Below, piece after piece: positions 1-64,000 of a DNA stretch of 64,000 bases. Below the pieces are notes generated by a model. It was given only the letters and a program-made list of their open reading frames with translations, was not told the DNA's origin and did not search any database. The DNA comes from Thermoproteota archaeon (GTDB taxonomy: Archaea; Korarchaeota; Korarchaeia; Korarchaeales; Korarchaeaceae). The position numbers and the translations under genes were made by a program. Where the stretch lies: assembly GCA_027491395.1 (NCBI GenBank), contig JAOZFI010000006.1, positions 1 through 64,000 on the forward strand. Reading direction: 5' to 3'. Numbering within the stretch: the stretch's first letter is position 1; every line of letters begins with the position of its first letter.

Positions 1-690
<690 letters not shown>

Positions 691-847
691 CCGGCGTAAT
701 CGCCAACTATGCGGGGCGCGTTCATTTTCACACACATATTCATGGAAAATTTTCTCTCCTAGAGTCTAGATTTTCTAAAAGTTGTTCCGAGTTTTACCCA
801 CTTCGTTAACTTTAAGGATTTATTTCATTATTAGCTCATAATTAAAG

Positions 848-858
848 GAAAACTTATA
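848..858 (+). promoter_or_regulatory. TATA box of the first membrane operon
   Basis: The A+T-rich motif AAACTTATAT is centred about 25 bases upstream of the GTG at 876. That spacing fits a leaderless transcript starting at or next to the start codon. The flanking 721-875 stretch is otherwise gene-free spacer after the rRNA. Confidence 0.5.
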
Positions 859-875
859 TCCCCCCCAGAGTTAGG

Positions 876-1187
876 GTGATCATATTGAAGATATATGGGA
901 TTGAAAGAGAGTTATTTGCACTTTCTCTCGCAATCCTGTTAATACTGCCGTTAGCAGCCAGTATACCAAACTCCATGGGTGTCTGGATAGGGACCTATGT
1001 AAGAACGTGGTCTATGAAGCGTGCTCACAGGATGGCTAGCTGGGCGCTTGATCAGATTACCGATCCCATCGGATGGGCAATAGGACACCATACTTGGTAC
1101 ACACGCCTCACATCTATTGCACTCATAGCTTATAGTGGCATTGGACCTTATTACGCGGCATTCACGATAGGATTCACTGTAGGGTGA
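876..1187 (+). CDS. small hydrophobic precursor peptide (bacteriocin-like candidate)
   Basis: This is a 103-residue unknown protein. Residues about 12-30 form a hydrophobic, signal-like segment containing ALSLAILLILPL, followed by a small Gly, Trp, Tyr and His-containing region of about 70 residues that ends in a second hydrophobic stretch and a terminal Gly. The GTG start sits at the predicted transcription start. Its stop overlaps the GTG of the next gene, a SpoIIM/DUF95-like protein, so the two are translationally coupled. DUF95 proteins are known partners of circular bacteriocin precursors such as enterocin AS-48. Length, leader and context make a secreted or circularised peptide the best guess, but no family was recognised by sequence. 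An ordinary small membrane protein is the alternative. Confidence 0.6.
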   Translation: MIILKIYGIERELFALSLAILLILPLAASIPNSMGVWIGTYVRTWSMKRAHRMASWALDQITDPIGWAIGHHTWYTRLTSIALIAYSGIGPYYAAFTIGFTVG

Positions 1188-1726
1188 CAGAAATTATTAG
1201 AACATTCTGTTTACCTGAGTTTTTTATTCTAATCATTTATCTATCATCGTTTGTTGTAGGTACATGGTACACCTTTAACGAAAACGGCGCTCGGGATGGA
1301 TCCTTCCATCTGAAGGATATTAAAAATATTAATATAAATTACCTTGATTTCATCAGGATGATATTGTTAAATAATTTAGTGGCAGGTATCTTAATCATTG
1401 TGGGAGGATGGTTGTTCTGCATACCGACTCTCTTAGTCCCCATAGCTTCGGGTTACTTTGCTGGGCTTTACTTTGGAGCCGCTTACAGAGCTTATGGACT
1501 CTTCATTTCCTTAATTTTGTATATCCCCATGCCCTTGGAGATAGCCGCCATAGTTATCCTAGGTCATGTATCCTTCAAGCTATGTAAGGAGAACCTCAGG
1601 AGATTAAGGGGAAACGACTCGGATGCTCCTTTGCTCAGAGGCCATATTAAATCTATCACATACGGTATTTTCCTCATAGTTGTAGGTGCTGTGATTGAGA
1701 CGATTATTCAATTCTACATCGGTTAA
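1184..1726 (+). CDS. SpoIIM/DUF95-like membrane protein
   Basis: This 180-residue protein has about five predicted membrane segments. The central part carries the DUF95/SpoIIM pattern: an NN pair in a helix (LLNNLVAGILI), a Gly-rich stretch (GYFAGLYFG), then a helix beginning PMPLEIAA where other members have HGxxE. Family members are integral membrane proteins of unclear mechanism. They occur in sporulation loci and in circular bacteriocin clusters, where they act in maturation, export or immunity. It is the second gene of a six-gene operon and overlaps its neighbour by four bases. The assignment rests on pattern recognition; a profile search would settle it. Confidence 0.6.
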   Translation: MTEIIRTFCLPEFFILIIYLSSFVVGTWYTFNENGARDGSFHLKDIKNININYLDFIRMILLNNLVAGILIIVGGWLFCIPTLLVPIASGYFAGLYFGAAYRAYGLFISLILYIPMPLEIAAIVILGHVSFKLCKENLRRLRGNDSDAPLLRGHIKSITYGIFLIVVGAVIETIIQFYIG

Positions 1727-1778
1727 ATTCATGAATGAGATCGCCAGGGGAGATTTATGAGGCTATTCTTTTTCCTTC

Positions 1779-2345
1779 ATGCTGGTGCTCCTCACGGGAA
1801 TCATGGTATACCTTTACTTCACTATGCCGTTCTTAAAGCCCAGTACCTCCACATACGCCGAAATGGATGTCCGCATTATAAGGGGATCTTTCCTACTTAC
1901 TCCGGTATTTTCCAGTCTCATAGTCGTCCTGATATGGGCTGTGGAATCTTCTTTAGCCTCGCTCGTCATCAGAAGATCGGTGAGAGGGGCGGAAAGGTCC
2001 CACATAAATTTAGGCGTTATAATGAGCGAATTTTCCTTGAGATACGTTCCTGAATTTATCTTCCTCCTCATAATAGTCCCGCTCGTATGGTTCAACCTCC
2101 CTGAATACACAGTGACCTCTGTGAAGGAGCTTATTAACGCATCTAAGAGCCTAGGAGAGTCTCCACTATACGTAAACGGGATGCTCGCTCTGATTGCTGT
2201 ATCCATATCTCGCTATCCCATATACGCAGCCATACTCAGATACAGATTGGATATAGGATGGAGGGAGACCCTCACTATCATCGCCCTGCTTATCATTGTT
2301 GATACACTCATAGCTTTGTGGGGAGGAGGGTTTCGGCTTAGGTAG
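1779..2345 (+). CDS. multi-spanning membrane protein, Yip1-like architecture
   Basis: This 188-residue protein has about five hydrophobic helices and was not recognised with certainty. A stop codon lies shortly upstream in frame, so ATG 1779 is the only normal start. Topology and spacing of motifs resemble the protein at 13222-13821: a basic loop after the second helix (RRSVRG versus YRSVYKG), then a late loop with IGWRETLTIIALLIIVD matching GMKREDGVAMILMLLLTD. Both follow a SpoIIM-like gene, so the two are probably homologous. Yip1-domain proteins have this size and helix count, but that label is tentative. It may be an immunity or export component. Confidence 0.5.
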   Translation: MLVLLTGIMVYLYFTMPFLKPSTSTYAEMDVRIIRGSFLLTPVFSSLIVVLIWAVESSLASLVIRRSVRGAERSHINLGVIMSEFSLRYVPEFIFLLIIVPLVWFNLPEYTVTSVKELINASKSLGESPLYVNGMLALIAVSISRYPIYAAILRYRLDIGWRETLTIIALLIIVDTLIALWGGGFRLR

Positions 2346-2360
2346 GGGGGTGAGTTAGGC

Positions 2361-3008
2361 ATGAGAACTGAAGATAACCTCATCTTAGAGGTTATAAGGA
2401 TAAGTAAAAGGCTCGGGAAGAGACAGGTGTTAGCAGATGTGAGCTTCGACGTGAGGAATGGAGAGGTAGTCCTCATAAGGGGGCCCAATGGGTCGGGAAA
2501 GACGACGCTTCTAAGAACCATTGCTGGGGTGTTTAGACCAGATTCCGGCCGAGTACTCCTATTGGGAAGAGATGTTCATGAGGACCTGGGTGTGAGGAGA
2601 GAAATTAGTTACTGTCCTGAGAGGCTAGGCCTTCTTGGGGATTACACAATCGAGGATAACATGGTGTTCTTTACCAAGGTGTTCGGGAGATCGTTCGACG
2701 AGCACAGATTTAGAGAGTACGTGAAGGGGTTTCAGCTCGAGGGATACTCGGATGACAAGGTATCCAAGCTCTCGGCTGGGACGAGGAAGAAGGTGGCTAT
2801 CATCAGGACTCTCGTCTTCCCAGCTAGGCTGTACCTGCTTGACGAACCACTAGCTAACCTAGACGATGAGAGCGTGAGCTTTTTAATTGAGGAAATTAGG
2901 AGAATGGCCGATCTAGGATCTTCCTTCCTGATATCTTCTCACATAGAGTTCCCGGCTGCTGATCGTGAATTAGAGATGAGAGGTGGGGGACTTGTCGAGG
3001 TTAGGTGA
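2361..3008 (+). CDS. ABC transporter ATP-binding protein
   Basis: This 215-residue nucleotide-binding subunit energises export or import by the two permeases encoded next to it. The Walker A motif is GPNGSGKTT near residues 39-47, the signature loop is LSAGTRKKVAI rather than canonical LSGGQ, Walker B is LYLLDEP, and the H-loop is SSH. The degenerate signature and short length are common in ABC-2-type peptide and drug exporters. It starts at ATG 2361, 15 bases after the preceding gene, and its end overlaps the first permease. With the upstream small peptide and SpoIIM-like genes, it plausibly exports the peptide or protects the cell from it. Confidence 0.88.
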   Translation: MRTEDNLILEVIRISKRLGKRQVLADVSFDVRNGEVVLIRGPNGSGKTTLLRTIAGVFRPDSGRVLLLGRDVHEDLGVRREISYCPERLGLLGDYTIEDNMVFFTKVFGRSFDEHRFREYVKGFQLEGYSDDKVSKLSAGTRKKVAIIRTLVFPARLYLLDEPLANLDDESVSFLIEEIRRMADLGSSFLISSHIEFPAADRELEMRGGGLVEVR

Positions 3009-3726
3009 CCTAATAGCGGGTCACCTCTACCTAATGGGTGGATTGACCAATGTCAGGGAGATCTTCGTGTTCTTGAGCCCACAGATCCTGTTTTTGGCAC
3101 TAGCTGAGGTCATAGCAGGATCCAGGACGTATACAGAATTATTGATGGTTACTTCGTTGCTTGAGAGTTTTTCCTTAGTCATTACGTATATTCTCCTTGG
3201 TATCGTGGTGCCGGGGAGGCTAATCAGATTAAGCTACTCGATGAGAGATGCCGGAATGATGGAGATATTCCTGAATCAGGGGGTTGGGTTGGATCAGGTA
3301 TTGCTGTCTCTCTGGATCGGTTCGTCCCTAAAATACTCCTTATACGTGATTGCAGGAAGCCTGATAGCCCTGCTCTCTTTATACCTAGCTGGATGGATGA
3401 CAGTAGTCGAATTCCTAACGGCATTGGGCGTGATCGCCGTCATGGTCACACTCTTCTCGGCAATTTGCATTACCCTATCTCTTATCCTTCCTCCCAGTGA
3501 AGCTCAATACTGGTCTCAATTAGTCTTTTTCCTGATCTTCGGATATTTATACTTAGGTTTCCTCAATCCCCGGAATTACAATGATATCGTGAGGCTCTTC
3601 TTGGGCGGATACTTAAACCCCATGTCGCTGGGTGGAGGGGCCATAGCAACCTTTCTCGTAATAGTTTTACTGATAGGATTATCTGAGGAGAGGGGGGATA
3701 TTATTGAAATTGATGAGGTTAAATAA
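2983..3726 (+). CDS. ABC transporter permease subunit (first)
   Basis: This 247-residue integral membrane protein has about six hydrophobic helices and lies directly downstream of the ATPase gene, overlapping it by 26 bases when read from GTG 2983. An ATG at 3034 is a plausible alternative start that would remove the overlap. No family motif was recognised beyond the ABC-2-like layout. It probably forms a heterodimer with the protein at 3704-4390, because both are similar in size and share one ATPase gene. Substrate is unknown; the operon context suggests the hydrophobic peptide encoded at 876-1187. Confidence 0.65.
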   Translation: MGDLSRLGDLIAGHLYLMGGLTNVREIFVFLSPQILFLALAEVIAGSRTYTELLMVTSLLESFSLVITYILLGIVVPGRLIRLSYSMRDAGMMEIFLNQGVGLDQVLLSLWIGSSLKYSLYVIAGSLIALLSLYLAGWMTVVEFLTALGVIAVMVTLFSAICITLSLILPPSEAQYWSQLVFFLIFGYLYLGFLNPRNYNDIVRLFLGGYLNPMSLGGGAIATFLVIVLLIGLSEERGDIIEIDEVK

Positions 3727-4390
3727 TCTAAATGCCCAAATCTCCTTGGAATTGACTTTGCTTGTAAGGGGTAGGGGAAAGAGGATCGGGTGGTTAATTA
3801 GGGTACTTGTAGTCTCCATGGCTGTGCTGTCGCTGGGTCTGCTAAGCTCACTGGAGTTGGGTGATCTCAAAAACATTTACTTGTCGCTCCCGGGTGTATG
3901 GCTCCTGTCTTCAGCCTTGATGATGGATAATACGGTTGAGATAAAGAATAGCGGTCTTGCTGAGATCTTGCTCCAGACATATGGGCCTTCATATTTGGGT
4001 GTGAGGTATCTCCTATATACTGTGGTAACGATACCCCTATCAATATCCTTTATTTTGCTGGGAGGCTCTTCAGTTTCACTAATGGTTGGGGTAGGATTAT
4101 CAGGTTTGGATGTCATTCCCTTGCTATCTCTCTCCGTCATAGGTTCAACGGCTTTAATGACCGTTACAGTCTTATTATCGGTGAAAATTGGTGGCCTGAG
4201 GTTATTAGACACATTTTCCCTAGCAAGTGGCGGACTTACCCTCCTCCTGATCATTTCCATGCCTTTTATATTGGAGGCGCTAAAGCAAGAGGTGCTTGCG
4301 TGCATGCTGCTCGTCGGGACATTCTCCATAGCTGCTCTGACTACGGTGTACCTTATGAAACATGACTTTCCGGCATTATTAACGGTCTAA
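3704..4390 (+). CDS. ABC transporter permease subunit (second)
   Basis: This 228-residue membrane protein has about six hydrophobic helices and is the last gene of the operon, overlapping the first permease by 23 bases. The N-terminus carries a basic cytoplasmic stretch (LLVRGRGKRIGW) before the first helix, as in ABC-2-type permeases. It was not assigned to a named family. The overlapping arrangement with 2983-3726 and the single ATPase indicates a heteromeric transporter. The next 400 bases are non-coding, which marks the operon end. Confidence 0.65.
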   Translation: MKLMRLNNLNAQISLELTLLVRGRGKRIGWLIRVLVVSMAVLSLGLLSSLELGDLKNIYLSLPGVWLLSSALMMDNTVEIKNSGLAEILLQTYGPSYLGVRYLLYTVVTIPLSISFILLGGSSVSLMVGVGLSGLDVIPLLSLSVIGSTALMTVTVLLSVKIGGLRLLDTFSLASGGLTLLLIISMPFILEALKQEVLACMLLVGTFSIAALTTVYLMKHDFPALLTV

Positions 4391-4794
4391 TGCTTCAATA
4401 TTCCTCTCACATTTCCCCCTCTATCTGCATTAGGTTAAAGCGTGCAAGGGCTTAGAAAACTAGATGTTCTGGAGGGATTGAGAATTCTAAGGATTTAATC
4501 AGAGTATAATCTGAGGAGAGCCTTAGTCGGAGTAGTCTTGTACTTGTAGTCCCCGGAACGAAGCGCTTACACACACCGCTCATCAAGCCCCCTCCACAGT
4601 TGCCCTGATTGAGGTGCATTAGCAAACATGACCTACTGACGCTATTAGCGATCTCAGCTCACGACGAACACGATACCTTCCTTCCACGTTTCTTCTAAAT
4701 CTCCAGTCATCACTCAAGGAGTTCGTTAGGGGTTCATCGTAGATCTTCGGAAACCCATTAAATATTCCTAGGGGCTAAAACGTGTAGAACCCTC
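4391..4794 (+). other. intergenic stretch between peptide operon and HEPN-MNT pair
   Basis: No convincing gene, repeat or RNA was seen. The end of the stretch contains TTAAATATT at 4758-4766, a TATA-like motif about 30 bases before the HEPN start at 4795. Confidence 0.5.
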
Positions 4795-5208
4795 ATGAGG
4801 GATGAAGCCAGAAGGTGGCTCTCAGAGGCGAGATGGGATCTGGAGACCGCCAGAATACTGCATGATAGAGGGAGATACAACGCCGCTTGCTTTTACGCTC
4901 ATCAGGCTGCGGAGATGGCTGTCAAGGCTCTTCTAATAAGTAGAAACGAGTCCCCGTGGGGCCACGGTGTGAGGGCCCTGCTCGAAAGGTATTCTGAAAT
5001 CAGTGGTGAGGACGTGTCCCACCTCCTGCCTCATGCTAGGGAGCTGGATAGGCACTACATACCCTCCAGATACCCGAACGCCCATCCATACGGGACACCT
5101 CACGAGGCGTACGATGAGCCTACCTCCATGAGGGCCATCGAAAGCGCGGAACTAATATTGGATTACGTGAAGGACAGGTTGGATGGATCTCAGGGAGTTA
5201 GTGAATAG
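4795..5208 (+). CDS. HEPN-domain toxin (HepT-like ribonuclease)
   Basis: This 137-residue protein is the toxin half of a HEPN-MNT module. The N-terminal helical part (DEARRWLSEARWDLETA and ACFYAHQAAEMAVKALL) is typical of HEPN domains. Arg92, His97 and Tyr99 form an intact Rx4HxY motif (RYPNAHPY), which in HepT proteins is the RNase active site. The gene overlaps the nucleotidyltransferase gene by 26 bases in the usual toxin-antitoxin order. A TATA-like motif near 4762 implies an almost leaderless transcript. The known family mechanism is RNA cleavage blocked when MntA adenylylates the HEPN tyrosine; that this pair works so is inferred. Confidence 0.88.
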   Translation: MRDEARRWLSEARWDLETARILHDRGRYNAACFYAHQAAEMAVKALLISRNESPWGHGVRALLERYSEISGEDVSHLLPHARELDRHYIPSRYPNAHPYGTPHEAYDEPTSMRAIESAELILDYVKDRLDGSQGVSE

Positions 5209-5593
5209 GATAAGGAGGAGATACAGGGTCTACGCGGTCATACTGTTCGGTTCACGAGCTAGGGGAGACTGGCTCCCTCATAGCGATTACGACCTCTTGG
5301 TCGTGGCCGACTTCCGGGAACCCTTCCTAGACAGGATCTACGAGCTCTCGGGACTGACTAAGGGCCCCGTGGAATTCCACCCCTACACCCTTGACGAGGC
5401 GAAGGAATTACTGAGGAGAGGCATTACATCGATCGTGGATGCCCTCGAGGAGGGCATCGTTCTCTACGAGGGAGAGGAGTTCAGGGAGGTGAGGGAGCTT
5501 TTCGAGGAGATGAAAAGGAAGGGGCTCAGGAGGAGCGGTGTATCGATCATATTGCCCAGGGCTAGAGGCAATCAACCGAGGCCACTCTCATGA
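5183..5593 (+). CDS. MNT-domain nucleotidyltransferase antitoxin (MntA-like)
   Basis: This 136-residue minimal nucleotidyltransferase has an intact GSx10DxD motif: Gly23-Ser24, ten residues, then Asp35-Tyr36-Asp37 within LPHSDYDLLV. In the MntA family this domain transfers AMP to the tyrosine of the partner HEPN toxin and neutralises it. It overlaps the toxin gene by 26 bases, so expression is coupled. The C-terminal 25 residues are basic and poorly conserved-looking. It closes the operon; the next gene is on the other strand. Confidence 0.88.
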   Translation: MDLRELVNRIRRRYRVYAVILFGSRARGDWLPHSDYDLLVVADFREPFLDRIYELSGLTKGPVEFHPYTLDEAKELLRRGITSIVDALEEGIVLYEGEEFREVRELFEEMKRKGLRRSGVSIILPRARGNQPRPLS

Positions 5594-5634
5594 CTTCCAC
5601 CTGACCGGGAGTCTGGTGTTCCCCTTTTCTCCTA

Positions 5635-6549
5635 TCATCCCCTCAATACGCTTCTAACGTCGGATATGAAGATCTGAGGTGTGTTACAAGATCCCAAGCA
5701 TCCACAGTAGCTGTGGTAGGGGCATGGATCCCTCTTCGTGTGGGTCATCATGTAGCTGGCGAACATGATGCCCCTTAGATCCCTCAGCTCCAGCCCGCAC
5801 GTACCGTTAACCAAAGTGTTAGCAGAGCCGCACGATCCCCCGCAGTTAGCTGCGGGCTCCCTGCCCGGTAGGGTGATCAGCGCTACGCCCTCGCCCATGC
5901 CCAAGAACCTCGCCCTGAAGATCATGTGAACGTCGCATGCTGTGTGGGGTGGTTCCTGCCTCGTGCACCCGCTTGCCCTGCCACGCTCATAGTAAAACCA
6001 CCAGACATCTCCTTCGGGGTGCACGAGCCCATGATATATCTCGTTGCACCTCCACATCCCATCTCCGTAACCCTCTGACGGTCCGCCAATCCTCCTCCAC
6101 CCCCTCTCCTCCCTGACCCAGAGATCAGCCACCCCTCTCAGGGGATCCAAGAGGGTCGACGGTAGGTCGGCGAAGACTCTGGAAGGCACGCTGCGGGAGG
6201 CCAGCTCCGACGCTAGCATCTCGATATAGTGAATGTCGTGACTCCCGTTGAGGGACCATATGATAACGAACGGGAGGGTCCTGTTGATTCGCTCGGCGTA
6301 ATCGAGCAGCTTCCTTACCTCTAACCTGTCGAACTTGAGTGGGGGGACGACGAGTATGAGGGAACCTAGCTTCCTCCCATATCTCTCGAACACCTCCTTC
6401 TCCTTAGCGTAGTACTCAACGTCAGGGAGGGATTTGAGAAATATCTCCTTTACAGGATTCCCCCTGGGGACCAAGCTTAAGATCAGTCCACCGATGAGCA
6501 GGAGAAGGAATAGGGCATTAAGATCTCTTCTATCGATCGTGGGATCCAT
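5635..6549 (-). CDS. membrane-anchored, cysteine-rich extracellular protein of unknown function
   Basis: This 304-residue protein was not recognised. A single N-terminal hydrophobic helix (ALFLLLLIGGLILSLVP, residues about 12-28) is followed by a soluble domain without further membrane segments, so the bulk is probably outside the cell. The C-terminal half is rich in cysteine: about eleven, including NCGGSCGSAN and CPYHSYCGCLGSC close to the end. Clustered, roughly even-numbered cysteines in an exported protein suggest disulfides; a metal or FeS site is another possibility. It stands alone between the toxin-antitoxin pair and RNase P RNA. Confidence 0.6.
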   Translation of the reverse strand: MDPTIDRRDLNALFLLLLIGGLILSLVPRGNPVKEIFLKSLPDVEYYAKEKEVFERYGRKLGSLILVVPPLKFDRLEVRKLLDYAERINRTLPFVIIWSLNGSHDIHYIEMLASELASRSVPSRVFADLPSTLLDPLRGVADLWVREERGWRRIGGPSEGYGDGMWRCNEIYHGLVHPEGDVWWFYYERGRASGCTRQEPPHTACDVHMIFRARFLGMGEGVALITLPGREPAANCGGSCGSANTLVNGTCGLELRDLRGIMFASYMMTHTKRDPCPYHSYCGCLGSCNTPQIFISDVRSVLRG

Positions 6550-6610
6550 GCGTCCTTTCCTAGGTCGTATCGGGTGCGACGTTATAAGATCTGATGCGCT
6601 GCCCTCGAGT

Positions 6611-6620
6611 CAGTTTTTAA
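6611..6620 (+). promoter_or_regulatory. TATA-like element upstream of RNase P RNA
   Basis: AGTTTTTAAT lies about 25-30 bases before the inferred 5' end of the RNase P RNA, the expected archaeal spacing. Confidence 0.4.
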
Positions 6621-6639
6621 TTTCGGGGGGAGTGGTGAA

Positions 6640-6948
6640 TTAGGGGAGAGGAGGCCGGGGGTTACGGCCGTAAGGCTGAGGAAGGTCCGCCCACGCCCCC
6701 AGCACCGCCTCCCCGCAAGGGGATGCCCCGAGAGGGGCAGGAAGGCCCACAGAAACGACACGTCCCTCGGGGCATGGCGATGATGCCGGTGAGGCAGAGG
6801 ACCCCGAGGGGACCGGTGAAACGGGGCCCCGGCGGTGTGCAAGCCAGTCCCCGCGATGAGCAGCTGGGGCGAGCGGGGGGTAGGCGCTCAGCCGAATCCC
6901 CCAGTACAGAAGGCGGACTATGGCCTCCACTCCCCCTCTCCTCAGTCC
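6640..6948 (+). ncRNA. rnpB: RNase P RNA
   Basis: This is the catalytic RNA of tRNA 5' processing. The universally conserved P4 strands are visible: GAGGAAGGTCCGCCC near 6676-6690 and ACAGAAGGCGGACTAT near 6906-6921, which pair. Between them lie ACAGAAACGAC, GGTGAAACGG and GTGCAAGCC, all diagnostic of bacterial-type and archaeal type A RNase P RNA. The ends close with GGAGAGG at 6644-6650 against CCTCTCC at 6935-6941 and GGAGGCC against GGCCTCC. The exact 5' and 3' ends are estimates. Protein subunits Rpp30 and Pop5 are encoded at 47287-48256. Long frames across this G+C-rich stretch are shadows. Confidence 0.92.
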
Positions 6949-7270
6949 TTCACCCAACGCCGATCCTTCGTACCTAGCCAAGTCAATATACGCCTTCTCG
7001 GCGTTCACTACTTAATCAAGCGAGGACAAAATGAGTAGTTATTTACACTTTTTCATTCCCAATCTGCACCTTATATCCAAAAAGATCTTCCCGAAAACAC
7101 TAAAATTGTACACTTCAGGAGACAAGTCCAGTGAGCGATAGCCCGATCAGATTCCACGAAAGGTTTCAAGAGAAGCCAGAGTATTTATGGCTTTTTACTG
7201 GCTAGATAGGGCGTTTAATGCTTTATAGAAGCCCAAAAAATCAAATCGCGCGGTTTGAGTACGCGCGCTC

Positions 7271-7413
7271 CCAGGGTGTACAGGTAATACTATCCTGATA
7301 CCCCGCTCGTTCATCAGTATCGCGTGAGAGCCCTTTTACCGTAATGCCTTGAACCCTAGTTTGTTGAGAAGCTTGATGAGTTTATGAGGATCTGTGGGGG
7401 TTATCCTAGGCAA
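7271..7413 (-). pseudogene. hicA: decayed hicA (HicA toxin) with in-frame stop and lost C-terminus
   Basis: Reading the minus strand from TTG 7413 gives a HicA-like sequence parallel to the intact copy at 10920-11156, including DPHKLIKLLNKLGFK and KGSHAIL. The former start is TTG instead of ATG, a TAA stop interrupts the frame at 7336-7338, and similarity ends after VHPG at about 7271, so the C-terminal third is gone. It overlaps the hicB at 7406 by eight bases, exactly as in the intact pair. The toxin is therefore inactive while its antitoxin remains. Confidence 0.8.
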
Positions 7414-7642
7414 GAGCCTTCACTCTCTGAAGACCGACTACCCTGTGGCTCAGCGGTTCCCTTCTCTCCTCATCTGAGAGGGTCTCTAGGTAAAGCTCTA
7501 TTGCCTCCTTAACATTCTCAATAACCTCGTCAAGGCTGTCGCCTTGGGTGTGGCATCCAGGGAGTTCTGGCACGATCGCAACGTAACCCCCGCTCTCATC
7601 CTCCACTATGATGACGCTGAACTCGCGCGCATCCCTACCCAT
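7406..7642 (-). CDS. hicB: HicB-like antitoxin, orphaned
   Basis: This 78-residue HicB-family protein has the typical partial RNase H fold: EFSVIIVEDESGGYVAIVPE followed by PGCHTQGDSLDEV and a helix EAIELYLE. The start at 7642 is chosen because it aligns with the paralogue at 11149-11385; a start at 7663 would add seven residues. Its toxin gene immediately downstream is a pseudogene. The protein is about 80 percent identical to the second HicB by eye, so it might still bind the intact HicA at 10920-11156. No DNA-binding domain is visible in this short form. Confidence 0.82.
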   Translation of the reverse strand: MGRDAREFSVIIVEDESGGYVAIVPELPGCHTQGDSLDEVIENVKEAIELYLETLSDEERREPLSHRVVGLQRVKALA

Positions 7643-7663
7643 GATCATCCCCTGATTATACAC

Positions 7664-8440
7664 AGCCCTCTAGCTACTTCCACGGATCGTAGAAAAACGG
7701 TGCCCCGTAAGCGGCCGTGTAAAATAATCTCATCTCGGCTGAAGGTTAATTTGTGCCGGAACAATATGCGAAGTACTGGGACCGCTGGAATGGTGGCATA
7801 TCTTGTGCCTAGGAGGATATGGGTGGCATCGGCCCAGGCGCAATCTGGGTGACCCCCATATAGTAGTGGGCTATGCTTTCAGGAGGTCCTCGGGTCGAGG
7901 AGTTACCATTACTTCAGCTGCCTCATACATGCTGATCACGTTATACTTTAAAGTGGTTCTTTTAATCAGCCTTTTATACTTAAATCGACACTGGGGTTAT
8001 GATGTTGTTAATCTTTACCTACGATCATAATCCACAGCCGAGGATGAGGGGACGCAGCTATTGTACACGTTATATACTAACTTTGGATCGCTCGAGTTGT
8101 ATCCCAAATTTTAGAACATTAATGAAGTAAGAATCTTCATGTTATATCGCCACAGCTACGATTTAGTTATTCCTAATTGCCGGATCCGACTCAAGATTCA
8201 AGGTACGAAAGTGAGAGGGGGAAGTCCAAAGGACGATGCATCACGGCGGAGATCATGACGTGGTATACAAGCACCTCCAAAGGCCATCCGTTATCCATGA
8301 GATGGAAGCTCTATAGAGAGGATATCAGTGTTTCATGATGTAGGAGAGATGCTCTCGAGTGAAAAGGAGGAAGGATAGCCCCCTGCGACTTGGGAAATCT
8401 TTAAATATGGGAAATTCGGGTATAGGGTGGCGGGGCGAAG
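7664..8440 (+). other. gene-poor stretch of the accessory region
   Basis: No open frame here shows a recognisable or conserved-looking product, and several short frames are probably chance. TTTAAATATGG at about 8399-8410 is a TATA-like motif for the initiator tRNA. Nothing else was supported. Confidence 0.45.
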
Positions 8441-8441
8441 C

Positions 8442-8515
8442 AGCGGGGTGGGGCAGCCTGGTAGCCCGCCGGGCTCATAACCCGGAGGTCGGTGGTTCAA
8501 ATCCACCCCCCGCTA
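8442..8515 (+). tRNA. initiator tRNA-Met (CAT)
   Basis: The acceptor AGCGGGG pairs with CCCCGCT, giving the A1-U72 pair typical of archaeal initiator tRNA. The anticodon arm CGGGCTCATAACCCG shows CAT flanked by three consecutive G-C pairs (GGG/CCC), the second initiator hallmark. The T-arm is GGTGG TTCAAAT CCACC. The discriminator A is followed by CC but not a full encoded CCA. A TATA-like motif lies about 35-45 bases upstream. Confidence 0.93.
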
Positions 8516-8646
8516 CCTATAAAAATTTTAACATTATTCGTATTTTCTGATATGTATCTTTCCTATAGAGTTGAATTATCGAATAAAACTATCTGGAACA
8601 CCCCCTTCAAAAAGGTCCGGGCCCTAAGCGCTCTATTAGATAGTCG

Positions 8647-8838
8647 CTATGAGGAATCTCTCTCTGCATTTCGGCCAATGACGGGTCTCACACCATCCAT
8701 CTCAACTCTCTTGGCTAGTTCTATTAGCCTCCTTATTATATCATCGTAGGTTTCTCCCTTCCTCCCAAGACTCTTTAGCATCTCTCTGGTCTCTTTTGAT
8801 ATCTGGATGGTCGTTAGATCTCTTCTGGCTTTGGGCAT
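8647..8838 (-). CDS. small antitoxin-like helical protein
   Basis: This 63-residue protein contains LTTIQISKETREMLKSLG followed by ETYDDIIRRLIELA. That is the pattern of short archaeal proteins grouped with VapB-type or DUF7557 antitoxins: a beta strand that would pair in a ribbon-helix-helix dimer, then a C-terminal helix. The start at 8838 is preferred over 8862 because the TATA-like TTTAAAA lies directly upstream of 8862 and so 25 bases before 8838. No toxin gene accompanies it. It is divergent from the homing endonuclease gene at 8938. Confidence 0.6.
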   Translation of the reverse strand: MPKARRDLTTIQISKETREMLKSLGRKGETYDDIIRRLIELAKRVEMDGVRPVIGRNAERDSS

Positions 8839-8937
8839 CGTTGTTATGGGTGGTCTATGCATTTTAAACCTAATTATGCGTTACATATAATTACACATAA
8901 TAATTATATAACTCTACCTCCGAAATTATGGGTGCGC

Positions 8938-9957
8938 ATGATAAGCGAGAAGCTATGGAGTCAGAAGGCTACTCCTGGAGGGAGACGCATCCCTCATGAC
9001 ATCAGAGTGGAACTCTACTTTTTCGTTAGAGAGCTTCGTGATAGAGGAATGAGCTACCGTGAGATTCAGAGAATCGTGGAGAGAGAGCGCGGTATCAAGA
9101 TAAGCAGGTCTCACATATCCTACTGGATTCGTGGCCTCCATATCCCGTTAAACGAGCCATACAATCATGTCGATACTTCCAAGGAGAGAGAACTGGCTTG
9201 GATAGCAGGGATGTTCGTAGGGGATGGTTCCATAAAGATCAACAGAAAGGGTCACTTCTTGGTACTGAAAGTCAAGGATAGGGAGCTAGCGGAGGCTGCC
9301 GCTGATAAACTGGCGGTTGTTCTGGGAAGGGGGGAGAGGTACGCGGTAAACAGGATGGGGGACGGTAGGTACTACGTGCAGGTCCAGTCGAGGGAACTAG
9401 TCGACCACTTGAGAGCGTGGGAGAACATTCTCTCGCATCTAGAGAGAAGTCCTAGAGAGTTCATTCAGGCATTCTTAGACTGTGAAGGCGGACCTATAGG
9501 ACATATCAGTGCATCTGGCAGGTTCTTCGCTAGAATAGATGTAGATAATACCGATAGGAAGTTGCTGGAGGCCGTGTCCCTGAAGCTCTCTAATATGGGG
9601 ATTATATCAACCGTTTCGATTCATTATCCCAAGGGAAAGGTTTTCGTGACTAGGAAGGGGAGATCTGTGGCTAGAAGAAACTGTTACTTCTTGAGGATAT
9701 ACAGGCAGGATAGCATCGTTAGGTACTGGGAGGAGGTTGGGTTTGTCGCCCTAAGGAAGCGGGAGAAGTTAGAGGACATAGCTTACATCCTCTCTAATCT
9801 CGGATCCGGGTGGGAGGCCGCCGTGGAGTGGATCAGGAGGTACGAGTATAAGAGAGGGATGGGTCGCCAGAGGTGGTTCAGAAGGAAGAGGTTCCTTGAA
9901 TGGGAGGATGCTCTTGAGGAATATGAGAGGTTCTTGGCCCGTAGGTCAAGCGATTAA
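8938..9957 (+). CDS. free-standing LAGLIDADG homing endonuclease with N-terminal HTH
   Basis: This 339-residue protein carries two LAGLIDADG helices, LAWIAGMFVGDGS and PREFIQAFLDCEGG, each ending with the acidic catalytic residue. The duplicated layout implies a monomeric enzyme that cuts long asymmetric sites. Before them is a helix-turn-helix-like region (GMSYREIQRIVERERG then ISRSHISYWIRG). The start at ATG 8938 follows a TATA-like TAATTATATAAC near 8898-8910; an upstream start at 8857 would lie across that promoter. It is not inside an intein or a visible intron, so it is either a solo mobile gene or a domesticated regulator. Confidence 0.85.
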   Translation: MISEKLWSQKATPGGRRIPHDIRVELYFFVRELRDRGMSYREIQRIVERERGIKISRSHISYWIRGLHIPLNEPYNHVDTSKERELAWIAGMFVGDGSIKINRKGHFLVLKVKDRELAEAAADKLAVVLGRGERYAVNRMGDGRYYVQVQSRELVDHLRAWENILSHLERSPREFIQAFLDCEGGPIGHISASGRFFARIDVDNTDRKLLEAVSLKLSNMGIISTVSIHYPKGKVFVTRKGRSVARRNCYFLRIYRQDSIVRYWEEVGFVALRKREKLEDIAYILSNLGSGWEAAVEWIRRYEYKRGMGRQRWFRRKRFLEWEDALEEYERFLARRSSD

Positions 9958-10586
9958 GCGCGACGATTACAGCATTCCCCTTTTTCTACAGGCCTCCAGA
10001 GCCCTTTCCCACCTGTCCTTCCTTCCGTAGCTCTCGAGTTACTCGAATACCTCATCAGCAGCTCTCCCCTCAACCCGGAGCTCCTTATTACGCCCAAAAT
10101 CCAGTTAAGGTTCTTCTTACCGTCAAGGTAGGCGATCATGGACCTCTTGACGTAGTTTATGGAGGCCCTAGCCAGCTCTCCTGGGTACTCCTTACCCTCC
10201 GATCTAGTCGCCTGTGCTCTTACCTTCTTTTTCCTCTCCTTTGGCTTCCCCTCACCCATCTCCTTCATCTTCAAGTAGAGATCCCTGAGGGTCATGGGCT
10301 CCTCGTATCTCCTGCATACCTCCTCATTGGGTACCACTATCCACACCTCCTTGAACCCCTCCCTATGCGCTGGTTTCCTGCTTTTCTTCCCTGTCTCGAC
10401 CTCTATTCCTATTCCTTCAATCATCAGATCGACATCCGCCCACCTTTCCACCTTCAATCCAAGCTTTCGGGCTAAGAGGACTATCTCCTCGATCATCAGC
10501 TTGTGAAGGTGATTCTCCGAATCGGAAGAAAGCTCGTAATACACGACTTTCCTTCCATGATGATCAATGAGCTCTGTCTTCACCAC
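9954..10586 (-). CDS. probable nuclease-like protein, body of a broken winged-helix fusion
   Basis: This 210-residue frame begins with GTG directly after a TAG codon. Its first residues (VVKTELIDHHGRKVVYYELS) look like the wing of a winged-helix domain whose helices are encoded immediately upstream in the same frame (10590-10706). The middle part, ADVDLMIEGIGIEVETG, resembles a PD-(D/E)xK nuclease core with Asp and Glu-x-Glu, although this is only a pattern match. The C-terminal part is basic. Either the gene is truncated by a nonsense mutation or translation restarts here. It converges with the homing endonuclease gene, overlapping it by four bases. Confidence 0.5.
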   Translation of the reverse strand: MVKTELIDHHGRKVVYYELSSDSENHLHKLMIEEIVLLARKLGLKVERWADVDLMIEGIGIEVETGKKSRKPAHREGFKEVWIVVPNEEVCRRYEEPMTLRDLYLKMKEMGEGKPKERKKKVRAQATRSEGKEYPGELARASINYVKRSMIAYLDGKKNLNWILGVIRSSGLRGELLMRYSSNSRATEGRTGGKGLWRPVEKGECCNRRA

Positions 10587-10706
10587 CTAGCCCTTGTTGA
10601 GGAGCCCCCTCAGGTATGTAAGAACGGCAAACTTCGTCCTGCTTACGTCGGTCCCATACTTTTCAGCGATAGCCATAGCTATCGAGGAGTTGAAGTAGTA
10701 GGAGGA
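10587..10706 (-). pseudogene. detached winged-helix N-terminus, stopped by TAG
   Basis: In frame with the downstream gene, this stretch encodes a helix-turn-helix part (AIAEKYGTDVSRTKFAVLTY then LRGLLNKG) and ends in TAG at 10587-10589. In a normal winged helix the sequence would continue Gly-Leu-Val into the wing, and TAG sits where the Leu codon is expected. A related fragment at 15926-16140 has TAG in the same place. Confidence 0.55.
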
Positions 10707-10919
10707 TTAGGGGGATGGGTATTGCCCTCAGCATCTTCCTGAGTATCAGGGGGATCATAGACTACTGTAAAGATGAGCTTTCGTGATAAAAGGGGGTTAT
10801 CTAAACACTTCATGAAAACTTTCAGGGGAGGCGCTTCCAGCCCCCCAGATCGCTAGAGCTCTCGAATGAACGAATCGGCCGCATAGGTGATGCGCGGAGT
10901 CTGGTTTAGTTAAGGATTG
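10707..10919 (-). other. non-coding spacer in accessory region
   Basis: No gene, repeat or RNA was recognised between the winged-helix fragment and hicA. Confidence 0.4.
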
Positions 10920-11156
10920 TTAGCAGTCCCTCTCCAATAGTTCGAAGTACTTTTCTCTGGTAAGCCCCGCCTCGGCCATTATAACCCTTATAAGTCCGGG
11001 CTTAAGCTTCTTTCCAGGGTGTACGGGTACTACTATCCTGACGTGTTGCTCATTCACTAGTATCACGTGGGAGCCTCTTTGCCGTATAGGTTTGAATCCA
11101 AGCTTACTAAGTATCTTAATGAGCTTATAAGGATCTATGGGTGTTATTTTAGGCAA
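10920..11156 (-). CDS. hicA: HicA-family mRNA interferase toxin
   Basis: This 78-residue protein has the dsRNA-binding-like HicA fold. LIKILSKLGFKPIRQRGSHV carries the catalytic His in GSH, and it is followed by the VVPVHPGKKLKPGLIRVI segment typical of the family (HP-G near the middle, Leu-rich last helix). HicA toxins cleave mRNA and are blocked by HicB. The ATG at 11156 overlaps the end of hicB by eight bases, with antitoxin upstream of toxin. All family hallmarks look intact, unlike the decayed copy at 7271-7413. Confidence 0.9.
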   Translation of the reverse strand: MPKITPIDPYKLIKILSKLGFKPIRQRGSHVILVNEQHVRIVVPVHPGKKLKPGLIRVIMAEAGLTREKYFELLERDC

Positions 11157-11385
11157 CGGCTTTCACTCTCTGAAGACCTACCACCCTACGGCTTAACAGT
11201 TCCTTCTTTTCCTCCTCAGAGAGTGTTTCGAGGTATAGCTCAATTGCTTCCCTAACATTACTGATCACCTCATCTAGACTATCGCCTTGGGTATGGCATC
11301 CAGGGAGTTCCGGGACGATCGCGACGTATCCTCCGCCCTCATCCTCCAATATAATAACACTAAACTCGCGAATCCTCCTGTCCAT
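11149..11385 (-). CDS. hicB: HicB-family antitoxin
   Basis: This 78-residue antitoxin has the same layout as the copy at 7406-7642: EFSVIILEDEGGGYVAIVPE, PGCHTQGDSLDEV, then an amphipathic helix. It is the first gene of an intact hicBA pair and overlaps hicA by eight bases. No separate HTH or RHH DNA-binding domain is seen, so autoregulation, if any, would need another factor. Confidence 0.88.
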   Translation of the reverse strand: MDRRIREFSVIILEDEGGGYVAIVPELPGCHTQGDSLDEVISNVREAIELYLETLSEEEKKELLSRRVVGLQRVKAVA

Positions 11386-11787
11386 GGACTAATCCCCCTC
11401 AAATAAATGAAGTTGGTTCTCCAAGGCAGCCTCCAAAGAACTAGCTTCTTAACTTCTAATAAACTATATCCCGATGACGGTTTTCCTACTCTGGGCCTCA
11501 CTTATCCATACAAGTTTCATAAGCTAATCCCTGCCGGTGCGGTCCCTCCACTCACCTCAGTTCTCTCTTATAGAGTGCTGTATTCCTGCGCAGTGGTCTC
11601 AAGCCTGAACTACCTCAGAAATACTCGCACGGTATCCCAAGGGAGATCAAAGCGTTGACACCACAAATCTCAAGCGATAATATGAGGCGAGATGCGAACT
11701 CTCCCGCATCATAAGCCGATCTCCCCGCTATCCTCTAGCGAACGGGTGGGCAAGAAAAACATATTTTATGTGTAGTGAGAAATCGCA
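11386..11787 (-). other. non-coding spacer upstream of hicBA
   Basis: Short frames here have no recognisable product. The stretch lies between hicBA and the decayed vapBC; no repeat or RNA was identified. Confidence 0.4.
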
Positions 11788-12131
11788 TTATACTAGTATC
11801 AACTTCATACGGTAGCCTAGTTTTTCCACTGTTTGAAGAATATGTGCCAAATCTGTGTCACACGGGTGACTAGTTCTTCATCACGGTTAACGGCTATAGC
11901 GGCGGCCAGTAGGTCTGCAAATGCTTGGGGCTTCCCCCATCCTCAGTAGCTCAAGTTGTATTCTATGAGCTAGAATGAAGTCATCTCTGATAGGAAATAT
12001 CACTCCGCCATTAAAGTGCTTATAGAAAATGATCTTGGATACTCCACGAGGGTTACAGCCGTTATATCCTCTTGGATGGGCTTCTTCTCTCTAACCCTAT
12101 CAATAACGATACCTGTATCTAGTATGGTCAA
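11788..12131 (-). pseudogene. vapC: decayed vapC-like PIN toxin
   Basis: From TTG 12131 the minus strand encodes a PIN-like start, LTILDTGIVIDRVREKK, with the first catalytic Asp, then EDITAVTLVEYPR with the conserved Glu. The frame then breaks. Further down another frame gives FADLLAAAIAVNRDEELVTR with the C-terminal acidic residues of a PIN domain, ending at a stop near 11788. At least one frameshift and internal stops separate the two halves. The start overlaps the decayed vapB as in functional vapBC pairs. Confidence 0.65.
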
Positions 12132-12340
12132 GACATCCTCCCCTTCTCCCTACGCCTCAGCTCCCCTACATCATAGATCTCTATATCCTCAGTCAGCTCC
12201 TCCTATCTAATACCAAGCATCTCCCTAACATCAGCTACATCAACACGGCCACCAAGCCTCGCTAAAACGGCCTTTATGATCTCCTTCACCTCCTCCTCAG
12301 AGAGCCATGGAGGAATCCTCACTACCACACTCTTAAACAC
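12128..12340 (-). pseudogene. vapB: decayed vapB-like antitoxin with in-frame TAG
   Basis: Reading from GTG 12340, the frame starts SVVVRIPPWLSEEEVKEI and continues DVADVREMLGIR. It hits TAG at 12203-12205 and resumes EELTEDIEIYDVGELRRREK to TGA at 12128-12130. The layout (beta strand, helical region, acidic tail that would wrap the toxin) and the position before a PIN-like frame suggest a VapB antitoxin broken by one nonsense codon. Confidence 0.6.
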
Positions 12341-12429
12341 CTACACATACCCAAGACTATATGAGGCCTAAAGAATCTATAATCTTGTTCGACAAACTAC
12401 AGCAGGTACCTCAGAGAGGTTTTAATCTG

Positions 12430-12485
12430 TGGCGGCCGCCGGGATTTGAACCCAAGACTCCGCGGCTCCGGAGGCCGGCTCTTAA
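12430..12485 (-). tRNA. tRNA-Arg(CCG)-like 3' fragment (5' half absent)
   Basis: The minus strand carries CCGGCCTCCGGAGCCG, an anticodon arm with CCG, followed by a T-arm with TTCAAAT and an acceptor-like CGGCCGC. The 5' half (acceptor strand and D-arm) is missing: upstream sequence is A+T-rich. The T-stem has two G-U pairs and the discriminator would be C, so it is probably not functional. A 3' tRNA remnant is the usual scar of integrase-mediated insertion (an att site). Confidence 0.55.
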
Positions 12486-12489
12486 ATAC

Positions 12490-12788
12490 CTCTTAACTAA
12501 TTGATAGTGAGCGGGGCAGATAGGTACGGTTTTATACCATTATCCAGTGTATAGGACAGCAGTCTAGAAATTTAGCGATATTAAGAAAGATATTTTGAGA
12601 GAATAGAGGTAATCTCCAATGGATATTAACGTCTTTAATGAATAGATAGGTTATATCTAATATGCTTGCATGTGATTAGTGAACTGATAGATAGAACCAA
12701 TATATGAAGCTCTTGGTTAAGAGAAAGTTAAGCCACTGGATGATACTGCTCCCTTTCCGGTCCCGGAGTTCCACACCTTTCCCTTGGC
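12490..12788 (-). other. A+T-rich spacer upstream of the tRNA-Arg fragment
   Basis: About 300 bases with noticeably lower G+C than the rest and no open frame of note; nothing else was recognised. Confidence 0.4.
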
Positions 12789-13019
12789 TTAAAAAAGATT
12801 AGAGGATTGAGGGTCAACCTCAGCCATTGGATATACTCCTCTCAAGGGGAACTGGGCCTCGTTCAATATCCTCCTTATGGATTCCGCGTCTGGGGACTCC
12901 CAGCAGTAAATCCTCTTGATCAAGCTTTCCTCTGTTAGTTGGATCCGTGTTAATCCACTTGACCTCTTGAGTGGTGAGGTCCTCCATCTTCCTCCCCATA
13001 GCGGAGACAACTTCAACAT
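12789..13019 (-). CDS. short protein, possible DUF4242 remnant
   Basis: In this 76-residue frame the second half (RIYCWESPDAESIRRILNEA, then VYPMAEVDP) resembles the C-terminal half of DUF4242-type small ferredoxin-like proteins, where an E/S-P-D-A-E motif follows a beta strand. The first 30 residues do not look like the rest of that domain, so the gene is probably truncated or fused out of frame. Function is unknown. It lies alone in a decayed part of the accessory region. Confidence 0.35.
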   Translation of the reverse strand: MLKLSPLWGGRWRTSPLKRSSGLTRIQLTEESLIKRIYCWESPDAESIRRILNEAQFPLRGVYPMAEVDPQSSNLF

Positions 13020-13221
13020 ACTGGCTCAGCCATATCGTGCACAGTCAAGAACTTTCGGGACATCCGCGCGCGATATCAAACGCCTTTCATAGGTAAATTC
13101 TCTAAAGAATCCTTGGAAAGGACTGCTTATGTGGATCCTACCCAAAAACCACACCGCAGAATGAGCGATATCGGATGTAACTCTTGCTCATTACTCCTCA
13201 AAATGACCGTCAGAGAGTGCC

Positions 13222-13821
13222 TTAGGGATAGGGTGCGTTATTTTTTAATAATTGTTGGGCAGCAACCTTTGGATAATATATTCTCAGCACTATGTCTGTC
13301 AAAAGAAGCATGAGTATCATCGCTACACCGTCCTCCCTCTTCATCCCATATCTATGATTGAAAACGCGATAGAAGTAGATGAAGGATAGAGTCGAGAAGG
13401 AAGTATCGATTAGCGCCTTGATTGATGAGTATAGCTCGATACTAGATGCTCCTATAATGGGAAGAAGCACCAGATCCGTTATCAGTGATATAGACGAAAA
13501 GAGAAAGTAAAAAGACACAACACCCAGTATTGGGGAGAGTGGGCCCTTATACACGCTTCTATAAAACAAGAAGAGGTAAGTTAGTGCTCCCAGCAGGCCC
13601 CAGAGTAGGGCTCCGGTGAAGCTGCTTCCTAACAACACAAAATATGCGATAACATATGGGGGAATGGATTGATTGGCTACACCCAGCTCGTTCAGGACGA
13701 TCATTAGGTACAAGGATTGAGTACCCGTGTAGAGCAGGTATAGGAGAAGGGGCCTTCTCCTATTGGATGGAGGGTTATTGTTAAGCAGATCCGGATTTTC
13801 TTCTCTTCTACGTATGGCCAT
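13222..13821 (-). CDS. multi-spanning membrane protein of the second peptide locus, Yip1-like
   Basis: This 199-residue protein has a charged N-terminal tail rich in Arg and Asn, then about five hydrophobic helices. It is the last gene of a four-gene operon and overlaps the SpoIIM-like gene by 14 bases. Helix order and loop motifs match the protein at 1779-2345 (YRSVYKGP and GMKREDGVAMILMLLLTD). The equal position in two peptide loci suggests a conserved partner. The family assignment (Yip1-like) is tentative; immunity, export or processing are all possible roles. Confidence 0.5.
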   Translation of the reverse strand: MAIRRREENPDLLNNNPPSNRRRPLLLYLLYTGTQSLYLMIVLNELGVANQSIPPYVIAYFVLLGSSFTGALLWGLLGALTYLFLFYRSVYKGPLSPILGVVSFYFLFSSISLITDLVLLPIIGASSIELYSSIKALIDTSFSTLSFIYFYRVFNHRYGMKREDGVAMILMLLLTDIVLRIYYPKVAAQQLLKNNAPYP

Positions 13822-14341
13822 TTAACTTCACCAAGATGCAAGGTATTGAGAGATAATATTCTATAACTGATGATGATATTATCATAATTAAACTTAATAA
13901 CGCTAATTTTGTTAAATAAACTAAATGATCTCTGGAGAGGTCGTAGGGATCCCCGCCATGGATTACCGTTACGGCGCTCGAAAGACCTACGGATGAGGAT
14001 ATGAGGATGGAGGTGATCTCCAGCGGCCCGTGGAATAGAAAGCAGGGGAGTGCACCTGTCAAGTTTTCTCTGAGAATTTCCCTAAAGATGCTACCTACCA
14101 CCATGCCGTTGAAGCTAAGGGAGAGAGCCGTGAGCGTTCCAAGTGTCACATACCCTATGGAAAGAATCAGGATAACGGAACTGTTCAAGAGGATAAGTCC
14201 GCGTAAATTATAATGTCCATTAAAGGGATGAGGAACAAAAACTCCACCTGACCCTTCCGTGTAAGATTGATCTGGGATCAGGAAGCTTCCTAAGATCCCG
14301 GCCGCATAGAAGAGCGATGCTAAGATCAGTCCCTCACTCAT
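13808..14341 (-). CDS. SpoIIM/DUF95-like membrane protein of the second peptide locus
   Basis: This 177-residue protein shows a clear SpoIIM/DUF95 signature: a helix with small residues (GTLTALSLSFNGMVVGSIF), then CFLFHGPLEITSILI carrying the HGxxE motif, in a four- to five-helix protein. DUF95 members accompany circular bacteriocin precursors in bacteria. The start at 14341 is preferred over 14368 because it leaves a tight eight-base overlap with the protease gene. The operon order peptide, M48 protease, SpoIIM, multi-spanning protein parallels 876-2345. Confidence 0.7.
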   Translation of the reverse strand: MSEGLILASLFYAAGILGSFLIPDQSYTEGSGGVFVPHPFNGHYNLRGLILLNSSVILILSIGYVTLGTLTALSLSFNGMVVGSIFREILRENLTGALPCFLFHGPLEITSILISSSVGLSSAVTVIHGGDPYDLSRDHLVYLTKLALLSLIMIISSSVIEYYLSIPCILVKLNGHT

Positions 14342-15305
14342 CCTCGGGCCTTGTTTCGTCCCTACCATGGCTCATCCTCCTGATGATCTCTATTCTCTTC
14401 TCCAAGCTAGGATGCGTTGGAAGTAGGGAGGGGGTTTCCTTCATTCCATATATTTTGATCAGAGCGTTTATCAGATCCTCTGGATTTGAGTAAGATGCTG
14501 CAATGAGATCGGCCTTCACCTCCCTCCTCCTTATCAGGATTAAGAAGACCGACAACGCTGCCAAGAAGCCAGTCACCACTAGCAGAAAGCTTACGGGATC
14601 GCGTGTCGTTACTGTCCCCGTTAAGGAGGAGAGTACTTCGCCTACAAGGAGTAGCATCGCGTACATCAGTAGTGTGTAGCCCAGATACCTGACGATGTCT
14701 CCTTCTTTATAATGGGCGAGCTCGTGGGCCAACACGCTCTTGATCTCTCCATTAGACAGCACCTTAAGCAGATCCTCATTTACGAAGACAGTTGGTTGAA
14801 TGATTCCCCCAAGAAGCGTAGTTTTCATTAGAGAGGATCTGAATAATCGGAGCCTTATATCCTTCCTGATCCCCATCTTTCCCTTAAGATCCTCGAAAAC
14901 CCTCTTCAGATCATCTGGGGGATCCTTTCCTTGACCAATCTTATCGAAAATTAAGGGAACCAGATTAACCGTGACGAACAGTACTACGAGAAAAGTGGAG
15001 AATTCGACTAGGATGCTGTGGCTGGGAAGTGAGGAGATTACAGCAGCATAGATGAAGATTAGATATAAATCGAAGTAATTGAGCAGGAGATCCTTGAATA
15101 ATCTCCTAGTTCCCGGGCTTTCCTTACTCAGAATAGAGTCCATAAGAGAGAGAATTATGGCAGTTAGTATCAAGATTACGAATCCAGTTATAAGAGGGTT
15201 AAGCCCATAATTAACCACGATGAATACACTAAGGGACATCATAGCTATGGCTATGAGAGCCATCACCAAGTTGTAAAGAGAAAAAAATGTAGGATTAGTT
15301 CTCAA
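14334..15305 (-). CDS. M48-family membrane metalloprotease (HtpX-like)
   Basis: This 323-residue integral membrane zinc protease has four N-terminal hydrophobic helices. The soluble domain contains HELAHYKEGD, the HExxH zinc site with catalytic Glu, in the context VLAHELAH. The third ligand is probably Glu in RRREVKADLIAA about 75 residues later, between further hydrophobic segments. HtpX proteins normally degrade membrane proteins. Here the gene sits ten bases behind a small hydrophobic peptide gene and overlaps a DUF95 gene, so it is a good candidate for removing the leader of the peptide. The housekeeping HtpX role is the alternative. Confidence 0.88.
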   Translation of the reverse strand: MRTNPTFFSLYNLVMALIAIAMMSLSVFIVVNYGLNPLITGFVILILTAIILSLMDSILSKESPGTRRLFKDLLLNYFDLYLIFIYAAVISSLPSHSILVEFSTFLVVLFVTVNLVPLIFDKIGQGKDPPDDLKRVFEDLKGKMGIRKDIRLRLFRSSLMKTTLLGGIIQPTVFVNEDLLKVLSNGEIKSVLAHELAHYKEGDIVRYLGYTLLMYAMLLLVGEVLSSLTGTVTTRDPVSFLLVVTGFLAALSVFLILIRRREVKADLIAASYSNPEDLINALIKIYGMKETPSLLPTHPSLEKRIEIIRRMSHGRDETRPEDE

Positions 15306-15315
15306 TACAGATCCC

Positions 15316-15561
15316 TTACCCTATTAGGAAACTACCTACTGCTACAAGAGCGCCGGCTAAACCCGTAATTGGAGTACTGCATGCTGCTATTTTTGCTAGG
15401 GCTAAGAAGTACCCTCCTAGTGCCACTGCAGCTGCTCCATAATTACCTCTAGCAAGTAGATAGCCTACTCCCAACTGAGTTGCTGCAGGTGTTAATATAG
15501 GAAGTACCAATATTGCTATATTGAGGGCGAGAAGGGCTAGGGCTTTCTTTTCTGCCTCCAT
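15316..15561 (-). CDS. small hydrophobic precursor peptide, second locus (bacteriocin-like candidate)
   Basis: This 81-residue protein begins MEAEKKALALLALNIAILVL, a charged N-terminus and hydrophobic leader, then a Gly- and Ala-rich region with one cysteine that ends in GSFLIG. The leader motif ALNIAILVLPIL is very like ALSLAILLILPL of the peptide at 876-1187, and both proteins end in a hydrophobic pair plus Gly. GGGGGTGAT just before ATG 15561 is a good ribosome-binding site. It is the first gene of the operon with the M48 protease and SpoIIM-like protein. Mature size after leader removal would be about 55 residues, in the range of circular bacteriocins. Function is inferred from context only. 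Confidence 0.6.
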   Translation of the reverse strand: MEAEKKALALLALNIAILVLPILTPAATQLGVGYLLARGNYGAAAVALGGYFLALAKIAACSTPITGLAGALVAVGSFLIG

Positions 15562-15925
15562 TTCATCACCCCCTGAGGATATTATTCTCTTAATTTGGGA
15601 AATATTATAAAAATATTGCGCGTAATCTACCTTTTTTATAAAAAAGGAAGAACACTGAAAAATTTGAAGATGACAGCATCCTTAGGGTAGAATCATCTGT
15701 CTAGATTTCAACAGAAGTGGGTATGCTAAATTGATTCAAGTGAGAAGGTTCTATTTTATGAGATTCTAGGAGGACTCTCATGAGGCATTTAAGCTAGAGA
15801 TAGTTGCTGCCAATCGACTAAAAGGTTCTACATTGAAATATTAATCCCAATTAATTAGATTCGGTTTATGCTCCCCTTATCAGTCAAAATCTCCCAATCT
15901 CCAATAGCTAATCGATTTTTCACAC
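15562..15925 (-). promoter_or_regulatory. A+T-rich upstream region of the second peptide operon, with palindrome
   Basis: TATA-like A+T stretches lie at about 15595-15615, 35-55 bases before the start of the peptide gene. Further upstream the 18-base perfect palindrome CCTTTTTTATAAAAAAGG spans 15630-15647 and could be a repressor site. The rest to 15925 holds no gene that could be recognised. Confidence 0.45.
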
Positions 15926-16140
15926 CTAGCCTCTGTTGAGGAGCCTCCTCAGGTAGTTAGGACGACGAACTTTGTTCTGTTGATATCGATCCCATACTTA
16001 TCGGCAATGGCCCTAGCTATCGAGGAGGTATTCTAATACCGTTCTCCGCTAAAAGGCGTAGGATCTCTCCTGCGTAGTCTACACTGGTCTTGGTGGACTC
16101 CCTATGTCCTCTATAGGATCTTCGAGGAGTTTCTGCCGAA
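15926..16140 (-). pseudogene. winged-helix gene fragment, paralogue of 10587-10706
   Basis: The minus strand reads DYAGEILRLLAENGI, then after a frame change SSIARAIADKYGIDINRTKF and a short Leu-rich helix ending Asn-Arg-Gly followed by TAG at 15926-15928. This is the same domain as at 10587-10706 (SSIAMAIAEKYGTDVSRTKF), with the stop codon in the same place. Relative to that copy one base is missing near 15955, and there is another shift near 16035. Similarity ends just after the stop. The sequence upstream to about 16285 may be more of the same broken gene. Confidence 0.55.
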
Positions 16141-16289
16141 AATACCCTGATCGCATCTACTATGGGTGTCTCAACTACCTCGCTCAGCCTCTTAACGTAA
16201 TGAAGTCCTGAGCGGAGGTCAGGGAAGCCCCACCGTAGAGCAGGCGCGCGAATCCCCTAACTAGGGACGTCCCCACTCCAGCTTTAGCA

Positions 16290-17267
16290 TCACCTTTCCC
16301 TTGACCTCCTAACCGCTCTACTCCTAAGCCTTCCCACCTCTTCCTCCGGAATGTACCACCTGCCAGCCAGCTTGACCGCCTTCAAGTACCCCTTCCTAGC
16401 AAGCTGCCCCAAGTAGTCGACGCTCATCCCAAGCTCCTTGGCCGCCGTCGATAGGAGAACCATGCCCTCCAGCGATCCCAGGTAGAGGGTCAGGCTCTCG
16501 TCCACCGCCCTCGCCACGAGGTTAGTTATGGGTCTGGCCCTTCCCCTGTCGGCCTCCTCCAAAGCCATGTAGTAGGCCCTCCGCCTCTCCTTCCTTATGA
16601 TGGCCAGTGGGTAGCCCCGTCTCAACAGGAGGAGGTTCATCAGGAGCCTGGCCACCCTCCCGTTCCCATCGGTGAAGGGGTGTATGGCCGTGAGGTAGGC
16701 GTGGGCCACGGCAGCCAGCTCGATCGGATGGAGTTCATCGGAATTCATGGCGCCGTTCAACCAATCAACGAACCTCCTCATCAATCCCGGTACTTCCGAG
16801 GGAGGGGGAGGTACGTGACCCGATCCACCGATGAAGACCTGTTCCCTCCTGTACTCGCCCGGTCTCGCTTCCCATATTCCCATCATCACGAGGTGGTGCA
16901 GCTTGAGTAGGTCGAACTCCTCCACCCTCTCAGCGCGAGAGAGATCCTCCACGTACCTCAGAGCTTGAAGGTGGTTCCTAGCCTCCAAATGATCTCTCAG
17001 GGGCTTTCCTGCTACAGTTATACCCTCCTCTAGCACGAGCCTCGTCTCCCTGAGGGTGAGGATGTTCCCCTCTATGGCGTTAGTGTTGTAGACGTACTCT
17101 ATCGTCAGGAGGTTCCTCAGCCTAGCTAGGGCCTCTCTGCTGAGCGGACGCTCGGAGCTGATTCTCTTGAATCCCTCCTCTATCCTCGCCATGAGCGCCG
17201 GGGCTATCAGCGGGGACCTAGCTTGTTCCAGCAGGAGAAACCTGTATCGACTAATCATGCTTTCCAT
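16290..17267 (-). CDS. Fic-domain AMP-transferase family protein with C-terminal HTH
   Basis: This 325-residue Fic protein has the core motif HPFTDGNGRVARLLMN, with catalytic His and the phosphate-binding Gly-Asn-Gly-Arg intact. Near residue 62 the sequence TNAIEG fits the (S/T)xxxE(G/N) inhibitory helix, which places it in class II (N-terminal inhibition in the same chain). The C-terminal 50 residues (STAAKELGMSVDYLGQLARK, then GRWYIPEEEV) form a MerR/excisionase-like helix-turn-helix. A TATA-like TTTATATAG about 25 bases upstream fits a leaderless start at 17267. The target protein is unknown. Such solitary Fic genes are mobile and often lie in accessory regions, as here. Confidence 0.9.
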   Translation of the reverse strand: MESMISRYRFLLLEQARSPLIAPALMARIEEGFKRISSERPLSREALARLRNLLTIEYVYNTNAIEGNILTLRETRLVLEEGITVAGKPLRDHLEARNHLQALRYVEDLSRAERVEEFDLLKLHHLVMMGIWEARPGEYRREQVFIGGSGHVPPPPSEVPGLMRRFVDWLNGAMNSDELHPIELAAVAHAYLTAIHPFTDGNGRVARLLMNLLLLRRGYPLAIIRKERRRAYYMALEEADRGRARPITNLVARAVDESLTLYLGSLEGMVLLSTAAKELGMSVDYLGQLARKGYLKAVKLAGRWYIPEEEVGRLRSRAVRRSRER

Positions 17268-18375
17268 ATTATCGATATAGTTAGTGCTATATAAAGGATG
17301 ACCACCGCCTCTCGGTAGGTCGCGCGTCGGGGGTCACCCCTCGTTCCCGCTCTTAAATCCTTCAACAGCTTTATCCCATTGGCTAGCCATGATACAGCTC
17401 TCTAAGGATTAATCATATTCTGATACCTCGCGCGTGGCTCTGAAGCGATCATTTCATGCCTCACACGACTAGTTCCCATCTACGGTTTGCGGCTATGACT
17501 CGCTCGCTGTGGAGGCCATCTGGAGGAAGTGAGTCCCCTATTTTTCACACTCAATTAACCACTCGCGATTACGGATATAACTTCACTGGCCTCCAAACCC
17601 TGACGGGATCCCTCACCTTTGGCGCGAGTTTGGGGTAGGACCTTATAGCTGGATGTAGGCCCTGAGAAATTTCGTTGTAGCGGTTCCAACGAGTCCCTCT
17701 TCCACAAATTCCTCCCATACTCATCTCTAACTGCTGCCGTGGTGGTCTCCGCAGAGAGGACCGGTTCCAAGCCCTCAATTCCCTCAATGTCTATCAGGGG
17801 TTGCCCTATCATCCTCACCGTATCCACCTTCATCTGGATGCTTCACTACAACGGACGTGGTATCGAAGCCTGCGAATCAGAAACAATCCAGCAGATCCTC
17901 CTTGGCTACTGTCCTCGTACAGTGCTAACGGGATATCTCCCCCCTATATCTACGGTGATGATACCCTTGGCATCCCTTCCGCCTTAACTCCAATTGTAGC
18001 TACTACCTCAGCACCCAAGGGCGATGATATGATCTTCCTACCCAAGAACCATCCCATATTCGGTGACCCTCATATTCCCACCTTGCCTTGCCGTGGTGCA
18101 GCTCTAGGTTTTTTACTATCTCAGCGTACTCCAGCGCGACTTACGCCGGCCGCGCGATCGTGTACAGCAAGAACTTCGGGATATCCATAACCTTCTAGCG
18201 GTTCAAACCTCGCTCTAGGATTCCACATAAACTTAAAAAGTACGAATATTTATTAGATTATTTCTACACATCTTCTATTTAACTCTCCCTGCAAATTAAA
18301 TTTCTTGAGCTAAACGAATCTTGGGTATCGTGAGGGGCTGTTCAACTTTTTTAGCCCTATGGGGGGCACCTACCG
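17268..18375 (-). other. 1.1-kb stretch with degraded coding sequence
   Basis: Between the Fic gene and Cgi121 there is no intact gene. About 17540-18190 on the minus strand reads like a broken gene: protein-like segments in three frames (MDIPKFLLYTIARPA; PLGAEVVATIGVKAEGMPRV; GDIPLALYEDSSQ; DTTSVVVKHPDEGG; MIGQPLIDIEGIEGLEP; ETTTAAVRDEYGRNLWKR) follow one another in order, separated by stops and frameshifts. The family was not recognised. The rest is promoter-type A+T-rich DNA before 18376. Confidence 0.5.
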
Positions 18376-18858
18376 ATGGCCGAGATCCCAAGTGAACCAT
18401 CCCTCTTCAGGACTGAGTGTGGCTTCATATTGGTGGCCGGGCTGCTTCCCACTGGTAAGTTGCCTCTATCAGCCTTACCCGGTAGAATAGCCCTAGTTCC
18501 CGTCGAGTTAGTGGCTTCCCTGAGGCATATCGTCATGGCAGCGTTCAGAGCTTGCAGGGCCCTTAACACGGGGAAGAATGTAGCTGAAGCATTCGCCTAC
18601 GAGCTGGGAGCGTGCCTCATGGGTGTGAGGGAGGTATCTAGGATAAGACAGGCTCTCTCATCTTCGGGCCCCAAGGTGTTCGTCTCCATCTGCGAGGATG
18701 TGGGTGACTGTCTGAGGCCGTTGATGACCATGTTAGCGTGGGGTTCTCGCCTCATCGATGTCGAGCCCAGATATAGGCCAGACGACCTGCCCTCCTGTTC
18801 CGGCAATGTTGAGGCCCTAGCGATGGAGGAGGGCGCCATGCTGGAGCTGGATCGGTGA
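18376..18858 (+). CDS. cgi121: KEOPS complex subunit Cgi121
   Basis: This 160-residue protein belongs to the KEOPS/EKC complex, which makes the t6A base at position 37 of ANN-decoding tRNAs. The central helix HIVMAAFRACRALNTGKNVA followed by AFAYELGACLMGVREVSRIRQ-type sequence (helix, then residues that contact Bud32) is the Cgi121/TPRKB signature. Partners in the window are Bud32 at 21789-22376 and Pcc1 at 52775-53005; Kae1 is not in the window. The next gene is prefoldin beta, 65 bases downstream with its own TATA-like CCTTTTAAAG. Confidence 0.8.
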   Translation: MAEIPSEPSLFRTECGFILVAGLLPTGKLPLSALPGRIALVPVELVASLRHIVMAAFRACRALNTGKNVAEAFAYELGACLMGVREVSRIRQALSSSGPKVFVSICEDVGDCLRPLMTMLAWGSRLIDVEPRYRPDDLPSCSGNVEALAMEEGAMLELDR

Positions 18859-18922
18859 GGCGAGGGAAGGGAGAGAGGAGGATGGGATACCTTTTAAAGA
18901 GTAGTAGTTAGAAGCGGAGGAG

Positions 18923-19249
18923 ATGGAGATGTCTTCCGAGGATTTCCTGCAGGCTAAGGCGGAGGAGCTACTCAACGAGTTGAATCAAGTGGTCACTCAG
19001 ATATCGACCCTGAAGGCCGAGCTCGCCTCGGTGGACGAGGCGCTCAAGAGGCTGGAGAAGCTGAGCGATGTGGAAGAGGTCTTCGAGAGGGTCGGGGTGG
19101 TCTATGTCAAGAGGGACAGGGAGTCCGTGATAGTCGAGCTGAAGGCCACCAAAGAGGCGCTCGAGTCCACCATAGGGTCGCTGGAGAAGAGGGAGAGGGA
19201 CCTCAGGGAGACCTTGAACAGGATGCTGCAACCCTCTCAGGGCGGTTAG
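18923..19249 (+). CDS. pfdB: prefoldin beta subunit
   Basis: This 108-residue chaperone subunit has two long coiled-coil helices flanking a short beta hairpin. The middle segment KLSDVEEVFERVGVVYVKRD is the conserved prefoldin beta hairpin region, and the flanks show heptad Leu and Glu/Lys repeats. It assembles with alpha subunits into the archaeal jellyfish-shaped hexamer that passes unfolded proteins to the thermosome. ATG 18929 is an alternative start two codons in. A TATA-like CCTTTTAAAG lies about 25 bases upstream. Confidence 0.93.
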   Translation: MEMSSEDFLQAKAEELLNELNQVVTQISTLKAELASVDEALKRLEKLSDVEEVFERVGVVYVKRDRESVIVELKATKEALESTIGSLEKRERDLRETLNRMLQPSQGG

Positions 19250-19383
19250 CCTAGAGTTTAGATCTGATCTGGGGATGTCTGCGTCCCAGTTTCCATTTCA
19301 TTAATTTATCGATTTCCTCAACCTCGGATCCTCGCCTATCTAAGTACCGCGGTATTGTGTCCCCTCTCAGGGATGGATTCTAT

Positions 19384-20730
19384 TCACTCGAGGTAATTGA
19401 GAAGTGTGGATTCGAAGGCCTTCTTCCCTTCCTTGGGTATCTGAGCTCCGGCAGCCATCTGATGCCCCCCACCCGTGCCACCGGCCTCTTTAGATGCCGT
19501 CCTGAGGAGTTCGTCGAGGTCTATCTGTTTAGAGCTTCCCCTTCCCGTCAGCCTGGCTGACACCTTTATCATGCCCTCATCGGTGTGCGCGTATCCCACC
19601 ACGACGTCGGCATCCCTAAGGGATTTGCTGAGTATCGATGTGACCGTGCCGATCATGGTGTCCTCGGCCAGGCCCTCATCTATGAAAGCTATTCTGCCGA
19701 CTATTCTCGGCCTGGCGCTTCTCAGTACCTGGGATAGGACCCTCCTGTACGACTGTTGCAGCTCGAGCGCCTTGTTCAGGATCTCCCCCCTGAGGCCAGA
19801 GGCTAGCAGGGCCCCTACGTGGCCGCCACCCATGCGTCCGCAGGCGTTGAGTACGGTGGCAAAGCTGCTCAGGTCCCTGAGAGGTGAGCCCTTTGGTTCC
19901 TTGAGGTATATGTATACGTTACCCACCAGGGTTTTGGCCTTCTCCAAGCTTTCCATCCTCTTGACCAGCTCGTTCGTCAGGTCCCTCTTCTGCTCCTCCG
20001 TCAGGTCGGAGAGGGTGGTCCACCTCTCTCCCACCTTTATGGGTATTCCTAGGGACTCGACTAGTGCCAGCGCCCCGGCCGAGTTGTTGGATACCCCTTC
20101 TATGAAGGGATCCACCGTCCTCTCCAGCGACGCGACCAATGGGTAGTCCGGGCCTCCGAAGAGCCTGAGATCCGGTCTCACCTCTACCAATCCAGATTCG
20201 ACGGCCAGCTTCAATATCTCAGCGTTGAGACCCCGGAAACCATCGTCCTCCTGGACATCGCCCAGAGCTCCGGTTATGGCCATCGGAGCCATACCCGGAT
20301 CGTCCAGCATCTCGTAATACAGTAGGAAGGCCACTCCTGCACCGCTGATCTCCCTATCACCGTCAAGTCCGGCTAGGAACGGGTTGAGGATCCTTATGCC
20401 TCCTATATCTCCCTCGGGACGGTGGTGATCCACTATGAAGACCTTCTTCCCTAGGTAGGATATGACCTCGAGATCACCGGATCCCAAGTCTGAGAAGAGA
20501 TATATCTCGTAGGGCTCCTTCCTTAATTCCTCTATTAGGGGCTCGCTGACGTATTTGATAATAGTGAGGTGAAAGGGGACGTTAAGCCTCCTGAGGAGCG
20601 AGATCAATATACCGGCTGAGCTCAGGCCGTCCGCATCCAAGTGGCTTACCAACCTTACCGTGCCCTCAAAAGAGTTGTACAAGTCCTGGGCGAAGGACTT
20701 GACGTGATCCCGAAACCGGCCTATTTCCAA
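19384..20730 (-). CDS. RecJ-like single-stranded DNA exonuclease (GAN/Cdc45-like, DHH family)
   Basis: This 448-residue DHH-family phosphoesterase is the archaeal GINS-associated nuclease or Cdc45 counterpart of the replisome. Motif I is SHLDADGLSSAG near residues 29-40, the DHH motif appears as VDHHRP, and the C-terminal DHHA1 domain has GGTGGGHQMAAGA. Metal-binding residues are therefore intact, so nuclease activity is likely. It follows rps15 by 11 bases on the same strand, an association seen in many archaea, and probably shares a transcript with uS15, ITPase and Bud32. Confidence 0.9.
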   Translation of the reverse strand: MEIGRFRDHVKSFAQDLYNSFEGTVRLVSHLDADGLSSAGILISLLRRLNVPFHLTIIKYVSEPLIEELRKEPYEIYLFSDLGSGDLEVISYLGKKVFIVDHHRPEGDIGGIRILNPFLAGLDGDREISGAGVAFLLYYEMLDDPGMAPMAITGALGDVQEDDGFRGLNAEILKLAVESGLVEVRPDLRLFGGPDYPLVASLERTVDPFIEGVSNNSAGALALVESLGIPIKVGERWTTLSDLTEEQKRDLTNELVKRMESLEKAKTLVGNVYIYLKEPKGSPLRDLSSFATVLNACGRMGGGHVGALLASGLRGEILNKALELQQSYRRVLSQVLRSARPRIVGRIAFIDEGLAEDTMIGTVTSILSKSLRDADVVVGYAHTDEGMIKVSARLTGRGSSKQIDLDELLRTASKEAGGTGGGHQMAAGAQIPKEGKKAFESTLLNYLE

Positions 20731-20741
20731 GGGAACCCCTT

Positions 20742-21197
20742 CTAAGATGCGTAGAGTTCAGCCAGCTCGGGGCTGTAGCGCCAGTCAGGTGGGAGCTTGC
20801 CTACCCTCTTGTAGTACTTGACCAGCCTGCTTATCTTGGACTCTGTGAGTATGAGGCCCCTCTTGGCGTGGAAGTCCTTCCTGTGCTCCTCCAGATGCTT
20901 CCTGATCTTGTATGCCTTGCTTATCAGGGCTAGGAGGTCCTCGGGTATGGGCGGGGCCGCATCGTGCTCCTCAAGTATCTGAGTTATCTTCTTACCGATG
21001 ACCCTCTTCACTAGGGGTACTCCGTACTCATCCCTGAGTATCATGCCTATCTGGCTGGGAGGCACCCCCCTCTTGCCGAGCTTCACGACCAGCTCCTCTA
21101 TCTCTTCCTTGGATAGGGGGACCCAGTCCAAGGGAGTCTCCCTAGGGGGCCTAGTCGACTCGGACTTGCCCTTCTTCCTGCTGTGCATCCTAGCCAT
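20742..21197 (-). CDS. rps15: 30S ribosomal protein uS15
   Basis: This 151-residue archaeal/eukaryotic-type uS15 has the extra N-terminal domain ([32 protein letters not shown]) before the bacterial-like S15 core ([20 protein letters not shown]). The start at 21197 ([10 protein letters not shown]) matches the family N-terminus; upstream in-frame residues would overlap the preceding gene. It binds the central domain of 16S rRNA. It lies four bases after the ITPase gene and 11 bases before the RecJ-like gene. Confidence 0.96.
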
Positions 21198-21201
21198 TTG
21201 T

Positions 21202-21792
21202 TCACCCTTCAGCTCCCCATGACCCAAGCTCGTTTTTAAACAATTGCGCCCCCCTCGCCTGAATGAAACGCCGGAGTTCCCTCACCGCTGCTCCTCTATG
21301 GGAGAATGCGTCCTTCTCTTCACCCAGTTCACCGAAGGTCCTGCCTCCCGACCCCTCGGGAATGAAAACGGGATCAAAACCCCAGCCCCCTCCCCTGGGC
21401 TCGGTGGATATCTGGCCCCTCGACCTGCCCATGAAGGTCAATAGCTCTCTCCCCGTGTGCAGCGCTATGACTGAGATGAACTCCGCTTCCCTATCCTTAA
21501 CATCGGACATAAGTTTTAGCACGCCCTCGTTTCCCAGCTTCGAGAACACGTAGGAGGAGAACGGTCCCGGGAAGCCCCCCAGCGCGCGTATGAACAGACC
21601 GGCGTCCTCCAAGAAGAAGGGCTTGGGTAGGTAGTCTGCCAGCCACAGGGCCGAGGTGAGCGCCACTTCCTCAAGATCGTCGCTCTGCGGTTCTAGATAG
21701 TCCACTTGGATCCATCGAACCTCCATTATGTCAGAGAGCATCCTCCTGAATTCCTCGTACTTGTGCCTGTTAGAGGACGCTAGATAGATCAT
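21202..21792 (-). CDS. XTP/dITP diphosphatase (RdgB/HAM1 family)
   Basis: This 196-residue house-cleaning nucleotidase hydrolyses non-canonical purine triphosphates to monophosphates and pyrophosphate. Hallmarks are the N-terminal [11 protein letters not shown] (substrate phosphate binding), [20 protein letters not shown] with the catalytic acid, and [12 protein letters not shown] near residues 138-149. The C-terminus includes the usual SHRG motif ([11 protein letters not shown]). Its start overlaps the end of the Bud32 gene by four bases, and uS15 follows four bases later, so all are co-transcribed. Confidence 0.94.
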
Positions 21793-22376
21793 TTGTATCT
21801 CCCCCTAGCTTCCACCTTGACCAGCCTGGCCAGCACCCTGTCTGCGAGTTCACCGCACCTCCGATATCCGCGGAGGAATGATCGCCAGAGCGGCTCCCAG
21901 TCGTCCCTGAGGGACTTGAGAGATCTCTTGAGCACGTAAAGGTCGACGGCATAGTCCTCGATGTCATGAGTGTACTCAGCGAGGCCGAAGTCTATGAGGC
22001 ATATTCCAGAGGGAGCCACCAGCGCGTTATAGGGGGTAAGGTCGTTGTGGGCTATGTGGGACGAGTGGAGCCTGCAGGCCATGTCCCCGAAGATCTCCAT
22101 CCTCTCGGGAGTGAGCTCCTCTGCAAGCCTCGCACCTTCTATGAACTCCATCATCAGTGAGTCCTCCCACACATCCAGCACGGCCGGAACGCTCACCCCT
22201 CCCAGTCTAGCCCTCCTCATCAACCTGGCCTCCTTCCTAGTCCTCCCCCTCCTCAGGTGGATGTCCAAGTCGGGGTGCCTGTACCCCTTCTTGATCCTCC
22301 TCTTCACCACCACGGGAAGACCCATGAACTCGGTCCTGTAGAGTTCCGCCTCAGCTCCTCTGTATATCAGCTCCAT
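21789..22376 (-). CDS. bud32: KEOPS protein kinase/ATPase Bud32
   Basis: This 195-residue small atypical kinase of the KEOPS complex is encoded as a stand-alone gene, not fused to Kae1 as in many Euryarchaeota. Visible are the lysine strand (VVVKRRIKKGYRHPDLD), the Bud32-specific RTRKEARLM helix, the catalytic loop HNDLTPYNALV and the metal motif IDFGLAEY. It drives t6A synthesis with Kae1, Cgi121 and Pcc1. It heads an operon with ITPase, uS15 and the RecJ-like protein, and lies nine bases behind the Pcm gene on the same strand. Confidence 0.95.
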   Translation of the reverse strand: MELIYRGAEAELYRTEFMGLPVVVKRRIKKGYRHPDLDIHLRRGRTRKEARLMRRARLGGVSVPAVLDVWEDSLMMEFIEGARLAEELTPERMEIFGDMACRLHSSHIAHNDLTPYNALVAPSGICLIDFGLAEYTHDIEDYAVDLYVLKRSLKSLRDDWEPLWRSFLRGYRRCGELADRVLARLVKVEARGRYK

Positions 22377-22385
22377 CCCATTAGC

Positions 22386-23054
22386 TCACCTCCAACCGAA
22401 CTTGCCCCTCAAGGGGACGAAGGCCACATCCGTGACCCTCTTGGTGACCATTCTCCCTTCGACTTTCTCTACTAGAAGGAGCTCCTGGCCCCAGAGCCCC
22501 GGGGTCCCGACAGGGATGACCATCTTGCCGCCCTCCTTGAGCATCTCGAAGAGGGGCTTTGGAATGTCGGGCGCAGCGGCGGTCACTAGTATTCTGTCCA
22601 CCTTCACCCTCATGGGAACCCCGGCGCTGCCGTCCATGTTAAGCACCTGGACCCTGCAGGAGTACCCCGCGGCCATCAGATTATAACGCGCGAGTGTAGC
22701 GAGATGGGGGTCTATCTCGACGCTCACCACGACTCCCCAAGTGTGGGGCGGTTTTTCCGATGGAGCCACTATCTCGGCCACCGTAGCAGCGTGATATCCG
22801 CTGCCCGCCCCCACCTCCAGCACCATGTGACCCACATCTAGATCCAAGAGCTCGTTCATCATGAATACCATGTGGGGGGCGCTTATGGTCTGCCCCTCCC
22901 CTATGGGGAGGGGTGTGTCAGCGTAGGCCATGTCCTTATAACTTTCAGGGACGAACAACTCCCTCCTGACCCTTTCAGCGGCCCTCCTGACCTTCTCGCT
23001 CCTTATTATTCCGAGCCTCACCAGCCTATCCACTAACGATTTATGGGCGTCCAT
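22386..23054 (-). CDS. pcm: protein-L-isoaspartate O-methyltransferase
   Basis: This 222-residue SAM-dependent enzyme starts repair of isomerised aspartates, important in thermophiles. The catalytic loop region PLPIGEGQTISAPHMVFMMN, SAM motif I LEVGAGSGYHAATV and the acidic VEIDPHLA are clear. The start at 23054 (MDAHKSLVDRLVRLGI) matches the family N-terminus; a longer frame to 23231 would run through the neighbouring divergent gene. It is transcribed away from the DUF371 gene, with only 12 bases between the two start codons, so each promoter lies inside the other gene. Confidence 0.94.
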   Translation of the reverse strand: MDAHKSLVDRLVRLGIIRSEKVRRAAERVRRELFVPESYKDMAYADTPLPIGEGQTISAPHMVFMMNELLDLDVGHMVLEVGAGSGYHAATVAEIVAPSEKPPHTWGVVVSVEIDPHLATLARYNLMAAGYSCRVQVLNMDGSAGVPMRVKVDRILVTAAAPDIPKPLFEMLKEGGKMVIPVGTPGLWGQELLLVEKVEGRMVTKRVTDVAFVPLRGKFGWR

Positions 23055-23066
23055 CTGGGGAAACTT

Positions 23067-23477
23067 ATGCTGGAGGAAATAATAGCTTACGGGCACCCCA
23101 ACATAACTGCCAAGCACAGGACCACGCTTCAAGTGACTAAGGACGAGGAGATAACCCTGAGGGCGGACTGCGTCATAGGGGTCAGGGCCGATAAGGCGGT
23201 GATGGACCTCTCGCAGGAGCTCAAGTCCCACCTGATCGGGGGAGGGTCCGTGAGTATCACCATTTCAGTGGGGGGAATGGAGTTCCGCCTAGAGGCGGTG
23301 GGAGATCCGAGGCTCAGGCTCACTCACGCTAGGGATGTGGTCGTGAGGAAGTCCGACTTCGTTGATGATAGGACCTTGGCCATAAGGTCCAACGCCGCGG
23401 CCAAGGATCTGCCTAGGGAGATGGTGAGGGTCATGAGGAGGGCTGATGAGGTGGTGGTCATGGAGATAATCTTCTGA
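23067..23477 (+). CDS. DUF371 family protein
   Basis: This 136-residue conserved archaeal protein of unknown function contains GHPNITAKHRTTLQVTKD at the N-terminus and CVIGVRADKA, which match the DUF371 pattern. It is probably a compact beta-rich fold without membrane segments. The start at 23067 (MLEEIIAYGHPN) fits the family and a TATA-like GATTTATGG about 25 bases upstream; 23043 is an alternative. It is divergent from pcm and ends four bases before the TruD gene, which runs in the opposite direction. Confidence 0.75.
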   Translation: MLEEIIAYGHPNITAKHRTTLQVTKDEEITLRADCVIGVRADKAVMDLSQELKSHLIGGGSVSITISVGGMEFRLEAVGDPRLRLTHARDVVVRKSDFVDDRTLAIRSNAAAKDLPREMVRVMRRADEVVVMEIIF

Positions 23478-23480
23478 CGG

Positions 23481-24569
23481 TCAGTGAAACCCCTGAGCCA
23501 CCGGATCAGTGGGTTTGATGATCTCCCTCAGGAAGGAAGTGGCGTAAGTCCCTCTATCGAGGAAGAAGGATAGAACCAAGTTATTCCCTCTCCAAAGTGA
23601 CGTCAGGGACTTGGCCCTCGCCAGCGCCGCTCTGAGGTCCCCCAAGGCGCTTATCTCCGGAAGTTCCCTGAACAGGAACAGGTCCAAGGATACATCCTCC
23701 TCCCTCAGCAAGTCCCTCAGTGCCTCCGACGCCCATCCCCTCACCCTAGTGTAGGCCCCGGGAATGGGTAGCACCAACTCACCATCTTCGGGGTAGAGGG
23801 ACACCTCACCGTTCTCCTTGACGACGAGATCCCCCCTTCTCGGGTCTAGGCCCTCAAACAGCCTCTTTGACAGGAGCAGGTTGAAGAGGTAGGATTGATA
23901 GGAGTGGATGTAGAACCTGAGCAGTTCCACCCCCACCTCACTGGCCAGCTGCCTCAGGCTCCTACCTTGGGTCTCGTACCCCTGATCCGCCATCATAGAC
24001 GTGGCTGACCTGAGATCCCTGAGGAGGAGGGCTTTACCTATTTCGTGGTTGAAAGGGGGCCTCACCCCGAACCTCTGGTAGGAGAAGAAGTTGGGGAACC
24101 TGTTGGGTATGGAGGAGGTTAAATCGGCCCCCCGGACAACTACGGTGAAGTGGTTGCCGTCGTTCCTCCCCTTGGACAGAGGTTCGCGGAGCCGTCCCGC
24201 TGGCCTGATCCACACGCCGTTTCTGACCTCCCTGAGCCTGAATCTCCCCTCAATAGAGAAGAACTGGAAGGTAACGGCCCTAGCGTCCTTCAGGCCTGCA
24301 TACCTAACCCGACCACCCAGCTCCCTGCTGATGAGGGAGACGAGCTCCCTAGTTCCCACCTTGGTGAATTTGGCGGCCACCACGTAGTGATAGGGTCCCT
24401 CTGACGGAAAGTCCTCCAGCCCTAGGAGGACCCGGGATGCCCTCCTTCCCATGAGGACCTCGTCCACTATGAAATCGCTGAGCCTCTCCTTTATCCTCCC
24501 GCCGATTCCATCACCTTCAGTGAGGTAGGTCAGCATCCCCAGCCTCTCGTCCAGTTCGGGCACCCTCAC
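23481..24569 (-). CDS. truD: tRNA pseudouridine synthase TruD
   Basis: This 362-residue enzyme isomerises U13 of tRNA (and possibly U35 in some archaea). The catalytic region YAGLKDARAVTFQFFSIE includes the Asp in LKDARA, and the family motif FFSYQRFGVRPPFNHEIGKA is present. The N-terminus GRIKERLSDFIVDEV with the family KxxxEDFxVxE theme is recognisable. Its start overlaps the end of the Pth2 gene by four bases, giving an operon of glycosyltransferase, Pth2 and TruD. Confidence 0.95.
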   Translation of the reverse strand: MRVPELDERLGMLTYLTEGDGIGGRIKERLSDFIVDEVLMGRRASRVLLGLEDFPSEGPYHYVVAAKFTKVGTRELVSLISRELGGRVRYAGLKDARAVTFQFFSIEGRFRLREVRNGVWIRPAGRLREPLSKGRNDGNHFTVVVRGADLTSSIPNRFPNFFSYQRFGVRPPFNHEIGKALLLRDLRSATSMMADQGYETQGRSLRQLASEVGVELLRFYIHSYQSYLFNLLLSKRLFEGLDPRRGDLVVKENGEVSLYPEDGELVLPIPGAYTRVRGWASEALRDLLREEDVSLDLFLFRELPEISALGDLRAALARAKSLTSLWRGNNLVLSFFLDRGTYATSFLREIIKPTDPVAQGFH

Positions 24570-24922
24570 CTGTACAGCCTCAGCCTCCCGGTGACCCTAT
24601 CGATCCTCTCGCTCTCGTGGGGCCCTATCCCAACGGCCGTGGGAGTTCCGGGTTCCAGCTCGGTCAGGCCAGCATCCCTTATCAGGACCGCAGGCAGGTC
24701 CATCTCCAAAGCCTCCCGATAGAGATCCATGAGCTCGTCCTCGCTCCCCACCTGAACGACCACCTTCTTGGCTCCCTCCTCTCTCCACATTCTGTACACA
24801 TCCGGCATCCTCTTTCTCACCACTTCCGCTGCCTCGAGTGATGCGTGGGCTACCTGAACCGCAAGTTTGCCGCAACTCATTCCCAGATCCTTCCTCACCA
24901 CTATGACCTGCTTGTACCTCAT
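24566..24922 (-). CDS. pth2: peptidyl-tRNA hydrolase, archaeal/eukaryotic type (Pth2)
   Basis: This 118-residue enzyme releases peptides from stalled peptidyl-tRNAs. The family signature is complete: QVIVVRKDLGMSCGKLAVQV, AHASLEA, and the C-terminal DAGLTELEPGTPTAVGIGP. The start at 24922 (MRYKQVIVV) fits the family and gives a four-base overlap with the end of the glycosyltransferase gene; 24973 would add 17 unlikely residues. Confidence 0.96.
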   Translation of the reverse strand: MRYKQVIVVRKDLGMSCGKLAVQVAHASLEAAEVVRKRMPDVYRMWREEGAKKVVVQVGSEDELMDLYREALEMDLPAVLIRDAGLTELEPGTPTAVGIGPHESERIDRVTGRLRLYR

Positions 24923-25992
24923 GAGAGCACCCTCCCAAGCAATCTCAGGTAATCTAGGGCAACATGCCTCCACGTCCTAGATAGGGCCTTATCTCTACCT
25001 CTCTCACCCATCTCCTCCCTGAGATCGTCGTTCAGTAGGAGGAAGGCCACTCTATCTGCTATCTTCTCGGCATCCCTATCCTCGATGTAACCATTCACCC
25101 CGTCCTCCACGAGGTCCCTAGCCCCACCCACGTCAGTGGTGATCACAGGGGTGCCAGCAGCCATCGCCTCCCTTATCACCAATCCGTAGCCCTCATACCT
25201 AGCTGGATGGAGGAGGAGATCGGCCGCTCTGTAGTATTTGACCGTCTCCTCGAACTTCTTACGACCTAGAAGGATGATGCGGTCCCTCACACTCAGGCGG
25301 TCGGCGTTTCCCTCTATGATCCTCCTGAGGGGACCCTCCCCGATTAGGAGGAACTTCGCGTTTATCCCCCTCCTCGACAGGAGGGCCGCCACCTCTGGGA
25401 CCATGTCGAACCCCTTGGCCTCGATCAGGGCCCCGACCGATAAGACCAGCTTATCTCTGGGATCCAAGCCCAGCCCCTCTCTCACCTCCTCCTTGGTAGG
25501 GAGGGCTAGAAAGGGCTCTGGATCTATACCTCCAGGTATGATCTCGCTTACCTCTATGCCCGAATCCTCGAGGCGCCCGGCCAACCAACTACTCACTGAG
25601 ATCACCGCTTCAGCCCTAGAGGATGCAATTCTGGAGAGGCGGGGCGAGATCCTGAGATCGCTGCCGTGAAATGTGACGGTGTAGGGCACTCCGAGGAAGC
25701 TTGCAAGCCAGGCGGCGACGCCGGAAGTTATGGCGTACTGGGCTAGGGCCACATCCGGTCCCTCCCTGACTAGCGAGAATGCCGAATGGATCATGAACGC
25801 GAGCCCCCTGAGACCCCGAATCCCCACGTTAGGGGACCTCCTCACCTGCTCTCCCCACCTAGAGCTGGCGTAGTGGTAGGATACAACGACCACATCGTGC
25901 CCTAGGGACATGAGCTCTCCAGCTAGGTGTATGGTGTATATCTGCACGCCGCCAATGTCTGGATGGTAAGGCCCCACGAGCGCTATCCTCAT
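24919..25992 (-). CDS. glycosyltransferase family 4 (GT-B fold)
   Basis: This 357-residue glycosyltransferase transfers a sugar from a nucleotide donor to an unknown acceptor, probably in lipid glycosylation, S-layer glycan or polysaccharide synthesis. The N-terminal domain begins MRIALVGPYHPDIGGVQIYT, with the glycine-rich loop of GT4. The C-terminal nucleotide-binding domain has KLVLSVGALIEAKGFDMV and LLHPARYEGYGLVIREAMA, with the EGYGLVIREA (Ex7E) motif. Start 25992 is chosen by homology; 26028 would add 12 residues. It is the first gene of the operon with pth2 and truD and is divergent from fen. Confidence 0.92.
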   Translation of the reverse strand: MRIALVGPYHPDIGGVQIYTIHLAGELMSLGHDVVVVSYHYASSRWGEQVRRSPNVGIRGLRGLAFMIHSAFSLVREGPDVALAQYAITSGVAAWLASFLGVPYTVTFHGSDLRISPRLSRIASSRAEAVISVSSWLAGRLEDSGIEVSEIIPGGIDPEPFLALPTKEEVREGLGLDPRDKLVLSVGALIEAKGFDMVPEVAALLSRRGINAKFLLIGEGPLRRIIEGNADRLSVRDRIILLGRKKFEETVKYYRAADLLLHPARYEGYGLVIREAMAAGTPVITTDVGGARDLVEDGVNGYIEDRDAEKIADRVAFLLLNDDLREEMGERGRDKALSRTWRHVALDYLRLLGRVLS

Positions 25993-26068
25993 CTGGGGGA
26001 GTTGACGGTCCGACTTGATAAAGACCAAGGTTTAATTCGAGGGAGCGGCGGAATAACTGTGACCTCCC

Positions 26069-27097
26069 ATGGGGGTCAAGATAGGTGACCTCATAGCCAA
26101 GAAGGTGGAGCTCAGGCTGAAGGACCTGTCTGGGAAGAGGTTGGCCCTCGATGCGTTCAACGCGATGTACCAGTTCCTCGCCAAGATAAGGCAGCCCGAT
26201 GGCACGCCTTTAATGACCAGTAAGGGGGAGATAACCAGCATCCACTCTGGGGTCTTCTACAGGACCGCGAACCTGCTGAAGGAGGGGATAATTCCCGTCT
26301 ACGTTTTTGATGGAGAGCCACCGGAGTTCAAGGCCGAGACCGTTGAGGAGCGCATAAAGGTGAGGGAGGAAGCTGAGGAGAGGTGGAAGGAAGCACTCCA
26401 GAAGGGAGATCTGGAGGAGGCCAGGAAGTACGCCCAAGCAGCGTTGATGGTCACGGATGAGATGGTGGAGGACGCCAAGCAGATACTCCGACTGATGGGC
26501 GTCCCAGTCGTGCAGGCGCCAAGCGAAGGTGAAGCTCAAGCCGCCTACATGGCCGCCAAGGGGGATGTCTGGGCCGCCGCCTCCCAAGATTATGATTCCC
26601 TCCTGTTCGGCGCGCCAAAGCTCGTTAGAAATGTTACGATCACAGGTAAGAGGAAGCTCCCAGGGAAGAATATCTACGTTGATGTGCATCCCGAGTTAAT
26701 AGAGTTGAAAGGGGTTCTGGAAGCCCATGGGATCACCAGGGAGCAGCTGATACTCATAGGCATCCTAGTGGGGACCGACTACAACCCCGGGGGTGTCAGG
26801 GGAATAGGAGTAAAGAGGGCATTGGAGCTCGTGAAGAGATTCCCGAAGCCCGAGATCCTCTTCTCTAAGGTGAATTGGGAGTTCGATGTGGATCCCCGAA
26901 GCATATTCGAGTTCTTCCTGAATCCACCCACCACCGATAATTATGACACCAACCTGAGGAGGCCCGATAGGGAGGGATTGCTCAAGTTCATGGTTGAGGA
27001 GCACGAATTCTCGGAGGACAGGGTGAGAAAGGTGATAGATGAGATCGATGAGGCGTACAAGATGTTGGCCGGGGGAGGGCTGGAGGCTTGGTTCTAA
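26069..27097 (+). CDS. fen: flap endonuclease 1 (FEN-1)
   Basis: This 342-residue structure-specific nuclease removes 5' flaps in Okazaki fragment maturation and repair. The N-terminus [14 protein letters not shown] and the nuclease N-domain ([17 protein letters not shown]) are typical, as is the I-domain with [30 protein letters not shown] and [19 protein letters not shown] (helix-hairpin-helix). All metal-binding acidic residues appear present. The C-terminal GGLEAWF resembles a PCNA-interacting PIP box. Monocistronic, with a divergent glycosyltransferase gene upstream. Confidence 0.97.
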
Positions 27098-27102
27098 GCC
27101 GC

Positions 27103-27351
27103 TCACTCCTCGTCCGGTGTCAGATATCTCCTCTCACCGGCTATTTCGATGAGCAACTCTCCCTTCTTACCGCTCGCTGACGTGACGACTTTGCCCATTA
27201 CCTCCAGCTTCAGCAGAGCCTCCTCAATCTGTGAGAGAGATACCCCTGGTATTTTAGAGGAGACCAGCTCGTACAGATCCCTGTCGTTTATGACCTTCTT
27301 GCTCCTGACCACATCGTAGACTACTGTGAGGAGAGGCAGGTTCCGGGACAT
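27103..27351 (-). CDS. small winged-helix-like archaeal protein
   Basis: This 82-residue protein of unknown function has a predicted helix-turn-helix or winged-helix layout: VVYDVVRSKKVINDRDLYEL, GVSLSQIEEALLKLEVMGKV and a wing-like SGKKGELLIEI. It directly follows the aEF-1beta gene (adjacent stop and start), and that gene in turn follows the Zn-ribbon gene, so all three are probably one operon. Such translation-linked small winged-helix proteins are common in TACK archaea but were not tied to a named family here. Confidence 0.6.
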   Translation of the reverse strand: MSRNLPLLTVVYDVVRSKKVINDRDLYELVSSKIPGVSLSQIEEALLKLEVMGKVVTSASGKKGELLIEIAGERRYLTPDEE

Positions 27352-27621
27352 TCAGCCCGCCCTACTCACCCTCTCAAGTTCAGCGCTGCTCACTCCTTCG
27401 ATGTCCTGTATGGCCTCCATTATCGTGTCGGTTATTCCGTCCTCCTCCGGGGCGGTGAGCACTACGCTGAGGGCCGTTATCCCGAAGCCAATGGGTTTCT
27501 CCTCGTAGCTCTCTAGGTTCCCTCCGATTGAGGAGAGGGCCTTCCTGAGGTCCTCAACGACCTTGGCCGGTTCCACGCTCCCATCGAGGAGCACCCTCAC
27601 TAGAGCCATTATCCTAGCCAT
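27352..27621 (-). CDS. translation elongation factor aEF-1 beta
   Basis: This 89-residue nucleotide exchange factor for aEF-1alpha has KPIGFGITALSVVLTAPEED, the conserved loop that inserts next to the GTPase nucleotide, followed by IQDIEGVSSAELERVSRAG at the C-terminus. The ferredoxin-like fold and short length are standard for archaea. GAGGTGG before ATG 27621 is a good ribosome-binding site; ATG 27609 is an alternative. It lies ten bases behind the Zn-ribbon gene, a pairing conserved in many archaea. Confidence 0.93.
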   Translation of the reverse strand: MARIMALVRVLLDGSVEPAKVVEDLRKALSSIGGNLESYEEKPIGFGITALSVVLTAPEEDGITDTIMEAIQDIEGVSSAELERVSRAG

Positions 27622-27631
27622 CTAGACCACC

Positions 27632-27838
27632 TCACGGACCTACAAACCCGCAGTTAGGACAAACATACTCGTTAGCCTGCTTCCTGCAGACCTTGCACCT
27701 TATTATGACAGCCTCTCCGCAGTTGGGGCAGCGGAAGGCCACGAATCCCTGCTCGTAGGTGACCTTCTTACCGCACGAGGTGCAGTAAACATCCTCGTCG
27801 GGAGGTACTAGGGTGAAGACTAGGCTCTCGCTGGACAC
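27632..27838 (-). CDS. zinc-ribbon RNA-binding protein (DUF1610-like)
   Basis: This 68-residue protein has four CxxC knuckles: YCTSCGKKV, FRCPNCGEA, RCKVCRKQ and YVCPNCGFVGP, which fold into two zinc sites. The pattern is that of a small archaeal zinc-finger protein regularly encoded beside aEF-1beta. The GTG at 27838 is favoured because a TATA-like CTTTAAATT at about 27875-27883 lies some 40 bases upstream; GTG 27868 would be too close to it. Possible role in translation or RNA binding by family association. Confidence 0.82.
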   Translation of the reverse strand: MSSESLVFTLVPPDEDVYCTSCGKKVTYEQGFVAFRCPNCGEAVIIRCKVCRKQANEYVCPNCGFVGP

Positions 27839-27886
27839 TTCATCACACCGGTAAGGGCCCCGCCTCACGGTAATTTAAAGATGTCC

Positions 27887-28870
27887 CTAATTGGTCTGCG
27901 ACCGGAACCTCTCAGTGAGGGTCACCAAGTAGGTCTTGCCGTACTTCTTCCTCTCCACAACCTTTCTATCGACCAGATCTTTCAATAGTCTGCTTATCTT
28001 TGGTTTAGAGAACCCGGTCAGCTCGGGGAGCTCCTCTTGCGACACTTCGCCCCTCTCCATGACGACCTCTATGAGCTTCCTTTCATCCACGGTGAAGAAG
28101 TCCATTACGTCGGAGGGACCCGGCTTGGGCCTCAGCCTGTAGATCAAGATCGCCATTGCCAGGCCGGCAAGCAAACCAGTGAGGAGGGGGAGGGGGCTGA
28201 GGATCTCCCTCATTATGAACGAGGGTGACCATCCGCCTGAGAAGGGCTTGGTACCTCCTATCTCCCCGATGACCTCCACCTTATACCCTTGGGATGTGAA
28301 CTTAGCTGCCTCCTCCCTATCCAAGCTATTGCTTATCACCACCAAGCTCCTCACATCCTTGAGGTGCTCCCTCAGGGCCGCTTCAAATCCCTCGGGAGGC
28401 CTGCCGTTCATCGTGTAGATTATCGGGGCGTTCCTCTCCACGGCAACGGAGAGCGCTACCATATAGTAGGAGGAATTGAGCCCGTCAGCCAGCACCACCG
28501 AATCGCAGTCGTTCCAGTAGTACATGGCTAGGAGGAGGGATGTGTCGAGCCTAGTTGCCCCTCCTATCCTGCTGACGGTCGCCCCCATCCCTCGTAGCTT
28601 CTCCTCGAACTCAATGGGGACGGCGTTAGGGGCACCTATTATGAGGATGCTCATTCCCTTACGGAACCTCATGAACCCGGAGAGGAGTTTGAGCACCTCT
28701 CCCTCGTTGTCCGCCGTTAGATGCATGACCCAAGATCCGTGGGTTATGCCATAGGCCATGGCCACCGCCCAGTCGGTGTATATGTCCCCCCTAACGATCA
28801 CTGCATCGAAGCGGATTGGTTGCCCCGAGATGGGTAGCAGAGGTATGATCAGGATGATCAGCAGGAGTAT
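27887..28870 (-). CDS. membrane-bound regulator: CWB2-like extracellular domain, one TM helix, winged-helix
   Basis: Domains in order are a hydrophobic signal or anchor (ILLLIILIIPLLPISG) and an extracellular region with cell-wall-binding-repeat-2-like motifs (ILIIGAPNAVPIEFEEKL, VSRIGGATRLDTSLLLA). A transmembrane helix follows (PLPLLTGLLAGLAMAILIYR), then a cytoplasmic MarR/ArsR-like winged helix (VSQEELPELTGFSKPKISRL, LVDRKVVERKKYGK). This suggests a one-component sensor that reads the cell surface and binds DNA. The start is unclear. The open frame runs back through the tRNA gene to ATG 28954, and no ATG, GTG or TTG lies between the tRNA and the signal segment. The coordinate given uses ATA at 28870, overlapping the tRNA CCA end. 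Confidence 0.65.
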   Translation of the reverse strand: MLLLIILIIPLLPISGQPIRFDAVIVRGDIYTDWAVAMAYGITHGSWVMHLTADNEGEVLKLLSGFMRFRKGMSILIIGAPNAVPIEFEEKLRGMGATVSRIGGATRLDTSLLLAMYYWNDCDSVVLADGLNSSYYMVALSVAVERNAPIIYTMNGRPPEGFEAALREHLKDVRSLVVISNSLDREEAAKFTSQGYKVEVIGEIGGTKPFSGGWSPSFIMREILSPLPLLTGLLAGLAMAILIYRLRPKPGPSDVMDFFTVDERKLIEVVMERGEVSQEELPELTGFSKPKISRLLKDLVDRKVVERKKYGKTYLVTLTERFRSQTN

Positions 28871-28872
28871 GG

Positions 28873-28948
28873 CGGGCCCGCCGGGACTCGAACCCGGGAC
28901 CTCCGGCTCAGCAGGCCGGCGCTCTAATCCTTGCTGAGCTACGGGCCC
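28873..28948 (-). tRNA. tRNA with GCT anticodon but short variable loop (Ser-GCT anticodon, class I body)
   Basis: The cloverleaf is complete: acceptor GGGCCCG/CGGGCCC, D-stem GCTC/GAGC, anticodon arm CCGGC CTGCTGA GCCGG, a five-base variable loop AGGTC, T-arm CCGGG TTCGAGT CCCGG, discriminator G, and encoded CCA at 28870-28872. The anticodon GCT reads AGC/AGU serine codons, and G73 fits serine. But archaeal serine tRNAs carry a long variable arm (class II), which is missing here. The acceptor stem is identical to tRNA-Lys at 31701. Real identity is uncertain. Confidence 0.85.
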
Positions 28949-29004
28949 GCTCATTTGAAACCCTCCGAGTGAGAGGAGCTTGTGGATTGAAAAAGGTTAG
29001 TGGA

Positions 29005-29169
29005 TCACTTCCTCACGAGCTTGGTCTTCTTCAGCCGGAGGTTCTTGCTCCTGCACCTCCTGCATCTAGTAGCGCTTAGGGGATTTCTAGCGCCGCATTT
29101 CCTGCATATCTTGTATCCCAGCAAGGCTTTCATAGCCACACTCCTTTTGAATGGGTCTTCTATCGGCAT
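29005..29169 (-). CDS. rpl40e: 50S ribosomal protein eL40
   Basis: This 54-residue basic protein has a single zinc finger: YKICRKCGARNPLSATRC followed by RRCRSKNLRLKKTK. Spacing CxxC...CxxC and the Lys/Arg-rich tail define archaeal eL40, the homologue of the ubiquitin-fused eukaryotic L40 but here free-standing. It starts at ATG 29169 (MPIEDPFKRSVAMK) and ends at TGA 29005. The tRNA at 28873-28948 lies 57 bases downstream on the same strand, so the two may be co-transcribed. Confidence 0.93.
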   Translation of the reverse strand: MPIEDPFKRSVAMKALLGYKICRKCGARNPLSATRCRRCRSKNLRLKKTKLVRK

Positions 29170-29238
29170 TTCGATCTCCCAGCTAGGGGCATCGCACGGC
29201 TTGATAAAACTTTATGCCTGTGGATCGTGGGATAGATC

Positions 29239-29556
29239 ATGGGCTCTGGATTGAGGGAGAGGGTGCTCAGGGAGCTTAGTGGACCGGAGGTGCTCCATCT
29301 CAGGGAGCTCCTGAGGAGGCTGGATGTCTCCATCTCCGAACTTAAGCCTGTACTGGAGGAGATGGTGAGAGAAGGGCTGGTCGAGAAGTTCTCTCATGGA
29401 GGATACACGTTCTACAGGATAACCAGTGAGGGTAAGGGATTCCTGCTTCAGATGGAGGCCGAGTCCCTACTCCCAAGTGAGGGAGTGGGGGTGGAAGCCG
29501 ATGAGGGTTCAGAAAGAAGCATCGGAGAAGGTGAGAGTGAGGATACGGAGGGTTGA
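29239..29556 (+). CDS. winged-helix protein with acidic tail
   Basis: This 105-residue protein has an N-terminal winged helix of about 70 residues: VLHLRELLRRLDVSISELKP (helix-turn-helix), VLEEMVREGLVEKFSHGG and FYRITSEGKGFL (wing). A Glu/Ser/Gly-rich acidic tail follows. It is probably a transcription regulator with unknown target. A TATA-like AACTTTATGCC at about 29206-29216 places the transcription start at the ATG, so the mRNA is leaderless. It is divergent from eL40. Confidence 0.65.
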   Translation: MGSGLRERVLRELSGPEVLHLRELLRRLDVSISELKPVLEEMVREGLVEKFSHGGYTFYRITSEGKGFLLQMEAESLLPSEGVGVEADEGSERSIGEGESEDTEG

Positions 29557-29579
29557 GGTCAGGTAAAAGATTCGGTGAT

Positions 29580-30470
29580 TTAGACCAACCCCCTTTCCTT
29601 CATCACCTTCTCCAGTAGGGGAGCTATTTCGAATGGGGTCTTAGCCACCGGCACCCCGGCCTCCCTGAATGCCGCCTCCTTGCTCTCAACAGTGCCCTGT
29701 CCTCCGGTTATTATGGCTCCCGCGTGTCCCATTCTCTTGCCGGGAGGTGCGGTCCTTCCAGCCACGTACGCCACCACCGGCTTGGGATAGTTCGTCTCTT
29801 TTATGTAACGAGCGGCCCTCTCCTCAGCATCTCCTCCGATCTCCCCTACCAAGACGACTGCCTTGGTTTCTGGATCCTCCTTGAACATCTCCAGCACCTC
29901 TATGAAGTTAAGTCCAGTTATCGGATCCCCGCCTATGCCTATGGTCGTGCTTGATCCGTAGCCGTCCTCCTTGAGTGAGATGGAGATCTCATAGGTCAGG
30001 GTTCCACTCCTCGAGACTATCCCGACCGGTCCGGGAGCGAAGGCGTCGGCGGGCATTATCCCTATCTTCACCCTGCCAGGCGCGATTATACCGGGACAGT
30101 TGGGTCCTATTATTGTGGTTCCCTTGCTTTTCGCGTAACTCACGAACTTGGCCGTGTCGTGGACGGGTATACCCTCGGTTATCACCACCACTAAGGGTAT
30201 TCCGTTATCGACAGCCTCGATGACCGCATCCAAGGCGAAGGGGGCTGGCACGAATATTATGGAGGCGTCTATAGGTCCCACCTCCTTAATCGCTTCCTCC
30301 ACCGTGTCGAAGACCGGAACACCGTGGACCTCCGTTCCCGCCTTTCCTGGAGTAACCCCAGCGACCACGTTCGTTCCATAATCAAGCATGAGCTTCGTGT
30401 GGATGGTTCCCTGCCTTCCAGTAATGCCCTGAACTAGCACCTTCATGCCCTCGCGTACCAGTATCGCCAT
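29580..30470 (-). CDS. sucD: succinate-CoA ligase (ADP-forming) alpha subunit
   Basis: This 296-residue alpha subunit binds CoA and carries the phosphohistidine of succinyl-CoA synthetase. The N-terminal CoA-binding domain has [20 protein letters not shown], the catalytic His lies in [14 protein letters not shown], and the nucleotide-side motif [12 protein letters not shown] is intact. It makes or uses GTP/ATP in the TCA cycle or in fermentative acyl-CoA conversion with the beta subunit. Unusually, sucD is divergent from sucC (30531-31661), with 60 bases between, instead of following it in an operon. Confidence 0.95.
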
Positions 30471-30530
30471 CCGATCACCGGGTCCAATCGGCGGTGTAAT
30501 GATTAAAATTATCGATAGAAGGATTGCCCT
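30471..30530. promoter_or_regulatory. shared divergent promoter of sucD and sucC
   Basis: The central A+T stretch GATTAAAATTATCG near 30500-30513 can act as TATA box in both directions. On the plus strand it fits a leaderless start at ATG 30531. On the minus strand it is about 40 bases from ATG 30470, which also has a GGTGAT ribosome-binding motif. Confidence 0.5.
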
Positions 30531-31661
30531 ATGAGGTTGCTCGAGTACGAGTCAAAGGAGGCACTCGCTTCAAAAGGAGTGCCAATCCCCCAAGGTGAAG
30601 TCGCCAGAACTCCAGAGGAGGCTGCCACTATAACTGAGAAGCTAGGTGGGAGGGCTGTTTTGAAGATTCAGATCCCCCACGGGCAGAGGGGGAAGGCCGG
30701 AGGGATAAAGGTAGTCAGCTCACCGGAGGAGGCTAGGCAGGTAGCCAGCGAGCTGCTCTCCAAGACGTTTTACGGTTACAAGCCTGAGTCCTTGCTGGTG
30801 GAGGAGCCCATAAAGGTCAAGACTGAGATATACGTAGGCGCGATCGCCGACAGAAATGCGAGAAGCATGACCTTCATCTCCACTCCCTATGGGGGGATGG
30901 AGGTCGAGGAGATCGCTGCGGAACATCCCGAGTCAATAGAAAAGAGGTCCGTCCATCCCCTGCTCGGGATGGTTCCCTACATTGCCAGGGCTTTGGCCAA
31001 GAACGCCTCCATGAACGTGCCTGACAAGCTGAGGGAGATACAGAAAGTTGTCATGGCTTTATGGGAGGTCGCTAGGGACTACGATGCCATGATGCTCGAG
31101 ATAAACCCTCTAGCGGTCACGGAGGACGGCAGGCTATTGGCCCTAGATGCTAGGATAGAGGTGGATGACAACGCCCTGTTCAGGCACAAGGAGTTCGAGA
31201 AGCGATACTATGCGGTGGGCAATCCGAGGGAAGCGGAGGCAAAGAGAAAGGGAATAGCTTATGTGGAGCTCGAGGGTAACGTGGGCACGATGGCCAACGG
31301 AGCAGGTCTGGCGATGGCCACCATGGACCTAGTCTACACCTTCGGAGGGAAGCCTGCCAACTTCTGTGATGTAGGAGGGGGCGCCTCAGCTGACAGGGTC
31401 GCCGAGGCTCTGGAGCTTGTGGTGAGCAATCCCAAAGTGAAGGTGGTCCTGATAAACACGCTATGCGGAATAACCAGTTGCGTGGATGTGGCTGAGGGCG
31501 TGAGGAAGGTGCACGAGAAGGGCCTCCTCAAAGTGCCCGTGGTGGTCAGGATGTCCGGTAACAGGGCTGAGGAGGGCAAAAGCATCCTGTCGGAGCTCGG
31601 AATAAAGGCGACGGAGAAGGCCGTGGAGGCAGTGAAGCACGCCATCGAGCTGGCCAAGTGA
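30531..31661 (+). CDS. sucC: succinate-CoA ligase (ADP-forming) beta subunit
   Basis: This 376-residue beta subunit starts [20 protein letters not shown], an ATP-grasp N-terminus. The lysine region [16 protein letters not shown] binds nucleotide, [20 protein letters not shown] carries the metal-binding acidic residues, and [15 protein letters not shown] belongs to the C-terminal CoA ligase domain. Length is normal. It forms a complex with SucD encoded on the other strand, so coordinated expression must come through the shared 60-base promoter region. Confidence 0.95.
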
Positions 31662-31700
31662 GGGAACTTTTTTATATCCCTCTAATCCCTGTAGGTGATG

Positions 31701-31774
31701 GGGCCCGTAGCTCAGAATGGTAGAGCGCCCGGCTCTTAACCGGGAGGTCGGGGGTTCGAAGCCCCCCGGGCCCG
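31701..31774 (+). tRNA. tRNA-Lys (CTT)
   Basis: Acceptor GGGCCCG/CGGGCCC, D-arm GCTC AGAATGGTA GAGC, anticodon arm CCCGG CTCTTAA CCGGG with CTT, variable loop of five bases, T-arm GGGGG TTCGAAG CCCCC, discriminator G, encoded CCA at 31775-31777. A TATA-like TTTTTTATATCC at about 31667-31678 lies upstream. Confidence 0.95.
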
Positions 31775-31959
31775 CCATCTGTTTCCTTCTGTATTCTGTA
31801 GTCTGTAGCCTCTTACGATCATCGATCTTGATTGCCTAGAAATCGATACTCCCCGTGAGTTCACACTTTGATGACACCCTAGCTCACACCTCAACGATCT
31901 GGGGTGTTTGAAGAAATGGGTAAAACATTGGTTTTGGAGTTATAATGAGTGAAATGTGG

Positions 31960-32032
31960 TAGCCCCGCCCGGATTCGAACCGGGGTCTCCGGGTCCAGAG
32001 CCCGGCGTGCTTGGCCGCTACACCACGGGGCT
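31960..32032 (-). tRNA. tRNA-Gln (CTG)
   Basis: On the minus strand: acceptor AGCCCCG/CGGGGCT, anticodon arm CCGGG CTCTGGA CCCGG with CTG, T-arm with TTCGAAT, discriminator A and an encoded CCA at 31957-31959. The gene faces the tRNA-Lys gene across about 180 bases of non-coding DNA. Confidence 0.94.
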
Positions 32033-32343
32033 CCGGAGTGATCATCGTCGTGATAAGTTCATAAGCTTTGCGGTGGGGTCCCCGCGGTCCCTAGAAAGAC
32101 TGACTACCTCACCGCTTTACTGACGATTTATTTTATGTGTATTTGGCATGGATATGTAACTTCTTTGAGCATTTAGGATGGAGGTATCCAGCTGATGGAG
32201 CATCTAATGACAGGACCCCATCATCTGATCAAGAGGCATGGCCGGGGGGACGGCGATCAGGGGCTCTCCTTTAATGTTAGCGTTCCTGATAAGGTTCTAG
32301 GGGATCAGTTGAGCGATCGGCTCTATTTCGTGGATCTAGCAGG
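32033..32343 (-). other. 311-base spacer between tRNA-Gln and GGGP synthase genes
   Basis: No gene was recognised. It should contain the tRNA-Gln promoter (TATA-like AACTTATCA near 32050-32060 on the minus strand). Confidence 0.4.
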
Positions 32344-33087
32344 TTAGGCTCTAGAGGTCCTCTCCTTGAGGGATCTCACCTTCTCCTCTACGTTGCCGCC
32401 CTCCTCTATGTGAGTTCCCACCACCACTATGTCGGCGCCCGCCCTGACCCTCTCCTCCACCTGGTCGGGGGACCTCAATCCCCCTCCCACTATCATCCCG
32501 AGTCCCGTCTTCGCTCGAACTGCGGCCACCATCTCGACTGGAACTGGCTCCTCAGCACCGCTACCCGCCTCGAGATACACCCACCTCATGCCCAACAACT
32601 CAGCCGCCATGGCATAGGCCAGCGCTATCTCCGGCTTCTTCCTAGGAATGGGATTTACCCACCCGACCCATCCCGCGGCGCTAGTGTGTCCGGGTTCGAC
32701 TACGAGGTATGCGGTGGGCATGACCTCTATTCCCAGCCTCCTAACGACCGGCGCCGCTAAAGCTTGGGCTTGGATTATCCAGTAGGGGTTGGACGAGTTT
32801 AGGAGGGACATGAAGAGTATCGCGTCAGCGTAGGGAGAGACCCCGTCCACGTTACCGGGGAAGAGTATTACAGGGAGATCGGATCCCTCCTTGGCTCCCA
32901 GTATGGTATCGTTGAGCCCGAAAGCCGCGCCAACCGAGCCACAAACGAATATGAGGTCGGCCCCACCTCTCTCAGCTTGGGAGGTTATTTGACGCGCCTG
33001 ATCCCTCGTGAGGTTTGCGGGATCCAGTAGCACGGCGAGAAGGGCCTCCTTCCTCGATCTCTCCCTTATCCTCTCCTCTATGGACAT
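32344..33087 (-). CDS. geranylgeranylglyceryl phosphate synthase
   Basis: This 247-residue TIM-barrel enzyme forms the first ether bond of archaeal membrane lipids from sn-glycerol-1-phosphate and geranylgeranyl diphosphate. Clear motifs are AVLLDPANLTRDQA, LPVILFPGNVDGVSPYADAI, YLEAGSGAEEPVP and MIVGGGLRSPDQV (phosphate binding). The start at 33087 (MSIEERIRER) is preferred over 33111. It lies 38 bases behind the small zinc-protein gene on the same strand, so probably in one operon. Confidence 0.95.
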   Translation of the reverse strand: MSIEERIRERSRKEALLAVLLDPANLTRDQARQITSQAERGGADLIFVCGSVGAAFGLNDTILGAKEGSDLPVILFPGNVDGVSPYADAILFMSLLNSSNPYWIIQAQALAAPVVRRLGIEVMPTAYLVVEPGHTSAAGWVGWVNPIPRKKPEIALAYAMAAELLGMRWVYLEAGSGAEEPVPVEMVAAVRAKTGLGMIVGGGLRSPDQVEERVRAGADIVVVGTHIEEGGNVEEKVRSLKERTSRA

Positions 33088-33125
33088 CTCTCTTTGGGAG
33101 AGAGGAGACAATATAAGGAGGGGTG

Positions 33126-33476
33126 TTAGTCATCTGCTCCAAGTTCGGCCAACCTAGCCAGCCTGGTGGACAGATCTTTGAGCCTCTTCTTACTATCCTT
33201 ATCCAGCTCCATGTGCTCCAGCTCGGAGACTATGCTATTCAAGTAGTCCAACAATCTATGGCGACTCTCCCCAATCAGACCACGTAGCGGAAAGCCCTGT
33301 AGGGGAGTCACCCTGGAGTAGAGCTTCGGACCCAAGTAGCACCTCTTTTTCCTCCACTTGCTACCCTCCTTGTATATGTGAACCGCGTAGAAGTACACCT
33401 GCTTGGATCCCTTGACTGTCCTCCTCTCGATGTAGCTGTAGGGCTGACCGCAGCGTGGACATATCTTCTCGCTCAT
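33126..33476 (-). CDS. small zinc-knuckle archaeal protein of unknown function
   Basis: In this 116-residue protein the first half has one CPRCGQPY knuckle and the conserved-looking YIERRTVKGSKQVYFYAVH and KKRCYLGP, in which a second Cys could complete a metal site. The second half is a long charged helix. Short proteins with this CPRCG, YIERR and CYLGP order recur in archaea without known function. The start at 33476 fits a TATA-like TTATATTTTT near 33495-33505 (leaderless). It precedes GGGP synthase and is divergent from DUF99. Confidence 0.65.
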   Translation of the reverse strand: MSEKICPRCGQPYSYIERRTVKGSKQVYFYAVHIYKEGSKWRKKRCYLGPKLYSRVTPLQGFPLRGLIGESRHRLLDYLNSIVSELEHMELDKDSKKRLKDLSTRLARLAELGADD

Positions 33477-33477
33477 T

Positions 33478-33532
33478 ACCCACAAATTTATGGGTAAAAA
33501 TATAACCTTTGCCCCCCTAAATTTATGGGGGG
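33478..33532. promoter_or_regulatory. paired palindromes in the divergent promoter of zinc protein and DUF99 genes
   Basis: Two near-palindromes share the core AAATTTAT: ACCCACAAATTTATGGGT at 33478-33495 and CCCCCC-TAAATTTAT-GGGGGG at 33512-33532. The second overlaps the expected TATA box of the plus-strand gene at 33551; the first overlaps the transcription start of the minus-strand gene. They look like operator sites for a dimeric regulator. Confidence 0.45.
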
Positions 33533-33550
33533 CTGGAGGCGAGTGACCCG

Positions 33551-34105
33551 ATGAAGAGAGGGATCAGGATACTCGCCGTGGACGATGCACCCTTCAATAA
33601 ATGGTCGGATGAGAAAGCATTCCTCGTCGGACTTCTCTTCAGGGAGTTGACTCTTGAGGTGGCCTTGAGGGAGATCGTGAGCGTCGATGGCGATGACTCG
33701 ACCTCAGCCCTTGTCAGGATGGTGAGGCATCCAAAGGTAAGAGAGGAGGTGAAGGTGGTCTTCACTCACGGGACGACGTTCGCGGGCCTCAACCTGCTCG
33801 ATATGCGATCCTTCTATGAGGAGACCGGCGTGCCGGTGATAGCCGTCACCTCAAAGGAACCTACTGATGAGATAAGGGATGCGCTCCGGGCCGCAAAGCA
33901 GGAATGGAAGGACGAGATTCTAGAGAGGAACCCGCCCTATAAGGCGCTCGAGACCCCACATGGAACCTGCTACTACTCCCACCTTGGATTGGGAAGGGAT
34001 GAGGTTGAAGAGTTGCTGAGGAGGTACTCCATAGAGTCCAAGCTACCTGAGCAGCTTAGGGTGACTGACCTAGTAGCGAGGCTGCTCGAGGGCCTTGCCC
34101 CCTAA
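33551..34105 (+). CDS. DUF99 family protein
   Basis: This 184-residue archaeal protein of the DUF99 family is thought to have an RNase H/endonuclease V-like fold. Family motifs are LAVDDAPFNK at the N-terminus (conserved Asp pair), SVDGDDSTSALVRMV, FAGLNLLDMRSFYEETGVPV and the C-terminal HLGLGRDEVEELL. The biochemical role is unknown. The ATG at 33551 has a TATA-like TAAATTTATGG about 28 bases upstream. ValRS follows 55 bases downstream and may share the transcript. Confidence 0.85.
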   Translation: MKRGIRILAVDDAPFNKWSDEKAFLVGLLFRELTLEVALREIVSVDGDDSTSALVRMVRHPKVREEVKVVFTHGTTFAGLNLLDMRSFYEETGVPVIAVTSKEPTDEIRDALRAAKQEWKDEILERNPPYKALETPHGTCYYSHLGLGRDEVEELLRRYSIESKLPEQLRVTDLVARLLEGLAP

Positions 34106-34160
34106 ACTATTTATTGACGGAGGGGATCATCAGGAGAGCTGAAGGAAAGGAGGGATCCCT

Positions 34161-36494
34161 TTGTCTAGACGAGAGCCCCGACTCAAGGAAAAGCACTGGT
34201 CTCCCGATATGGAGCTCGAGATGCAGAAGGTGTGGGAGGAGGAGAATACTTATCGCTTCAATCCGAACTCTGGTAAGCCCCTCTTTTCCATAGATACACC
34301 ACCTCCCTACGCCAGCGGTAAGTGGCACATAGCTGCAGCCATCCATTATTCTCAGATCGACATGATCGCGAGGACCCAGAGGATGAAGGGTTACGAGGTC
34401 TACTTCCCCTTCGGAGTGGACAGGAACGGCCTCCCGGTGGAGGTGGAGACCGAGAAGAGGTACAAGATTAAGATGTTCGAGTACCCGAGAGAGGAGTTCC
34501 TCAGGCTGTGCAAGGAGTTCCTAGACGAGGCCGAGCAGGATATCCTCTCAATAGTCAGGAGATTGGGTATCAGCGCAGACACCAAGAACTACTTCCAGAC
34601 TGATAGCGAGCAGTGGAGAGCCGTGACTCAAGCCACCTTCATCGACGCCTGGAATAAGGGATATGTTTACGAGGACTACAGGCCGAACATATACTGCCCG
34701 AGGTGCAGGACCACACTAGCTGATGCGGAGGTCGAATACAAGGAGCTCCCCACCAAGCTCGTATACCTCAAGTTCAGGGTGGAGGGGAGTGAAGAGGAGG
34801 TAGTCGTGGCAACTACTAGGCCGGAGCTCCTCCCAGCATGTAAGGCGGTCATATACAATCCTGACGATGAGAGGTACAAATGGCTGAAGGGGAAGAGGGT
34901 GGTCACGCCCCTAGGGGACGCTATACCCATTATGGAGCACCCGTACGCTGACCCCAAATTCGGGACCGGCTTGGTGATGATATGCTCCTACGGTGACAAG
35001 ATGGATGTCCAGCTCTTCAGGGAGCTCGGTCTGGAGCCGAAGATAGTGGTCAATGAGGACGGCACCCTCAACGAGAGCGCGGGGGAGTATGCGGGCCTAA
35101 CTATACAGGAAGCAAGGAAGAGGATAATAGAGGAATTGGAGCGGAAGGGGCTCGTTGAGAAGGTCGAGACCATAATGCACAGGACTCCTGTGTGCTGGCG
35201 TTGCAAGACCCCTCTGGAAATAGTCCCGATGAGGGAGTACTATCTGAAGCAGGTAGATCTGGTTCCGGAACTCGAGGAATACCTTGATGTGGTGAGGTTC
35301 TATCCGGAGTGGGCATCCAACTACTGGAGGGACTGGTTGAAGTCCGTGAGTTCCGACTGGCCCATCTCTAGGAGGAGATACTACGCCACGGAGATACCGG
35401 TGTGGTACTGCAAGAGCTGCGGAAAGCCCGTGTTACCACCTCCCGGTAAGTACTACCGGCCCTGGAAGGAGGACCCCCCCTACGACAGGTGCCCGCACTG
35501 CGGTTCGACGGCTGGCTTCGAGGGAGAGAGGAGGGTCTTCGACACATGGATGGACTCCTCCATCTCGCCCTTGGTCTACAACGGATTCGGTTGGGACGAC
35601 AAGCTCTTCGGTAAGCTGGGATCGAGCGATCTAAGACCTCAGGGCAAGGACATAGTGAGGACTTGGCTCCACTACACTTTCCTGAGGGTGCATCAGGTGC
35701 TAGGGAAGCCGGCCTTCAAGCACGTCTGGATATCGGGGATGGGGCTAGATGCGAAGGGCAGGGCGATGCACAAGAGCTTGGGTAACATAATATACCCGTG
35801 GCCCCTGTTCAAGAAGTATGGAGCCGATGCTGTGAGATTCTTCGGTGCGGCGGAGGCGCATCACGGCTCAGACTTCAGGATATCTGAGAGGAAGATAGAG
35901 GGGGCCTACAAATTCCTGCAGAAACTGTGGAACGTAGCCAGATTCATCTCACAATTCGAGGAACCTGAGGAGATGCCTGAGTTGGAACCCACTGATCTCT
36001 GGATACTGGGAGAGCTGAACGGGTCTATAAGGAGAGCTCTATCAGGGTATGAGAGGTTCGACTTCTTCGATCCGGCTAACGAGGTCAGGATATTCGTCTG
36101 GGATGTGTTCGCCCCGCACTACATAGAGCTCGTCAAGGGAAGGGCCTACGGTGATGGTGTGGGTGAAGGGAAGTCGGTGGCCGCGAGGTGGACCCTCCAC
36201 TACGTCTTGAAGGCCGTGCTTAGATTAGCGGCCCCCGTCATCCCCCACATCACTGACTACATATGGAGGAGCATCTATGGGGGAACGGTCCACAGGGAGC
36301 TCTTCCCTGAGGTGAGGGAGGAGTGGGACACTGAGTACTTGGAGATCGGGAGTAGGTTAATGGAATTCAACAGCCTGGTATGGAAGACCAAGAAGGAGAG
36401 GGGCATGAGGATGAAGGATCCAATAGAGATGGAGATCCCTATAGAACTTAAGCCGTTCGAAGAAGATCTGAGAAGCCTTCACAACATAAAGTAA
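34161..36494 (+). CDS. valS: valyl-tRNA synthetase
   Basis: This 777-residue class I synthetase has the N-terminal PPPYASGKWHIAAAIHYSQ, with the HIGH region in a degenerate form (KWHIA), and the signature KMSKS loop as AMHKSLGN, a variant seen in archaeal ValRS. The editing (CP1) domain and two CxxC pairs (IYCPRCRTTL, PVCWRCK) are present, along with a further Zn-like YCKSCGKP ... CPHCG insert. The C-terminal anticodon-binding helical domain is short. The TTG start is supported by GGAGG at 34148-34152 and lack of an ATG nearby. The 3' end lies five bases before the tRNA-Ser gene on the other strand. Confidence 0.93.
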   Translation: MSRREPRLKEKHWSPDMELEMQKVWEEENTYRFNPNSGKPLFSIDTPPPYASGKWHIAAAIHYSQIDMIARTQRMKGYEVYFPFGVDRNGLPVEVETEKRYKIKMFEYPREEFLRLCKEFLDEAEQDILSIVRRLGISADTKNYFQTDSEQWRAVTQATFIDAWNKGYVYEDYRPNIYCPRCRTTLADAEVEYKELPTKLVYLKFRVEGSEEEVVVATTRPELLPACKAVIYNPDDERYKWLKGKRVVTPLGDAIPIMEHPYADPKFGTGLVMICSYGDKMDVQLFRELGLEPKIVVNEDGTLNESAGEYAGLTIQEARKRIIEELERKGLVEKVETIMHRTPVCWRCKTPLEIVPMREYYLKQVDLVPELEEYLDVVRFYPEWASNYWRDWLKSVSSDWPISRRRYYATEIPVWYCKSCGKPVLPPPGKYYRPWKEDPPYDRCPHCGSTAGFEGERRVFDTWMDSSISPLVYNGFGWDDKLFGKLGSSDLRPQGKDIVRTWLHYTFLRVHQVLGKPAFKHVWISGMGLDAKGRAMHKSLGNIIYPWPLFKKYGADAVRFFGAAEAHHGSDFRISERKIEGAYKFLQKLWNVARFISQFEEPEEMPELEPTDLWILGELNGSIRRALSGYERFDFFDPANEVRIFVWDVFAPHYIELVKGRAYGDGVGEGKSVAARWTLHYVLKAVLRLAAPVIPHITDYIWRSIYGGTVHRELFPEVREEWDTEYLEIGSRLMEFNSLVWKTKKERGMRMKDPIEMEIPIELKPFEEDLRSLHNIK

Positions 36495-36498
36495 GTGG

Positions 36499-36605
36499 CG
36501 CCGGGGGTGGGATTCGAACCCACGAGGCCCGTGAGGGCCACCGGATCTCGAGTCCGGCCCCTTGCTTCGCCGGGCGCTTGGGCCCTCTGGCTAGGGTACC
36601 CCGGC
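36499..36605 (-). tRNA. tRNA-Ser (CGA), with long D-loop insertion
   Basis: Acceptor GCCGGGG/CCCCGGC, D-stem CCCT/AGGG, anticodon arm CCGGA CTCGAGA TCCGG with CGA, long variable arm TGGCCCTCACGGGCC, T-arm with TTCGAAT, discriminator G, and encoded CCA at 36496-36498. The D-loop is about 30 bases, roughly 20 more than usual, and contains a hairpin-forming GGGCCCAAGCGCCC. It is probably a small intron at a non-canonical position, to be removed by the splicing endonuclease. Confidence 0.9.
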
Positions 36606-36660
36606 TCTACCCCGCCACTTCCTCTCTGGTCTCTGGGGCTATAAATGTTGGGGTGGTAAG

Positions 36661-37419
36661 ATGGACGCTGCCATCGTCTTGGGGACAGCTGGATCAGGTA
36701 AGACTACCTTCACTGCGAGTTACTCCGAATGGTTGAGGAGAAGATTCATGCCACTCCGAAGTTGCACAGCCAACTTGGATCCTGGAGTGCTGAGCCTGCC
36801 CTACAAACCCGATTATGATGTTAGAGAGCTGGTCAGCGTGCAGGATATAATGGAAAGAGAAGGATTGGGCCCCAACGGCGCTCTGGTGAGGGCTGCGGAG
36901 ATCATGGTGGCTAAAATGGATGAGATAGTCGAATCCCTATGCTCTCTCAGCTGCGATCATCTGGTGATAGACACCCCAGGGCAGATGGAGATCTTCGCCT
37001 TCAGGCCCTTGGGGAGAGTGCTGTGTGAGAAACTCTCCTCATGCCTTAATCTGGCTGCCGTCTTTTTAGGAGATCACGAACCGGGAAGGGAACTGGAGGA
37101 TGTCGTTACCTCTGCCCTGCTTGCCAAGATACTAGAACTGAAGCTCGGAGTGACTGTGATCCCCCTGCTCAACAAGATGGATATCTGGTGGGGCGAGGGG
37201 ATCGAGGAGGTATGGGGGAGAGTGCTGAGGGGGGAGGTGGATGGGCTCGATACTGGCGAGGGTACCCTATCTGATGCATTGTTGGAGCTAGTGAGGGCCG
37301 TCTCCACCTTCAAATCACCGGTCAGGGTGGTGGCCATCTCAGCTAAGGAGGGAACCAACTACCAGGAGGTTTTCGATCTTCTAAGCGAGGTGTGGTGCTC
37401 CTGCGGAGATATGACTTGA
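36661..37419 (+). CDS. GPN-loop GTPase
   Basis: In this 252-residue protein the P-loop is GTAGSGKTTF at the N-terminus, the family-specific GPN tripeptide is in GLGPNGALVRAA, the G3-like motif is DTPGQMEIFAF, and NKMD provides guanine specificity. GPN GTPases form dimers; in eukaryotes they are needed for RNA polymerase II assembly, and the archaeal role is not established. The gene overlaps the DUF429-like gene by 28 bases and leads into the PolD small-subunit gene. Confidence 0.92.
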   Translation: MDAAIVLGTAGSGKTTFTASYSEWLRRRFMPLRSCTANLDPGVLSLPYKPDYDVRELVSVQDIMEREGLGPNGALVRAAEIMVAKMDEIVESLCSLSCDHLVIDTPGQMEIFAFRPLGRVLCEKLSSCLNLAAVFLGDHEPGRELEDVVTSALLAKILELKLGVTVIPLLNKMDIWWGEGIEEVWGRVLRGEVDGLDTGEGTLSDALLELVRAVSTFKSPVRVVAISAKEGTNYQEVFDLLSEVWCSCGDMT

Positions 37420-37961
37420 TCGGCATTGACCTAGCCGTTAAGAAACCCTCCTCCCTAGCGGGTTACTCAAAAGGGAGGGGGATAGAGATATGGAGAATGG
37501 CCCATCATGAGCTGTTAGAGGGGGAATTAGAGACCGAGCTCGTCGTTATAGATGCGCCCCTCTCCCTTCCCAAGGAGGGTGCCTTCAGGGACTTCGAAAG
37601 GAAGGTATTATTGAGAGGATACAGGCTCCTACCTATAAAGAGGGGACCGATGAGAGAGCTAGCGATCATAGGATCACAGCTGAAGCTTAAATTGGAGAGT
37701 AAAGGGGTTAAAGTGTTAGAGACTCATCCATCATCAGCCCTGAAGGCGATCGGAATAACTAGGCATCAAGTGGTCTCCCTCCTGTCGAAGATGGGCTTCA
37801 TCCCGAGCCCACCTAAGAGTGAAGATGATGAGGATGCCCTGATATGTCTGTTAGTAGGTATGCTCTACCTGAAGGGAGGAGTAGAGATCTATGAGGGCGA
37901 GGAGGGGTTGATGGTCTTGCCCAAGCCGGGATTGAGGTTCAGGGATTTGGATCTCACTTGA
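37392..37961 (+). CDS. DUF429-like RNase H-fold protein
   Basis: This 189-residue protein has LIGIDLAVKKPSSLAGY, an Asp-bearing first strand as in RNase H-like folds, then VVIDAPLSLPKEGAFR, LETHPSSALKAIGI and a C-terminal DDEDALICLLVGMLY, all with the spacing of DUF429 proteins, whose function is unknown. It overlaps the GPN gene by 28 bases and ends 49 bases before PolD DP1. The GTG start is set by the overlap. Possibly a nuclease. Confidence 0.7.
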   Translation: MVLLRRYDLIGIDLAVKKPSSLAGYSKGRGIEIWRMAHHELLEGELETELVVIDAPLSLPKEGAFRDFERKVLLRGYRLLPIKRGPMRELAIIGSQLKLKLESKGVKVLETHPSSALKAIGITRHQVVSLLSKMGFIPSPPKSEDDEDALICLLVGMLYLKGGVEIYEGEEGLMVLPKPGLRFRDLDLT

Positions 37962-38010
37962 AGGAATTGAGATCACCTTTTTAGTAGCGATGGGGGGTAA
38001 CTGACATTAG

Positions 38011-39447
38011 ATGGCACAGCAAGTGGAGATCGTCAGGAAGTTCTTGGGTAGAGGCTATAACATATCACCGGAGGCTTTGGCCCTCTTAATGGAGCAAGAC
38101 ATTGGGGAGGTAGACTCCTTACTTGATTCTATTCCTGATAAACCCGTAATAGAGTTACATGACTTGGAAGAAGCATTAAGGAGGATGAGGAGACGCGTAG
38201 AGAGGCAAACCTCCTATGCTACTGGAGAGGTCTTGGAAGGGGTGAGTATCGTCAAGTCCCCTACAAATTTGGGGGTAAAGGGAAGCCCAGAGGAATTCGT
38301 GGAACTTATGAGGAAGAGGTTTCAGTTCTTGAAATCTGTTCTCATGAGTAAGAACGGGATAGATCCCATCCCCATATCCAATCTCCTGAATTCGACGTCC
38401 AGGAATGGAGATAGAGTGCTCGTGGTCGGGATGGTTTTGGAGAAAAGAGTGCTGAGGGACTTCTCCATAAGGATGGAGATAGATGATGAGACCGGGTCGA
38501 TCCCCGTCGTATTCAAGAAGGGCAGTAGATACTGGGATAAAGCCGATAAGATTCCTGTAGATAGCGTGATAGCTGTCAAGGGAACCTTCGTCAATGGGAA
38601 ACTTTACGCTGATACTTTCAGGATCCCGGATCTCAATGGCGAGCTGGTGAGGCCGGGCTCGGCATCTGGGAGAGTTGCCTTGGTAAGCGACATCCACATG
38701 GGAAGTAAATACTTCAACGAGGAGGCCTTTGGGAGGTTCGTGAGGTGGTTGAACAGCGACCAAGCAAGAGATGTGAAGTATTTGGTGATCTGCGGCGATT
38801 TGGTTGATGGTATTGGCGTCTACCCCAATCAGGAGGAGGAGTTGAAGATATCGGATGTATACAAGCAGTTCCAACTGGCATCAGGGTTCTTGGAGAGGAT
38901 CCCCAAGGACATCAAAGTAGTCTATATACCTGGTAATCACGAGCCGGTCAGGCAGGCAGAGCCCCAGCCAGTCGTCCCAGAGGAGTATTTGGATCCTCTG
39001 TTGGAGGTTAGACCTGATCTCATACCCCTTCCCAATCCGACGATGATAGGTATAGGCGATATACGCATTCTGGTCTACCACGGACGAAGTCTGAATGCCA
39101 TCTTCAAACACATACCTGGTTTGCAGCCCATAAGGCCCGAGTCCGTCGTTGAGGCCATGAAATGGATCCTCAGATTAAGGCACTTAGCTCCCATCTATGG
39201 GGAACACCCGATAGCTCCAGAGAGTGAGGACTGGCTCTTAGTGGATCAGATTCCCCATGTTCTCCACGTCGGTCACATCCATGTGTATGGAGTGGGGGAG
39301 TACAATGGGGTGAAGATTGTCAACTCGGGGACTTTTGAGAATGAGACTCCATACATAAAGAGTTTGGGAATCGAAGTAACTGTGGGGAAAGCCCCGATAC
39401 TAAATCTAAAGAGTATGGAAATCGAAGTGAAGGATTTCTCCTCATAG
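38011..39447 (+). CDS. DNA polymerase D small subunit (DP1), 3'-5' exonuclease
   Basis: This 478-residue proofreading subunit of family D polymerase has an OB-fold in the middle (RVLVVGMVLEKRVLRDFSIR), and the calcineurin-like phosphoesterase domain has all metal motifs: VSDIHMGSKYF, ICGDLVDGIG, VYIPGNHEP, VLHVGHIHVYG. It is shorter than euryarchaeal DP1 because the N-terminal disordered region is small. PolD is absent from Crenarchaeota, so this supports a lineage such as Korarchaeota. The DP2 large subunit is not in the window. It converges with cdc6 three bases downstream. Confidence 0.95.
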   Translation: MAQQVEIVRKFLGRGYNISPEALALLMEQDIGEVDSLLDSIPDKPVIELHDLEEALRRMRRRVERQTSYATGEVLEGVSIVKSPTNLGVKGSPEEFVELMRKRFQFLKSVLMSKNGIDPIPISNLLNSTSRNGDRVLVVGMVLEKRVLRDFSIRMEIDDETGSIPVVFKKGSRYWDKADKIPVDSVIAVKGTFVNGKLYADTFRIPDLNGELVRPGSASGRVALVSDIHMGSKYFNEEAFGRFVRWLNSDQARDVKYLVICGDLVDGIGVYPNQEEELKISDVYKQFQLASGFLERIPKDIKVVYIPGNHEPVRQAEPQPVVPEEYLDPLLEVRPDLIPLPNPTMIGIGDIRILVYHGRSLNAIFKHIPGLQPIRPESVVEAMKWILRLRHLAPIYGEHPIAPESEDWLLVDQIPHVLHVGHIHVYGVGEYNGVKIVNSGTFENETPYIKSLGIEVTVGKAPILNLKSMEIEVKDFSS

Positions 39448-39450
39448 CCG

Positions 39451-40635
39451 TTACCTTATGCCCATCTGGGCTAAGAGGTTTCTCATCTGCCTGAGGGGCA
39501 GAGCCATCTTCTTCACCACTTTGGTGTTCCCCCTAGCCCCCCCGTACTGCATCTCTATCTCTATGAGACCTTGCGACTCCAGCTCCCTCAATATGCCTGA
39601 GACCCTCCTCATAGTCAGTGGTTTCACCCCGTACAGGCTGGCTCTCTGCTCGTATGCCCGGTAGATGGTACCAGTTCCAGCCCTGACCACCGGTCGTTCG
39701 AGCACATCGGCAATGGCTGCTAGTATGAGCCTATGGTGGAGAGGTAGAGTCCTGACAGTTATTGACACCTCTTCCTCATTGACTGTGTCTACCGCCATGA
39801 TAGCATGCTCCTTCGTCAGCTTCTCAGCTCTCTCGTTCTCCGCTAGCTCGGCAGCCATCCTCAGAATGTCTATAGCCCTCCTGGCATCACCAGACTCCTG
39901 AGCCACCCTGCTAGCTATGTACTGTAGGGCCTCGTCCTCCCAAGTGCCGACCTTAAGCCCCAGATCCGCCCTCTGCCTGAGTATCTGATACAGCTGGGGA
40001 TGATTGTAGGGTGGGAACTGCAACCTGTTTGGTTCAAAGCTGCTCCTCTCTCTAGGATCAAGCCTCTCAAGGAAGTCCATTGTGTTGCTAATAACCACCA
40101 AGCTTATGCTCAACTCCTCAGGGAGGTCGTAGTTCAACCTAGTGAGGGCATAAAGCAGCCTCCCTCCATCCCTCTTAACCAACAAATCTACTTCGTCGAG
40201 AACTATCACCAGCCTAGAGTTTGAGGTCATGTAGGCATCGACGAATTTATCCCAGAGGACATCGAAGGGGTAGCCTGATGGTGGAACTAGGACTCCCAAG
40301 GACCGATTCAATTGATAAAGGACTCTATAGGCTGTGGTGGCTTGGCTGCAGTTCACATATGCGAATTTAGCCCTGAGATTCGGATACTCGTTCCTGTACT
40401 TCTTGATCACATGTTTCACTACGGCTGTTTTACCCGTACCGGGCTTCCCAATGAAAGCCACATCGCTTGGAGGCTGATCCACGAGTAGATCTGAGAGTAT
40501 CCTCGAGAATTGGAATATCTGCTCCTCCCTACCGGGCAAGGTATCAGGGATATAAGAGTCCCGGAGAACCCGCTTATCTTTAATTATGGTGTAGGACATG
40601 TAAGAGGTATCGATAAACGCCTCATCCAACGGCAT
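39451..40635 (-). CDS. cdc6: Orc1/Cdc6 replication initiator
   Basis: This 394-residue AAA+ origin-binding protein has Walker A GKPGTGKTAVVKHV, Walker B VIVLDEVDLL, sensor 1 VVISNTMDF and sensor 2 around SGDARRAIDILRMA. The C-terminal winged helix (LPLHHRLILAAIADVL, RRVSGILRELESQGLI) recognises origin repeats. It sits beside DP1 as in Pyrococcus and other archaea, and the non-coding region upstream contains candidate origin repeats (40636-40915). Confidence 0.96.
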   Translation of the reverse strand: MPLDEAFIDTSYMSYTIIKDKRVLRDSYIPDTLPGREEQIFQFSRILSDLLVDQPPSDVAFIGKPGTGKTAVVKHVIKKYRNEYPNLRAKFAYVNCSQATTAYRVLYQLNRSLGVLVPPSGYPFDVLWDKFVDAYMTSNSRLVIVLDEVDLLVKRDGGRLLYALTRLNYDLPEELSISLVVISNTMDFLERLDPRERSSFEPNRLQFPPYNHPQLYQILRQRADLGLKVGTWEDEALQYIASRVAQESGDARRAIDILRMAAELAENERAEKLTKEHAIMAVDTVNEEEVSITVRTLPLHHRLILAAIADVLERPVVRAGTGTIYRAYEQRASLYGVKPLTMRRVSGILRELESQGLIEIEMQYGGARGNTKVVKKMALPLRQMRNLLAQMGIR

Positions 40636-40915
40636 CCGATCACTTCCCCTCCGCCCGGACCTGAATAAGTTGTATTGCCTCTGGAGGATTTAAAGTTGGT
40701 GCCTTTTTAAAGGGAAAAGGTTCTAATGATAAGATGATAAGTTTCAGGTGATATAGCCTTATTATAATTAAGTGCGCAACATTTCCATTCCATCAACTCC
40801 GTAGGGAGTCTCCCCTATGGTTCAATTCCTTCAACTCCACGGGGCGTGTGATGGACCGGAAGTATAGTTATTTCAGGTCTGCAGCTCTAGTATTGGAACG
40901 GAAGGAGTTGAAACT
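40636..40915. other. candidate replication origin (oriC) upstream of cdc6
   Basis: This non-coding stretch next to cdc6 has an A+T-rich core (about 40735-40775) that could unwind. TCAACTCC occurs at 40793-40800 and 40831-40838, each followed by a short G run (GTAGGG, ACGGGG), and inverted as GGAGTTGA at 40904-40911; TTCAATTCC abuts TTCAACTCC in tandem at 40821-40838. The core-plus-G-run layout is reminiscent of archaeal ORB elements, although the sequence is not the textbook consensus. The last copy overlaps the end of ecfT. Confidence 0.5.
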
Positions 40916-41654
40916 GTGGCGTGAGTGTCCCCACCATTAGCCCTACGGTGATCACAATTATGGCATAGACTAGAAGGATCCAATCCCCCCTACCATAATC
41001 ATAGACTACATAGTTACTCCTCTTCTCTGTAGCCCCAAAGGCCTTAGTCTCTAAGGCCTCTGCCAGTTGATGACCTCTCCTTATCGCTATTATTATCATC
41101 GGGATCAATATGGGGATCAGCCTCCTTACCTTCTCCAAGAAGCTCCCCCTCTCCAGTTCATAACCTCTGCTAACTTGAGATGTGATGATCATTACCACAT
41201 CATCCGCCAAAACGGGTATGAACCTTAGGGCTATCACGAAGGAGAAGGTTATCTGAAGGGGGACTTTGAGCTTGGTCAGGAGGTCCCCTATCTCAGCCGG
41301 GCTAGTGCCTGTCATGAATATTGCCGAGGCTATTATCATGCTTACTAGCCTCAGCACCATCGCGAGGCTGAACTCCAGACTATGGGTAGTGAGGTAGTTT
41401 AGCACCACCAATACTACGATGAATAGGAGAGATGCCTTGAGGGACCTCTTCACCCTTCTCTCAGATCTTGATAGGATTATTAGTGGTGTTTGAGCCATGA
41501 GGGAGAATATCTGCATTAGGAGCGAGGCGCTGATGAGAGGAAGGGCTATGAATGAGGCGAAGAGTATGAGTTTCGTGAGGGGATTGAGCTTGGAGTATGA
41601 TGTTTCCCCCACCTGAGTCCTGAAAATCTCCACCATTCCCATAGGATCGAGCAC
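40887..41654 (-). CDS. ECF transporter transmembrane component (EcfT/CbiQ-like)
   Basis: This 255-residue T-component of an energy-coupling factor vitamin or metal uptake system has about five membrane helices. The C-terminal part has the coupling helices, VSRGYELERGSFLEKV and GHQLAEALETKAFGA, which match the conserved Ala-Arg-Gly and EALE-type motifs that contact the ATPases. It starts immediately after the second EcfA gene, making an A-A-T operon. The substrate-binding S-component is not nearby, so this may be a shared (group II) module. Confidence 0.9.
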   Translation of the reverse strand: MLDPMGMVEIFRTQVGETSYSKLNPLTKLILFASFIALPLISASLLMQIFSLMAQTPLIILSRSERRVKRSLKASLLFIVVLVVLNYLTTHSLEFSLAMVLRLVSMIIASAIFMTGTSPAEIGDLLTKLKVPLQITFSFVIALRFIPVLADDVVMIITSQVSRGYELERGSFLEKVRRLIPILIPMIIIAIRRGHQLAEALETKAFGATEKRSNYVVYDYGRGDWILLVYAIIVITVGLMVGTLTPQFQLLPFQY

Positions 41655-42434
41655 TCAACCCACCTCCAGCAGAGAATCTACTATGTATCTGTATGGGGGT
41701 ATGAGGCCATTAGTAGCGAGATTCCTTATATCCGAGAAGATCTTCCTAGGGTCTCCTCCACCGATCACAACCCCGTAGCGAAGCACAAATACCAAATCAG
41801 GGCCGAGATCGTCCAACCACTCCAAGTCGTGGGTGACGATCACGACACCCTTACCCTCCCCCTTCATCCTTTTGAATATCTCCAATAAGGACTCCTTTGA
41901 GAGACTATCCTGTCCTATTGTGGGCTCATCTACCGCCAAGAACTCCGGCTTCATAGACAGGACGCACGCTATCGAGAGTCTCTTCATCTCACCACCGCTT
42001 AGTGACCAAGGACTCCTCTCTCTCAACTCCCAAAGGCCTACTTCCTCCAACGCCCACTTAACAGACTCTCTAATTTCTTCAGGGTCCATACCTATCGATT
42101 TAGGGCCGAAAGATACCTCTTCATATACGGTCTCGGAGAAGAACATATGCTCCGGGTTCTGGAAGACCAACCCAACTTTCTTGGACAGCTGAGCGACGCT
42201 GGCCTCTCTCGTGTCCACTCCATCCACGAGGACCCTCCCCTTCATCTCCCCCCTGTAGAAATGCGGTATCAATCCGTTCAAGAGCCTCAAGAGGGTCGAC
42301 TTGCCAGAGCCGTTCGGACCCACGATACCGTAGATCTTGCCCCTCTCTAGCTCTAGGCTGACATCTCTGAGGGCATTTATCCCACTTCCCTCGTACTTGA
42401 ACGTTACCTCTTCAACTTCGATCAATCCTAACAC
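41655..42434 (-). CDS. ECF transporter ATPase (EcfA, second copy)
   Basis: In this 259-residue ATPase, Walker A is GPNGSGKSTLLRLLNGLI, the signature is WSLSGGEMKRLSIA, Walker B FLAVDEPTIG, and the H-loop TH. The N-terminal half shares a 162-base nearly identical block with the neighbouring EcfA gene. With the other ATPase it forms the EcfAA' heterodimer that powers S-components through EcfT. It overlaps the upstream ecfA by 23 bases. Confidence 0.92.
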   Translation of the reverse strand: MLGLIEVEEVTFKYEGSGINALRDVSLELERGKIYGIVGPNGSGKSTLLRLLNGLIPHFYRGEMKGRVLVDGVDTREASVAQLSKKVGLVFQNPEHMFFSETVYEEVSFGPKSIGMDPEEIRESVKWALEEVGLWELRERSPWSLSGGEMKRLSIACVLSMKPEFLAVDEPTIGQDSLSKESLLEIFKRMKGEGKGVVIVTHDLEWLDDLGPDLVFVLRYGVVIGGGDPRKIFSDIRNLATNGLIPPYRYIVDSLLEVG

Positions 42435-43245
42435 CCCTCCTCAGAGCCACTATTAGCTCTCCCACTGCGAGCGGCTGGGCTCCCACTACCCCATACTTTC
42501 TAGCGAGCTTGACCACACTGGGAGGTCTGACCCCATGCAGCGAGATGTCTCCCCTGTAGAGCAGCTCCCTAGGATGGCCCTCCCTTACTATCCTCCCATT
42601 GGAAATCACTATCATCCTATTAGCCTTTGGGGCGAAGAGGTCGAGCCTATGCTCAGCAACTACCACAGTCACCCCTTCCCTGTTCAGGTTTCCCAGCACC
42701 TTAGCGATCCGCGCAGAGCTGAATGGATCCAACTCACTTGTGGGTTCATCCAGCACGATAACATCGGGCTTCATAGCTAGGACTGAGGCGATGGCCACTA
42801 GTTGCTTCTCTCCACCGCTTAGCTCGGCTGTGCTCCTCTTTCTCAGGTGTTCTATTCCCAATTTCTTGAGGACCTCATCTATTCTCCCGACGATCTCGTC
42901 CCTAGGCAGCCCCAAGTTCTCGAGACCGAATGCTATCTCCCTGTCTACTCTGAGCGTCACGATCTGATTGTCCGGGTTCTGGAAGACCAACCCAACTTTC
43001 TTAGACAGCTGAGCGACGCTGGCCTCTCTCGTGTCCACTCCATCCACGAGGACCTTCCCCTTCATCTCCCCCCTGTAGAAATGCGGTATCAATCCGTTCA
43101 AGAGCCTCAAGAGGGTCGACTTGCCAGAGCCGCTGAGTCCGGCTATCAGGAGAAACTCACCTCTATCTATCTCCAAGCTGACCTCGGACAGCGCTGGTCT
43201 CTTACTGCCCTCGTAACGGAAGGTCACGTCTTCTATTTTAAGCAT
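42412..43245 (-). CDS. ECF transporter ATPase (EcfA, first copy)
   Basis: In this 277-residue ATPase, Walker A is GLSGSGKSTLLRLLNGLI, the signature AELSGGEKQLVAIA, Walker B VIVLDEPTSELD, and the H-loop AEH. The C-terminal extension is longer than in the second copy and may mediate dimer contacts. The start at 43245 (MLKIEDVTFRYEGS) aligns with the paralogue; 43254 is an alternative. First gene of the ecfA-ecfA-ecfT operon. Confidence 0.92.
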   Translation of the reverse strand: MLKIEDVTFRYEGSKRPALSEVSLEIDRGEFLLIAGLSGSGKSTLLRLLNGLIPHFYRGEMKGKVLVDGVDTREASVAQLSKKVGLVFQNPDNQIVTLRVDREIAFGLENLGLPRDEIVGRIDEVLKKLGIEHLRKRSTAELSGGEKQLVAIASVLAMKPDVIVLDEPTSELDPFSSARIAKVLGNLNREGVTVVVAEHRLDLFAPKANRMIVISNGRIVREGHPRELLYRGDISLHGVRPPSVVKLARKYGVVGAQPLAVGELIVALRRGVRIDRS

Positions 43246-43315
43246 CGGGGCCACATGCTCACACTGTCAAAAAAGATTATAATACCTCCCACTGCCATCC
43301 AGCTGAGGGATCCAA

Positions 43316-43969
43316 ATGCCTAGGAGGAGAGCGCGCAGAAAGGGACCGGCCAAGACGTGGTACCAAGTCCACGCTGTAGATATCTTCCCGAACCAGTGGA
43401 TCGGCGAGACCCCGGCTAGCGACCCCGAAAAGCTCATGGATCGGAATGTGGAGGTGGTGGTGAGGGACATAACCGGGGACTTCATGCACGAGAAGTACAA
43501 GCTGTGGTTCAGGATCTTCAAGGTCGACGGTAACAAGGCCTACGCTCGCTTCGTGAAGGAGATGCTGAACAGGGACTACATGAGATCCATAGTCCAGAGG
43601 AGGAGCTCTAGGATAGATATACAATCCGAAGGAGTGACCAAGGACGGTAATGAGATCCGCATCTTCACCCTCATCGTCACAGCAGTGAGGATCAGGAGCA
43701 GTCAGAAGAGCGCCATAAGGAAGAGGGTCGACGAGTATGTGAGGAGCCTCATCCCAGAGTACACGGTGGAGGAATTGGTCAAGTCGTATATATTCGGGGA
43801 ACCGGTACCCGTAGTCTCTGAGATCCAGAGGATAGCCTCTAAGGTCGCTCCCATAAAGTACGTGGAGCTCAGGAAGATGGTCATACTGAAACCTGCTGAG
43901 GCTCCGGAGATACTGGCAGGGGTGGAGCAGGAGGTTGAAAGCAGCACTACTGGCAGCGGGGAAGGGTAA
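43316..43969 (+). CDS. rps3ae: 30S ribosomal protein eS1 (S3Ae)
   Basis: This 217-residue ribosomal protein near the mRNA exit site starts with a basic tail (MPRRRARRKGPAKTWYQVHA), followed by family motifs DIFPNQWIGETPASDPEKL, RSSRIDIQSEGVTKDGNEIR and KSAIRKRVDEYVRSLIPEYT. The acidic C-terminus ends in Glu/Ser/Gly. Its 3' end overlaps the next gene by 35 bases. Confidence 0.95.
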   Translation: MPRRRARRKGPAKTWYQVHAVDIFPNQWIGETPASDPEKLMDRNVEVVVRDITGDFMHEKYKLWFRIFKVDGNKAYARFVKEMLNRDYMRSIVQRRSSRIDIQSEGVTKDGNEIRIFTLIVTAVRIRSSQKSAIRKRVDEYVRSLIPEYTVEELVKSYIFGEPVPVVSEIQRIASKVAPIKYVELRKMVILKPAEAPEILAGVEQEVESSTTGSGEG

Positions 43970-44990
43970 GAGGTTACGACCAGCCACTGAAGCGAGGCCA
44001 AAGCCCCTCCTACCTATAGCCGGTTCCACTCTTTTTGAATACAACTTCTCCCTAATTTCCGACCTACAGGTATACGCGGTCGTGAGCTACAGGAAGGAAC
44101 TATTTATCGACCTGTCCCAGCACCTCAATTTCAAGGTTGTGGACCAAGGCAAACCCATGGGAACGGGTCATGCAGTGATGAAACTCGGAGACGAGGTGAA
44201 GGACGACATCCTACTCATCTACGCGGACATCTACCTCCCTCCTGACTCTGTTGAGAGGATCCTGTCCTACCGCGACAGGTATGACCACGTGGTGGCAGTC
44301 ACACCGGTGGAGAGGCCTTGGGAATTCGGGGTGGTGGAGATATCTTCAGGTCTTCTGAAGAGGATAGTGGAGAAGCCTAAAAGGGGCGAAGAGCCCTCGA
44401 ACCTGATAGTGGCTGGGGCCTTCTTCCTCTCCCAGTCAATCTTCGATCACCTGATGGATGTGACCCTCTCTCCTAGGGGGGAGATAGAGCTGACGGACGC
44501 CCTTACGCTAGCTGCTTCGCGAGGGGAGAGGGTTGGAGTAGTCACTATTTCACCTTGGGTGGACGCGGGAAGACCGTCAGACTTCTTGCTAGCCCAGAAG
44601 TATCTGATGAACGATTTGATCAGTGGCGAAAGGTCACCTCCGGAGGGGTACGTCTTGGAGGGGGACATACTCATATCGAGCACGGGGGTCATAGAGAGCT
44701 CGGAGCTGGAAGGACCTTCGGTGGTGGCGGGGCTGCTGAGGGAATCGACCTTAGGCCCTTACTCATATTTGGAGGCCGGTTCTCGTGTCACGAACTCGAA
44801 GGTCCTCAACTCCATAGTGATGAGGGGCTCATCGGTCCTCAAATCTGAGGTGACGGATTCCCTGATCGCAGACGATGGGGTGGTCGAGGGGAGTACCCTC
44901 ACGAGCTCAGTTACCGCACCATCTTCCCGCATCGTCAATTGCGAGATAGAAGGGGAGAAGGTATGGGAGAGTAGGATGTGCATCACTTAG
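43935..44990 (+). CDS. sugar-1-phosphate nucleotidylyltransferase
   Basis: This 351-residue NTP-transferase activates a sugar-1-phosphate to a nucleotide sugar. The N-terminal pyrophosphorylase domain starts KAALLAAGKGKRLRPATEAR with RPKPLLPIAG, the substrate and Mg2+ site. The GDxxL-type motif appears as LLIYADIY, and IVEKPKRGE is typical. The C-terminal half contains hexapeptide-like left-handed beta-helix repeats with many Ser/Val (SVLKSEVTDSLIADDGVVEG). It begins with TTG inside the eS1 gene. It could supply the glycosyltransferases in this window. Confidence 0.85.
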   Translation: MKAALLAAGKGKRLRPATEARPKPLLPIAGSTLFEYNFSLISDLQVYAVVSYRKELFIDLSQHLNFKVVDQGKPMGTGHAVMKLGDEVKDDILLIYADIYLPPDSVERILSYRDRYDHVVAVTPVERPWEFGVVEISSGLLKRIVEKPKRGEEPSNLIVAGAFFLSQSIFDHLMDVTLSPRGEIELTDALTLAASRGERVGVVTISPWVDAGRPSDFLLAQKYLMNDLISGERSPPEGYVLEGDILISSTGVIESSELEGPSVVAGLLRESTLGPYSYLEAGSRVTNSKVLNSIVMRGSSVLKSEVTDSLIADDGVVEGSTLTSSVTAPSSRIVNCEIEGEKVWESRMCIT

Positions 44991-46176
44991 CGGCCACTAT
45001 CTTCACGACATCCCTGTGCCTCAACACGTAGTCTAGGGATATCCTCCTCTTCCCCCTAACATCGATCCCGTAAAGGGCCTTCTTAGCTATCTCACTGTGG
45101 ATCTTCTCAGCCAGATCCCTGACCGTCGCATCCTTGGGAAGCAGTATGGCATCCGGGAGGATGTTCCCATCCTTGTCAGACAGCTTAGTCTCGTTCTCAA
45201 CTGGGAAAACGACCTTCATACCGAGTACATCATAAACAGCAGCTTCCAGCGTCACCTGAACCCCAGTACTCCCGTATCTCTTCAGCACCCTCTCCCTAAT
45301 GGCCTCCAGAGCCTTTAACTGAGCCTTAGTGAGTCTGGACTCATCCACCACATCGAAGTCAGGATCTCCTGGCTCGTACCTGACGAGTCCCGCCTTTGCT
45401 GCCTTCCTCAGGATGAGCTCGGCCTCAGCCGACACAGGAATTACGGGCTCCTCAAGAACTTCTCTCATCCTCCTGACATTATCCTCTGCTTCCAGCACAT
45501 CCACCTTGTTAGCTGCTACCACGAAGGGCTTCCCCCTCCTCAAGATCTCCCTCGAGAATTCGATCAGGTCCTCATTGCTCCAGTCTAGGGGGGATTTCTC
45601 CAGCGACAGTTCCCTAAGCACAACCTTGATGATTTCCCTATCTATATCCAGTCCCGAGAGGACCTCGTGAAGCGCCGCATCAACCGATGAGCCGGCCACT
45701 ATCCTCCCCCTGATCTTACTTTTGGATCTCTCGATGATGGACGCCACCCAGAGAGCGAACTCCTCCTTCACTATCATAACATCCTCTATGGGATCGTGAC
45801 TGGAGGCGGGTACGGGATTGCCCTCTTCATCGGTGGAGCCCGAGGCGTCCACCACGATCACGTTCACGTTGGCCCTCCTTAAGTCATCTAGAAACTTATT
45901 TCCGAGCCCCCTTCCCTTAGACGCTCCCTTCACCAATCCAGCGACGTCCAAGAGCTTCACCGGAACGTATCTGTACCTACCGTTGCACCAACCGTACTTC
46001 GGATCACACTTCACCCCGAACTCGGTGCACACGGACTTGACCCTCACATACCCCACGCCCTCGTTCGGATTTATCGTGACGAAAGGTCGATTTTCCCTCT
46101 CTGCCTCCACTAGGGTAGCAGCTGAGAAGAAAGTGGTCTTACCGACGTTCGTCTTTCCGACCAAGCCTACTAGCAT
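44983..46176 (-). CDS. Obg-family GTPase, archaeal YchF-like with TGS domain
   Basis: This 397-residue protein has P-loop LVGKTNVGKTTFFSAAT, G2/G3 VKLLDVAGLVKGASKGRGLG, NKVD as the guanine motif and a helical coiled-coil domain after it. The C-terminal TGS domain has ILLPKDATVRDLAEKIH. The long insert RVKSVCTEFGVKCDPKYGWC includes cysteines and is typical of archaeal GTP1/OBG homologues. Start 46176 (MLVGLVGKTN) is favoured over 46197. It probably binds the ribosome. It converges with the nucleotidyltransferase gene, overlapping by eight bases. Confidence 0.9.
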   Translation of the reverse strand: MLVGLVGKTNVGKTTFFSAATLVEAERENRPFVTINPNEGVGYVRVKSVCTEFGVKCDPKYGWCNGRYRYVPVKLLDVAGLVKGASKGRGLGNKFLDDLRRANVNVIVVDASGSTDEEGNPVPASSHDPIEDVMIVKEEFALWVASIIERSKSKIRGRIVAGSSVDAALHEVLSGLDIDREIIKVVLRELSLEKSPLDWSNEDLIEFSREILRRGKPFVVAANKVDVLEAEDNVRRMREVLEEPVIPVSAEAELILRKAAKAGLVRYEPGDPDFDVVDESRLTKAQLKALEAIRERVLKRYGSTGVQVTLEAAVYDVLGMKVVFPVENETKLSDKDGNILPDAILLPKDATVRDLAEKIHSEIAKKALYGIDVRGKRRISLDYVLRHRDVVKIVAAK

Positions 46177-46194
46177 CCCGCCTTCTCGAACTAT

Positions 46195-46207
46195 CAAATT
46201 TTAAAAT
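46195..46207 (+). promoter_or_regulatory. TATA box of the eL15-exosome superoperon
   Basis: AAATTTTAAAAT is centred about 26 bases before GTG 46227, consistent with a leaderless start for the first gene of the long operon that follows. Confidence 0.5.
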
Positions 46208-46226
46208 CCACCAGTGGAGGGCCTGA

Positions 46227-46844
46227 GTGCAGGGTGTAAACTTGGTAGTTGCAGGAAGGTACATGGAGAAACTGGTCTGGAGGAGACGCAAGGAGGATCC
46301 GGACCTAGTCAAGCTCTGGAAGGATAGGCTGATACGGTGGAGGAGGGAGCCAGCGATAGTCAGAGTGGAGAGGCCCACCAGAATAGATAGGGCAAGGGCT
46401 CTAGGGTACAGGGCCAAACAGGGATTCGTAGTGGTGAGAGTCAGGGTCAGGAAGGGCGGTAGGAGGAAGGGAAGGCCGAGATCCGGTAGGAAGCCCGCGG
46501 GACTGGGTATTCTAAAATTGACCCCCGGTAAGAGCATAAGGTGGATAGCTGAGGAGAGGGCTGCGAGGAAGTTCCCTAACTTGGAGGTCCTCAACTCTTA
46601 TTATGTCGCCGAGGACGGCAAGTACTATTGGTACGAAGTGATAATGGTCGATCCCCATCACCCGGTCATAAAGGCCGACCCTAGGATCAACTGGATACTC
46701 AACCCCGCCAACAAGAGGAGGGTGTTCAGGGGCCTCACGAGCGCCGGTAAGAAATCTAGGGGGTTAAGGGCTTCTAGAGGGATACCTGACATAGTCAGGA
46801 GGTTCAAGCGCAAGAGGAAGCTTGCTAGGAAACCGGGGGCCTGA
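46227..46844 (+). CDS. rpl15e: 50S ribosomal protein eL15
   Basis: In this 205-residue basic protein, core motifs are [35 protein letters not shown] and [19 protein letters not shown], with C-terminal [13 protein letters not shown]. It starts at a GTG that coincides with the predicted transcription start; the eL15 N-terminus ([11 protein letters not shown]) aligns about 10 residues downstream. It leads the classic archaeal RNA-processing superoperon and is the only ribosomal protein at its head. Confidence 0.95.
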
Positions 46845-46849
46845 GCGAT

Positions 46850-47302
46850 TTGCGGCCCCTCGCCCTCTCCTCTGCAGAGATCAACACAATGGTATATCCC
46901 ACGGAATTGGAGGAGAGGGTGAGAGATCTCCTCTTCGCACTTGCAGGAGGGGAAGGCGACCTCAAACTCAAGGAGGAGAAGTTCACAAGCCATTACGGCT
47001 ACTCTTTCAAGATACTAACGGTTAAACTCGGGAAAGAAGCGGCGGAATCCCTTCTGAAGCGTGTTATCTGCTTCTTGGAGGAGCTCGACTTCCTCTCTCT
47101 GATGAATACACTGGAAAGTCACGTGGATGGAAGGGATCTCTATATAAGGCTTGATAAACAGGGGCTAGCGCTGGGTAGGTATGAGCTATTCTCGGGAGGT
47201 CTAGGAGGCTATGTGAGGATCAAGCTGACATTCAGGAAGAAAGTGAACGACCTGAAATCCTTGCTTAGAGAGGTGAGGGAAGGCCGGTGCCCCGCTACAT
47301 AG
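46850..47302 (+). CDS. RNA-binding protein, DUF54 family
   Basis: This 150-residue archaeal protein is regularly encoded between eL15 and Rpp30. The middle EEKFTSHYGYSFKILTVKLG resembles the conserved HYGN-type motif of the family, and LYIRLDKQGLALGRYEL matches its RLDKQ block. It is likely RNA-binding and suspected to work with exosome or RNase P. It begins with TTG six bases after eL15 and overlaps the Rpp30 gene by 16 bases. Confidence 0.85.
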   Translation: MRPLALSSAEINTMVYPTELEERVRDLLFALAGGEGDLKLKEEKFTSHYGYSFKILTVKLGKEAAESLLKRVICFLEELDFLSLMNTLESHVDGRDLYIRLDKQGLALGRYELFSGGLGGYVRIKLTFRKKVNDLKSLLREVREGRCPAT

Positions 47303-47940
47303 ATATAATAGCACCTGAGAGTGAGGAACAACTCGAACTGATGGTTAATAGAGCAATTTCGCTTGGGTTCGGTGCGGTAGGGATTGTCGGAGAATTTTCT
47401 GACCTTCCCAGCGGAACCTTCAGGGTCTCCATAGTGGGGCCATCCTCCATTCCTCAAGAAGCGAGGAAGATAAGGAGTAAGGTGAGGCTTCTCCTGTCCT
47501 CGCCCAAGACCCTCGAAGAGTCGAGGAAGGTCACTTTCAGCAAGCTCGTGGACGGTGTCGTCGCGAGCTACGATACTGGTAGGCCCAATTTCGATTACGT
47601 ATCGGCGAAGCAGCTCAAGAGGAATGAAGGGACACTCTTGGTTCCGGTAGCATGGATGATCAGGAAAATGCTCGAGGAACCTCATGTGATCCGGAACGTT
47701 CGGCTGGAGGTTAGGATCGCTCTTAAAGCGGGATTATACCCCGTGATTGCCTCCATGGCTAGAGATATCAGAGAAGTGGTGCCTCCTCGTCTACTCGCCT
47801 CATTCGGCGAGTTCATTTTAGACCTGAAGAGGGACCAGGCCAAATCCATGGTAAAGGACTTCCCATCCTATCTCATCAGCGAGGAGAGGAGGCTTAGAAC
47901 CAAGGGAGTTGCCTTGGATGAAGTTCAGGGTTCCCATTGA
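47287..47940 (+). CDS. rnp3: RNase P protein subunit Rpp30 (p30)
   Basis: This 217-residue TIM-barrel-like protein subunit of RNase P pairs with Pop5. Recognisable segments are the N-terminal RYIDIIAPES, VSIVGPSSI, DGVVASYDTGRPNFDYVSAK and the C-terminal AGLYPVIASMARDIREVVPP. It is divergent in sequence but well placed between DUF54 and Pop5. It overlaps both neighbours. Its RNA partner is encoded at 6640-6948. Confidence 0.88.
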   Translation: MPRYIDIIAPESEEQLELMVNRAISLGFGAVGIVGEFSDLPSGTFRVSIVGPSSIPQEARKIRSKVRLLLSSPKTLEESRKVTFSKLVDGVVASYDTGRPNFDYVSAKQLKRNEGTLLVPVAWMIRKMLEEPHVIRNVRLEVRIALKAGLYPVIASMARDIREVVPPRLLASFGEFILDLKRDQAKSMVKDFPSYLISEERRLRTKGVALDEVQGSH

Positions 47941-48256
47941 ACTAAAAGAGAGGCGGAGGTACATCTGCGTGTATGCACCGGTTTCCAAGTCCGATCTGAA
48001 TAAGGCCCTAAAGAGGAGGTTGAGGGAGTTATCGGGGATTAAGGGGTGCGGTATCTATAGATTCACCCTGCTCTCTCTGGGGAATGGCCTCTTCCTAGTT
48101 AGGACAACCGAAGCCTCCTTGTCCGCCTTACTCACGGCCCTCCTCATAAACAGATATGAGGACTTCCCCTCACTGGAAGTTAGAGGGATCTCGGGCACCC
48201 TAAGGAAGGCGGAGGAGTTATGCGCCGTTCCTCCCAATGTCAAGCGACGTAGTTGA
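47918..48256 (+). CDS. rnp2: RNase P protein subunit Pop5 (Rnp2)
   Basis: This 112-residue subunit begins KFRVPIELKERRRYICVYAP and has the helix DLNKALKRRLREL and strand-loop YRFTLLSLGNGLFLVRT, matching the Pop5/Rpp14 ferredoxin-like fold. With Rpp30 it activates RNase P RNA cleavage. The start at 47918 avoids three upstream residues and overlaps Rpp30 by 23 bases. About 70 bases separate it from psmA, which has its own TATA-like element (CTCTTTATG near 48277). Confidence 0.85.
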   Translation: MKFRVPIELKERRRYICVYAPVSKSDLNKALKRRLRELSGIKGCGIYRFTLLSLGNGLFLVRTTEASLSALLTALLINRYEDFPSLEVRGISGTLRKAEELCAVPPNVKRRS

Positions 48257-48329
48257 TCGTGATCACGGAGGGAAAACTCTTTATGTCCTAGGACTTTTCA
48301 ATGACTGAACATCCTAGTGGGGTGGACAA

Positions 48330-49040
48330 ATGTTTCCACAGGTTACAGGGTATGATAGAGCGATTACAGTCTTCAGTCCTGATGGCAGACTCCTCCAGGT
48401 GGAGTACGCTCTTTCTGCCACTAAGAGGACCCCTCTGGCCTTGGGTATAAAATGCAAGGACGGAGTGGTCCTCCTAGCCGTGAGGAAGTACATCTCTCCG
48501 TTGGCTACCCCTCCCGAGAAGATATACAAGATAGACAACCACATAGGCGCGATTGCTGCAGGTCTGGTGGGCGACGGCCTCGTCCTCATAGAGAGGGGAA
48601 GGCTCGAGGCCCAGTACAACAGGCTCATCTACGGTGAGCCCATAACCGTGAAGAACTTGGCTAAGAGGATTGCTGTTCACAAGCAGCAGTTTACCCAGTA
48701 TGCCGGTCTAAGACCGTTCGGCGTCATGATGATGATAGGGGGCATAGATGAGGAGCCTGAACTCTACGTGACCCATCCGGGCGGGGCCTTCTACGACTAC
48801 GCGGCCTTCGCGGTTGGAAAGAACTCCGACAAGGTGAACGAGACCCTGAAACAGACATACAAAGAGGGTATGTCCCTAGAGGAGTGCTTGAAGTACGCTA
48901 TAAAGCTGATAATGGAGGCAGAGGAAGGAGAGGTGACCGCGGACTCGTTAGAGATTGCGGTCATAGACAGAGAGACGAAGAAGTTCAGAAAGCTGTCCAG
49001 AGATGAGCTTGAAGAGTATGTAAAGGCCGCGAAGGGGTGA
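48330..49040 (+). CDS. psmA: proteasome alpha subunit
   Basis: This 236-residue alpha subunit of the 20S proteasome starts MFPQVTGYDRAITVFSPDGR, the gate-forming N-terminus, and has LQVEYALSATKRTPLALG and RPFGVMMMIGGIDEEPELYV, all typical. It is not catalytic: the alpha ring controls entry. Beta subunits are elsewhere. It lies within the exosome superoperon, as in most archaea, followed six bases later by the SBDS gene. Confidence 0.97.
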   Translation: MFPQVTGYDRAITVFSPDGRLLQVEYALSATKRTPLALGIKCKDGVVLLAVRKYISPLATPPEKIYKIDNHIGAIAAGLVGDGLVLIERGRLEAQYNRLIYGEPITVKNLAKRIAVHKQQFTQYAGLRPFGVMMMIGGIDEEPELYVTHPGGAFYDYAAFAVGKNSDKVNETLKQTYKEGMSLEECLKYAIKLIMEAEEGEVTADSLEIAVIDRETKKFRKLSRDELEEYVKAAKG

Positions 49041-49045
49041 TTTAG

Positions 49046-49723
49046 GTGCCCGAGCCGGTAATAGCGAGGATCACTCGGGCCGGAAAGAGGTTCGAGATAT
49101 ATGTGTATCCAGAGAAGGCCTATCAGTTTCGGGAAGGCAGGTCAGTAGATGTGAGAAGCATTCTGGCAGTGGAGAACGTGTTCACGGACGCCAGAAAGGC
49201 TCTGAAGGCCTCCTCAACCGATCTCAAGAAGGCCTTCGGAACTACCGATCCCTACGAGATAGCCGAGATAATCCTTAAGGAGGGGGAGGTCCAGCTGACT
49301 GCGGAGTATAGAAAGAAGCTTCAGGAGGAGAAGACTCGCTGGATAGTCAACTACATACACAAGAACTTCGTCGATCCACAGACCAACCTCCCACATCCCG
49401 TATCTAGGATACAGAAGGCCCTGAAGGAGGCTAAAGTGAAGATAGATCCAATGAAGGAGCCCGAGCAACAGGTCAAGGAGGTAGTGGAGCAGCTTAGGAA
49501 GATACTCCCCCTAAAGAGCGGTCAGGTCAGAATGACTGTGATCGTTCCCGCTTCGGTGTGGGCCAAGGCGAGATCCCTCTTGGCTGGTCAGGGGAGCATA
49601 CTGTCGGAGAAGTGGTCTGACGACGGGACCCAAGTCACCTTCAAGGTGGAGCTCCCCATAGGGGCCCAGATGCTCGTCTTGGAGAGGATAGGAGAGATGG
49701 GAGGCCAGGCGAAAGTTGAGTGA
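49046..49723 (+). CDS. SBDS-family ribosome maturation protein
   Basis: This 225-residue homologue of the Shwachman-Bodian-Diamond syndrome protein (Sdo1) has the N-terminal FYSH domain ([37 protein letters not shown]), a helical middle domain ([20 protein letters not shown]) and a ferredoxin-like C-domain. It helps release aIF6 from the large subunit. Start GTG, six bases after psmA; it overlaps rrp4 by eight bases. Confidence 0.96.
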
Positions 49724-50408
49724 AAGTGCGATACTCGTCAAGAACAGGGAGGTCGTCGTTCCCGGGCAACCCCTAGCCAAGGGGAGGTTTAAGCTAGGTA
49801 GGGATGTTTACCGGGATGAATCCGGCATCATCAGGGCCAAGAAGCTGGGATTGGCCGATATAAAGGAAGATACTGTGTCAGTAGTGCCGCTTTCCGGCGT
49901 TTATATCCCCAAGGAGGGGGACATTGTCATAGGGATAATCTCTAGGATAAGCGGATCCACCATAATAGTGGACATAAGGTCTCCTTACCAAGGCGTGATC
50001 CCCATACCTAGGGGGAGGGCTACCGAGAGGGTGGACATGAGGAAGTACGACCTGAAGCTGGGCGATGTGATACTGGCGAAGGTCAAGGCATTTGATGGAT
50101 CATCATCCCTCCTCCTCACGATAGACATGGAGGGCTTGGGGAAACTGGAGGGAGGTTACATACTCGAGGTGGAACCCGCCAAGGTACCTAGGGTCATAGG
50201 GAAGAGGCAATCTATGCTAACGATCCTCAAGGAGAAGACTGGGAGCGATATAATCGTCGGAAACAATGGAAGGATATGGGTGCGCTCTCCCTCCTTGAAG
50301 GAGTTACTAGCTCTGGAGAAGGCTTTGAGGAAAATAGAGGCAGAATCTCATGTCTCAGGACTCAGCGATAGAATATCTTCCTTCTTGACTCAAGAACTCT
50401 CTGATTGA
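49716..50408 (+). CDS. rrp4: exosome RNA-binding cap subunit Rrp4
   Basis: This 230-residue cap subunit has an N-terminal domain, S1 domain ([36 protein letters not shown]) and KH domain ([31 protein letters not shown]). It binds RNA and feeds it into the Rrp41-Rrp42 hexamer ring. Start GTG/TTG region inside the end of SBDS (eight-base overlap). It is directly followed by rrp41. Confidence 0.96.
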
Positions 50409-50422
50409 GGAGGTGTAAGATC

Positions 50423-51178
50423 ATGCCCCTGTATGTTGAGAAGAAGCCCGAGGTCCTGATAACCGAGGATGGTGTGAGGACTGATGGGAGAAAGCCCTAC
50501 GAGATGAGGCCTGTTAGAATGACCGTCGGCATACTGGACAAGGCTGACGGCTCGGCATTCATCGAGTGGGGCGGTAATAAGATACTGGCTGCGGTTTTCG
50601 GTCCGAGAGAGGTGCATCCCAAGCACCTAGTCCTGCCTGACAAGGCGCTGGTGAGAACCAGATACAACATGGCTCCCTTCTCCACACCGGAGAGGAAGAG
50701 GCCCGGACCGGACAGGAGAAGCGTGGAACTATCAAAGGTGATAAGGGAAGCCCTGAAACCAGCCATCTTCGTGGAGAACTACCCAGGATCCGTGATCGAC
50801 ATATTCGTAGAGGTGCTGAGATCGGACGCTGGCACTAGGGTAGCTGGAGTGAACGCTGCATCCCTCGCCCTGGCTAACGCAGGGATAGCGATGAGAGGAC
50901 TCGTGGCAGCCTGCGCGGTGGGCAGGGTGGGGGATTTCGTGGTCTGCGACCCGAATCACGATGAGGATATGTGGGGGGATGCCGACATGCCGATGGCCAT
51001 GCTCATGGAGGCAGAGGAGATAACTCTGCTTCAAACTGACGGTCCAATGACGGAGGAGCAGTTCAGGGAGGCGCTCAAGCTGGGAAGGAACGCTATCCGC
51101 TTACTCTACGAGATGCAGAAGGAGGCCTTGAAGAGGCCCTACCAAGTTGTGGAGAGATCCGTCAGGGGTGTTGTGTGA
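50423..51178 (+). CDS. rrp41: exosome catalytic subunit Rrp41
   Basis: This 251-residue RNase PH-fold subunit carries the phosphorolytic active site. RTDGRKPYEMRPVRMTVGIL, the phosphate and RNA-binding PERKRPGPDRRSVELSKVIR, and ADMPMAMLMEAEEITLLQTD with catalytic acidic residues are intact. The start at 50423 (MPLYVEKKPEVL) is chosen over 50405. Its stop overlaps the start of rrp42. Confidence 0.97.
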   Translation: MPLYVEKKPEVLITEDGVRTDGRKPYEMRPVRMTVGILDKADGSAFIEWGGNKILAAVFGPREVHPKHLVLPDKALVRTRYNMAPFSTPERKRPGPDRRSVELSKVIREALKPAIFVENYPGSVIDIFVEVLRSDAGTRVAGVNAASLALANAGIAMRGLVAACAVGRVGDFVVCDPNHDEDMWGDADMPMAMLMEAEEITLLQTDGPMTEEQFREALKLGRNAIRLLYEMQKEALKRPYQVVERSVRGVV

Positions 51179-51984
51179 TGTTCGAATCCGAGATGCTCAC
51201 CCACAACCTGCTCAAGGAGTACGTTAAGGATCTGGTATCGAAGGGCCAGAGGATCGATGGTAGGGGGTTCCAAGACTACAGACCAATAGAGGTGAAGGAG
51301 GGGACATTCACCAAGGCGGAGGGCGAGGCTTGGATAAAGCTGGGGAACACACAAGTACTAGTCGGCGTGAAAGCTGATGTGGGAGAACCCTTCCCCGACA
51401 CGCCAGACAAGGGGGTACTAGTGTCCAACACAGAGCTGCTTCCACTGGCCTCCCCAACATTCGAGCCGGGTCCTCCTAATGAGAACGCCATAGAGGTTGC
51501 GAGAGTAGTGGACAGAGCTATAAGGAGCGCTGATGCGGTCGACATGTCCTCTCTCGTGATAGTGGAAGGTAAACTCGTCTACATGCTTTTCCTCGACATG
51601 TACGTGTTGGACTACGACGGGAATCTAGAGGACGCCCTGACCATCGCTAGCCTCATAGCCCTCGGAAGGGCCGAGATCCCCAAGGTGGAGGTAAAGGAGG
51701 ACGGTGAGATAGAAGTCAAGGAAGAGAAGTGGAGGGTGAACCTGAAGGACCTCCCCATAAACTTCACATTCGTCAAGATAGGGGACCAGCTGCTTTTGGA
51801 TCCCGTGCTTGAGGAGGAGCAAGTCTCCGATGCGGCCATAACTCTGGCTATAGACAAGGAGGGTAGGATTTGCTCAATCCAGAAAAGACACGGTAAGTTC
51901 ACCATGGAAGAGATTTTAAGTGCCGCCAGCATAGCCCGTAGCAAGTGGCCTGAGATAGCGGAGAGAGTTAGGGAGGCAATCTGA
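51178..51984 (+). CDS. rrp42: exosome subunit Rrp42
   Basis: This 268-residue RNase PH-like partner of Rrp41 is catalytically inactive but needed for RNA binding. RIDGRGFQDYRPIEVKEGTF, VLVGVKADVGEPFPDTPDKG and LPINFTFVKIGDQLLLDPV match the family. ATG 51178 overlaps the rrp41 stop by one base; GTG 51175 is an alternative. Confidence 0.96.
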   Translation: MFESEMLTHNLLKEYVKDLVSKGQRIDGRGFQDYRPIEVKEGTFTKAEGEAWIKLGNTQVLVGVKADVGEPFPDTPDKGVLVSNTELLPLASPTFEPGPPNENAIEVARVVDRAIRSADAVDMSSLVIVEGKLVYMLFLDMYVLDYDGNLEDALTIASLIALGRAEIPKVEVKEDGEIEVKEEKWRVNLKDLPINFTFVKIGDQLLLDPVLEEEQVSDAAITLAIDKEGRICSIQKRHGKFTMEEILSAASIARSKWPEIAERVREAI

Positions 51985-51985
51985 T

Positions 51986-52234
51986 ATGACCGGCGCGCCT
52001 AGAGCCAAGCTGAGAACCCCCAGGTACGGTCTGAAGATCAGGAGAAGGGTCGAGCACATCCTCCAGAAGTCCAAGAGAACTTACAAGTGCCCCTACTGCG
52101 GCGCCAATGCCGTCAGGAGGATCAGACTGGGTGTCTGGGCCTGCAAGAAGTGCGGTAAGGTGTTCACCGGAGGTGCGTGGGAACCCTTCACTGCAGTGGC
52201 TAGGAGCGCAGAGTTAGCAAGGGAGAGGGCTTGA
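51986..52234 (+). CDS. rpl37ae: 50S ribosomal protein eL43 (L37Ae)
   Basis: This 82-residue zinc-ribbon ribosomal protein has YKCPYCGANAVRRIRLGVWA followed by CKKCGKVFTGGAWEP, the CxxC-CxxC zinc site of L37Ae. It has a basic N-terminus (KLRTPRYGLKIRRRVEHI). It begins directly after rrp42, the usual order, and overlaps the Brix gene by four bases. The rpoP gene often found next is absent here. Confidence 0.97.
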   Translation: MTGAPRAKLRTPRYGLKIRRRVEHILQKSKRTYKCPYCGANAVRRIRLGVWACKKCGKVFTGGAWEPFTAVARSAELARERA

Positions 52235-52815
52235 TACTTATAACGACCACGAGAAGGCCCTCTCGACGCACCCGTTCTTTTGTTCGGGACCTATACCATG
52301 TCCTTCCCAACGCGATCAGAAGAAATAGGGGGAAGATGTCCTTAGAGGATCTAAACGAGCTGGCTCTCCAGTCGGGAGCCGAGAGGGTGCTCGTCGTAGG
52401 TACTTCGAGGGGTAACCCCTCCTTCTTAGCCTTTTACGAGCCTTATCCATCAGCGATAAGACCCATCTCGATAATACACCTGAGAGGGGTTTCCTTAAGG
52501 AGAGAGATAACTGGGAGGAGAGCCCCTCACTCGAAGGACCTCTGCATCACGTACTCTCGCCCGGATCTAGCCCACTTAGCTCAAGTACTCTCCCTTTCCT
52601 TCAACGTGGGAGAGCCCATCCTAGCGCTGCTCGAACAGCTGACTCAAGTGGAAGGATGCGACCTCACACTTCACCTATCACAGGGATCGGACGACATAAC
52701 CAACTCGTCCTTCTACAGGACCAGACCACCTTGGGAGGTGGGCCCTAGGATGAGGATAGGGGGGTTCAAGGAGTTTGAAGGTGAAAGTGGATCTGAGAGT
52801 GAGAGTAACGTTTGA
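52231..52815 (+). CDS. Brix/Imp4-domain rRNA-processing protein
   Basis: This 194-residue archaeal Imp4/Brix protein is likely involved in ribosome assembly. It begins LITTTRRPSRRTRSFVRDL (the Brix sigma70-like motif), then ALQSGAERVLVVGTSRGNPS and HLRGVSLRREI. It starts with TTG inside the eL43 gene and its acidic, Ser/Glu-rich C-terminus overlaps the Pcc1 gene by 41 bases. Confidence 0.88.
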   Translation: MILITTTRRPSRRTRSFVRDLYHVLPNAIRRNRGKMSLEDLNELALQSGAERVLVVGTSRGNPSFLAFYEPYPSAIRPISIIHLRGVSLRREITGRRAPHSKDLCITYSRPDLAHLAQVLSLSFNVGEPILALLEQLTQVEGCDLTLHLSQGSDDITNSSFYRTRPPWEVGPRMRIGGFKEFEGESGSESESNV

Positions 52816-53005
52816 GAGTAGCAATGAAGCTTCTCGCTTCTACAAAGCCCTACTCCCAGACTTCTCCGATGTGAAGGTAAGTCTAGAGGAGGATTCGGTG
52901 GTAATTGACCTCGTCAGCCTTCCCCCATCCAGAGCCAGAGCTCTAGCTAATAGTCTCTTGAGAACGGTTCAACTCTATCAGAGGATGTTTGAGGCCCTTA
53001 AGTAA
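52775..53005 (+). CDS. pcc1: KEOPS complex subunit Pcc1
   Basis: In this 76-residue dimerisation subunit, FESSNEASRFYKALLPD and a helix SRARALANSLLRTVQLYQRM give the Pcc1 fold, and VKVSLEEDSVVIDLVSLPPS is the connecting sheet. It binds Kae1 in KEOPS for t6A synthesis. A second start, GTG 52781, would shorten it by two residues. It ends the superoperon and its 3' end overlaps the convergent glycosyltransferase gene by eight bases. Confidence 0.85.
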   Translation: MKVKVDLRVRVTFESSNEASRFYKALLPDFSDVKVSLEEDSVVIDLVSLPPSRARALANSLLRTVQLYQRMFEALK

Positions 53006-53696
53006 TCTTGGGGTAGGCTTCAAATGGCTTCTCCATCAGGAGAACCGAGAGCCCATTATACACTAGGTAAAAGAGGGACTCGCCCAAACCTCTCTTCCTA
53101 ACTCGCCTCGCTGAGGTATAAACAACCATCTCCGGGACGAATTTTATCTTACCCATCCTAGATGCGGCCATGGAGAGTAGAGCATCCTCGGAGACCCTCA
53201 CATCCTCCCTGAATCCTCCCAGCCTCAGTAACACGTCTCTCCTGAAGGCCGAATTGAATCCCATGAGGTGGGGCCGCCCCATTAAGATGGTGAACCTAAC
53301 CATCAGGTCATAGGAGAGAATGTACGCGGCCTTGAGTAGATCATCTCCATCCTCTAGGGGGTAAGCAGGCCCACCTAAACCGATCACTCCCTCCTCCTCG
53401 GATCCCTTAATGAGCGCGGCCCTCCACCCTTTGGCCACGACCGTGTCGGCGTCGACGAAAGCTATCATGTCTCCAGAGGATAATCTAATTCCCGCATTCC
53501 TGGCCTTGGCAGGTGAATCGTATTCAGGCGAACTTCTCACGATATCTGCATATCTCTCGGCTATTTCAACTGTGCCATCCTCACTCCCGCCGTCGATCAC
53601 CACTATCTCATCGACATCCTCATTCCCCAGGGCCATCAAAGCTCTCTCAATGTAACTAGCTTCTCTGTAGGTCGGGATCACCACAGAGAGCTTCAT
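52998..53696 (-). CDS. glycosyltransferase family 2
   Basis: This 232-residue GT-A enzyme begins KLSVVIPTYREASYIERAL with VVIDGGSEDGT and the metal-binding FVDADTVV (DxD). It ends with RRVRKRGLGESLFYL. It probably adds sugars to lipid or protein acceptors. It overlaps the DUF92 gene by four bases, so the two are one transcript. Confidence 0.9.
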   Translation of the reverse strand: MKLSVVIPTYREASYIERALMALGNEDVDEIVVIDGGSEDGTVEIAERYADIVRSSPEYDSPAKARNAGIRLSSGDMIAFVDADTVVAKGWRAALIKGSEEEGVIGLGGPAYPLEDGDDLLKAAYILSYDLMVRFTILMGRPHLMGFNSAFRRDVLLRLGGFREDVRVSEDALLSMAASRMGKIKFVPEMVVYTSARRVRKRGLGESLFYLVYNGLSVLLMEKPFEAYPKIT

Positions 53697-54490
53697 AGAA
53701 CGACACCCATGGCGGCGGAAATGAGGGCGACCACGCCAGTGGATATCAGGTTCACTGCATGGTTATTCAACCATTTCAATCCTCTGACAGGCCTCGCACC
53801 CCCATTACACAGAGAAGGGTCCTCGACTATCCTATCCTCTTCAACACACCTGTATCTGACCTGCAATAGGGCCCCAAGCAGACTATCTATCAGACTACAG
53901 GAGAAACCCAAAGCTACGACCAAGAGCAGCTGGTTCAGCCCTATCATGGAGAAGGAAAACGCCTCAATGGCTATCAGAAGAGCGCCTATCAGGCTTGCGA
54001 GTGTCCCCAACGGAGAGATGGCGCCTGACGTGCCCGGTGGTACCCTTCTCAAGGTGTGGATCATAATCGGCGGATCCGCGCTGAGCACCCCTATCTCGCT
54101 CCCCAGAGTGTCTGAGAGTGCTCCAGCTAATGAGGACACGAAGGCCAGCATGGCCGTCTCCCAAGAGGTCAATGAGTAGAGTAGGAGCATGGATGTGGGG
54201 AAGAACAGATTGGCTGCAACGTTCTTCCACGTCCTAGCGCCGCCCTTAAGCTCCGCAGCGCCCAACTCCTCCTTCAGACCGTACTTGTACTTGGTGAACG
54301 CCGATCCTACTAGGAAGAACGTGATTAACATGAATGTCGCGGACAATCCGCCACCTAACACAAACACGATACCCACAAGCAGACCAGCTACGAATCCTGA
54401 CCTGTCTATGGATCTATTGAAGTATCCAGCAGATCCTACGGTCAGGATAACTGCAAGGCCGGCTAATGTGCTCACTAGATCGGCTTTCAT
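53693..54490 (-). CDS. DUF92/TMEM19 membrane protein
   Basis: This 265-residue membrane protein has six to seven helices. Family motifs are ATFMLITFFLVGSAFTKYKY, SWETAMLAFVSSLAGALSDT with LGSEIGVLS, and a C-terminal LKWLNNHAVNLIST. Plant members act as phytyl-phosphate kinases, so a polyprenyl-phosphate kinase role is possible in this archaeon; this is inference from the family. It is paired with the glycosyltransferase gene downstream. Confidence 0.88.
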   Translation of the reverse strand: MKADLVSTLAGLAVILTVGSAGYFNRSIDRSGFVAGLLVGIVFVLGGGLSATFMLITFFLVGSAFTKYKYGLKEELGAAELKGGARTWKNVAANLFFPTSMLLLYSLTSWETAMLAFVSSLAGALSDTLGSEIGVLSADPPIMIHTLRRVPPGTSGAISPLGTLASLIGALLIAIEAFSFSMIGLNQLLLVVALGFSCSLIDSLLGALLQVRYRCVEEDRIVEDPSLCNGGARPVRGLKWLNNHAVNLISTGVVALISAAMGVVL

Positions 54491-54552
54491 CTCCCCAATC
54501 CAGCCAAGGGATCGGGTAATCGTTTAAAAATGAAAGCAGTTACACAGCGATG

Positions 54553-54626
54553 GGGGCCGTGGTCTAGCTAGGTAGGATGCCAGCCTGGGGCGCTGGTGGT
54601 CCCGGGTTCAAATCCCGGCGGCCCCA
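54553..54626 (+). tRNA. tRNA-Pro (GGG)
   Basis: Acceptor GGGGCCG/CGGCCCC, anticodon arm CCAGC CTGGGGC GCTGG with GGG, T-arm CCGGG TTCAAAT CCCGG, discriminator A and encoded CCA at 54627-54629. TATA-like GTTTAAAAATG at about 54523-54533 is upstream. Confidence 0.95.
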
Positions 54627-54631
54627 CCAGC

Positions 54632-56185
54632 TTAAGAACTTCCCTTTCTTATCGGCACGCCCTCAACCAATCTATCTGAGAGGACCCTGATGATCTTGAC
54701 CTCGAGCACTTTTCCGATCTTGGGTCTTCTCCTCACTCTTAACTTGACGACTGGGCCGCCAGCTAGGGGATAGGCGTAACTCCCCTTTCCTACAGAGGGA
54801 GCAACGATTACCTTGATTACGGCTCCTAAAAGCTCCCTCTTTCTCATTCTGTTGAGCTCGATAGCCTTTTCCGCGATCATCTTGGATCCACGATCCGGGA
54901 TCACGTCGTAACCTTTGAAGGCCGTCCCTGGAAGTGGTCTGAACCTGTAGACCGTTATCTTCTCTGCACCGTACCTGTAGGCCAGCTCCATCGACCTCAG
55001 AGTCATCTTGACCACCCTATCATTCTGCCCAGGCAGGCTGTGTATGAAGTAGGCGTAGGGTCTGAGTCCTGCCTCTCTCAGTTTCTTTATTGCCTTCATG
55101 GATTCATCAGGTCCACAGGGCCTGCCCAGTAGGTCAGCATGTTCCGGATCGCCCGTCTCCACACCTATATGTATCGCTGTCCCTTTGAGGTATCTCCCCA
55201 ACACCTCGGCAACTTCATCGTTAATTAGGCAGGGCTTCACATTCTCAACCTCGAAGAAAAAGCGGTATTCCCAGGAAAGCTCCTTGATGGCCTTCAGTAA
55301 CTCCTCTATAGCGTTCACATTGGGTCCTGGCTCGTAGGGATGCGTGAGAGGTCCATTGACCAGCCGCTCCCTACCGTACTCTAGGAAGTCGGCGCCGCTG
55401 AGCACTATCCTCCTGACCCCCATCTCAGCCAGACCCCTAACCTCCTCTACAACGGAGTCCTTGTCCCTGGACTTCGGCGTCCCGTAAAGAGCTGGAATAG
55501 AACAGTAGCCACAGCCAGGAGGGATGCCTTGGGGGCATAGTAACCTCTTGCTTAGATCGAACTCATAACAAGCTCTACAGAGATCGCACATTTCCTCGGA
55601 AACCCCTATCTTCGGTCTATTGAAGTTAGAGCAGCTCCTCACGACCTCGACGTAGACCCTGCTGCTTCTGTAGTGGGGTATGGTCCTATAAAACTTGACA
55701 GCAGATACGGAAGGCCGGAACCTCTTGAGGTCCTCTGCTGATAAGTTAGAGACACGGGTCAACACCCCGTCCCCAGTTATCAGGTTGGGAACGCCCTCCA
55801 AATCTTGAGGAATCTTGCCTACAGAGAGGCCTCTCCTCAGGAGGGACTCGAGAGCGACCTCTCCCTCACCCCACACTCCCAAGTGGAAGCCCAATCTAGG
55901 TACGATGCTAGGATCTGAGGTTATAGGTCCACCTATGATCTTTATACCCTTGAATCTGCTGGCGACTCTCCGAACAACTGGCTCATCCATGGTCATGGCG
56001 CTAACTAGAAGGACACCGAACTTGCCTGCTCCTTTCCTCAAGTAGTCCTCCACTCTGTAAATCCGGTACTCCAAATCAAACATCTCCAGCACTCCTGCGA
56101 TCGCCCTAGGACCTGCTCCTATGACGTCTAGAGAGGACAGCCTCTTTCCCTCACCTGCGGCCAGCGCATCCAATATTAGGAACAT
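54632..56185 (-). CDS. B12-binding-like radical SAM protein with TRAM-like C-terminus
   Basis: This 517-residue protein has an N-terminal cobalamin-binding-like domain (MFLILDALAAGEGKRLSSLD, ISDP-type GGPITSDPS). The radical SAM core has cysteines in CPQGIPPGCGYCSIPAL, preceded by a second cysteine group CDLCRACYEFD that may bind another cluster. Then come IHIGVETGDPEHADLLG and SLPGQNDRVVKMTL, and a basic TRAM-like end. The start at 56185 is chosen because a longer frame crosses the divergent dephospho-CoA kinase gene. It resembles archaeal MTTase-like FeS oxidoreductases; the substrate is unknown. Confidence 0.85.
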   Translation of the reverse strand: MFLILDALAAGEGKRLSSLDVIGAGPRAIAGVLEMFDLEYRIYRVEDYLRKGAGKFGVLLVSAMTMDEPVVRRVASRFKGIKIIGGPITSDPSIVPRLGFHLGVWGEGEVALESLLRRGLSVGKIPQDLEGVPNLITGDGVLTRVSNLSAEDLKRFRPSVSAVKFYRTIPHYRSSRVYVEVVRSCSNFNRPKIGVSEEMCDLCRACYEFDLSKRLLCPQGIPPGCGYCSIPALYGTPKSRDKDSVVEEVRGLAEMGVRRIVLSGADFLEYGRERLVNGPLTHPYEPGPNVNAIEELLKAIKELSWEYRFFFEVENVKPCLINDEVAEVLGRYLKGTAIHIGVETGDPEHADLLGRPCGPDESMKAIKKLREAGLRPYAYFIHSLPGQNDRVVKMTLRSMELAYRYGAEKITVYRFRPLPGTAFKGYDVIPDRGSKMIAEKAIELNRMRKRELLGAVIKVIVAPSVGKGSYAYPLAGGPVVKLRVRRRPKIGKVLEVKIIRVLSDRLVEGVPIRKGSS

Positions 56186-56201
56186 CCGGTGGTAAGACGA
56201 G

Positions 56202-56741
56202 ATGCTAGGTAAATCTTTTCTCTCAGAGTGCGGAACCCTTCTATCGGACCTAGCATTAAGGGAGGAAGCGAGAGAGATAGTAGCGGAGGCGAAAGGGAAA
56301 CTCGTTACTTCAATCGAGGATATACCCGATGCTCCTCTAGTGTCGGTGGGGGATAGGGTCACCTACTCGCTACTAGAGAACGGTAGAAAGCCAGAAGTGG
56401 CAATAATTGATCTCAAGGAGAGGAGATCTAGGGAAGCGCCCGCAGTGTACCGGCTGAGCGGGTACCTCATCCTATCCTCAAGTAATCCTCCAGGCAGGAT
56501 AACTAGGGATTCTTGGAACGCTGTTAGGCTCGCTATAAATATGGCGTCTCGCGGGTTTAGAATTGTCTTGATCGTGGATGGTGAGGAGGACCTGCTGGGC
56601 TTTCCCGTCACCCTGCTGGCGCCTCCCGGCTGGTACATGCTTTACGGTCAGCCGGGTATGGGGATGATTTTGGTGGAGATCAACGATGAGGTGAAGAAAG
56701 AGGCAAAGAGCCTACTCATTAAAGCATTTAAACCTCTCTAG
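56202..56741 (+). CDS. GTP-dependent dephospho-CoA kinase (DUF359)
   Basis: This 179-residue archaeal enzyme makes CoA from dephospho-CoA with GTP, the last CoA synthesis step in many archaea. Motifs are VSVGDRVTYSLLENGRKPEV, IDLKERRSR, VDGEEDLLGFPVTLLAPPGW and YGQPGMGMILVEI. It starts 16 bases from the divergent radical SAM gene and its end overlaps the convergent tgtA by 14 bases. Confidence 0.9.
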   Translation: MLGKSFLSECGTLLSDLALREEAREIVAEAKGKLVTSIEDIPDAPLVSVGDRVTYSLLENGRKPEVAIIDLKERRSREAPAVYRLSGYLILSSSNPPGRITRDSWNAVRLAINMASRGFRIVLIVDGEEDLLGFPVTLLAPPGWYMLYGQPGMGMILVEINDEVKKEAKSLLIKAFKPL

Positions 56742-58482
56742 GAAGCTTATGCCTCCTAATAAGTATGAATGGATGGTTCTCGTCGAAATCTCTGTATTCC
56801 CGACCAGATAGAACCGCCTTACCTGTAGCCAGCAGCTCGTCCCTCGTGTTCACGACCAGCACCTCACTCTTGGGCCTTATCTGAGGATCAGCCCAGTCCA
56901 CGAACTTCACGAAGACCGTAGTCCCTCTAGCAACAATCTCCTCGAACCTCTTCTTTACGCACACCCTAGATCTAGGTGAGGGGAGGAGCTTGAGCATCAG
57001 CTCCGCTCCCTGCAGCGTGGGAACGAACATCCCATCACTGGGCCTGATAAATCCGATGGTAACGCCATCCTTCATCACTTCCCTAGGCATACCCGTCCTC
57101 TTGGACCTCCTTATTCGAGCTCCTTTACCGAGCTCCTTCAGGGAAGGGTGAAACTGGTAAGATAGCAAGGAGGAGACTAGCTCCTCGTCAGAGGGCTCAT
57201 CTATCACTTCCTCCTCATAGGGGAAGACGGTCTGACCGAATGGATAAGCGTACTTCAACCCCAAGGGAACCCTCCCATAGAGCCTCCTCATGATGTGCCT
57301 TCCGAACACAACGTTCCTGACCCTATCCCGGGCCCTGATTACTTCGGGCCTGAAAAATGTCTCTGGACCCGAGTACAACAGACCTGACGACTTGGAGAAG
57401 GGCTCCCTGATCTCCAGTAGGCCCTTCCAATTCTTTAGAACGTATTCAAGTGCCATGTGCAGCTTGGGATGGAACCTAGTCCTCTCCTGCACGAGCTCCC
57501 ACAGCCACTCACCTCTTATGGCCTCTCTCACCTTCCTGATTTCTGCAATCGACACATATAGGTTGTGTTTCGCTATCAATCGAACCCTCTCCTCTCTAGG
57601 AAGCTCTTTAATCTCCTTAGGAGTATATCTCATGCATACTGGACATGAACACGGGAACTCATCGATATCATCCAACTGGAGGGTTCCGTGGGGCGTCATG
57701 TACCTCCCTTGCTCAGCATACAGCGCATACGCTGCCGAATCGAAGGAATCTGCACCTAGAGCTGCGAAGAGGGCGAAGGTGGAAGGATGACCTATCCCCC
57801 AGAAGTGAAAGGGTTTTCCAGACTTGAGGATAGACCTCACGAGCAGGAAGTGCTTGGCTTGGAGGGTGAAATCATATCTCTCAAGCGCAACCTTGAGGGA
57901 GCCCACTCCATTATAGTCGAAATCCAACTCCCTTATCCGTCTGGAGCTGTACTCCACCAAATCTATGTGAACCGATCCCTGAGGCGTTCCTACCCATAAG
58001 GTCCCCCTCAAATTATCCCTTAGCTCTGACCATTCCTCCGCGTTCTTTAGTGTCCTTATAACTCCTTTCTCCGCCTCTCTCCTGCTGATCTCAGATGACA
58101 TGGGAACATCCAGTATGGACCCGATGTCCGATCCTATCGCGTGTTGGAACTCAAGTATCTCCCTGTTGGATATCTCTACATCCCCGTACCTGTAGATCTG
58201 GTAGGCGCCGGAGTCGGTCATCACGATTCCATTAAATCCTAAGAGGGAGTGGATCCCCTGCTCTAAGGCCTTCTCTCTCAAATCCTCCGACTTGTATATT
58301 ATGTAAGAATTCGTTATCAGGGCTCTAATCCCCATTCCCCTCATTTCCTCAGGAGTTACTATAGGTTTGTTTGGGTTATACACAGGAAAGAACTCCGGCA
58401 GGGTGAGCGTCCCGCTCTTAGTTCTAAGGTCGGATAGCCTAGCGGAGGCATCGCTCTTCCTGACTCTGAAGATCAGATCCAT
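56728..58482 (-). CDS. tgtA: archaeosine tRNA-guanine transglycosylase
   Basis: This 584-residue enzyme exchanges G15 for preQ0 in tRNA on the way to archaeosine. The TIM-barrel N-domain has the nucleophilic Asp in IVMTDSGAYQIYRYG and the zinc site EFPCSCPVCMRYTPKE with a distal His. The C-terminal half contains connecting domains and a PUA domain (VFVKFVDWADPQIRPKSEVL). Full-length, not split as in some archaea. ATG 58482. It ends in a short overlap with the dephospho-CoA kinase gene. Confidence 0.96.
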   Translation of the reverse strand: MDLIFRVRKSDASARLSDLRTKSGTLTLPEFFPVYNPNKPIVTPEEMRGMGIRALITNSYIIYKSEDLREKALEQGIHSLLGFNGIVMTDSGAYQIYRYGDVEISNREILEFQHAIGSDIGSILDVPMSSEISRREAEKGVIRTLKNAEEWSELRDNLRGTLWVGTPQGSVHIDLVEYSSRRIRELDFDYNGVGSLKVALERYDFTLQAKHFLLVRSILKSGKPFHFWGIGHPSTFALFAALGADSFDSAAYALYAEQGRYMTPHGTLQLDDIDEFPCSCPVCMRYTPKEIKELPREERVRLIAKHNLYVSIAEIRKVREAIRGEWLWELVQERTRFHPKLHMALEYVLKNWKGLLEIREPFSKSSGLLYSGPETFFRPEVIRARDRVRNVVFGRHIMRRLYGRVPLGLKYAYPFGQTVFPYEEEVIDEPSDEELVSSLLSYQFHPSLKELGKGARIRRSKRTGMPREVMKDGVTIGFIRPSDGMFVPTLQGAELMLKLLPSPRSRVCVKKRFEEIVARGTTVFVKFVDWADPQIRPKSEVLVVNTRDELLATGKAVLSGREYRDFDENHPFILIRRHKLPREV

Positions 58483-58539
58483 GGGGAGAGCCCTAACCTC
58501 CTTACAACAATCAAAATAATAAAAAGGAAGGCTGATGGT

Positions 58540-58761
58540 TCAGGAAATACCGTTCCCCTCACTTCTCAATAGGTTAAGCCCCTTAGGAGTTATGAAGACT
58601 CGCTCCCCCCTAAACCTTCTCCTCCTCGTAATAAGGCCCTTGTTGGCGAGGTACTTCAGGACGAACTCCCTAGCTACCCTGTCAGGAATCAGTTCAGATG
58701 CAACGATACCGTCATTTCCCGCTTTCTCTAGTTTCCGTAGGATCCTTAAATGCGCATCCAT
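58540..58761 (-). CDS. small winged-helix protein
   Basis: This 73-residue protein shows a winged helix: HLRILRKLEKAGNDGIVASE, VLKYLANKGLITRRRRFRGE and VFITPKGLNLL, with a basic wing. It is likely a transcription regulator or archaeal translation-linked factor; the target is unknown. Start at 58761 (MDAHLRILRK) is preferred over 58782. It lies 57 bases upstream of tgtA on the same strand. Confidence 0.6.
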   Translation of the reverse strand: MDAHLRILRKLEKAGNDGIVASELIPDRVAREFVLKYLANKGLITRRRRFRGERVFITPKGLNLLRSEGNGIS

Positions 58762-58789
58762 TAGTACCCTCAATTTATTCACCTTTCGC

Positions 58790-58819
58790 CGTCATCCGGC
58801 ATCAGCCGGAGGGATGACG
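58790..58819. repeat. hairpin with 8-bp stem upstream of winged-helix gene
   Basis: CGTCATCC at 58790-58797 pairs with GGATGACG at 58812-58819, enclosing a further GGC/GCC pair. The stem lies between two divergent genes and could be part of a small structured RNA or a binding site. Strand and role are not known. Confidence 0.4.
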
Positions 58820-58987
58820 ACGTGGGAGGGCCTGAGCACCCCCCAACTAACACTAAGGTAACATTTCTGTCTATAAAACTTTACCTATCTGCCTTGCCGT
58901 TCCACCACTGTTTACGTCGATTGGTTAAACGAGATCCCTACGTGAAAACGCTGAAATAGGGTCGGGGTTAGAAGGTCAGGTGCCACT

Positions 58988-60127
58988 ATGGAATGGGATG
59001 TCATAATAGTCGGCGGTGGACCCGCTGGCCTATCTGCGGCAAGGTTTTCCTCTGAACTGGGGCTCAAAACCCTGCTCTTCGAGGCCTATTCCGATATCAA
59101 GGCTTGGAAGCCCTGTGGTGAGGGAGTGAGCAAGGAGACCTTCGAAACAGCCGGGATAGAACCCAAACCAGGTATAGTTGCAAACGAGCTTAGTATGAGG
59201 GTGTACGCCCCATCGGGCAAGTATGTTGAGATCCCACTGCACGGTTTCGCCATAAACAAGGACCTGTTCTTACAAGAGATGGGTAAGGAGGCACTAAAGG
59301 CAGGTGCCGAATTTAGGATAGGGGAGAGAGTAGAAGGCGTCGTCAAGGAGGGCGGCAAGATCATAGGCGTCAAGACCTCTAAGGGTGAGGTGGTCAAAGG
59401 GAAGGTGGTCATAGGTGCGGACGGTTACAACTCGGTTGTCGCCAAGACGGCCGGTCTCGACAACACTACCGAGCTGATCCCCGTTTACCAGTACAAGATG
59501 GTCGGTGTGGAACTGGACTCACACACAACCGGCCACATATACGTAGGCTCTATGGCTCCCGGGGGATATGCTTGGATATTCCCGAAGGACGAGGATATAG
59601 CCAACGTTGGTATTGGAGTGCGACCAGGGGCACCCAAGCCCTATCTAGATAAATTCATAAAGGACAGGCCAGAACTCTTCAGAAAAGCCAAGATAATGGG
59701 GGTTGGAGGAGCGGCAGTCCCAATTGGAGGAATAGCTAAGGAGTACATCGCGGACAACCTCATACTCCTAGGAGACGCGGCGGGAATGGTCATCCCCTTC
59801 ACGGGTGCCGGTATCCACTCCTCCATAGCAGCGGGCAAGGTGGCTAGCAAAGTCATAAAGGAGGCCATAGAGAGGGGAGATACCTCGGGGAGATCCCTCA
59901 AAGCCTTCGAGAAGGAGTACGAACACTGGATAAAGAGGATAAACGATAGCCTGAAGGCCATGAGGGTCTTCGAGAAACTGAGCGATGATGACCTCAACCA
60001 ACTGGCGGATGTACTGGATTACGAGGACGTGATAAACTTGGCAAACGGGATGAATCTGGGCAAAGTGGCCATGAAGCTGATGAAGCATCCGATCCTAGCC
60101 ACCAAGGTGGCTAAGGCTCTCCTGTAG
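58988..60127 (+). CDS. geranylgeranyl reductase / digeranylgeranylglycerophospholipid reductase
   Basis: This 379-residue FAD-dependent reductase saturates isoprenoid chains of membrane lipids. The N-terminal Rossmann motif VIIVGGGPAGLSAARF binds FAD; KAWKPCGEGVS has the PCGEG cysteine motif of the family; the second FAD motif is LILLGDAAGMVIPFTGAGIH. The sequence is complete. It fits with GGGP synthase at 32344-33087 in ether-lipid synthesis. It is followed by TrmI 11 bases downstream. Confidence 0.94.
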   Translation: MEWDVIIVGGGPAGLSAARFSSELGLKTLLFEAYSDIKAWKPCGEGVSKETFETAGIEPKPGIVANELSMRVYAPSGKYVEIPLHGFAINKDLFLQEMGKEALKAGAEFRIGERVEGVVKEGGKIIGVKTSKGEVVKGKVVIGADGYNSVVAKTAGLDNTTELIPVYQYKMVGVELDSHTTGHIYVGSMAPGGYAWIFPKDEDIANVGIGVRPGAPKPYLDKFIKDRPELFRKAKIMGVGGAAVPIGGIAKEYIADNLILLGDAAGMVIPFTGAGIHSSIAAGKVASKVIKEAIERGDTSGRSLKAFEKEYEHWIKRINDSLKAMRVFEKLSDDDLNQLADVLDYEDVINLANGMNLGKVAMKLMKHPILATKVAKALL

Positions 60128-60138
60128 GGGGTGTCTCC

Positions 60139-60927
60139 TTGCCTATAAAGGAGGGCGACACTGCCCTCCTAGTTGTTTACAGTAAGAAGGGAAGAGCCAA
60201 GAAGTTCCTAGTTAGGATCAAGGAAGGTAAGAGGGTTCACACCCATAAAGGATATGTGGATCTCTCTCTACTGATCGGGAAGGATTGGGGATTGATTGTC
60301 CAAACTAATAAGGGCGTTCCAGTCGAGGTGCACAAGCCAACACTATCGGATATCATCGAGAAGCTGGGTAGAGCCACCCAGATAATATATCCCAAGGACT
60401 CGGGGTTCATCTTACTGAAATCAGGGATCAAACCAGGAGATAAGGTGGTCGAGATAGGAACGGGATCCGGAGCCCTGACCATAGTGCTAGCCACATTTCT
60501 GGGTCCCGAGGGGAAGGTGTACAGCTACGATGTGAGGGAGTCATCACTCAAGATGGCGGAGAGGAACTTGAAGGCCCTGCAACTGACCAACGTCATCCTG
60601 AAATTGAAGGATGCGAAGCAGGGGATAGATGAAGAGGACGTGGATGCAGTGTTCGTAGATGTACCCGATCCTTGGGAACTCCTCCCTATGATCCACGAGA
60701 GGCTGAAGCCCAACGGCATCTTCATTGCCTTCGTTCCCTCCTGTGAACAGATAAGCAAAACCGTAGTGAGGGCTAGGGAAGCGGGGTTCAGTATGGTAGA
60801 AGTTCACGAGATATTGGACAGGGAGTATGAAAGCGATGAAAGGAGGACTAGGCCCTATCCCAGAATGATAGCGCACACGGGCTTCATAATAATCGGTAGG
60901 AAGATTAGCCTGCCCTCCTCAGCCTGA
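60139..60927 (+). CDS. trmI: tRNA (adenine-N1)-methyltransferase TrmI-like (m1A57/58)
   Basis: In this 262-residue SAM-dependent enzyme, the N-domain has PTLSDIIEKLGRATQIIYPK with the family KD-G motif, SAM motif I is VVEIGTGSGALTIVLA, and the catalytic VFVDVPDPWELLPM follows. Archaeal members modify A57 and A58 in the T-loop for thermostability. It starts with TTG after a purine-poor spacer and its end overlaps the convergent zinc-ribbon gene by 23 bases. Confidence 0.93.
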   Translation: MPIKEGDTALLVVYSKKGRAKKFLVRIKEGKRVHTHKGYVDLSLLIGKDWGLIVQTNKGVPVEVHKPTLSDIIEKLGRATQIIYPKDSGFILLKSGIKPGDKVVEIGTGSGALTIVLATFLGPEGKVYSYDVRESSLKMAERNLKALQLTNVILKLKDAKQGIDEEDVDAVFVDVPDPWELLPMIHERLKPNGIFIAFVPSCEQISKTVVRAREAGFSMVEVHEILDREYESDERRTRPYPRMIAHTGFIIIGRKISLPSSA

Positions 60928-61222
60928 ATACTATCTCATACTCCCCTAGCTCCAGCTCTGCGACAGCTACCTCCTCGGAGATCGTCCTAGAGAGATCGAT
61001 CTCCCATTCTCCCTCCGATACCTTCCTCAGGAAGGCCTCCTCTATCAGTGACGGGACCCCGCTTTCAGGGACCTCGCGTTCAACCCCCTTTTCAGATCCT
61101 TCGCTAACCCTGTAGACAACGAATTCCAGATCCCTCGAACCACAGGACGGGCAAGTTTCCGGAAGGATCTCATTTGATCCCTCTAGATCCTTCTGAAACC
61201 CACAGGATCTGCAAACAAGCAT
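60905..61222 (-). CDS. zinc-ribbon protein of the origin-associated GTPase cluster (OapC-like)
   Basis: In this 105-residue protein an N-terminal zinc ribbon, MLVCRSCGFQKDLEG and ETCPSCGSRDLEFVVYRV, is followed by a charged helical stretch. It lies directly behind the DUF2073-like and Era-like GTPase genes, the same trio described as origin-associated proteins in haloarchaea and other Euryarchaeota. Function is not established. Start 61222 is taken from the zinc-ribbon family pattern. Confidence 0.65.
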   Translation of the reverse strand: MLVCRSCGFQKDLEGSNEILPETCPSCGSRDLEFVVYRVSEGSEKGVEREVPESGVPSLIEEAFLRKVSEGEWEIDLSRTISEEVAVAELELGEYEIVFRLRRAG

Positions 61223-61227
61223 TGCCC

Positions 61228-61500
61228 TCAGCAAGGCCCTACACCCGATATGAGGACAGAACCTCTCCTCTTAGACAGCTTCACTCCTCCTGGGTGAATG
61301 AGATACGGACCTCCCTCCGAGAGTTTCTCGATCTCCATTCCCGATGACTCGCCCTCGTGTCTGGATAGCAGGGACTCTAGGGCAGAGACCACCGCCTTGG
61401 GATCTATGGTTTTCGCTATGATAACGCTTCCTTCCATCAGGAGGCTCACCACATCACCCACGCTATCCTCGGAGAGCTCCTCTAGGAATAGTATGTTCAT
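61228..61500 (-). CDS. DUF2073-like protein (OapB-like), divergent
   Basis: In this 90-residue protein, ILFLEELSEDSVGDVVSLLM and HEGESSGMEIEKLSEGG recall the DUF2073 core (a LE-glycine strand, helix, then F-GIEIE motif), but the protein is shorter. It overlaps the GTPase gene by four bases and precedes the zinc-ribbon gene. The assignment rests on gene order and partial motif similarity. Confidence 0.5.
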   Translation of the reverse strand: MNILFLEELSEDSVGDVVSLLMEGSVIIAKTIDPKAVVSALESLLSRHEGESSGMEIEKLSEGGPYLIHPGGVKLSKRRGSVLISGVGPC

Positions 61501-62153
61501 CTACTGGCTACCTCCGCTATGGCCTCATAGAGGGTCTCTATATTGTCTCCCCTTAGGGCGGAGATCTTCACGACCAAGTCCTCCGAGAAGGCCTTCTCCA
61601 CTCTGTTGGGCCTGGCGTATGGGAGGTCAATCTTGTTAGCCACCACTATGTAGGGGATCCCTCTAGCCTTCAGATTTCCGGCTATCACCCAATTAACTTG
61701 GGATGTCGGGTCCTTGGTGGAGTCCAACACTATCAAGGCCACATCTACCCTCTCCATTGATTTTATGGCCTCAACCACCCCCTTAGCGGCCTCGGCAGCT
61801 CTCTCCAGTGCCTCCTCCTTCTTGAATCCGTATCTCAGGAAGCTCCTGTAAGTGACCCTCATCGCTATTCCCGGTGTATCAACGACATCCATAACTAGGG
61901 AGGAACCATTTCTCAACTTCAAGGAGACGTTCTCCATCACACTGACAGTTCTAGTCTCGTGTGGCACCCTACTCACAGTCCCGAGCTTCTCTCCCACGAA
62001 GTCCATGCATATCTTGTTGGCTAGGGTGGTCTTCCCGGAGTTAACCGGACCGTAAATGCCCAGTATTATCCTCTTCCTTCTGCGAAAGAGCCTAGAAAAT
62101 ATTCGAGAAAGAAACCCGCCACTCTGTTTCGGCTCCACGAGTCTAGCCAGCAT
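61497..62153 (-). CDS. Era-like GTPase (OapA-like)
   Basis: This 218-residue TRAFAC GTPase has P-loop GIYGPVNSGKTTLANKIC, switch with TRTVSVMENVSLKL, G3 VVDTPGIAMR and NKID as guanine motif. The insert after the G3 motif (YRSFLRYGFKKEEALE) is helical, with a basic N-terminal region (RIFSRLFRRRKR). It leads a three-gene operon with the DUF2073-like and zinc-ribbon genes. Family members are archaeal and of unknown target; some lie near origins. Confidence 0.82.
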   Translation of the reverse strand: MLARLVEPKQSGGFLSRIFSRLFRRRKRIILGIYGPVNSGKTTLANKICMDFVGEKLGTVSRVPHETRTVSVMENVSLKLRNGSSLVMDVVDTPGIAMRVTYRSFLRYGFKKEEALERAAEAAKGVVEAIKSMERVDVALIVLDSTKDPTSQVNWVIAGNLKARGIPYIVVANKIDLPYARPNRVEKAFSEDLVVKISALRGDNIETLYEAIAEVASR

Positions 62154-62228
62154 TTTCCCATATAAGCAGCTTCCACTGCCGTTATAAAGGGCCTAACTGG
62201 GATGTAATGCGCCTTAAATATCGGACTC

Positions 62229-63536
62229 CTAGCTCAGCTGGACTACCTCCCCTAACCTAGGAATGTAAGTCCTAATACCCCTCTTTTCCAGCTTCCTTCT
62301 CAACTGACGCATCTTGTCTGGCTCTCCATGGACCAGAATAACTTCTCTAAGCTCGCTTTCACTTAACTTCGATACGAAATTTATCAGGTTTGGTTGGTCT
62401 GCGTGGGCGGAGAAGTCAGCAAACTTGACATCTGCCTCTATGCGTATCGTACTGCCGTCGGGCATGGGTATGTCCCTCTCACCATCCATCAACAGCCTGC
62501 CTCTAGTTCCCTTGACCTGATACCCTGTCAGATAGATCAGGTTCCCTCTCTTCGTCCCGAAGTGCTTCAAGTATGTGAGAACCGGGCCTCCTTGGAGCAT
62601 TCCAGACGTAGTTACCACTATGAAGGGTTCACTGAGATCCAAGATCTCATCCCTGCTCCAGACCTCCTCTATCGCCCTGTGATCGAACAGGCCTTTCTTG
62701 CTCTCTCTCACTCTCCTCTGCAGCTCAGGCCTCAGCCAGGACCAGTAAATGGTGTAGAATTTGGAGACCTCCCTGATCATGCCATCAACGAATATCGGAA
62801 CCTCAGGGAGGAACCCGGACTCCATATAATGGATGAGCGTCAGAAGGACCTCTTGAGCCCTTCCTAATGCGAAAGCGGGGACGATCGTCACGCCACCTGA
62901 CTGGATAACGGATCTTATGTCCTCGACGAACTTCCTCTCCACCTTCCTCCTAGAGGGGTGGACATCTTGGTCTCCGCCATACGTACTCTCTATTACGAGG
63001 TAATTCACTTCCGGAAGGTTTACATCTGCGCCCCTGAGCGTCCTAGTATTTGATGTGTTCAGATCGCCTGTGTACAGGAGGGAAATCCCGTCAGGCGATC
63101 TCAAGTATATCATCGCGGAACCCAGTACATGCCCCGCGTTGAAGGGGATGACCTCCCAGCCGTCCACTTGGGTGGACATGCCGAATCTGATAGACCTCTC
63201 TCTCTTCTTTAGCAACCCTATATCCTGATTAGTGAAGGGCTTCGGTTCATCCTCAGGAAATAGATTAAGGAAATCCCTCAATAGGATCTCGGACACATCT
63301 ACAGTGGGAGGGGTAGCTAGGAAGTCGCATCCCCATTTGGATACTACGGCGGGGGCGTACCCTGAGTGATCTAGGTGAGCATGGGTCAGCACTAGGGAGC
63401 TGACGTCACGCTGAGGATCCAAGGGGAATTTGTCCCTGCCCCTCCCTCCGAAATCGACACCGGAATCGAGTATGATCGACCCTTCCCTCCTGATCACCTC
63501 TAAGCTGGACCTCCCTACCCTCTCGGCGGCTCCCAA
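62229..63536 (-). CDS. beta-CASP metallo-beta-lactamase ribonuclease
   Basis: In this 435-residue nuclease of the CPSF/aRNase J type, the MBL motif LVLTHAHLDHSGYAP, downstream ligands GHVLGSAMI and LLYTGDLN, and the beta-CASP domain with IVVTTSGMLQGGP and KFADFSAHADQPNLI are all intact. It probably processes mRNA or rRNA. The frame starts at TTG, but the beta strand normally at the N-terminus (IKLRFLG) lies upstream of it; an ATT start at 63551 would include it. The stop of the upstream purB gene overlaps that codon. Confidence 0.92.
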   Translation of the reverse strand: MGAAERVGRSSLEVIRREGSIILDSGVDFGGRGRDKFPLDPQRDVSSLVLTHAHLDHSGYAPAVVSKWGCDFLATPPTVDVSEILLRDFLNLFPEDEPKPFTNQDIGLLKKRERSIRFGMSTQVDGWEVIPFNAGHVLGSAMIYLRSPDGISLLYTGDLNTSNTRTLRGADVNLPEVNYLVIESTYGGDQDVHPSRRKVERKFVEDIRSVIQSGGVTIVPAFALGRAQEVLLTLIHYMESGFLPEVPIFVDGMIREVSKFYTIYWSWLRPELQRRVRESKKGLFDHRAIEEVWSRDEILDLSEPFIVVTTSGMLQGGPVLTYLKHFGTKRGNLIYLTGYQVKGTRGRLLMDGERDIPMPDGSTIRIEADVKFADFSAHADQPNLINFVSKLSESELREVILVHGEPDKMRQLRRKLEKRGIRTYIPRLGEVVQLS

Positions 63537-63546
63537 GAACCTGAGC

Positions 63547-64000
63547 TTAATCTCGCTCGTTCTTACGCACCTCCTGAATTAGTCTTTTAGCTCTCTCAAA
63601 TTCCAGACTTGCTATCTCATGTCCGGCCCCGATATATGTGTTCGGATCTCTCAAAGCCTCCACTTCCTCAGGAGTTAAGAGACCTCTTATGGTAGGGTCC
63701 TCCAAGGCGACCTTGAATAAGGGGTCTCCCCGCTCGTAGGATGTCATCGCTATCCTCCTCACTAGCTCGTGGGACTCCTGTCTTCCCAAGCCCTTCTTCA
63801 CTAGGGCTATCATCAACCTCTCACTCAAAGCTAGGTCAGAGTACTTTGAGAGGTTCTCCCTAATCCGGTCCTCATTGATCACCAGATTTCTAATCACATC
63901 GGTAAGAGAGATGAGTTGCTCTTCCAGCAGCAGGAAAGCTTCGGGCAGGAAACACCTTTCTGCAGAACTATTCGTTAGATCTCTCTCATGCTCGAGCACT
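63547..64000 (-). CDS. purB: adenylosuccinate lyase, C-terminal part (cut by window end)
   Basis: The visible 150 residues form the C-terminal third of adenylosuccinate lyase: ERDLTNSSAERCFLPEAFLL, a signature with the catalytic Ser region beyond the window, and helical IAMTSYERGDPLFKVALED. The enzyme acts in purine synthesis, cleaving SAICAR and adenylosuccinate. Its stop is adjacent to the beta-CASP gene. Confidence 0.9.
   Translation of the reverse strand, partial: VLEHERDLTNSSAERCFLPEAFLLLEEQLISLTDVIRNLVINEDRIRENLSKYSDLALSERLMIALVKKGLGRQESHELVRRIAMTSYERGDPLFKVALEDPTIRGLLTPEEVEALRDPNTYIGAGHEIASLEFERAKRLIQEVRKNERD

What the first reader, a model, noticed from the sequence alone, without database searches (positions are those of the whole stretch)
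876..4390. Candidate peptide biosynthesis and export locus: hydrophobic precursor, SpoIIM/DUF95, multi-spanning protein, ABC transporter
Six overlapping or tightly spaced genes on the plus strand begin with a 103-residue peptide-like gene having a hydrophobic leader and a short Gly-rich remainder ending in Gly. It is followed by a SpoIIM/DUF95-like protein, a five-helix protein, and an ABC ATPase with two permeases. DUF95 plus ABC exporter next to a short hydrophobic precursor is the layout of circular bacteriocin clusters such as AS-48. An archaeal equivalent of this type was not recognised as an established family from the sequence.
Basis: partly seen in the sequence, partly recalled or inferred. 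Interest (0 to 1): 0.85.

Follow-up and report, generated by a model that had tools for sequence, protein, structure and literature searches.

The report
Archaeal SpoIIM-linked bacteriocin-like peptide cluster
An archaeon carries a small gene cluster that looks built to make, export and survive an antimicrobial-style peptide in the way bacterial circular bacteriocins are made, and similar peptide/SpoIIM gene sets recur in several other archaeal families, but no peptide has yet been shown to exist or to kill anything.

Summary
Six plus-strand genes lie at 885-4390: a leader-plus-core peptide gene, a SpoIIM/DUF95 protein (Pfam E=1.6e-15), a five-hydrophobic-segment protein, an ABC ATPase and two permeases. 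The same six families occur in two other genomes of the genus; in one, P1 is only 53% identical, yet both ends of the predicted core are invariant. A congener keeps the last four genes at the same rRNA-adjacent site without peptide and SpoIIM; another keeps frameshifted permease remnants: a peptide cassette with a separable export/immunity module.

The window holds a second, unreported cluster (15561-13222, minus) with its own precursor, an M48 protease and SpoIIM. Similar pairs occur in other archaeal families, including tandem arrays whose leaders are ~96% and cores ~33% identical. Peptide-linked SpoIIMs, with those of bacterial circular bacteriocins, separate from housekeeping SpoIIMs in the best tree found.

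Best reading: a bacteriocin-like secreted peptide, possibly head-to-tail cyclised. Not shown: cleavage site, circularity, activity, immunity. No curated family matches the peptide, and no separate small immunity gene is present. A likely key paper (Makarova 2019) was not held, so novelty is provisional.

The parts
885..1187 (+). P1, precursor peptide (100 aa; hydrophobic leader about residues 1-30, predicted core beginning at or near the conserved Ser-Met whose Met codon is ATG 975, to Gly 1182-1184; 70 aa, pI 9.7)
   Evidence: no family in Pfam or NCBIfam; the cleavage site is inferred from conservation only
1184..1726 (+). SpoIIM/DUF95 membrane protein (180 aa); lacks the otherwise near-universal Asn (NG to SG at residue 89) and His (PH to PM at 115-116)
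   Evidence: (PF01944 E=1.6e-15); AF2 model pLDDT 85
1779..2345 (+). P3, five hydrophobic segments, no family; candidate immunity or export accessory protein
   Evidence: kept with the ABC genes but without P1+SpoIIM in G009
2361..3008 (+). ABC ATPase (CcmA/ABC-2 exporter type)
   Evidence: PF00005 E=2.2e-30; TIGR01189 136.5 bits, cut-off 131.6; 27% identity over 135 residues to the AS-48 cluster ATPase
2983..3726 (+). ABC-2-like permease 1 (five hydrophobic segments)
   Evidence: (PF13346 only at E=0.38, below cut-off)
3704..4390 (+). ABC-2-like permease 2 (six hydrophobic segments)
   Evidence: no family
15316..15561 (-). Second cluster in this window: precursor B (81 aa; hydrophobic leader; small, Gly/Ala-rich, hydrophobic core ending in Gly)
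   Evidence: no family
14334..15305 (-). M48-family membrane zinc protease with HExxH (candidate leader peptidase of cluster B)
   Evidence: (PF01435 E=5.8e-22)
13808..14368 (-). SpoIIM/DUF95 of cluster B
   Evidence: E=6.6e-12
13222..13821 (-). 199-aa membrane protein of cluster B, no family

Best explanation
The cluster makes and exports a bacteriocin-like peptide. P1 is made as a precursor, its hydrophobic leader is removed, and a core of about 70 residues (inferred boundary at Ser-Met 33/34 of the 103-aa ORF) is matured at the membrane with SpoIIM. As in bacterial clusters where SpoIIM is a constant partner, maturation may include joining the two ends. The ABC ATPase with two permeases exports the peptide, and together with P3 probably protects the producer. 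Shown: gene content, conservation, SpoIIM identity, modular presence and absence. Inferred: leader cleavage, cyclisation, export, immunity, antagonistic function.
For: Six-gene set conserved in three genomes, with P1 absent elsewhere. The leader is poorly conserved while both core ends are invariant (SM-VW-GTYVRT and FTIGFT-G) between homologues only 53% identical overall. At the same 23S junction G009 keeps P3-ATPase-permeases but has no P1 and no SpoIIM there, and G008 keeps frameshifted permease remnants. SpoIIM tree: the label 'peptide-linked' needs 4 changes against 21.3 for shuffled labels, and holding peptide-linked plus bacterial bacteriocin SpoIIMs as one clade raises the likelihood by 9.2 (13.7 for the complementary constraint). 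A second peptide/M48/SpoIIM cluster lies in the same window. Analogous archaeal arrays have conserved leaders and variable cores (within-locus medians 96% and 33%) plus Yip1 proteins, as reported for circular bacteriocin clusters (PMC8659200). Reference layouts: AS-48 and gassericin A clusters; review PMC6131525.
Against: No family match for P1 and no small cationic immunity gene. The AF2 model of the core is low-confidence (pLDDT 63), so the saposin-like or helical-bundle fold is untested. This SpoIIM has lost two near-universal residues. The archaeal SpoIIM family has otherwise been predicted to act in membrane remodelling (PMC5898192). No expression or peptide data. Too few substitutions for a useful dN/dS on P1.
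Confidence: 0.62

Rival explanations
1. Same kind of system, but the product is a linear (not head-to-tail cyclised) secreted membrane-active peptide; SpoIIM serves export or protection rather than ring closure.
For: Circularisation cannot be read from sequence. In leucocyclicin Q a SpoIIM (lcyD) knockout still made mature circular peptide that accumulated in the cell, so SpoIIM may not be the cyclase (PMC6131525). This SpoIIM lacks the near-universal His and Asn.
Against: Every described circular bacteriocin cluster has SpoIIM, and SpoIIM plus precursor plus ABC is taken as the class signature; the core ends are among the most conserved parts.
Confidence: 0.25
2. P1 and SpoIIM are accessory subunits of an ABC transporter or membrane-remodelling complex with no secreted peptide.
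For: All genes except the ATPase encode membrane or hydrophobic proteins; archaeal SpoIIM was predicted to act in membrane remodelling or vesicle formation (PMC5898192).
Against: The transporter stands intact without P1 and SpoIIM in G009. Of 20 other SpoIIM loci sampled, 19 have no such peptide upstream. Leader/core divergence in the analogous arrays is that of precursors.
Confidence: 0.1
3. The peptide is a signal or a self-targeting membrane peptide rather than a weapon against neighbours.
For: No activity data; several different peptide clusters coexist in one genome.
Against: The orphan transporter in G009 and the decayed copy in G008 fit producer/resistant/sensitive dynamics; core size and charge resemble AS-48 (70 aa, pI 9.7 against 10.1).
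Confidence: 0.15

Closest known systems
Enterocin AS-48 cluster (here on pPD1, NZ_KT290268)
   Same: Precursor with hydrophobic leader and 70-aa cationic core; SpoIIM; ABC ATPase of similar length (27% identity over 135 residues)
   Different: No family match between precursors; AS-48 has a 556-aa membrane protein, a 56-aa protein in the immunity position and a second ABC operon; here two permeases of 228-247 aa and P3
Gassericin A cluster (pLgLA39, NC_011839)
   Same: Closest layout: precursor, SpoIIM, ATPase, ABC-2 permease
   Different: Small immunity gene described in bacteria; different precursor; one permease annotated there
Archaeal housekeeping SpoIIM (arCOG01994/COG1300) and RDD-SpoIIM fusions
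   Same: Same Pfam family PF01944
   Different: No precursor upstream, other neighbours, separate part of the tree
Halocins, sulfolobicins and archaeal lanthipeptides
   Same: Archaeal ribosomal antimicrobial products
   Different: No SpoIIM link in the paper searched (PMC10105419); no family match found here

Membership tests
Circular (head-to-tail cyclised) bacteriocin clusters | SpoIIM (PF01944, DUF95) gene in the cluster | tested here: met
   E=1.6e-15; groups away from housekeeping SpoIIMs in the best tree found
Circular (head-to-tail cyclised) bacteriocin clusters | ABC transporter (ATPase plus membrane protein) in the cluster | tested here: met
   (permeases by topology and position; no Pfam hit above cut-off)
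Circular (head-to-tail cyclised) bacteriocin clusters | Precursor with N-terminal leader and hydrophobic/cationic core of about 58-70 aa | tested here: inconclusive
   Leader plus inferred 70-aa (76 in G003) core, pI 9.7/10.9, but the cleavage site is not known
Circular (head-to-tail cyclised) bacteriocin clusters | Precursor matches a known bacteriocin family in Pfam or NCBIfam | tested here: not met
   No bacteriocin family at E up to 1
Circular (head-to-tail cyclised) bacteriocin clusters | Dedicated small, cationic, hydrophobic immunity protein | tested here: not met
   No separate small gene between 885 and 4390; P3 (188 aa) could take the role
Circular (head-to-tail cyclised) bacteriocin clusters | Saposin-like or helical-bundle fold of the core | tested here: inconclusive
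   AF2 all-helical, pLDDT 63, pTM 0.34, three sequences
Circular (head-to-tail cyclised) bacteriocin clusters | N-to-C peptide bond in the product; antimicrobial activity | not testable with these tools
   needs mass spectrometry and bioassay
SpoIIM/DUF95 family (PF01944) | Score above curated cut-off | tested here: met
   57.8 bits against 26.9
SpoIIM/DUF95 family (PF01944) | Residues near-universal in the 63 proteins aligned here (N64, N89-G90, P115-H116, E119, E172); not a curated criterion | tested here: inconclusive
   N64, G90, P115, E119, E172 kept; N89 and H116 replaced in the window; both also replaced in G003

The most novel reading that the evidence does not exclude
Archaea carry a broad, largely undescribed class of SpoIIM-dependent, leader-core (RiPP-like) peptides, probably cyclised bacteriocins: single clusters with dedicated ABC exporters in this lineage and tandem peptide-SpoIIM arrays with hypervariable cores in other archaeal families, sharing a bacteriocin-type SpoIIM lineage with Gram-positive circular bacteriocins.
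Probability: 0.4. Interest if true: 0.85.

Novelty: new variant of a known kind. Interest (0 to 1): 0.62.

Why it matters
Circular bacteriocins are described, in the papers read here, only from bacteria, and the enzyme that closes the ring and the role of SpoIIM are open questions (PMC6131525, PMC8659200). Archaeal systems with unrelated precursors, natural SpoIIM variants that lack conserved residues, and clusters that carry their own M48 protease would give direct comparative tests of what SpoIIM does and what cuts the leader. They would also add a new arm to the little-known weaponry of archaea.

Tried and rejected
P1 in viral contigs: no relative. P1 in 84,980 species genomes: only the G001 locus was recovered. 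A weak P1-profile hit in G375 (E=6e-4) was rejected because it has an internal stop and lies antisense in a long ORF. P3 against Yip1 proteins and other cluster membrane proteins by profile comparison: no similarity. Permease 1 against the G260 494-aa protein: none. SpoIIM model against PDB: no match with E below 1, none by sequence. The core model was not searched for folds because of low confidence. dN/dS of P1 is not interpretable: 1 synonymous and 5 non-synonymous differences. The 3.4-kb G003 contig carries the genes in circularly permuted order (ATPase-perm-perm-P1-SpoIIM-P3); its ends do not overlap, so a circle, a tandem copy or two separate units cannot be told apart. Anti-phage defence models: only ATPase-domain hits. 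Makarova 2019 (mBio 00715-19) could not be read.

Full report
Observation. The six plus-strand genes are present and tightly packed. The second gene is SpoIIM/DUF95 (PF01944, 57.8 bits, E=1.6e-15) and the fourth an ABC ATPase; P1, P3 and permease 2 have no family, and permease 1 only a sub-threshold ABC-2 hit. The peptide probably starts at TTG 885 and P3 at ATG 1779, the latter because of a one-base poly-T difference from G001. Hydropathy gives one leader segment in P1, four in SpoIIM, five in P3, five and six in the permeases.

Conservation. P1 is found in 3 of 29 genomes of the phylum, all in one genus, and in no other of 394 archaeal genomes searched once one false hit is removed. Identities of G001/G003 to the window are: P1 95/53%, SpoIIM 96/43%, P3 98/33%, permease 1 100/46%, permease 2 92/46%, ATPase 96/70%. 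In G003 the leader diverges while the start (SM-VW-GTYVRT) and end (FTIGFT-G) of the presumed core are kept. The inferred core is 70 aa, pI 9.7 (G003: 76 aa, pI 10.9); AS-48 is 70 aa, pI 10.1.

Site and modularity. The cluster lies directly after the 23S rRNA gene (1-681), in DNA of 45% G+C against 54% for 20-64 kb. At the same rRNA junction, G009 carries P3, ATPase and both permeases but neither P1 nor SpoIIM (its single SpoIIM match in the genome is not at this site), and G008 carries frameshifted permease remnants followed by the same HEPN gene. So peptide+SpoIIM and P3+ABC are separable modules. Absence of the peptide with retention of the transporter is what one expects of a resistant non-producer; that reading is inference.

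A second cluster in the window. On the minus strand, 15561-13222 encodes an 81-aa precursor with a hydrophobic, small-residue core ending in Gly, an M48 membrane protease with HExxH, a SpoIIM and a 199-aa membrane protein. It is conserved in G001 and partly in G003. An M48 peptidase has been noted in two bacterial circular-bacteriocin clusters (PMC8659200). Further peptide-SpoIIM pairs occur in G001, G003 and G015.

The wider class. SpoIIM genes of several other archaeal families are preceded by leader-bearing peptides of about 76-117 aa. In two families they form tandem arrays of peptide, small membrane protein and SpoIIM, ending in a Yip1 protein (PF04893 E=8e-29). Among 18 such precursors of the array families, paralogues within a locus have leaders with median identity 96% and cores with 33%, the hallmark of RiPP precursors. 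They were picked by their leader motif, so the leader figure is biased upward; the low core identity is not. In a sample of 20 other SpoIIM loci, 19 had no such peptide.

SpoIIM tree. In 63 SpoIIM proteins the peptide-linked label needs 4 changes against 21.3 for shuffled labels, none of 500 as low. Holding peptide-linked, two unlabelled and four bacterial bacteriocin SpoIIMs as one clade gives a likelihood 9.2 higher than the free quick tree, and holding the housekeeping set together 13.7 higher (AU p 0.72, 0.80). Caveats: near copies cluster by themselves, long branches are present, the test does not prove a clade, and the exact place of the window protein is unresolved. The window and G003 proteins alone replace both Asn89 and His116, which are near-universal in both classes. 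An AF2 model of SpoIIM (pLDDT 85) matches no solved structure.

Comparison with known systems. The described bacterial clusters share precursor, small immunity protein, ABC transporter and SpoIIM (PMC6131525; AS-48 and gassericin A loci). The window cluster has three of these by content, lacks a separate small immunity gene, and its precursor belongs to no known family. I therefore say it works like a circular-bacteriocin cluster and do not file it as a proven member.

Novelty. Searches of the held library for SpoIIM, archaea and bacteriocins together returned no paper whose listed hits or read passages describe such archaeal clusters. Makarova et al. 2019 covers archaeal antimicrobial peptide systems but is not held, so precedence is unsettled.

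Noticed in passing
window 13222-15561 (-): Second peptide/M48 protease/SpoIIM/membrane-protein cluster in the same window, not in the given finding; conserved in G001.
   Followed up: partly
L066 (G302:C2:456000-469000), L067-L071: Tandem arrays of up to six peptide + small membrane protein + SpoIIM units with near-identical leaders and divergent cores, followed by Yip1 and a large surface-like protein (CARDB domain in the copy tested, L083).
   Followed up: partly
L143 (G009:C13:17000-24500) 3755-6383: Orphan P3-ATPase-permease-permease module beside 23S without peptide and SpoIIM.
   Followed up: yes
L011 (G003:C25, 3428 bases): Cluster genes in circularly permuted order on a contig whose missing piece (about 0.3 kb) would join its ends; circle, tandem copy or rearrangement undecided.
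   Followed up: partly
window 1764-1775: One extra T in a poly-T run compared with G001 shifts the first codons of P3; real difference or assembly error unknown.
   Followed up: no
window 4795-5593: HEPN (PF05168) and nucleotidyltransferase (PF01909) gene pair directly downstream, a probable toxin-antitoxin type pair.
   Followed up: no
window 5635-6549 (-): 304-aa protein with many cysteines and no Pfam match, conserved in G009 beside the orphan transporter.
   Followed up: no
window 8857-9957: LAGLIDADG homing-endonuclease-like protein (PF14528), also present near the related islands in G009 and G003.
   Followed up: no
window 16290-17267 (-): Fic/DOC-family protein with a helix-turn-helix (PF02661, PF12728) next to the second peptide cluster.
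   Followed up: no

What the first reader, a model, noticed from the sequence alone, without database searches (positions are those of the whole stretch)
13222..15561. Second locus with the same core but an M48 protease instead of an ABC transporter
On the minus strand: an 81-residue hydrophobic peptide, an M48/HtpX-like membrane protease with intact HExxH, a SpoIIM/DUF95-like protein with the HGxxE motif, and a five-helix protein. The last two occur in the same order as in 1184-2345. The protease is a natural leader peptidase candidate. Two variants of one module 9 kb apart suggest a recurring system, possibly antagonistic peptides with self-protection.
Basis: partly seen in the sequence, partly recalled or inferred. 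Interest (0 to 1): 0.85.

Follow-up and report, generated by a model that had tools for sequence, protein, structure and literature searches.

The report
Archaeal circular-bacteriocin-like cluster with M48 protease
This four-gene archaeal operon is built like a gene cluster for a ring-shaped antimicrobial peptide, but it carries its own membrane metalloprotease next to the peptide gene, offering a testable candidate for the still unknown enzyme that removes the leader of such peptides.

Summary
Observation confirmed: 13222-15561 (-) is a tight four-gene operon: 81-aa hydrophobic peptide, M48 protease (PF01435, 5.8e-22; HExxH and ExxxD intact), SpoIIM/DUF95 protein (PF01944, 6.6e-12) and a membrane protein. 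The peptide is a real gene: 19 of 26 changes against a sister species are synonymous (dN/dS 0.11, P about 2e-6). SpoIIM is the class-defining gene of bacterial head-to-tail cyclised bacteriocin clusters; gassericin A/plantacyclin clusters are collinear with the window's other locus (876-4390). Locus B is a variant lacking the ABC exporter, with M48 between peptide and SpoIIM. The M48 subfamily occurs in 5 of 374 archaeal genomes, all one genus, beside accessory SpoIIM genes of two separate lineages. Counter-evidence: one copy stands alone; the 'five-helix' proteins of the two loci show no homology; the peptide matches no bacteriocin family or solved fold. Best reading: circular-bacteriocin-like archaeocin module with M48 as candidate leader peptidase (0.55). 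M48 genes in two bacterial clusters were already published, so this is a new variant of a known kind. Side finding: presumed Thermococci carry many SpoIIM modules whose precursors share a leader (81% median identity) but not cores (23%).

The parts
15316..15561 (-). Precursor peptide candidate, 81 aa: lysine-bearing N-terminus, hydrophobic leader-like helix (about 2-19), Pro/Thr-containing link (21-26), Ala/Gly-rich core of about 55 aa (42% A+G, GRAVY 1.2, net +2) with three predicted helices 26-37, 41-59, 63-80
   Evidence: ORF and GGGGGTGAT ribosome site; dN/dS 0.11, P=1.8e-6; AlphaFold2 mean pLDDT 73 from 2 sequences; composition. Leader cut position inferred, not shown
14334..15305 (-). 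Membrane zinc metalloprotease of family M48, 323 aa; about 4 hydrophobic segments before HExxH (194-198), 2 after, then ExxxD (262-266)
   Evidence: PF01435 5.8e-22; phmmer to CAAX prenyl protease 1 (Ste24) structures E=0.0013; active-site residues invariant in relatives that cover them; hydropathy
13808..14368 (-). SpoIIM/DUF95 membrane protein, 186 aa, HGPLE motif and C-terminal conserved Glu
   Evidence: PF01944 6.6e-12, 46 bits, above known gassericin/plantacyclin cluster SpoIIM proteins (28-34 bits); alignment
13222..13821 (-). Membrane protein, 199 aa, 4-5 helices, no known family; candidate immunity or transport partner
   Evidence: No Pfam/NCBIfam/PHROG/PADLOC match; dN/dS 0.15; orthologue 53% identical in G003; AlphaFold2 pLDDT 52, no usable fold
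15562..15700 (-). Upstream region with an A/T-rich TATA-like stretch (TTTTTATAATATTT) and Shine-Dalgarno GGGGGTGATG next to the ATG
   Evidence: Sequence read directly; promoter function inferred
876..1187 (+). Locus A precursor candidate, 103 aa, leader-like N-terminal helix
   Evidence: G003 orthologue 53% identical at the protein level
1184..1726 (+). Locus A SpoIIM/DUF95 protein, 180 aa (HG of the motif lost, Glu kept)
   Evidence: PF01944 1.6e-15; alignment
1779..2345 (+). Locus A membrane protein, 188 aa, same position as 13222-13821 but not detectably homologous
   Evidence: hhalign probability 0.2%
2361..3008 (+). Locus A ABC ATPase
   Evidence: PF00005 2.2e-30
2983..4390 (+). Locus A two ABC-2-type permease candidates (247 and 228 aa)
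   Evidence: Hydrophobic ORFs 2983-3726 and 3704-4390; weak PF13346 match, E=0.38, for the first

Best explanation
Locus B is an archaeal antimicrobial-peptide (archaeocin) cluster of the SpoIIM/DUF95 type, i.e. it works like bacterial head-to-tail cyclised bacteriocin clusters. Proposed steps: (1) the 81-aa precursor is made and its leader helix goes into the membrane [sequence shown, insertion inferred]; (2) the M48 protease cuts near residue 26 and frees a core of about 55 aa [inferred]; (3) the SpoIIM protein, alone or with the 199-aa protein, helps join the ends and protects the producer [inferred from leucocyclicin Q work cited in PMC5695211]; (4) the core acts on membranes of close competitors [inferred]. 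M48 would replace the unknown host peptidase assumed for classical clusters; with no ABC exporter here, export goes through SpoIIM/199-aa protein or the host. Stepwise belief: SpoIIM-type precursor cluster 0.8; antagonistic function 0.65; M48 cuts the leader 0.55; ring-shaped product 0.5.
For: Real, constrained genes in one coupled operon. SpoIIM is called class-defining for circular bacteriocins (PMC13289728). Positive controls: gassericin A and plantacyclin plasmids have precursor (91 aa, 33-aa hydrophobic leader, Ala/Gly-rich core) - SpoIIM - small ORF (54 aa, seen for plantacyclin) - ABC ATPase - ABC-2 permease, collinear with locus A, and their SpoIIM proteins score lower in PF01944 than ours. 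Accessory spread: small SpoIIM genes are extra to a 475-577-aa SpoIIM found in most of these genomes and occur in few of them. M48 subfamily in 5 of 374 archaeal genomes, all one genus, next to SpoIIM in locus type B (G000, G001, G003) and in L061 (G003), where the SpoIIM belongs to another lineage. Precedent: M48 gene in two bacterial circular-bacteriocin clusters, M50 in others; no leader enzyme known. SpoIIM modules of the class of G055 have precursors with a common leader and free cores.
Against: No precursor-family match, no solved-fold match, no PDB sequence match. One M48 of the subfamily (G006, L097) has no SpoIIM or peptide beside it, so M48 may have another job. The full peptide-M48-SpoIIM order is seen in two sister species only. 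Most archaeal SpoIIM modules have no M48, so M48 cannot be universally needed. SpoIIM in archaea has been tied to membrane remodelling. No ABC gene in locus B, though published clusters all have one.
Confidence: 0.55

Rival explanations
1. Linear or processed signalling peptide: M48 cuts a membrane-bound precursor into a pheromone, SpoIIM and the 199-aa protein export or sense it.
For: Membrane metalloproteases are known pheromone processors (general knowledge); no ABC exporter and no ring closure shown; the peptide is 93% identical between G000 and G001.
Against: No receptor or regulator gene in the operon; peptides differ completely between neighbouring modules, which suits antagonism better.
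Confidence: 0.15
2. Envelope-stress or membrane-remodelling module: SpoIIM bends or remodels membrane, M48 is a quality-control protease (HtpX-like), the peptide is a small structural membrane protein.
For: Archaeal SpoIIM family was proposed for membrane remodelling/vesicles (PMC5898192); M48/HtpX is known for membrane quality control; lone M48 in G006.
Against: Patchy, strain-specific spread of the small SpoIIM genes beside a long SpoIIM kept in most genomes; unrelated peptides in each module; DUF95 (arCOG01996) is among the commonest families of archaeal dark-matter islands, a sign of conflict or mobile genes.
Confidence: 0.2
3. Immunity or resistance locus only: M48 and SpoIIM degrade or exclude a foreign bacteriocin, the 81-aa peptide being an immunity peptide.
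For: DUF95 proteins take part in immunity (statement in PMC5695211); small hydrophobic peptides serve as immunity proteins in bacterial clusters.
Against: The peptide has the leader-plus-Ala/Gly-core build of a precursor and stands first in the operon as precursors do.
Confidence: 0.1

Closest known systems
Head-to-tail cyclised (circular) bacteriocin clusters, gassericin A / plantacyclin type (PF12173 precursor, PF01944 SpoIIM, ABC ATPase, ABC-2 permease)
   Same: Small hydrophobic precursor with leader helix and Ala/Gly-rich core ending in small or hydrophobic residues; SpoIIM gene close by; extra membrane protein; locus A also has ATPase and permeases in the same order.
   Different: Archaeal; no precursor-family match; locus B has M48 instead of the ABC genes; ring closure untested.
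Bacterial circular-bacteriocin clusters with M48 (group 1) or M50 (group 6) peptidases, PMC8659200; M50 in group 10, PMC8534725
   Same: A membrane zinc peptidase gene inside a SpoIIM/precursor cluster.
   Different: There M48 is three genes downstream of the precursor and transporter genes are present; here M48 directly follows the precursor. Whether the M48 proteins are close could not be tested (no bacterial genome of that kind within reach).
M48 proteases HtpX and Ste24/CAAX prenyl protease 1
   Same: HExxH, ExxxD, membrane segments on both sides.
   Different: Far below HtpX equivalog cut-offs (40.7 against 341 bits); genus-restricted subfamily.
Archaeal DUF95/SpoIIM family arCOG01994/arCOG01996 (PMC5898192, PMC4158269)
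   Same: Same family; arCOG01996 is common in archaeal dark-matter islands without a stated function.
   Different: Those papers do not link it to precursor peptides in the passages read; proposed role there is membrane remodelling.

Membership tests
Head-to-tail cyclised bacteriocin cluster | SpoIIM/DUF95 (PF01944) gene in the cluster | tested here: met
   46 bits over cut-off 26.9; known clusters 28-34 bits
Head-to-tail cyclised bacteriocin cluster | Precursor of a known family (PF12173, PF09221, TIGR03651) | tested here: not met
   No Pfam or NCBIfam match for the peptide at E<=1; the gassericin control matches PF12173 at 4e-50
Head-to-tail cyclised bacteriocin cluster | Short hydrophobic precursor, leader plus helical core of about 55-70 aa | tested here: met
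   81 aa; leader helix then three core helices, pLDDT 73; fold not matched to solved bacteriocins
Head-to-tail cyclised bacteriocin cluster | ABC ATP-binding protein in the cluster (criterion of PMC8534725) | tested here: not met
   None in locus B; present in locus A, 2361-3008
Head-to-tail cyclised bacteriocin cluster | N-to-C peptide bond in the product and antimicrobial activity | not testable with these tools
   Needs mass spectrometry and bioassay
Peptidase family M48 | PF01435 match with HExxH and third ligand ExxxD | tested here: met
   5.8e-22; H194-E195-xx-H198, E262, D266
HtpX equivalogs (NCBIfam) | Score over the curated HtpX cut-off | tested here: not met
   Best 40.7 bits against 341
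M48 as leader peptidase | Cuts the encoded precursor | not testable with these tools
   Genomic linkage only

The most novel reading that the evidence does not exclude
Locus B is a self-contained archaeal system in which a dedicated M48 protease both removes the leader and joins the ends of the core (or hands an activated end to SpoIIM), i.e. the first cluster-encoded maturation enzyme of circular bacteriocins, working without an ABC exporter.
Probability: 0.2. Interest if true: 0.85.

Novelty: new variant of a known kind. Interest (0 to 1): 0.62.

Why it matters
How circular bacteriocins lose their leader and close into a ring is an open question; no enzyme has been identified (PMC8659200, PMC8534725, PMC10028692). 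A four-gene archaeal locus that pairs precursor, SpoIIM and an M48 protease is small enough to test this directly. It also suggests a function for the small SpoIIM/DUF95 genes that are frequent, and unexplained, in archaeal dark-matter islands (PMC4158269), and points to a largely unread stock of archaeal antimicrobial peptides, most of all in the class of G055 (presumably Thermococci).

Tried and rejected
Homology of the two 'five-helix' proteins: rejected (hhalign probability 0.2%; also 0.1-0.2% against the third genes of L056/L058). Yip1 identity for these proteins: not supported by Pfam. AlphaFold2 of the 199-aa protein was too weak (pLDDT 52) and fold search gave nothing usable. Peptide model searched against PDB: no match with E below 1; fold evidence is therefore neutral. 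A viral or plasmid origin: no SpoIIM relative in viral contigs, weak PHROG matches for M48 only, no PADLOC match. SpoIIM tree: the A, B and bacterial-control groups each hold together, but long branches leave the deep order open. First tries to fetch a bacterial control with lactocyclicin/leucocyclicin-type and carnocyclin cores found nothing; the gassericin core worked. The 2019 mBio paper on archaeal antimicrobial peptides is not held, so earlier mention of such modules there cannot be excluded. One M48 subfamily copy without SpoIIM (L097) was kept as counter-evidence.

Full report
What is there. The four ORFs of the finding are present as described and form one minus-strand unit: peptide 15316-15561 (81 aa), M48 14334-15305 (323 aa, 10 nt behind the peptide), SpoIIM 13808-14368 (186 aa, overlapping the M48 end) and a membrane protein 13222-13821 (199 aa, overlapping the SpoIIM end). 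A strong ribosome site (GGGGGTGATG) stands before the peptide. The window lies in an archaeal MAG (G000); its sister G001 matches a record titled 'Crenarchaeota archaeon', and G001 has the same four genes in the same order. Comparison of the two gives dN/dS 0.11 for the peptide and 0.15-0.24 for the other three; 17 of 26 differences in the peptide gene are in third codon positions, 19 are synonymous (P = 1.8e-6). So the peptide is a translated, constrained gene and not a chance ORF.

Families. M48: PF01435 at 5.8e-22, with HExxH at 194-198 and E262xxxD266, aligned with the zinc site of CAAX prenyl protease 1; it is no HtpX equivalog (40.7 bits against a cut-off of 341). SpoIIM: PF01944 at 6.6e-12 in locus B and 1.6e-15 in locus A. 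The peptide has no match in Pfam, NCBIfam, PHROGs or PADLOC, and the 199-aa protein none of any significance.

Comparison with locus A. Only the SpoIIM proteins are demonstrably the same family. The following membrane proteins (13222-13821 and 1779-2345) give a profile-profile probability of 0.2%. 'Same core' is therefore right in layout and half right in homology.

What SpoIIM next to a short peptide means. In the literature PF01944 (DUF95) is the class-defining gene of head-to-tail cyclised bacteriocin clusters and was the marker used to mine them (PMC13289728; PMC5695211; PMC8534725). As positive controls I fetched the plantacyclin B21AG and gassericin A plasmids: precursor 91 aa with a 33-aa hydrophobic leader, SpoIIM of 157-162 aa, ABC ATPase and ABC-2 permease; in the plantacyclin plasmid a 54-aa ORF lies between SpoIIM and the ATPase. 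Window locus A (876-4390) is collinear: peptide, SpoIIM, membrane protein, ABC ATPase, two permease candidates. The control SpoIIM proteins reach only 28-34 bits in PF01944, below the 46 and 58 bits of the window's proteins, and share the NG, HGxxE and C-terminal Glu positions with locus B. The window's peptides do not match the precursor families, as could be expected for proteins whose cores differ from cluster to cluster.

Peptide anatomy. Nearly all precursor candidates have an N-terminal hydrophobic leader-like segment followed by a core of about 55-80 aa. For locus B, AlphaFold2 with two sequences gives a leader helix 2-19 and three core helices 26-37, 41-59, 63-80 (mean pLDDT 73); no solved structure matches. 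The cut near residue 26 is an inference from this anatomy.

Recurrence. Within the phylum most well-sequenced genomes have one long (475-577 aa) SpoIIM, and a few have extra small ones: G000 two, G001 four, G003 five, G015 one, G022 one. Around them lie short hydrophobic peptides and small membrane proteins in several unrelated sets: L054 (orthologue of B), L055 and L059 (orthologues of A), L056/L062 (86-aa peptide, 61-aa protein, SpoIIM, 235-248-aa protein), L057 (94-aa peptide, 136-aa protein, SpoIIM), L058 (a B-type end and, right behind it, a second module with a 91-aa peptide, two paralogous 102/111-aa proteins, SpoIIM and a 237-aa protein), L061. In the class of G055 (taken to be Thermococci; my inference), 109 of 115 genomes have PF01944 and about two dozen have more than one; 18 precursors beside the extra copies share a leader MWRKAL(A/V)LGLVLMAIGMVVGG (median 81% identity over 21 aa) while their cores share 23%. 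A constant leader on variable cores is the mark of ribosomal peptides processed by a common machine.

The M48 link. The M48 subfamily (E below 1e-50) occurs in 5 of 374 archaeal genomes, all of this genus, six copies in all. Four adjoin SpoIIM: B-type in G000, G001 and G003 (G003 cut by the contig end), and G003 L061, order 113/97/113 aa - SpoIIM - M48. The L061 SpoIIM is not of the B clade; the tree puts it with the type seen in the class of G055 (87/77 support, long branches). So one M48 subfamily is linked to two SpoIIM lineages. A random gene would lie next to one of a handful of small SpoIIM genes in about 1% of cases or fewer (rough estimate), so two separate links are unlikely by chance. 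Against exclusivity, the G006 copy (L097) has no such neighbour and the G015 copy (L098) ends at a contig edge with no SpoIIM on its visible side.

Mechanism. No leader enzyme or cyclase of circular bacteriocins is known. PMC8659200 reports an M48 gene in two bacterial group 1 clusters and M50 in group 6, PMC8534725 an M50 in group 10. With M48 directly behind the precursor here, the best-supported proposal is leader removal by M48, with SpoIIM in maturation and self-protection. Shown: genes, constraint, families, linkage. Inferred: cleavage, ring closure, export and killing.

Known or new. Peptide plus SpoIIM clusters are a known bacterial kind; archaeal members, and M48 in the place of the ABC genes, are a variant. 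Earlier archaeal work noted DUF95 as frequent in dark-matter islands (PMC4158269) and proposed membrane remodelling (PMC5898192). In the papers searched I found no report of archaeal circular-bacteriocin clusters; the 2019 mBio survey of archaeal antimicrobial peptides is not held, so this is not proof of absence.

Noticed in passing
L064, L084-L093, L095, L096 (class of G055, presumably Thermococci): 18 precursor candidates beside small SpoIIM genes share the leader MWRKAL(A/V)LGLVLMAIGMVVGG but have unrelated cores (median identity 81% against 23%); L084 has four modules in a row, and some copies are broken (L085, L093).
   Followed up: partly
L058:4179-7826: Two SpoIIM modules directly in tandem in G003, the second with two paralogous small membrane proteins (102 and 111 aa), immunity-protein candidates.
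   Followed up: partly
L061:6090-7051: Pair of paralogous 113-aa membrane proteins flanking a 97-aa ORF upstream of SpoIIM and M48.
   Followed up: partly
L063:5532-7391: In G022 a small SpoIIM gene is followed by a CPBP/Rce1-type protease (PF02517, 2.2e-10) and, on the other strand, a weak M50-like protein.
   Followed up: no
window 1-681: Locus A starts about 200 bases behind the 3' end of the large-subunit ribosomal RNA gene.
   Followed up: no
window 10920-11385: HicA/HicB toxin-antitoxin pair.
   Followed up: no
window 16290-17267: Fic/DOC family protein with a helix-turn-helix domain, just upstream of the operon.
   Followed up: no
window 15316-15561 against L054:7790-8035: The peptide gene has a higher synonymous distance (0.36) than its three operon partners (0.11-0.21) between sister species.
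   Followed up: no
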